DNA of 14,174 nucleotides. It comes from an uncultured Planctomycetaceae bacterium (GTDB lineage Bacteria > Planctomycetota > Planctomycetia > Pirellulales > Pirellulaceae). A program made the position numbers and the translations under genes. The notes under the pieces were generated by a model. That model was not told the DNA's origin. It worked only from the letters and a program-made list of their open reading frames with translations, and ran no database searches. Below, piece by piece: positions 1 through 14,174 of the stretch; within the stretch, counting starts at the first letter, position 1, and each line of letters opens with the position of its first letter. Where the stretch lies: contig CAIYOB010001221.1 of NCBI GenBank assembly GCA_903927685.1, positions 1 to 14,174 on the forward strand, given 5' to 3'.

Positions 1-581
1 ACCCGCTCGCATTCCTGCTCGTACAGGTCCGGGTGGAGATCCCGCAGGTAGTTGGGGGGTTCGACCGAAGGGAAGTCCCATTCGATCTTGAACAGGCCCT
101 CCAGCGTCACGGGATAGTCCGCCGGATTGAACAGGCTACCCAGCCGCTGCTGGGCTGCGGCTTTCAGCGCTTCATAACGGCGGTTCAGGGCGGTGACGGC
201 CTGATTGAGCTTGTTGCAGAACTCGGTCATCTGCGAGTCGAACTCCTCGATCGCGTCCTGGCGGATGAGACGCAGACCGGGTTCGGGATAGGGCAGGCTG
301 AGGCTCTTCCAGTACTTGACGGCCTGGCCGCGGACCTCGGTGACGGCCTTGTAGGCTGGGTGGCGCGTGTCCAGGAGCTTCTTACCGGCGGAGAGGAACG
401 CCCCTTCGGCCCCGAATGTGTCGGCGGCCTGGGCCTTCTGCTCGGCGGTCAGCGTCTTGCGCACGCCGAACCAACTCAGCGACACGCGGGCTGCCGCCAT
501 CGTGGTCCGGAGTCGCTGCGACGGTGACGTCGACGGGCGCACGACCGAATGTTGTGGTTGTTGTTGCAGGACGGTACTCAT
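1..581 (-). CDS. Hypothetical protein, C-terminus beyond the left edge (DUF3150-like at most)
   Basis: An open reading frame starts with ATG at 581 and runs off the left edge, giving 193 visible residues. A GGAG lies about 10 nt before the ATG. The first 28 residues are polar and Gln/Ser/Thr-rich and look disordered. An internal Met at 500 begins the ordered part (MAAARVSLSWFG). The body is alpha-helical, with a central helix around 115-145 and a hydrophobic/proline C-terminal stretch (YPVTLEGLFKIEWDFPSVEPP). It has no stops, and codon use matches the neighbouring genes. I do not firmly recognise it. The layout resembles DUF3150-type proteins of large plasmids, often near AAA and VWA partners, but that is a weak memory-based suggestion. 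It is the last visible gene of the leftward run, 110 bp after its neighbour. Confidence 0.75.
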   Translation of the reverse strand, partial: MSTVLQQQPQHSVVRPSTSPSQRLRTTMAAARVSLSWFGVRKTLTAEQKAQAADTFGAEGAFLSAGKKLLDTRHPAYKAVTEVRGQAVKYWKSLSLPYPEPGLRLIRQDAIEEFDSQMTEFCNKLNQAVTALNRRYEALKAAAQQRLGSLFNPADYPVTLEGLFKIEWDFPSVEPPNYLRDLHPDLYEQECER

Positions 582-691
582 GCAGTGGGTCTCCAATAAG
601 GTGATCTTGCTGATGCGACGGCCGGCATGCGGCTCTCGTCGATCGGGCGGATGTGATGTGGCGCGAACGTCGGGGGTGTACCCAAGAGGGA

Positions 692-1054
692 TCACGCGCA
701 GTGGTGACAGCGGCCGTGTTCTTGGGGCGTCTGCAGGCGCGGCTGCACCTCATGGGCGAACTTGCTGCCGTCGAATTCGCCCCGCAAGGCTTGCTGGATG
801 TACGCGAGCGACGTGTCGTAATCACACCAACCGAAGGTGATCGACTCGACCTGCAGCATCGGGCCATCCGGCGTGAGGCGTTTGAGGACGGCGAACTCCG
901 CCACGCCGTCTGGGGAAGTGGAATCGTTCAGCCACAGGTAACCGTCCAGTTCAAATGCCGTGCAGCACGTCCAGACAACGGTGGTCAACTTGCGGGCCAG
1001 TTCCTCGGCCGACTCGACAGACGTAACGCACCAAGTTCGGTCGTGATGAAACAT
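692..1054 (-). CDS. Hypothetical protein, 120 aa
   Basis: The start is set at ATG 1054 because AAGGAG lies 6 nt upstream. A longer version from 1081 would add nine residues without a ribosome site. The protein is a compact, mixed alpha/beta-looking polypeptide rich in aromatic residues and cysteine: the pair C29/C30, a WCDYDTSLAYIQQALRGEFDG segment in the C-terminal half, and a final CHHC. The closing CxxC could bind a metal or form a disulfide, but no zinc-finger family is recognisable. It sits 69 bp after its upstream neighbour in the same direction. Function is unknown. Confidence 0.8.
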   Translation of the reverse strand: MFHHDRTWCVTSVESAEELARKLTTVVWTCCTAFELDGYLWLNDSTSPDGVAEFAVLKRLTPDGPMLQVESITFGWCDYDTSLAYIQQALRGEFDGSKFAHEVQPRLQTPQEHGRCHHCA

Positions 1055-1123
1055 GGGCGGCTCCTTGCGACGGCTGGCCAAAAGATGAACAGAGACGAGA
1101 ATCGTACGGCGATGGCAGCAATT

Positions 1124-1384
1124 TCAGGCCGAGAGCGGCTCCATCACGGCATCCAGACGCTCCCGAAGTTCTTTCACGGCGTCAGGCGGACCGATCACGA
1201 GATCCTGTTTCACGACGAGGTCGAGCCAGGAAGCCAGTGCATGGTCGCCACAGATGATGGCTTGCGACAACTTCTGGTGTGCTTGGCCCGCCCGGATGGG
1301 AAGTTTGGGCCTTCTCTGGCGACGCAGCTTGGGTTTCGGTGCGGCCCTGGGCTTACGGCGGCGGGGCCAAAACTCGATGGTCAT
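1124..1384 (-). CDS. Small hypothetical protein with basic N-terminus, 86 aa
   Basis: Starts at ATG 1384 with AAGGA about 10 nt upstream. Residues 8-30 are almost wholly Arg, Lys and Pro, a strongly positive tail that could contact nucleic acid. Residues 31-86 form a likely helical domain (GQAHQKLSQAIICGDHALAS, then DAVKELRERLDAVMEPL). No known family is recognised. The leader ends in CCGCCC directly before the ATG, like that of the 692-1054 gene. It follows a 221-bp gap on its 5' side, so it may have its own promoter, though I can point to none. Function is unknown. Confidence 0.65.
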   Translation of the reverse strand: MTIEFWPRRRKPRAAPKPKLRRQRRPKLPIRAGQAHQKLSQAIICGDHALASWLDLVVKQDLVIGPPDAVKELRERLDAVMEPLSA

Positions 1385-1605
1385 GGGCGGAGATTCCTTG
1401 ATGAACTTCGTGGTTGGCTAATCGACGAAAGAGTGAACGACGGCGGACGGACGACGCGAGCGCAGCCCGACCGTGGTGAGTGCGACAGGAAATGCAAGAA
1501 GGGAGGAGTAGTCCCACGATCCAGTGGATCAGATGGCGGCGTGGGAAGACGTGGAAACGTCAGTGTCAGGCGGGAGGGTGTCGGGCGGCATCTTGCGGCC
1601 AGCCG
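1385..1605. other. Intergenic gap with a nested hairpin
   Basis: No frame in these 221 bases gives a gene with a ribosome site. The one structured element is at 1513-1545: an outer stem CCCACG (1513-1518) with CGTGGG (1540-1545), enclosing GATCC (1518-1522) and GGATC (1526-1530) around AGT. It could be a transcript structure between the genes at 1606-1887 and 1124-1384. No T-run follows, so it is not an obvious intrinsic terminator. Confidence 0.3.
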
Positions 1606-1887
1606 CTACGACATGCACAGGATTTCCGGGAGGACAAAATCCTTGCCGTCGCCGGCTACTCCGTGCAACGCCCCGGCATCGTTTCCCTCGGTATCTCGGG
1701 CCGGATACACGGTGGTGCCGTCATCCAGCACCATGGCCACGCACGAAAAGCTCCACATCTGTCGGCCACACTCCTCGGGCGTGAGGTATCGTACTTCCAC
1801 AATCCGCCGGTTCAGCAGCACGCGACGGGCCTCCTGATTGCAGGCGGCGATGAATTGCTCGTGGGTCTTACGGACTCGTCGGTTCAT
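1606..1887 (-). CDS. Hypothetical protein, 93 aa
   Basis: ATG at 1887 is preceded by AGGAGG at about 7 nt, one of the best ribosome sites in the window. The N-terminus is basic and helical (MNRRVRKTHEQFIAACNQEAR). A predicted beta-rich part follows: RRIVEVRYLTPEECGRQMW, then SFSCVAMVLDDGTTVYPARD, then a GKDFVLPEI ending. The C-terminal half resembles small beta-sheet proteins that display a DDGT turn, but no family is identified. It lies 22 bp downstream of the gene at 1910-2221, so the two are probably cotranscribed. Function is unknown. Confidence 0.75.
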   Translation of the reverse strand: MNRRVRKTHEQFIAACNQEARRVLLNRRIVEVRYLTPEECGRQMWSFSCVAMVLDDGTTVYPARDTEGNDAGALHGVAGDGKDFVLPEILCMS

Positions 1888-1909
1888 CGTGGTTCCTCCT
1901 GTTTCATGA

Positions 1910-2221
1910 TCAGTCGAGTTCCCAGTGGGCTTTCAGATCGCCCAGCGAATGGAACCGCTCGTAGCCGATAATGTCGGCCGGAAGGATCGCTTGCAGAGCG
2001 ACGAGATAGCCTTCGTCGTGCAGGCCGAGATAGATGCCGAAATCCCCGTCCCGCACGTCATCCCCGCACGGGTAGTTGCGACCGATCCGCCGCACCTTGA
2101 GCCAGTACGAGTCGGCGTCGCCAAAGTCTGCTCGGCTTTGACGGGGCTTCAAACGGCCGGTTTTCGGCGTGGCCTGGCAGAAGCCGAGAGCCTGCCGAGC
2201 CGCATCTTGCGAAATCGTCAT
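1910..2221 (-). CDS. Hypothetical protein, 103 aa, coupled to the upstream gene
   Basis: The ATG at 2221 overlaps the TGA of the preceding gene as ATGA, a 4-nt overlap typical of translational coupling. An AAGGAAG also lies about 8 nt upstream, inside that gene. The N-terminal 33 residues look helical and basic. The rest is aromatic and acidic (DSYWLKVRRIGR, DDVRDGDFGIYLGLHDEGYLV) and ends in a helix. The alternating pattern suggests a small alpha/beta fold. I recognise no family. The coupling implies similar amounts of this protein and the 153-residue partner, perhaps as a complex; that is inference. Confidence 0.75.
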   Translation of the reverse strand: MTISQDAARQALGFCQATPKTGRLKPRQSRADFGDADSYWLKVRRIGRNYPCGDDVRDGDFGIYLGLHDEGYLVALQAILPADIIGYERFHSLGDLKAHWELD

Positions 2222-2679
2222 GGCGTTCTTCCTTGCGGGGCTTTGTCGGACACCAGTTCGGTCAGCAGTTTTTGGGTCTCGGCAACGCCGAACTGGCTGA
2301 CGAGAAACTCAATCTGAGCAGACAAGCCCTGGTTATTGAGGTTCGACGCAATCACGCCAGCCTGATCATGGATCTCGTCGTCCAGGTCTTCCGGAGATAG
2401 GCCCTGCGACTCAGCCCAGGCGACCAGGTCCGCCGTGCTCGTAGCGGGATGTGCCGTCCCCGGCGGAGTGCAATCCTGCTCTTCTCCTGGAACGAGGCCG
2501 TGCCGCTGCAGCGTTTCCTGGATGGCTTGGCAAACATCCCAGCCACTCCAGTCCTTGCCAGGATTCCAGAACTCGCGGCCATCGTGTCCCAGGTCGAGGT
2601 ACAGCAGCCCTTGCAGCCGGCTGACGATTTCCTCCAGGGCTTCGCGGGACAATTCACTTGGCAGGACCAGACGTGACAT
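2218..2679 (-). CDS. Hypothetical protein, 153 aa
   Basis: ATG at 2679 has AGGAGAA about 7 nt upstream. Residues 1-65 form one segment (REALEEIVSRLQGLLYLDLG, then GREFWNPGKDWSGWDVCQAI) with conserved-looking Trp/Asp/Gly positions. Residues 66-85 are a Pro/Thr-rich linker. The C-terminal half contains LDDEIHDQAGVIASNLNNQG, a pattern I associate with uncharacterised proteins that place a helix before an NNxGLxAQIxFL stretch. No Pfam name can be given with confidence. The last codon overlaps the start of the next gene (1910-2221), so the two are coupled. Function is unknown. Confidence 0.8.
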   Translation of the reverse strand: MSRLVLPSELSREALEEIVSRLQGLLYLDLGHDGREFWNPGKDWSGWDVCQAIQETLQRHGLVPGEEQDCTPPGTAHPATSTADLVAWAESQGLSPEDLDDEIHDQAGVIASNLNNQGLSAQIEFLVSQFGVAETQKLLTELVSDKAPQGRTP

Positions 2680-2710
2680 GATAGTTCTCCTGACGGTCGA
2701 AACGCCGTGA

Positions 2711-3241
2711 CTAGAATTGGTTCTCCAACGCGTTCAGGGTTGCCTGGAGGGCCCTGTCCACGCCGGCTTGTTTGCCAGTCGTCAGCACGCCCTCAGCCGC
2801 CAGGGCCAGCAGCAGGGACTCCACGCCGTCGAGGGCGCCGTTGTAGGCTCGCCAGCTCTCGCGATCCTCGACATCTTCATCTTCGTCGTCGCAAGGCTCC
2901 TGCTGGATGTCGCCGTTGCCTTCTGGCTCGCTGGGATCGATGCGTTGCAGGGCAGACGTGATGTTGGCTGCCCCATCCTCGACGTCGATCTGAATCTGAC
3001 CGCCGAGCAGGTCCAAATGGCGAGCGCCAAGCGAGTCCGTGCCGGCCACCCAACACGGGCCAAAGTGCGGCTCACCGTACTCGTCCGTGATGCCCGGCGT
3101 GGACAGGACGGTCTCCAGCAACCGATCGAGAGCGTTTGCCAGACCTTCCGGGTCCGTGTGCTCTGGGTTGTACTCAACCCCCAGGCACAGCTGGGCTTTC
3201 TTCGTCTGCTTCGGCTTCCTCGGTTTCCTCCTGGTCGTCAT
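2711..3241 (-). CDS. Hypothetical protein, 176 aa, basic head overlapping the upstream gene
   Basis: I place the start at ATG 3241 because AAGGGAGGGG stands just before it. An upstream ATG at 3274 would add 11 residues without a clear site. The first 16 residues are Lys/Arg/Pro/Thr (TTRRKPRKPKQTKK). Residues 17-90 are a likely folded domain (LCLGVEYNPEHTDPEG, LLETVLSTPGITDEYGEP, HFGPCWVAG). An acidic linker (EPCDDEDEDVEDRES) comes next. The end is helical (ALDGVESLLLALAAEGVL). The first 68 nt are shared with the end of the 3174-3809 gene in another frame. Function is unknown; the basic head could bind nucleic acid or the acidic tail of its neighbour. Confidence 0.8.
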   Translation of the reverse strand: MTTRRKPRKPKQTKKAQLCLGVEYNPEHTDPEGLANALDRLLETVLSTPGITDEYGEPHFGPCWVAGTDSLGARHLDLLGGQIQIDVEDGAANITSALQRIDPSEPEGNGDIQQEPCDDEDEDVEDRESWRAYNGALDGVESLLLALAAEGVLTTGKQAGVDRALQATLNALENQF

Positions 3242-3809
3242 CTTCCCCTCCCTTGGAGCCACATGTGGGCTCAATCGAAAACGGTTCCAATGGCGGCAGC
3301 GGTTGCGGCAACTGCTCGCGCAGCAGCTTCAGCGCCGTCTGCATCAGCGACGCAATGTTTGCCCCGCTATCTGTCTCGGCCAGCTTGATCGCGGCGTCCA
3401 ACAGGTGCTCAACGGGTTCCAACTCCGCCGCCACAACGGTCGGTTGGCCGGCATGGTTGGCAGCCAGTGTGGTCGCGCCGTACACGGGCCGGTACTCGAC
3501 AATCTCGGGATCATACTCGTAGCGTCCCTCGGTCCGGCGAGTGAAGGGAATCTGGTGTTCGCGCAGGAACCGCTCCAGGTTTTCAAACTGGCCCCAGGAC
3601 GCCTGGTCGTCGCACAACCAGAGCAATCGCACGTGTTTGTCGTTCTCACGGAGGCTGGTCTTCAAATCGCCCGCGGTTTTCGGCTGGAAGGAGGACTCGC
3701 CCCATTCGAGAGCGACGCCTTCGTCGGTGATGGCGGCGCAGAGGTCCGGAACGACGGCTTCGGGGATGTTACCCCCGATCCAGATTTCGGCTGATATGCG
3801 GTCAGACAT
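3174..3809 (-). CDS. Hypothetical protein with acidic C-terminal tail, 211 aa
   Basis: ATG at 3809 is preceded by AAAGGA about 9 nt away. Residues 1-105 look like an alpha/beta domain: ISAEIWIGGNIPEAVVPDL with alternating strand and helix, then HVRLLWLCDDQASWGQFENL. This part could be a small ferredoxin-like or Rossmann-like fold, but no motif allows naming. Residues 130-175 are helical (VEHLLDAAIKLAE, MQTALKLLREQLPQPLPP). The last ~23 residues are almost all Glu and Asp. This tail is written over the basic head of the next gene in another frame. I recognise no family. It may work with the 176-residue protein that overlaps it. Confidence 0.8.
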   Translation of the reverse strand: MSDRISAEIWIGGNIPEAVVPDLCAAITDEGVALEWGESSFQPKTAGDLKTSLRENDKHVRLLWLCDDQASWGQFENLERFLREHQIPFTRRTEGRYEYDPEIVEYRPVYGATTLAANHAGQPTVVAAELEPVEHLLDAAIKLAETDSGANIASLMQTALKLLREQLPQPLPPLEPFSIEPTCGSKGGEDDDQEETEEAEADEESPAVPGG

Positions 3810-3854
3810 CGAAGCGGTCCTTTCGATTGATGGCGTCGGCAGGTTCTCGAACTC

Positions 3855-4088
3855 TTACGTTCCGCATGTACAGACGCCGACTTCGTCGTCGTGCGGATTG
3901 GGATCATGCTGAAGATGACCCGCCCAGCCCGCAGGGCAACTCTGCCTGTGGTCAGAAGACGGACAGGTTGCATTTTCGCAGTAGCCTTCGGTCAAAAGGC
4001 CAGCGCATCGCCGGCATTTCTCTCCGAGTACGTTCCTGCGCTTCTCCAGGGGTGGACCGGCGCAATCTACGGTTAAGCGGTCTCGCAT
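3855..4088 (-). CDS. Small zinc-ribbon-like protein, 77 aa
   Basis: The start chosen is ATG 4088, where a Met follows the stop of the DUF6117-like gene by 38 bp; the frame stays open further up to 4370 but there only shadows that gene. The ribosome site is weak (AAGG). Cysteines fall at C9, C25, C28, C37, C42, C51, C73 and C75, with H58, H61 and H66. C25-x2-C28-x8-C37-x4-C42 has the spacing of a zinc ribbon (CRRCAGLLTEGYCENATC). The closing CTC may add ligands. Such small zinc proteins often bind nucleic acid or protein partners; the actual role is unknown. The coding call rests on the cysteine pattern and on filling the gap between neighbours. Confidence 0.7.
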   Translation of the reverse strand: MRDRLTVDCAGPPLEKRRNVLGEKCRRCAGLLTEGYCENATCPSSDHRQSCPAGWAGHLQHDPNPHDDEVGVCTCGT

Positions 4089-4126
4089 TGAAGGGGCCTT
4101 GGGATTCTGGTTGTCAAACACAAAGT

Positions 4127-4696
4127 TCAGGCGAGCGCGTTGCCGATTGCGTCCAGAGCGGTTTCGATGCCCTCGACATACGCCGGCGATGCCACGTCGA
4201 TCCCGGCGCAGGCGTGCGCCAGAACCAAGGCTTCCAAGCCGTCCATGGCGGCGTTGAGTTTCTGGATCATGCGACCTCGTCCGCGCTCGTGCAGGTCGCT
4301 GCGGATCGTTCCGCGAGCCGGTTGCTCGGCGGTCGCTTCGCGATCCAAGCAGATTGTAATGCCGAAGCAAGGAAGCCGGATTTCCCGAGCGGCTTTCGCA
4401 GCCACGGCAGCCATCGCTGGCAGCGACGGGCTTTCTTCGCCCTGCCAGACTTCTGTCTGCGACAAGAAACCGCCATCAGGATTCGGCGGATTCACCGCCA
4501 AGTAGGGATTGCCGGAAAACAGCATGGCGAACGGCGCGAAGGCGATCTCGCCGTCATGCAGACGATTGGCCGCGCAGATCACGGCTACCGGCTCGCCCGA
4601 AGCGGCGAGTTGGCATTCCAGCAAGGCCGCATCGCCGGCCAACATTGCACGGCGGAGTGTGGCGAAGTTCTGTCGGTGACCTTTCGCAAGTGCCAT
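4127..4696 (-). CDS. DUF6117-like protein, 189 aa
   Basis: ATG at 4696 has AAGGAGG about 7 nt upstream, inside the end of the preceding gene, and the two share one base (TGATG). Residues 1-75 (NFATLRRAMLAGDAALLECQ, then GEPVAVICAANR, then FAPFAMLFSGNPY) fit my memory of DUF6117. That family has an N-terminal pattern of NFxTLxxAxxxGDxALLEC followed by a TGEP strand and a GNPY turn, and its function is unknown. Residues 76-189 are an added region ending in two helices (KLNAAMDGLEALVLAHACAG and VEGIETALDAIGNALA). The assignment is by recall, not by a search. The DUF6117 part is probably complete. Confidence 0.75.
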   Translation of the reverse strand: MALAKGHRQNFATLRRAMLAGDAALLECQLAASGEPVAVICAANRLHDGEIAFAPFAMLFSGNPYLAVNPPNPDGGFLSQTEVWQGEESPSLPAMAAVAAKAAREIRLPCFGITICLDREATAEQPARGTIRSDLHERGRGRMIQKLNAAMDGLEALVLAHACAGIDVASPAYVEGIETALDAIGNALA

Positions 4697-4869
4697 CAGG
4701 AAGCCTCCTTCTGTGCGGATTGGTTTTCAGTGCAGTCTTCGGCATCGTCCGGCGGCAGGCTATCGTTCAGCGCTCCCTGGCGTTCGGCCCAGAGCTGCCG
4801 GACCTCCAGGCAGGCATCGCAAGGGCAGAGGGCCGCGTGTCCCAGCGGCAGACCATACGGATCGAGCAT
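4696..4869 (-). CDS. Small acidic Cys-containing protein, 57 aa
   Basis: An ATG at 4884 and another at 4869 are in the same frame. I choose 4869 because GGAGG lies 8 nt before it and nothing lies before 4884. The protein has a CPCDAC cluster at residues 16-21 and then a helical, increasingly acidic tail (SLPPDDAEDCTENQSAQ). CxCxxC could hold a metal but is too short to name. Its stop overlaps the start of the DUF6117-like gene by one base, so translation is likely coupled. No known family. Confidence 0.65.
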   Translation of the reverse strand: MLDPYGLPLGHAALCPCDACLEVRQLWAERQGALNDSLPPDDAEDCTENQSAQKEAS

Positions 4870-4936
4870 GATGCAAGCCTCCATCGGTTCGTGACGCTAA
4901 TCACCGGCGACACAACCGCGCAGGTCCCCGTGCCGT

Positions 4937-5464
4937 TCAGGGCTTGGTCCTGCGCCGGCGTTTCTGAGGTTTCGGAGTTGCTTTTTCCGGGTCCAGACAT
5001 CGCCAAAGCTCAGGCAGCGTCACGTCGCCGGTGGTGATGTAGATGTCCGAGTGCTTGGGGACGGCGGTCCAGCCGATCTCGAAGCAGTTTTCTGGCAGCC
5101 GAACGATATTGTTGGCAGCCGGCACGTGGCGGATGATTTCCTGCTGGCATTCCATGCGCTGGGGCTCGAACTTTGCCAACTCCATGCCCACCGGCAGCAC
5201 CGCACGGCCCGCCTTCTCCAACTGCCCGCTCCACCCCGCTTCGCAGTCGTCGCAGGCGGCGACCAGATCGAACGAATAGAATTCCACCGCGTACCGCCAG
5301 AAGTACACTTCGTACAGGTCAGGCAGCTCCCGGCGATGCCGGAAGAGCGTCTCGATATCCCGCCGCAGCCGAGCGCAGAACGGCTTGGTGAGTTTCAGCA
5401 GGGCACATTCGCAGTCCAGGTTGGTTTCCGGATTGCTGCTGTGGACATTCAAGATCAAGTGCAT
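4937..5464 (-). CDS. Hypothetical protein, 175 aa
   Basis: ATG at 5464 is preceded by GAAGGACCAACATC, which places AAGGA 8 nt away. The N-terminal 80 residues include DCECALLKLTKPFCARLRRD and the aromatic run LYEVYFWRYAVEFYSFDLV. The middle and C-terminal parts carry an EIIRHVPAANNIVRLPENCF stretch and a GWTAVPKHSDIYITTGDVTL strand pattern. The final ten residues are strongly basic (KPQKRRRRTKP). The basic tail suggests contact with nucleic acid or acidic proteins. No family is recognised. The leader is nearly identical to that of the next gene at 5531-6124. Confidence 0.8.
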   Translation of the reverse strand: MHLILNVHSSNPETNLDCECALLKLTKPFCARLRRDIETLFRHRRELPDLYEVYFWRYAVEFYSFDLVAACDDCEAGWSGQLEKAGRAVLPVGMELAKFEPQRMECQQEIIRHVPAANNIVRLPENCFEIGWTAVPKHSDIYITTGDVTLPELWRCLDPEKATPKPQKRRRRTKP

Positions 5465-5530
5465 GATGTTGGTCCTTCGACACGACCAGGGGCGAAGGAA
5501 ACTCGCGTCGCTGACTCCAGACCGGCAAGG

Positions 5531-6124
5531 CTAGACGCTGACCAGACCCAGGGCTTGGGCTGTTATTCGCCGGTTTTCCCAGTACCCGGCCTCGTCATAG
5601 ACCTCCTCCAAAATGCCGAGCGATTGGGCGTGTTGCAGCAGATCGACGATGGCCAAATGACAGCGGCGGAAGTTGCGTGCCCCGCCGCATTCGCGATTGC
5701 GGGCATATTCCGTCTTGCAGAAGCTGCCCCAGTGCCAGTGGTCCAGGTTGGTGTGGACCGTCCACTGAACACAGGGGCCAACTTCGATGGTCGCCGGATA
5801 GCGGCACAGGCCGAAGTTCGCCTGTTCGCACCCACGGCCCGGAGAGCAGGAGAAGGCAATGACGTGCTCCGGAATCACGGCGTACCGGCGGGCAGGCTCA
5901 CGCGGGTCGGGCACCAGCTTCCGAGCCTGGATCAACAGCCAGCGGTGCGGAAACTGGTCATCGTGCTGCTGAAAAGCGCAATCACTGCCAGTCAGTTCGA
6001 TGACCTCGTCCACCTGATCGAAGGGCAGATCGCGGGCGCGACTGCCGAGCTGGACGACCAGATTCCGGGCCTCTTCGGCACTCGCTGCCGTAGAACGCAG
6101 TTGGTAATGAATCGTCAATCCCAT
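5531..6124 (-). CDS. Hypothetical protein of the MGLTIHYQL type, 197 aa
   Basis: The start is ATG 6124, with GAAGGACGAACATC directly upstream; a longer frame to 6220 has no ribosome site and a non-conserved N-terminus. The protein opens with MGLTIHYQLRSTAASAEEAR, an N-terminus I have seen in a recurrent but uncharacterised family of planctomycetes and other environmental bacteria. A strand-helix start is followed by VVQLGSRARDLPFDQVDEVI. The middle has several Cys residues (GRGCEQANFGLCRYP), and a helical end reads ILEEVYDEAGYWENR. The WHWGSFCKTEY block looks like a conserved core. No catalytic motif can be named. A 181-bp gap separates it from the ligase upstream, so it may start a separate transcript. 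Confidence 0.85.
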   Translation of the reverse strand: MGLTIHYQLRSTAASAEEARNLVVQLGSRARDLPFDQVDEVIELTGSDCAFQQHDDQFPHRWLLIQARKLVPDPREPARRYAVIPEHVIAFSCSPGRGCEQANFGLCRYPATIEVGPCVQWTVHTNLDHWHWGSFCKTEYARNRECGGARNFRRCHLAIVDLLQHAQSLGILEEVYDEAGYWENRRITAQALGLVSV

Positions 6125-6205
6125 GATGTTCGTCCTTCTGTTATGTCGCGCTAAGTCGGTTGTCGTCGGGTCAGCACCGCCACAACCGAGCAACATGAAC
6201 GACCA

Positions 6206-6237
6206 AGCCCCACCGGTCAAAAGCGAACGATGGGGCT
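6206..6237. other. Inverted repeat downstream of the ligase gene
   Basis: AGCCCCA (6206-6212) can pair with TGGGGCT (6231-6237) across an 18-nt loop, about 70 nt past the ligase stop codon and inside the 181-bp gap before the MGLTIHYQL gene. No T-run follows on the minus strand, so a terminator function is doubtful. Apart from this repeat I see nothing in 6125-6305. Confidence 0.25.
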
Positions 6238-6305
6238 ATGGTTTTGATTCGCGGAACTGGCCGAATCCAGCCATTTCATCAGCGCACATCGCGAGCGCGG
6301 CACCG

Positions 6306-7646
6306 CTACCGCGCGACGGCTTCGGCGTAGCCCTTGCCGATCTTGGCCGCGATGAGCTTTTCCGCGTGTCGGGTGGCCGCGGCCGTGTCCGGGAAAGGTT
6401 TCACCTGCGTCTGGCCGTCCGTGCCGATCCGCCCGAAGCGAACCGTCACCTTGTTGCCGCTGACGCCGATCTCCCAGAACTTCGCGGAACTGCCGCCGAT
6501 GAACTCGAAGTAACGCTTGGCCATGATGGACTCCTTCAGGTTGTTGGTGTTGTCGGTGGAAATGTGAGCCCCAACGGCCGGAACGCCCGGCTGCTGGGCG
6601 TCTGAAGCGAAATCGGTCCAGGCTACCGCAGACGTGTCGTCCTCGGTCCGGCCCCGCACGAAGGACGGGAAACGGGGTACACCGCGGTCCGTCAGTTCCT
6701 GGTAGCGGAACGTGATCAGGCTGCCGACAGGCGGCGGATTCTCCCGCTCGGCGTCCGTGAAGCCCGTGCCCACGGAGAAAGTCAGGCCGCTGGGCAGTTC
6801 TGCGACCACCGCACCCAGCCGTCCGGCATGACGCCCACGGCCCGGCAGATGCTCGACGACGCGGGCTTCCGCATCGTGGAAGGTCTTCACCTTCAGCAAC
6901 GTGGACGATCGGCCCGGCTCGTACCGTGATGCCGGCTGCCGGAGCATCAATCCTTCGCCACCCAGCGTCTCGACACGGGCCAATTCAGTTTGCAGATGGC
7001 CGATGCCGGTGCAGCGCTCCTGCTGAAGCACCCGCGCATACTGCGGCCGATGCTCCCGCAACGTGGACTCCAGAAACGCTTGACGGCTTTCAAACGGCCC
7101 ATCGGCGGCCGGTGCGTCGAACACTACAAAGGCAATCCGACGCCAGTGGTCGCTTTGATCGTGCCGGCGGACGATACTCACGGTTCGCTGAAACGCTTTA
7201 CGATCCAGCCACAACTCGCCATCCAGCGGCAAGTTTGGCAGTCCCGCGACGAACCAGTCGGGCGCGCGATACACATTGCCCTGCCGTGAGAGAAACTCGC
7301 GGCCGGTCCACCACGCCCGCACCCCGTCGAGCTTCTCGCTCATCCACCAACCGGCCAAGTCGATGTCGTTTTCCCACCGCTCGGCCAGCAGCAGGTTCGG
7401 CACGGTGCGTGTAGTTGAAGGCGTAGCCGCGGAAGGCTTTGAAAGCAGTGCGCCCAGGCGTTCCTGCTCGGCCTGTTCGCCACGATACGTGCGGAGGTGT
7501 TTGCATGTCCGACGTTCGATGGGCAGCGATTGATTACGCCACGCCGGGCACGTGCAGGAGTACACTCCGCCGACGTTCTTCAAGATATACGGTAGGCGAG
7601 CCGACCCTTGCACATGGGTCGACTCGCCGTCGTTCAAATCAGGCAT
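6306..7646 (-). CDS. SWIM zinc finger - ATP-dependent DNA ligase - WGR domain protein, 446 aa
   Basis: DNA ligases of this class join nicks by covalent AMP transfer to a lysine. Residues 20-52 are a SWIM finger (C31-x-C33-x14-C48-x-H50), a likely DNA- or protein-binding module. Residues 80-270 are the nucleotidyltransferase domain: EKLDGVRA with catalytic K105, LDGELW (motif III region), FVVFDA, EGLMLR (motif IV) and LLKVKT (motif V). Residues 270-345 are the OB-fold part (ARVVEHLPGRGRHAGRLGAV, VGSLITFRYQELT). From 375 a WGR domain follows (KRYFEFIGG..., KFWEIGV, VTVRFGRIGTDGQ). The start ATG 7646 has AAGGA. Inside the frame, MAKRYFEF at 6524 has its own AAGGAGTCC site, so a free 72-residue WGR protein may also be made. 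The gene lies 40 bp after the AAA gene. Confidence 0.93.
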   Translation of the reverse strand: MPDLNDGESTHVQGSARLPYILKNVGGVYSCTCPAWRNQSLPIERRTCKHLRTYRGEQAEQERLGALLSKPSAATPSTTRTVPNLLLAERWENDIDLAGWWMSEKLDGVRAWWTGREFLSRQGNVYRAPDWFVAGLPNLPLDGELWLDRKAFQRTVSIVRRHDQSDHWRRIAFVVFDAPAADGPFESRQAFLESTLREHRPQYARVLQQERCTGIGHLQTELARVETLGGEGLMLRQPASRYEPGRSSTLLKVKTFHDAEARVVEHLPGRGRHAGRLGAVVAELPSGLTFSVGTGFTDAERENPPPVGSLITFRYQELTDRGVPRFPSFVRGRTEDDTSAVAWTDFASDAQQPGVPAVGAHISTDNTNNLKESIMAKRYFEFIGGSSAKFWEIGVSGNKVTVRFGRIGTDGQTQVKPFPDTAAATRHAEKLIAAKIGKGYAEAVAR

Positions 7647-7686
7647 GTTGGTGATCCTTGGTTCCTTGGTAGAGAAGTGGCCGTTG

Positions 7687-9183
7687 TTAGTTGTTCTGCG
7701 GACTGCGGGTCACCTTGCGCCGCGACGTTGGTTTCTCCGTTTGCCGCGTGTAAATCCCGCCCCGGTCGGCATCCAGGCACCGGCCACTAGCCCAGGTCCG
7801 CAATCGCTCTACGGCTTCCGCTGCCGTAGCTGCCACGGGTACGACGTTCTGAGCCGCCTGGATCAACGGCACGTCCAGCAACGCCGCCAAGCGGCAGCAA
7901 GCTCTCACTTCAGCTCCCGTCCAGCTTTCGTCGTTCGGCAGCTTCTGGTCGCGGTCGATCTCGAACAGGTCCAGGTACAGGTGCCAGATGGCTTGCTTCT
8001 GCTCGTGGCCCGGAAAGTCCAGGAAAAACGTCGCGTCGAACCTTTCGGCGCGACTGAACTCCGGCGGCAGCTTGGCGACGTCGTTGGCAGTGCAAACCAC
8101 GAACACGTCGGAATCGTGATCGTTCAGCCAACTCAAGAACGAGCCGAACATGCGCGACGAGACGCCGCTGTCGGTCTGGCCGGAGTTGCCGACGCCGGCA
8201 AACGCCTTCTCGACCTCGTCGATCATCACCACGCACGGGGCCATCGCATCGGCGATCTGCAACGCCTGCCGCGTCCGCTCTTCGGTTTGGCCCACGAGCG
8301 AGCCCATCAGCGTGCCGACGTCCAAGATCAGCACTGGACGCCCCGTTTCGCGGCCCAGACACTTGCAGAACTGGCTTTTCCCACAGCCCGGAGGAGACAA
8401 CAGCAAAACGCCCCGTGGCCGCTTCAGCGGGTTGCTGCGGCTCGGCTGCAGCAGGGCCCGCTTGGTGAATGCCTTCAGCGACGCCAGGCCGCCCAGGCTG
8501 CTGAAATCCTCCGTGCCACGGTACAGTTGCATCAGGCCGCTTTTCTTTAGCGTTTGGCACTTGAGATCCCATACAGCGTCGGGCACGATGCGCCCATGGC
8601 GGACGAGCGAGAGCGAAAAAGCCGACTCAGCTTCGTAGCGAGTCAGACCGGCCGCCGCGTCCAGCAGCATGTCGAGCTGTGCCCCGGTCGGCAGTTCGCC
8701 GTCCTCGGTGGCGATGCCGCGAGCAATTTCGTGCAACTGCTGGCGGAGAGGCAGGTCGTGTTCCAGCACAACGAACAGTTTTTCCAGCTCCACGGGGACC
8801 GAAACGATGGGTGAGAGGACCAGGATAAACGTGCGGTGCTGTTTACCTTTGGTGATCTGGGCGGCCAATGCCTGGATGATCTCCGGGCTGGACAGGAAAC
8901 GATGAAAGTTGACCAACACGAGAAGCGACGCGCCGTCCGTGGAACCGAGCGCATCGAGCGATCGGATGGCCGCCAGCGGGTCGTTCGTGCCAGTGTCGAC
9001 GTTGGCGTCATCCTGACGGTGAATCGTCAGTCCCTTGTTGATGTCCCAGACGACCATACGCCACTCTTGGTCGCGGCACATCTGGGCGATCTCGGTCAGG
9101 GCATCGTCGTGCTCGTGGGACTGGACCCACAAACCGGTGAAGCAAGCGGAGACGTACTCCGTCAGTTGTTGGGAAAGTTGCAT
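7687..9183 (-). CDS. Ycf46-like AAA ATPase, 498 aa
   Basis: ATG at 9183 has AAGGAG about 9 nt upstream. Residues 1-150 match the Ycf46 N-domain layout: MVVWDINKGL, then LLVLVNFHRFLSSPEIIQAL, then LVLSPIVSVPVELEKL. The AAA module begins near 225. It has Walker A SPPGCGKS (263-270, with Ser in place of the usual first Gly), Walker B CVVMIDEVEKAF (D322, E323), sensor 1 TAND (N367), FSRAERFD with candidate arginine fingers R378/R381, and a GAE sensor-2-like motif at 423-425. The final 30 residues are basic and disordered. Ycf46 proteins are plastid/cyanobacterial and bacterial ATPases whose client is unknown. The DNA ligase follows in the same direction, and Ycf35-like and DUF2997 genes lie upstream beyond the broken plus-strand gene. 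Confidence 0.92.
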   Translation of the reverse strand: MQLSQQLTEYVSACFTGLWVQSHEHDDALTEIAQMCRDQEWRMVVWDINKGLTIHRQDDANVDTGTNDPLAAIRSLDALGSTDGASLLVLVNFHRFLSSPEIIQALAAQITKGKQHRTFILVLSPIVSVPVELEKLFVVLEHDLPLRQQLHEIARGIATEDGELPTGAQLDMLLDAAAGLTRYEAESAFSLSLVRHGRIVPDAVWDLKCQTLKKSGLMQLYRGTEDFSSLGGLASLKAFTKRALLQPSRSNPLKRPRGVLLLSPPGCGKSQFCKCLGRETGRPVLILDVGTLMGSLVGQTEERTRQALQIADAMAPCVVMIDEVEKAFAGVGNSGQTDSGVSSRMFGSFLSWLNDHDSDVFVVCTANDVAKLPPEFSRAERFDATFFLDFPGHEQKQAIWHLYLDLFEIDRDQKLPNDESWTGAEVRACCRLAALLDVPLIQAAQNVVPVAATAAEAVERLRTWASGRCLDADRGGIYTRQTEKPTSRRKVTRSPQNN

Positions 9184-9210
9184 TCGCGAAAACTCCTTGA
9201 ATACGGTGAA

Positions 9211-9241
9211 CCAGCCCGCCGGGACATGGCCTGCGGGCTGG
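9211..9241. promoter_or_regulatory. Perfect 9-bp inverted repeat in a divergent intergenic region
   Basis: CCAGCCCGC (9211-9219) and GCGGGCTGG (9233-9241) are perfect complements across 13 nt. They lie between the divergently transcribed AAA gene (start 9183) and the DinB-like gene (start 9329), close to the AAA ribosome site. It could be an operator or an RNA hairpin; the sequence alone cannot separate these. Confidence 0.35.
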
Positions 9242-9253
9242 CCTGAGATGGGC

Positions 9254-9259
9254 TATACT
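9254..9259 (+). promoter_or_regulatory. Possible -10 element for the DinB-like gene
   Basis: TATACT lies 70 nt before the DinB-like start codon on the plus strand, but no -35 hexamer stands at the right spacing (CTGCGG at 17 bp). It is a weak candidate and planctomycete promoters are poorly defined. Confidence 0.2.
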
Positions 9260-9328
9260 GCGAGCGGCGCCGAGGCCGGTGGCAGGTAGGGCGGCGTGGT
9301 AAACGCCGTGCAAGGGGGGAAGCCAACG

Positions 9329-9819
9329 ATGGATAGCAGCGAAGTGCTCCAGGAACTGGCCCGTGAAGTCCGCCAGGGCACCTTGCAGATTCTGGCCGCT
9401 GCCCAAACAGCCTGGCTGACGTGGACTCCGTCCCATACCTCTAATCACATCCTGTGGCACGCGGGGCACGCCCTATGGCTCCAGGATGTGATGTGCGTCC
9501 AGCCGCTGAGCGGTCAGAGCGAATTGCCTGCCCGCTGGTCGGAACGATTCGGCATGAACAGTTATCCGGCCAGCACATCGGTCTGGCCGGATCGTGCTGA
9601 CGTCGAGCAACTGCTTGAAGCCCAGCTGCAACGGATGTTGAAGCTGCTGGGGGAGGTTTCGCCCAGCCAGCATTCGCAGCCGGCGCCGAACCTGGGCGGC
9701 AGAAGAAACCTCGCTGGCTGGATTGTTCACGGCCTGCACGACGAGGCCAAGCACAGCGGTGAGACCTGCTGTGGAAGATGTGCCGCCTGCAGCAGGAACG
9801 AGCAGGAACGAAGGGATAG
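9329..9819 (+). pseudogene. DinB-like (four-helix bundle) gene with a frameshift
   Basis: ATG at 9329 follows a GGGGGGAAG site. Residues 1-145 read as a DinB/DUF664-type helical bundle: HILWHAGHALWLQD (H44 and H47 region), then WIVHGLHDEAKHSGE, the usual second metal-binding helix. These proteins bind a divalent metal through histidines; many act as thiol-dependent transferases. After GAG at 9761-9763 the frame degenerates into Cys/Arg-rich sequence. The correct continuation, LLWKMCRLQQERAGTKG then TAG, lies two bases further on (9766-9819), so one base appears lost between 9764 and 9765. Read uncorrected, the frame runs to 9883 and overlaps the convergent gene; corrected, it stops 12 bp short of it. 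It is the only plus-strand gene. The alternative is a sequencing error. Confidence 0.75.
9791..9810. repeat. Tandem 10-bp direct repeat
   Basis: AGCAGGAACG occurs twice in a row at 9791-9800 and 9801-9810, near the C-terminus of the broken DinB-like gene and about 25 bp after the frameshift. It may be a simple slippage duplication. Confidence 0.6.
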
Positions 9820-9831
9820 CCGGGGTACAAG

Positions 9832-10377
9832 TCACGTGCCGGCGTTGCAGAGTCGTCTGTTCTGCCGTCTGCCCCGCCTGTGACTCACCGCTTCGCCGGT
9901 CGCGACGGCGTCGGCTTTCCGGCCTACGGTCCTTTTCAACCAGACGGCTAGGACCTTGTCCATCTCGGCCAACAGCCGGCTTTCCGCCTCGGGCACAGAA
10001 TCGACGGCCGCAGCGCAATGCCGCAGGTCGGGCCGGCACGTGTTACTGGGTATGCCGTCGCAGATGGTGGCCAGAGCCAGCTTGGCCGGCGTGCCGAAGC
10101 ACACGCGGTCTTTCTCCCGCTCCACGTCGACCAGGACCAAGTGGCCGACGAGCCTCTTGAGCCTGTCCGGGCCCGCCGTGGCCGCGACAAAGACCATCTT
10201 GCCGAGGCGATCGCCGGGCTCGACGATCACCGCCCGGTAGTCCCGGTTGCGGCCGGGCGTGAGAACTCGGCACCATACGGCCGGCTCGTCGTCGTAATGG
10301 GAGCCTGCGACGACGGCATACTCGCTGCCGGGGAGTTGTTCCGAGACAACAGCTTGAGTGCTGTAACGAACTGCCAT
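9832..10377 (-). CDS. Hypothetical protein, 181 aa
   Basis: ATG at 10377 has AAGGAATCACGTT upstream. Residues 1-60 look beta-rich (AVVSEQLPGSEYAVVAGSHY, then VWCRVLTPGRNRDYRAVIVE). Residues 70-110 carry KMVFVAATAGPDRLKRLVGH and VFxxVEREKDRVCFGTP-like strands. A helix follows (EAESRLLAEMDKVLAVWLK), and the last 25 residues are basic and low-complexity. The N-terminal part could be an all-beta domain of a regulator or binding protein, but no family is recognised. It follows the DUF2997 gene after 225 bp in the same direction and converges with the DinB-like gene, whose corrected stop is 12 bp away. Confidence 0.7.
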   Translation of the reverse strand: MAVRYSTQAVVSEQLPGSEYAVVAGSHYDDEPAVWCRVLTPGRNRDYRAVIVEPGDRLGKMVFVAATAGPDRLKRLVGHLVLVDVEREKDRVCFGTPAKLALATICDGIPSNTCRPDLRHCAAAVDSVPEAESRLLAEMDKVLAVWLKRTVGRKADAVATGEAVSHRRGRRQNRRLCNAGT

Positions 10378-10602
10378 AACGTGATTCCTTGCGCAATCGG
10401 TCCGTAGTAGTGTGCTTCCGGGCCGTGACCGAAAACAGCCTGGAAGCGGGAGTCGGAGAACGAAGAAACCAAGTTCTGTCCGCGCGCAGGGGCGTCACGT
10501 CGCATCGAACGTCGATGACGGACGGTGTACCTGCCGCAGAAGATACACCGCCCGCCGAAGAAACCGCGGGAGGAAAGCAGATCGGCCAACCGGAGCGCCG
10601 GC
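10378..10602. other. 225-bp intergenic region with a 7-bp inverted repeat
   Basis: CGGTGTA (10523-10529) and TACACCG (10544-10550) pair across a 14-nt loop, about 50 nt past the DUF2997 stop codon on the minus strand. No T-run follows. A minus-strand frame across this gap (CIFCGRY..., FGHGPEAHYYG...) continues out of frame into the next gene, with no ribosome site, and I do not call it. Nothing else is visible. Confidence 0.25.
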
Positions 10603-10797
10603 TTACTGCCGCTGGCTGGCCTGCTGGGCAACGCTTTGGCTGGCGTAGAACTCGCTCGTGAGACGCTCACCGGTGCGTTGGCCCAGGGCCTGCTCGATGA
10701 ACTTGCTGGCCGCTTGGCACGCCGAACCGGCAAAGCCCCTGGTGGTGACAGTCGTCTCGCCTTGAGACGACACGATGATCTCGATGATCTTGCTCAC
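10603..10797 (-). CDS. DUF2997 protein, 64 aa
   Basis: The start is GTG at 10797, which overlaps the TGA of the upstream Ycf35-like gene as GTGA and has GGGAGG 7 nt before it; this start restores the usual MSKIIEIIVS opening. The protein fits DUF2997: a first strand SKIIEIIVSSQGETTV, a glycine turn RGFAG, then a helix SACQAASKFIEQALGQRT. The family is small and of unknown function, and is typically found beside DUF1257 (Ycf35-type) genes, which holds here. The last ~20 residues are a Gln/Ser-rich tail. The coupling suggests the two proteins are made together. Confidence 0.85.
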   Translation of the reverse strand: MSKIIEIIVSSQGETTVTTRGFAGSACQAASKFIEQALGQRTGERLTSEFYASQSVAQQASQRQ

Positions 10798-11162
10798 GCG
10801 GCACCTCCCACGCTGATGGTCAGCTTGATGGAACCGTCGGCCAGCGGCTGTTCCGTGCAAACGTGCCCTTGGCGTCGTGCCTCGACTTTGGCCTTTTCCA
10901 CGGCGTAGCTTTGGAGAAACGCGTCGAGGTGTCTTTTCTCACCCCAGTGGCCACGGAAGTTGTCGTACTGGACCTGACCGGTGGCCAGATCGCAGACGGC
11001 CGGATAGCGCCACTCGGGCAACTGCACGGCCAGTCCCGTGACCTGGCTCGTGAATAGTCTGTGCGTCCCTTGGACGGGCGCGGGTAGCCGCAGACGTTGG
11101 CAAGCGGCTTGCACCGCGCCGGCGTCGCGGATCTCGGTTCGAATCGTCACAACATGGCTCAT
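10794..11162 (-). CDS. Ycf35-like DUF1257 protein, 122 aa
   Basis: ATG at 11162 gives the characteristic opening MSHVVTIRTEIRDAGAVQAA seen in DUF1257/Ycf35 proteins. The ribosome site is AAGGG, about 11 nt away. The body has GLAVQLPEWRYPAVCDLATG, then QYDNFRGHWGEKRHLDAFLQ with the conserved-looking W and D, then a helix AVEKAKVEARRQG, and ends in a strand IKLTISVGGAA. Ycf35 is a plastid/cyanobacterial protein of unknown function; relatives occur in other bacteria. It overlaps the DUF2997 start by four bases. The presence of a Ycf46-like AAA gene about 1.6 kb downstream strengthens the assignment, because these families recur together. Confidence 0.85.
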   Translation of the reverse strand: MSHVVTIRTEIRDAGAVQAACQRLRLPAPVQGTHRLFTSQVTGLAVQLPEWRYPAVCDLATGQVQYDNFRGHWGEKRHLDAFLQSYAVEKAKVEARRQGHVCTEQPLADGSIKLTISVGGAA

Positions 11163-11219
11163 GTGAGGATTTCCCTTCTTGCAACATTGGACGGATGGCA
11201 ACCGATTGGGTCTTGCGGC

Positions 11220-11378
11220 TCAAGACTTGGACATACTCCGCACTGCCCACAGTCCCATGCCGATGCCCAACAGCACGACGGGCCAGTGGGAATAGCTGCC
11301 CGTCACTACGGTGATGCAGAAAGCGGAGGCGATGATCGCCATCACCAGTCCGAACAAACCGCGGATGGAGTCGTGCAT
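11220..11378 (-). CDS. Small two-helix membrane protein, 52 aa
   Basis: ATG at 11378 has a GGAG 11 nt upstream. Two hydrophobic segments, residues 7-25 (GLFGLVMAIIASAFCITVV) and 32-47 (WPVVLLGIGMGLWAVR), are separated by a short TGSYSH loop, a hairpin with both ends on one side of the membrane. The ends are MHDSIRG and SMSKS. It lies between the sigma-like and Ycf35-like genes in the same direction. No family is recognised; a coding origin is supported by the clean hydrophobic pattern and the position between genes. Confidence 0.6.
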   Translation of the reverse strand: MHDSIRGLFGLVMAIIASAFCITVVTGSYSHWPVVLLGIGMGLWAVRSMSKS

Positions 11379-11455
11379 GCAAAGTCGCTCCAGAGATGGT
11401 GAATAGATTTGATCCTCGTGAATCGCACGAGGTTGGTTGCTGTCAGCATCAGCCA

Positions 11456-12073
11456 TCAGGTGCGCGCCGATTCGCCTTGGAACTCCTGCCACGCGGTTTC
11501 CAGCTCGCGCCGCGTTTGGGAGATGCGGCCGGGACTGACGCGGAACTTGCGTGCCGTGGCCTTGGTCGTTTCGCTGCTGGCCAAGGTCTCCGCAATGCGA
11601 CGCTTGTGGCGGGGAAGGCTGTCGAACCAATCGGCGATGTCCATCCGTGCCGCCGCCGTGTCCGCCGGTCCGGATTTGCGATCCTCGATCAGGACCTCGC
11701 GCCACTCGCCCTCCTCGGCGTCGTAGCGATCCAGACGATCGACTGCGAACCGCTTTGCCTGCTGGGCGTATTCACTGCTCACGTCGCGGACGTTCAGCCT
11801 GCAACCGACACGGCGACCGTCGCGAACCTGCTTGATCGCATACTGGGCCAGCGGCGTGGCGTAAACGGCATCGATCAGGCCGCGTTCGACGAGCCGGACA
11901 AACGCGACCCAGCAGTTGGCGATGGTCTCGGCGATCAGTTCCTCACGGCGTTCGCCACCTTCGCTCCGGAAAGCAAACCGGGCTTGCTCCCGAATCTGCG
12001 GCAACAGGGCCAGAAACTTCGCAGCGCGGGCAGACGCAGCGGATCGGCGCATCTTCTTGGCATTGGCGATCAT
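11456..12073 (-). CDS. Sigma-factor-like HTH protein, 205 aa
   Basis: ATG at 12073 has AAGGAG about 9 nt upstream. The N-terminal part (residues 17-85) resembles a sigma region 2-like helical unit: FLALLPQIREQARFAF, then ELIAETIANCWVAFVRLVER. The C-terminal part (150-197) fits a sigma-70 region 4 helix-turn-helix: FDSLPRHKRRIAETLASSET, then ATARKFRVSPGRISQTRREL. The middle is charged. Such proteins recruit RNA polymerase or bind DNA; this one may direct transcription of the cluster. The canonical -10-recognition helix of region 2 is not clear, so it may be a DNA-binding regulator derived from sigma factors. It has a 208-bp upstream region with two hairpins. Confidence 0.8.
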   Translation of the reverse strand: MIANAKKMRRSAASARAAKFLALLPQIREQARFAFRSEGGERREELIAETIANCWVAFVRLVERGLIDAVYATPLAQYAIKQVRDGRRVGCRLNVRDVSSEYAQQAKRFAVDRLDRYDAEEGEWREVLIEDRKSGPADTAAARMDIADWFDSLPRHKRRIAETLASSETTKATARKFRVSPGRISQTRRELETAWQEFQGESART

Positions 12074-12098
12074 TGGTGGGCGATCTCCTTAGAATTGA

Positions 12099-12119
12099 GG
12101 CCGCCCCGCGGGGGCGGCC
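12099..12119 (-). promoter_or_regulatory. Strong GC hairpin in the leader of the sigma-like gene
   Basis: GGCCGCCCC (12099-12107) pairs perfectly with GGGGCGGCC (12111-12119) over a 3-nt loop. On the minus strand it sits about 10 nt before the AAGGAG of the sigma-like gene. It could modulate translation or be a promoter-proximal terminator; no T-run follows, which argues against a simple terminator. Confidence 0.5.
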
Positions 12120-12139
12120 GTGTCCTGGAAAACACAGCC

Positions 12140-12161
12140 GCTCCCGCACCAATGCGAGAGC
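12140..12161 (-). promoter_or_regulatory. Second hairpin in the leader of the sigma-like gene
   Basis: GCTCCCGCA (12140-12148) pairs with TGCGAGAGC (12153-12161) with one mismatch and a 4-nt loop. It lies 20 nt further upstream than the first hairpin, so two stems stand in tandem ahead of the sigma-like gene. It may act in the same leader RNA. Confidence 0.45.
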
Positions 12162-12281
12162 GCATAATGAAAGTGCCCACCCACAACCGAATGGCGGTTG
12201 AGAGCGGGGCTTTGAGACTGAAACACTCGCCTTAAAGAGGTAAACTGTCCGTTCTACAGATGATGACGCGTTCCCCCCAGG

Positions 12282-12857
12282 TTATTTAGCTTCGGGGCCG
12301 GCGTTCGTAGGATCGGCATGCTCAGTGCTGGCGATTGCGGGGTCGTAAGTGATGGCGCGCGGCGAAGCCGACGCCCGCGTCAGCAACGGATGCTCCGACA
12401 CAAGATCCTCAACCAAGACCTCAGCAATGAGGCGGTCGGCGTCATTGGCTGGGGCGCGAAGTAGGTGCCAACCCAGGAGCAAGGGTAGCAGGCATGCCAG
12501 GACCAGACCGACGCTGGTGATCGCGGCAGCGATAATGGGATCCTGGCGGCGCTCCGCGGCCAGCGACCTTCGCTCCCTCTCGAGTTCATCGCGTTGGCGG
12601 CCGGTCTCCGCCCGCTCCGTCTGAACCTCGCGTTGTAGGGCCGCGAGTTCTTCGCGCGCCTTGGCGTCGGCTGCCACCAACTCCCGGGAGCCGTCGGCGA
12701 CCTGACGGTGCAGTTCGGCCATTTGCCGATTCTGCTCAGCCTGCCGATCCAGGTGACGCTCGGCCATTTCCGCAAGACGGGCGTTCTCGTCACACCCGAT
12801 CACCGTCAATATCAGCGCGGCGACGATCGGGACAAACACAGTTCTGGCTGCTTTCAT
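12282..12857 (-). CDS. Lipoprotein with coiled coil and C-terminal membrane helix, 191 aa
   Basis: ATG at 12857 has GGAGG 5 nt upstream. The signal peptide MKAARTVFVPIVAALILTVI ends in a lipobox VIGC (19-22), so C22 is the likely lipidated residue. Residues 24-105 are highly charged with heptad-like Leu/Ala spacing (ARLAEMAERHLDRQAEQNRQ, ELERERRSLAAERRQ), a coiled coil. Residues 108-133 (PIIAAAITSVGLVLACLLPL) form a membrane helix, and a hydrophilic tail of about 58 residues ends in AGPEAK. A lipid anchor plus a membrane helix suggests a protein that spans from the periplasm to the membrane. The whole signal peptide is encoded within the end of the overlapping 12790-12987 gene. Function is unknown; a spanin-like role is possible by layout only. 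Confidence 0.8.
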   Translation of the reverse strand: MKAARTVFVPIVAALILTVIGCDENARLAEMAERHLDRQAEQNRQMAELHRQVADGSRELVAADAKAREELAALQREVQTERAETGRQRDELERERRSLAAERRQDPIIAAAITSVGLVLACLLPLLLGWHLLRAPANDADRLIAEVLVEDLVSEHPLLTRASASPRAITYDPAIASTEHADPTNAGPEAK

Positions 12858-12987
12858 GGGACCTCCAGCGATCCAGAAGACGTCGAAGGACTTGCTGTAT
12901 GGCAATCCGCAGACGGCGCTCTCGGATGAGGGCCACGATTGCCAGCAGCAGGGTTACAGAAACGAAGCATAGTGCGATTTGACTCAA
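12790..12987 (-). CDS. Small single-helix membrane protein with TTG start, 65 aa
   Basis: TTG at 12987 lies 7 nt after AAAGGAGG in the run AAAGGAGGTGACTCG, close to a perfect anti-16S complement; this decides the start, since the longer frame to 13056 has no site. Residues 3-21 (QIALCFVSVTLLLAIVALI) form a membrane helix followed by a basic amphipathic helix (RERRLRIAIQQVLRRLLDRW). The tail includes NCVCPDRRR. The last 68 nt overlap the start of the lipoprotein gene in a different frame. Overlapping small membrane protein and lipoprotein genes recall Rz/Rz1 spanins, but the coiled coil here is on the lipoprotein, and no lysis genes are seen. No family recognised. Confidence 0.7.
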   Translation of the reverse strand: MSQIALCFVSVTLLLAIVALIRERRLRIAIQQVLRRLLDRWRSHESSQNCVCPDRRRADIDGDRV

Positions 12988-13079
12988 CGAGTCACCTCCT
13001 TTCGCAAGGGTTGCACTGGAGAAGGGCAATCTCGCAAGGCTAGTGGGTCCCCGCACGCGACATGCCGTGTCCTGCCCGG

Positions 13080-13283
13080 CTATTTGGCCTGCGGCCCCGC
13101 CTCGTCACGAGTGGCTGGTGAGCCAACTGCCCCGCGTTGTTCCCGGCGGAACTGCCGAATGACCAGAAGTGCCAAATCGCCGACGAGACGCGCGCGCGCC
13201 GATTCAGGTGACGGTGGGGCGTCAAGCGTGTTGGGCGGCGGTTCGGCGGAGCGATCCAAAGAAAGCTCTGGTCGAGTAGGCAT
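13080..13283 (-). CDS. Small hypothetical protein, 67 aa
   Basis: ATG at 13283 has AAGGAG 8 nt upstream; a longer frame to 13382 lacks a site and overlaps the intron-derived sequence. The first 28 residues are Pro/Ser/Asp-rich and probably disordered. Residues 29-48 form a helix (RARLVGDLALLVIRQFRREQ), amphipathic and possibly membrane-associated. The C-terminus ends in AGPQAK, similar to the lipoprotein's AGPEAK. No family is recognised. It is the first intact gene after the group II intron, about 110 bp from its domain V. Confidence 0.6.
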   Translation of the reverse strand: MPTRPELSLDRSAEPPPNTLDAPPSPESARARLVGDLALLVIRQFRREQRGAVGSPATRDEAGPQAK

Positions 13284-13325
13284 AATATGGTCTCCTTCTG
13301 TAGGTCTGCTTTGTATTCCCTGTTG

Positions 13326-13348
13326 CTCCGCTCTTTCGATCTGCGGAG
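13326..13348. other. Inverted repeat between intron domain V and the next gene
   Basis: CTCCGC (13326-13331) and GCGGAG (13343-13348) pair around 11 nt. It lies about 45 nt past domain V on the minus strand, near where the intron's end should be. It may belong to the intron's 3' part or to flanking sequence. The region 13284-13393 holds no gene that I can support. Confidence 0.3.
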
Positions 13349-13393
13349 TGTCACAATATTCGACCATGAAAGGCGACTTCAACGCCCCTCACA

Positions 13394-13426
13394 GAACCGG
13401 ACTTGTGAATTTCCCACATCCGGCTC
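13394..13426 (-). ncRNA. Group II intron domain V
   Basis: The 33 nt after the maturase stop codon, read on the minus strand, begin GAGCCGGA and end TCCGGTTC, pairing with one G-U wobble. A GAAA-type loop caps the inner stem (TGTGG with TTCACA), a two-nt AG bulge follows, and the catalytic AGC triad is near the 5' end. This is the catalytic core of a group II intron and is only ~12 nt from the end of the reverse transcriptase gene. A downstream GGGGCG...CGCC pair (within 13369-13388) could be domain VI, but the exact 3' splice site is not resolved. The 5' part of the intron lies beyond the right edge. Confidence 0.8.
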
Positions 13427-13437
13427 TTCAGGTAAGC

Positions 13438-14174
13438 TCACCGCACGGGCGACAGTGTGTATAAGTTATGAACAATGCGCGGCGTGGGCAGCGGATAATG
13501 ACCCAGGTAGGTCAGGAACCGCTCCCAGGAAAACGACCGCCGTTGGCTCCGGCGATTCAGCCACTTCAGCACCAGCCGGATCGCGAACCGGTAATAGCGG
13601 GTCAGTCCCCGCATATTCCCGCTCACGCCGTAGTACTGGTAGTGGCCTTGGAGTTTGGCCTTCAGCACCGGCCACCAAGCCTTCACCGGGATCTGGCTCC
13701 GCACCCTCTTGAGCCACGTGCGCAGCTCCTGACATTTCTTGCGGAACTTCTTCCGGCTGGTCTGGCGTCCGACGATGAACTTCCCGCGTCGGCTCGCCGC
13801 ACAGAAGTGCGTGAAGCCCAGGAAGTCGAAGGTGTTCGCCCGGCGCTTCTGCCGCTGGGCATTCTGCCGCTCATACCGGCCAAAGCTCAGCACCCGCGTC
13901 TTCTCTGGGTGCAGCGTCAAGTCGCATTGCGTAAACCGCTCGCGCAAGGCTTGCAGGATCCTCTGGGCCTCGTCCTGATACTGCACCAGGACGACAAAAT
14001 CGTCCGCGTACCGCACCAGAAAACAGGCCCCGCGAACTTGTCGCTTCAGCCGTTTCTCGAACCACAAATCCAACACGTAGTGCAGGAACACATTGGACAG
14101 CATCGGGCTCAGGTTACCTCCCTGCGGAGTCCCCTGTTCGGTCGCCACGAACTGACCCGCTTCCACATAACCCG
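13438..14174 (-). CDS. ltrA: Group II intron reverse transcriptase/maturase, N-terminus missing at the right edge
   Basis: The frame enters from the right edge (GYVEAGQ) and gives about 245 visible residues. The RT fingers/palm segment is clear: GTPQGGNLSPMLSNVFLHYV, then the catalytic RYADDFVVL, whose aspartates coordinate the metal ions. Next come LHPEKTRVLSFGR and FDFLGFTH. The maturase (domain X) follows, with HYQYYGVSGNMRGLTRYYRF and a basic thumb helix, then SFSWERFLTYLGHYPLPTPR and the end LYTLSPVR. No HNH endonuclease domain is present. The protein aids intron splicing and retrohoming. It is followed directly by domain V, so ORF and RNA belong to the same intron. Confidence 0.95.
   Translation of the reverse strand, partial: GYVEAGQFVATEQGTPQGGNLSPMLSNVFLHYVLDLWFEKRLKRQVRGACFLVRYADDFVVLVQYQDEAQRILQALRERFTQCDLTLHPEKTRVLSFGRYERQNAQRQKRRANTFDFLGFTHFCAASRRGKFIVGRQTSRKKFRKKCQELRTWLKRVRSQIPVKAWWPVLKAKLQGHYQYYGVSGNMRGLTRYYRFAIRLVLKWLNRRSQRRSFSWERFLTYLGHYPLPTPRIVHNLYTLSPVR

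Follow-up and report, generated by a model that had tools for sequence, protein, structure and literature searches.

A Planctomycetota DNA ligase fused to a WGR domain, with an internal start signal that may still be in use

What becomes of the start signal of a downstream gene once that gene has been joined in frame to the one before it? The question is raised by a stretch of 14,174 nucleotides from an uncultured Planctomycetaceae bacterium (the window, meaning the whole stretch of DNA analysed), in which a single open frame of 446 amino acids (6306..7646, minus strand) joins a SWIM-like zinc finger, a DNA ligase core and a WGR domain. A sequence-only reading had proposed this three-part protein, and the proposal is borne out by the open frame, by Pfam matches to DNA_ligase_A_M (residues 101-254), DNA_ligase_OB_2 (268-333) and WGR (378-443), and by the N-terminal Cys/His motif; the NCBIfam DNA ligase model NF006592 also matches with 340 bits, above its cut-off of 200. 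The finger residues (Cys31, Cys33, Cys48 and His50), the ligase Lys105 and the WGR part lie in one frame, as had been claimed, and all five residues are invariant across 67 aligned sequences, along with other core residues. The AlphaFold model, based on an alignment of 67 rows, has a mean pLDDT of 83.2, with a good fold for residues 1-60, the ligase and the WGR domain, and pLDDT below 50 at residues 66-82 and 337-374. The second of these includes the linker (residues 343-374; 6525..6620, minus strand), which is read as a former intergenic region. In the plasmid search, 30 records matched and none reached 80% of the query length, and among the papers listed by the literature searches there was none on this protein, none combining SWIM, a WGR domain and a DNA ligase, and none on a ligase with a PARP-like end-binding domain.

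The SWIM zinc finger follows the pattern CxC-xn-CxH. In the fused protein, the corresponding region comprises residues 8-60 (7467..7625, minus strand; model pLDDT 82-91), with strands at 8-12 and 20-25 in the model, and the motif is found in all 143 bacterial relatives with an intact N-terminus, with a spacing of x14 in 141 and x13 in two. The proposed SWIM finger is thus upheld as a motif and left without a family match, since no Pfam SWIM model was among the matches of the 67 aligned members at E<=1, and for this reason the region is named SWIM-like here. SWIM-like ligases, with no WGR found next to them, are also present in very large phage contigs (IMG/VR, up to 527 kb; loci L081-L091, L093-L096, L098, L103, L116, L132, L140 and L148), and CxC-x14/15-CxH is present in 21 of 82 viral ligase frames; one phage record, LR745208.1 (485 kb), has a 46% match to residues 1-331. 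A Bacteroidales locus (L077, 4709-6022) presents the reverse order in one frame, i.e., WGR, SWIM-like finger and ligase, which hints that the association itself is more important than the gene layout.

The ligase core, formed by the nucleotidyltransferase and OB domains, corresponds to residues 83-333 (6648..7400, minus strand) and contains Lys105, which we take to be the lysine of ligase motif I. Among ligases of solved structure, the nearest are those of Lig E (4d05, 8u6x and 6gdr), which are 40-46% identical to this core over about residues 80-336, a similarity that places the core with Lig E. Unlike the minimal two-domain Lig E, the 446-aa protein carries a SWIM-like finger before the core and a WGR domain after it, and it departs from the plan of two domains plus a leader, the absence of a leader having been read from the sequence. 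Lig E enzymes are described, in the part of the source drawn upon (PMC8455567), as essentially all proteobacterial and mostly with a predicted leader peptide.

The WGR domain occupies residues 375-446 (6309..6524, minus strand, with the stop codon at 6306-6308) and would amount to a free product of 72 amino acids if translated from its own ATG. It matches PF05406 over residues 378-443 with 67.7 bits against a curated cut-off of 22, and WGR matches at E<=1 were obtained in 59 of the 67 members of alignment A2, which includes eight unfused proteins. Modelled alone, residues 375-446 fold with a pLDDT of 92.5, and the model shares its fold with DNA-end-bound WGR domains and resembles PARP2 WGR-DNA structures; Foldseek alone reached the PARP WGRs with E values of 0.08-0.5 only. 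The closest known WGR domains are named as those of PARP2/PARP1 (6f5f, 6f5b, 4dqy) and the Bacteroides WGR 2ra8. This modelled resemblance lends some support to the idea that the ligase is targeted to damaged DNA, and the conserved Tyr of the KGY motif hints at the binding of 5'-phosphorylated ends. Unlike in PARP, the effector would be a ligase: no PARP catalytic family appears among the Pfam matches of the fused protein or of the 67 aligned members.

How the two parts came together can be read from close relatives. The protein search returned 7872 matches, and among the best 120, which are those listed, fused and unfused relatives are mixed. Four unfused proteins listed there (P0004, P0005, P0006 and P0012) have 342 amino acids, are 85-92% identical and stop at residue 342, at a position where the window has the TGG codon 343 (6618..6620, minus strand; alignment A1, codon comparison) and the protein sequence of P0002 has Leu. 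These observations agree with the earlier suggestion that the WGR part was fused through the loss of a stop codon. In a quick tree of 256 ligases, the four unfused proteins form a clade of eight with the window, L161, P0002 and P0003, and the clade next out is also fused, so that fission followed by re-fusion is the alternative polarity, the direction of the change being itself deduced. At a more distant locus, L286, whose unfused ligase is 76% identical, an AAA ATPase gene, the ligase, a TAA, 95 nt, an ATG and the WGR follow one another in order, and the intergenic 95 nt end in GAGGAG and a spacer before the ATG of the WGR; judging from its sequence, this locus looks like the operon as it was before the fusion.

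The same fusion is shared by L161, from the nearest of the genomes searched, which is 98-99% identical to the window at the DNA level and differs from it by 10 synonymous and three changed codons in the ligase part, one and three in the linker, and none and one in the WGR. The protein P0003 has the junction KEFIMDK in common with L161, and its linker resembles that of the window at 29 of 32 positions and its ligase at 300 of 342, and the tree places it with the unfused P0012 (support 90), a discord that may stem from recombination, from a second fusion or from a poorly resolved branch.

Across the family, 149 distinct bacterial ligases with DNA were classified, with viral loci and ligases below 250 bits left out and identical ligase parts counted once. 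The WGR is fused in 92, separate in 17 and absent from the stretch in 33, and seven are truncated at contig ends; because fused queries (A1, P0001, P0008 and L066) were used to collect the sample, these figures do not reflect natural frequencies. The separate WGR frames lie downstream on the same strand, 15 of the 17 at 42-95 nt past the ligase stop, and they include L267 (218 nt), L189 (1014 nt away, with the ligase cut) and L065, whose own ligase frame closes with a WGR-like tail. Four fused genes with WGR scores below 60 were dropped from the start statistics, which leaves 88. Among the later loci, L273-L288, 12 repeat loci already in the table, L281 is without WGR, L286 is separate, and L282 and L287 are fused without an ATG at the WGR boundary. 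A record titled as a Klebsiella pneumoniae MAG (L050) also has a ligase of this family, the bin being probably mislabelled.

The WGR part had been said to begin at a Met with its own leader, and it does: AAGGAG (6531..6536, minus strand, running from 6536 to 6531) is followed by the spacer TCCATC (6530-6525) and the ATG at 6524, an arrangement that exceeds chance for the family. An in-frame ATG at the WGR boundary occurs in 18 of the 88 fused genes with WGR scores above 60 and is missing from 70, and a Shine-Dalgarno (SD) match of at least 5 nt at a spacing of 4-11 precedes 17 of these 18 ATGs, against 49 of 468 other in-frame ATGs of the ligase parts (Fisher p 4e-15, kinship ignored). The fused genes without a boundary ATG have such a match in 8/70 at the best of five places (Fisher p 3e-11, kinship ignored), and independent tree pairs that differ in the ATG, from DNA only, agree in the SD by 5:0 with one tie (p 0.0625). 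A contiguous match was used because the duplex energy alone was useless, half of the background ATGs passing -5 kcal/mol.

Similar results were obtained at the protein level. Once P0105 (731 aa) and 11 unfused proteins had been dropped from 121, Glu at -5 to -3, which is what AAG GAG or similar codons would give, was present in 61 of 70 fused proteins with a boundary Met versus 2 of 39 without it; in 11 independent pairs, about seven agree, on average none disagrees and four show no difference (median p 0.016). The DNA of a sister clade of 35 proteins, 29 of them with the Met, was not found in the genome-contig scan or in the genome searches with P0001 or P0008. Stronger SDs are not a feature of the separate WGR genes (at least 5 nt in 7 of 16). 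The openness of the RNA around the internal start is no greater than that of the background (0.46 versus 0.43, p 0.13) and lends the start no support; the measure is weak, since the real starts of the separate WGR genes are not clearly different either (p 0.08).

The strongest case for an internal start is provided by the Gemmata clade, which has eleven fused genes with the ATG, reduced to ten by leaving out L199, a near-copy of L066. All ten have GGAGG (GGAGA in L040) before the ATG at identical spacing, and in L078, an unfused member of this clade, the motif persists as an ordinary ribosome binding site. The four-fold sites of these genes are saturated (pairwise identity 0.39-0.73), with three invariant columns among 53 conserved ones in the ligase part. 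At -12, the codon is GGA in 10/10, only 2 of the 48 preceding bases are invariant, and GGA makes up 31 of the other 407 glycine codons; with each gene's own usage, this conservation has a log10 P of -11.1 on the assumption of ten independent genes, an assumption that does not hold fully. The fused genes L207, L208 and L212 of this clade lack both the Met and the motif. In 120 further proteins, known as protein sequences only, G[G/D/E]xxM is found in 57 of 63 with the Met, and P0123, P0141 and P0147 have GGxxV, which is what a GTG start would give. As a control, G[GDEAV]xxM elsewhere in the ligase parts is found at 121 of 427 Met, a high count that is due to the ligase motif GEGxM (119 of them), without which the prefix is on 2 of 308 Met.

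Taken together, the family does not combine an invariable fusion with an unconserved AAGGAG: the WGR is separate in some members, and an internal in-frame start with a ribosome binding site is conserved in several lineages, above all in the Gemmata clade. The suggestion of a dual output, fused and free, gains inferential support from this conservation, from which the internal start is very probably functional in part of the family and probably so in the window, where it may be a fossil given that the only kin with DNA at that range is the near-identical L161. A free WGR is not generally needed, because the 70 fused genes and the later L282 and L287 lack the ATG. In 64 chosen genomes, no compensating stand-alone WGR was found at E<=1e-9 in the fused lineages without a start, and the WGR frames below 150 aa lie near the ligase on its contig, with two exceptions, namely a WGR about 4 kb past the ligase with one stop (G046, contig C213) and a weak, stop-bearing frame (G785). 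With most of the sampled fused genes lacking the start and no compensating gene found, the free form is shown to be optional.

The gene upstream may mark the lineages that keep the free form. An AAA ATPase gene of 498 aa (7687..9183, minus strand; Pfam AAA) lies 40 nt upstream of the ligase gene, and its product matches phrog_8638 with 281.6 bits over residues 4-488 and the IetA models of PADLOC (best 58.6 bits) in the ATPase part only. A relative of it is found upstream of 11 of the 143 ligases, among the 149, that have at least 500 nt of upstream sequence, plus L286. The WGR is separate in seven of these loci (L021, L026, L048, L051, L176, L187 and L286), fused with ATG and SD in the window, its near-copy L161, L001 and L002, and not adjoining in L180. 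Fused genes without the start thus account for 0 of 10 AAA-linked table loci with WGR versus 66 of 89 loci without AAA, four weak WGR loci being left out (p 6e-6, or 2e-5 without L161; kinship ignored), so that a free WGR seems to accompany the operon type, and many other fusions do without one.

The surroundings present some further recurring genes. In a tblastn search, 114 phage records match the AAA protein, four of them over 80% of its length. A sigma-70-like gene (11456-12073, minus strand; NCBIfam below the cut-off) has a relative in L001, and small genes on the minus strand recur near the ligase in L001, L002 and L048 (10794-11201 and 10603-10860) and in L002 and L048 (12282-12905); these genes are perhaps a shared accessory element. 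A DUF6117 protein (4127-4696, minus strand) has relatives near the ligase in L002, L051 and L079, and a reverse transcriptase of group II intron type (13438-14166, minus strand; 146 bits against a cut-off of 300) lies near the window end.

The explanation that we favour, with a probability of roughly 0.68 for the whole of it, starts from an operon of AAA ATPase, SWIM-like ligase of Lig E type and WGR. As the unfused kin suggest, the ligase stop codon would have been lost and the intergenic stretch, being in frame, would have joined the ligase to the WGR; the SD and ATG of the WGR gene would have stayed, and their conservation suggests that one frame most likely yields ligase-WGR and free WGR. 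As a working model, the WGR would hold 5'-phosphorylated DNA ends or nicks like that of PARP2, the tethered copy bringing the ligase and free copies supplying the partner that bridges the other side, and the internal start would determine how many bridging modules there are per ligase. Lineages without the ATG and SD would make the fused form only. The bridging step by itself, argued from analogy, is tentative. More speculative still is a wider picture in which the AAA ATPase, the ligase (also present in some huge phages) and the WGR would be a small end-joining module of Planctomycetota, WGR domains would bridge 5'-phosphorylated ends in pairs, an internal start that survived repeated fusions and fissions would give a tethered and a free bridge, and a single stop codon would switch between a layout of two genes and one of one gene with two proteins.

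Several other readings have to be weighed against this one. The fusion may be recent and its SD and ATG unused leftovers, decaying as in the fused genes without them, for which speak the 70/88 without an ATG, the youth suggested by the unfused relatives at 85-92% identity, and a divergence between the window and L161 that is too small to show selection. Leftovers of this kind are unlikely overall, given that the GGA of the Gemmata-clade SD persists amid saturated four-fold sites and variable preceding bases, that ATG and SD tend to appear and vanish together, and that three GGxxV proteins retain the motif with a possible GTG. Were the residues before the WGR (KE..M, GGSTM) kept for the sake of the protein, the SD would be a by-product, and GG and GGST do recur in the proteins from the Gemmata query; this is improbable, however, as the stretch is disordered in the model, most members without the Met also lack GG or Glu (the exceptions being the two of 39 with Glu and the three GGxxV), the choice of GGA is extreme, and the peptide varies by lineage (KESI, KQEDNA, GGST) in forms that the SD reading fits each time.

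The free WGR, if made, might also hinder the full-length enzyme rather than assist it, by blocking or titrating the ligase or its DNA sites. The architecture is the same as that of RpnL/RpnS, in which, according to PMC10327210, the C-terminal domain is also translated by itself and then inhibits the full-length protein; an inhibitory role is nevertheless doubtful here, the ligase not being an obvious toxin, no PADLOC model matching it at E<=1e-3 and many fused lineages having no internal start. Finally, the reading in which the fused frame is erroneous or decaying, and just one of its parts (free WGR or ligase) matters, is scarcely credible: the unfused relatives do imply that the fusion is dispensable, but it is the commonest state (92/149, in a sample drawn with fused queries), Lys105 and other residues of the core do not vary among 67 sequences, and synonymous changes prevail over changed codons in the ligase part between the window and L161 (10 to 3).

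A layout with two products from one frame has known parallels. In RpnL/RpnS (PMC10327210), a small C-terminal domain of a DNA-acting enzyme likewise has an internal start and its own ribosome binding site within the full-length frame, in a nuclease toxin-antitoxin system and not a ligase with WGR; unlike it, the window gene was apparently born by fusing two operon genes, and its close relatives are both fused and unfused. In Cas8b/Cas11b, the small subunit arises from an internal Met of the larger subunit's gene, with complementary roles (PMC11899642), these being CRISPR Cascade subunits without ligase or WGR.

Gene fusions are usually read as one protein replacing two. In this family, the start signal of the downstream gene seems, in some lineages, to have been selected once the genes were fused, so that the small protein may persist, and the family points to a ligase carrying a PARP-like end-binding domain. 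If this is true, products are under-counted when bacterial genomes are judged by their domain fusions, and a family with both states in one clade would be a natural experiment on whether fusion replaces a protein or adds one.
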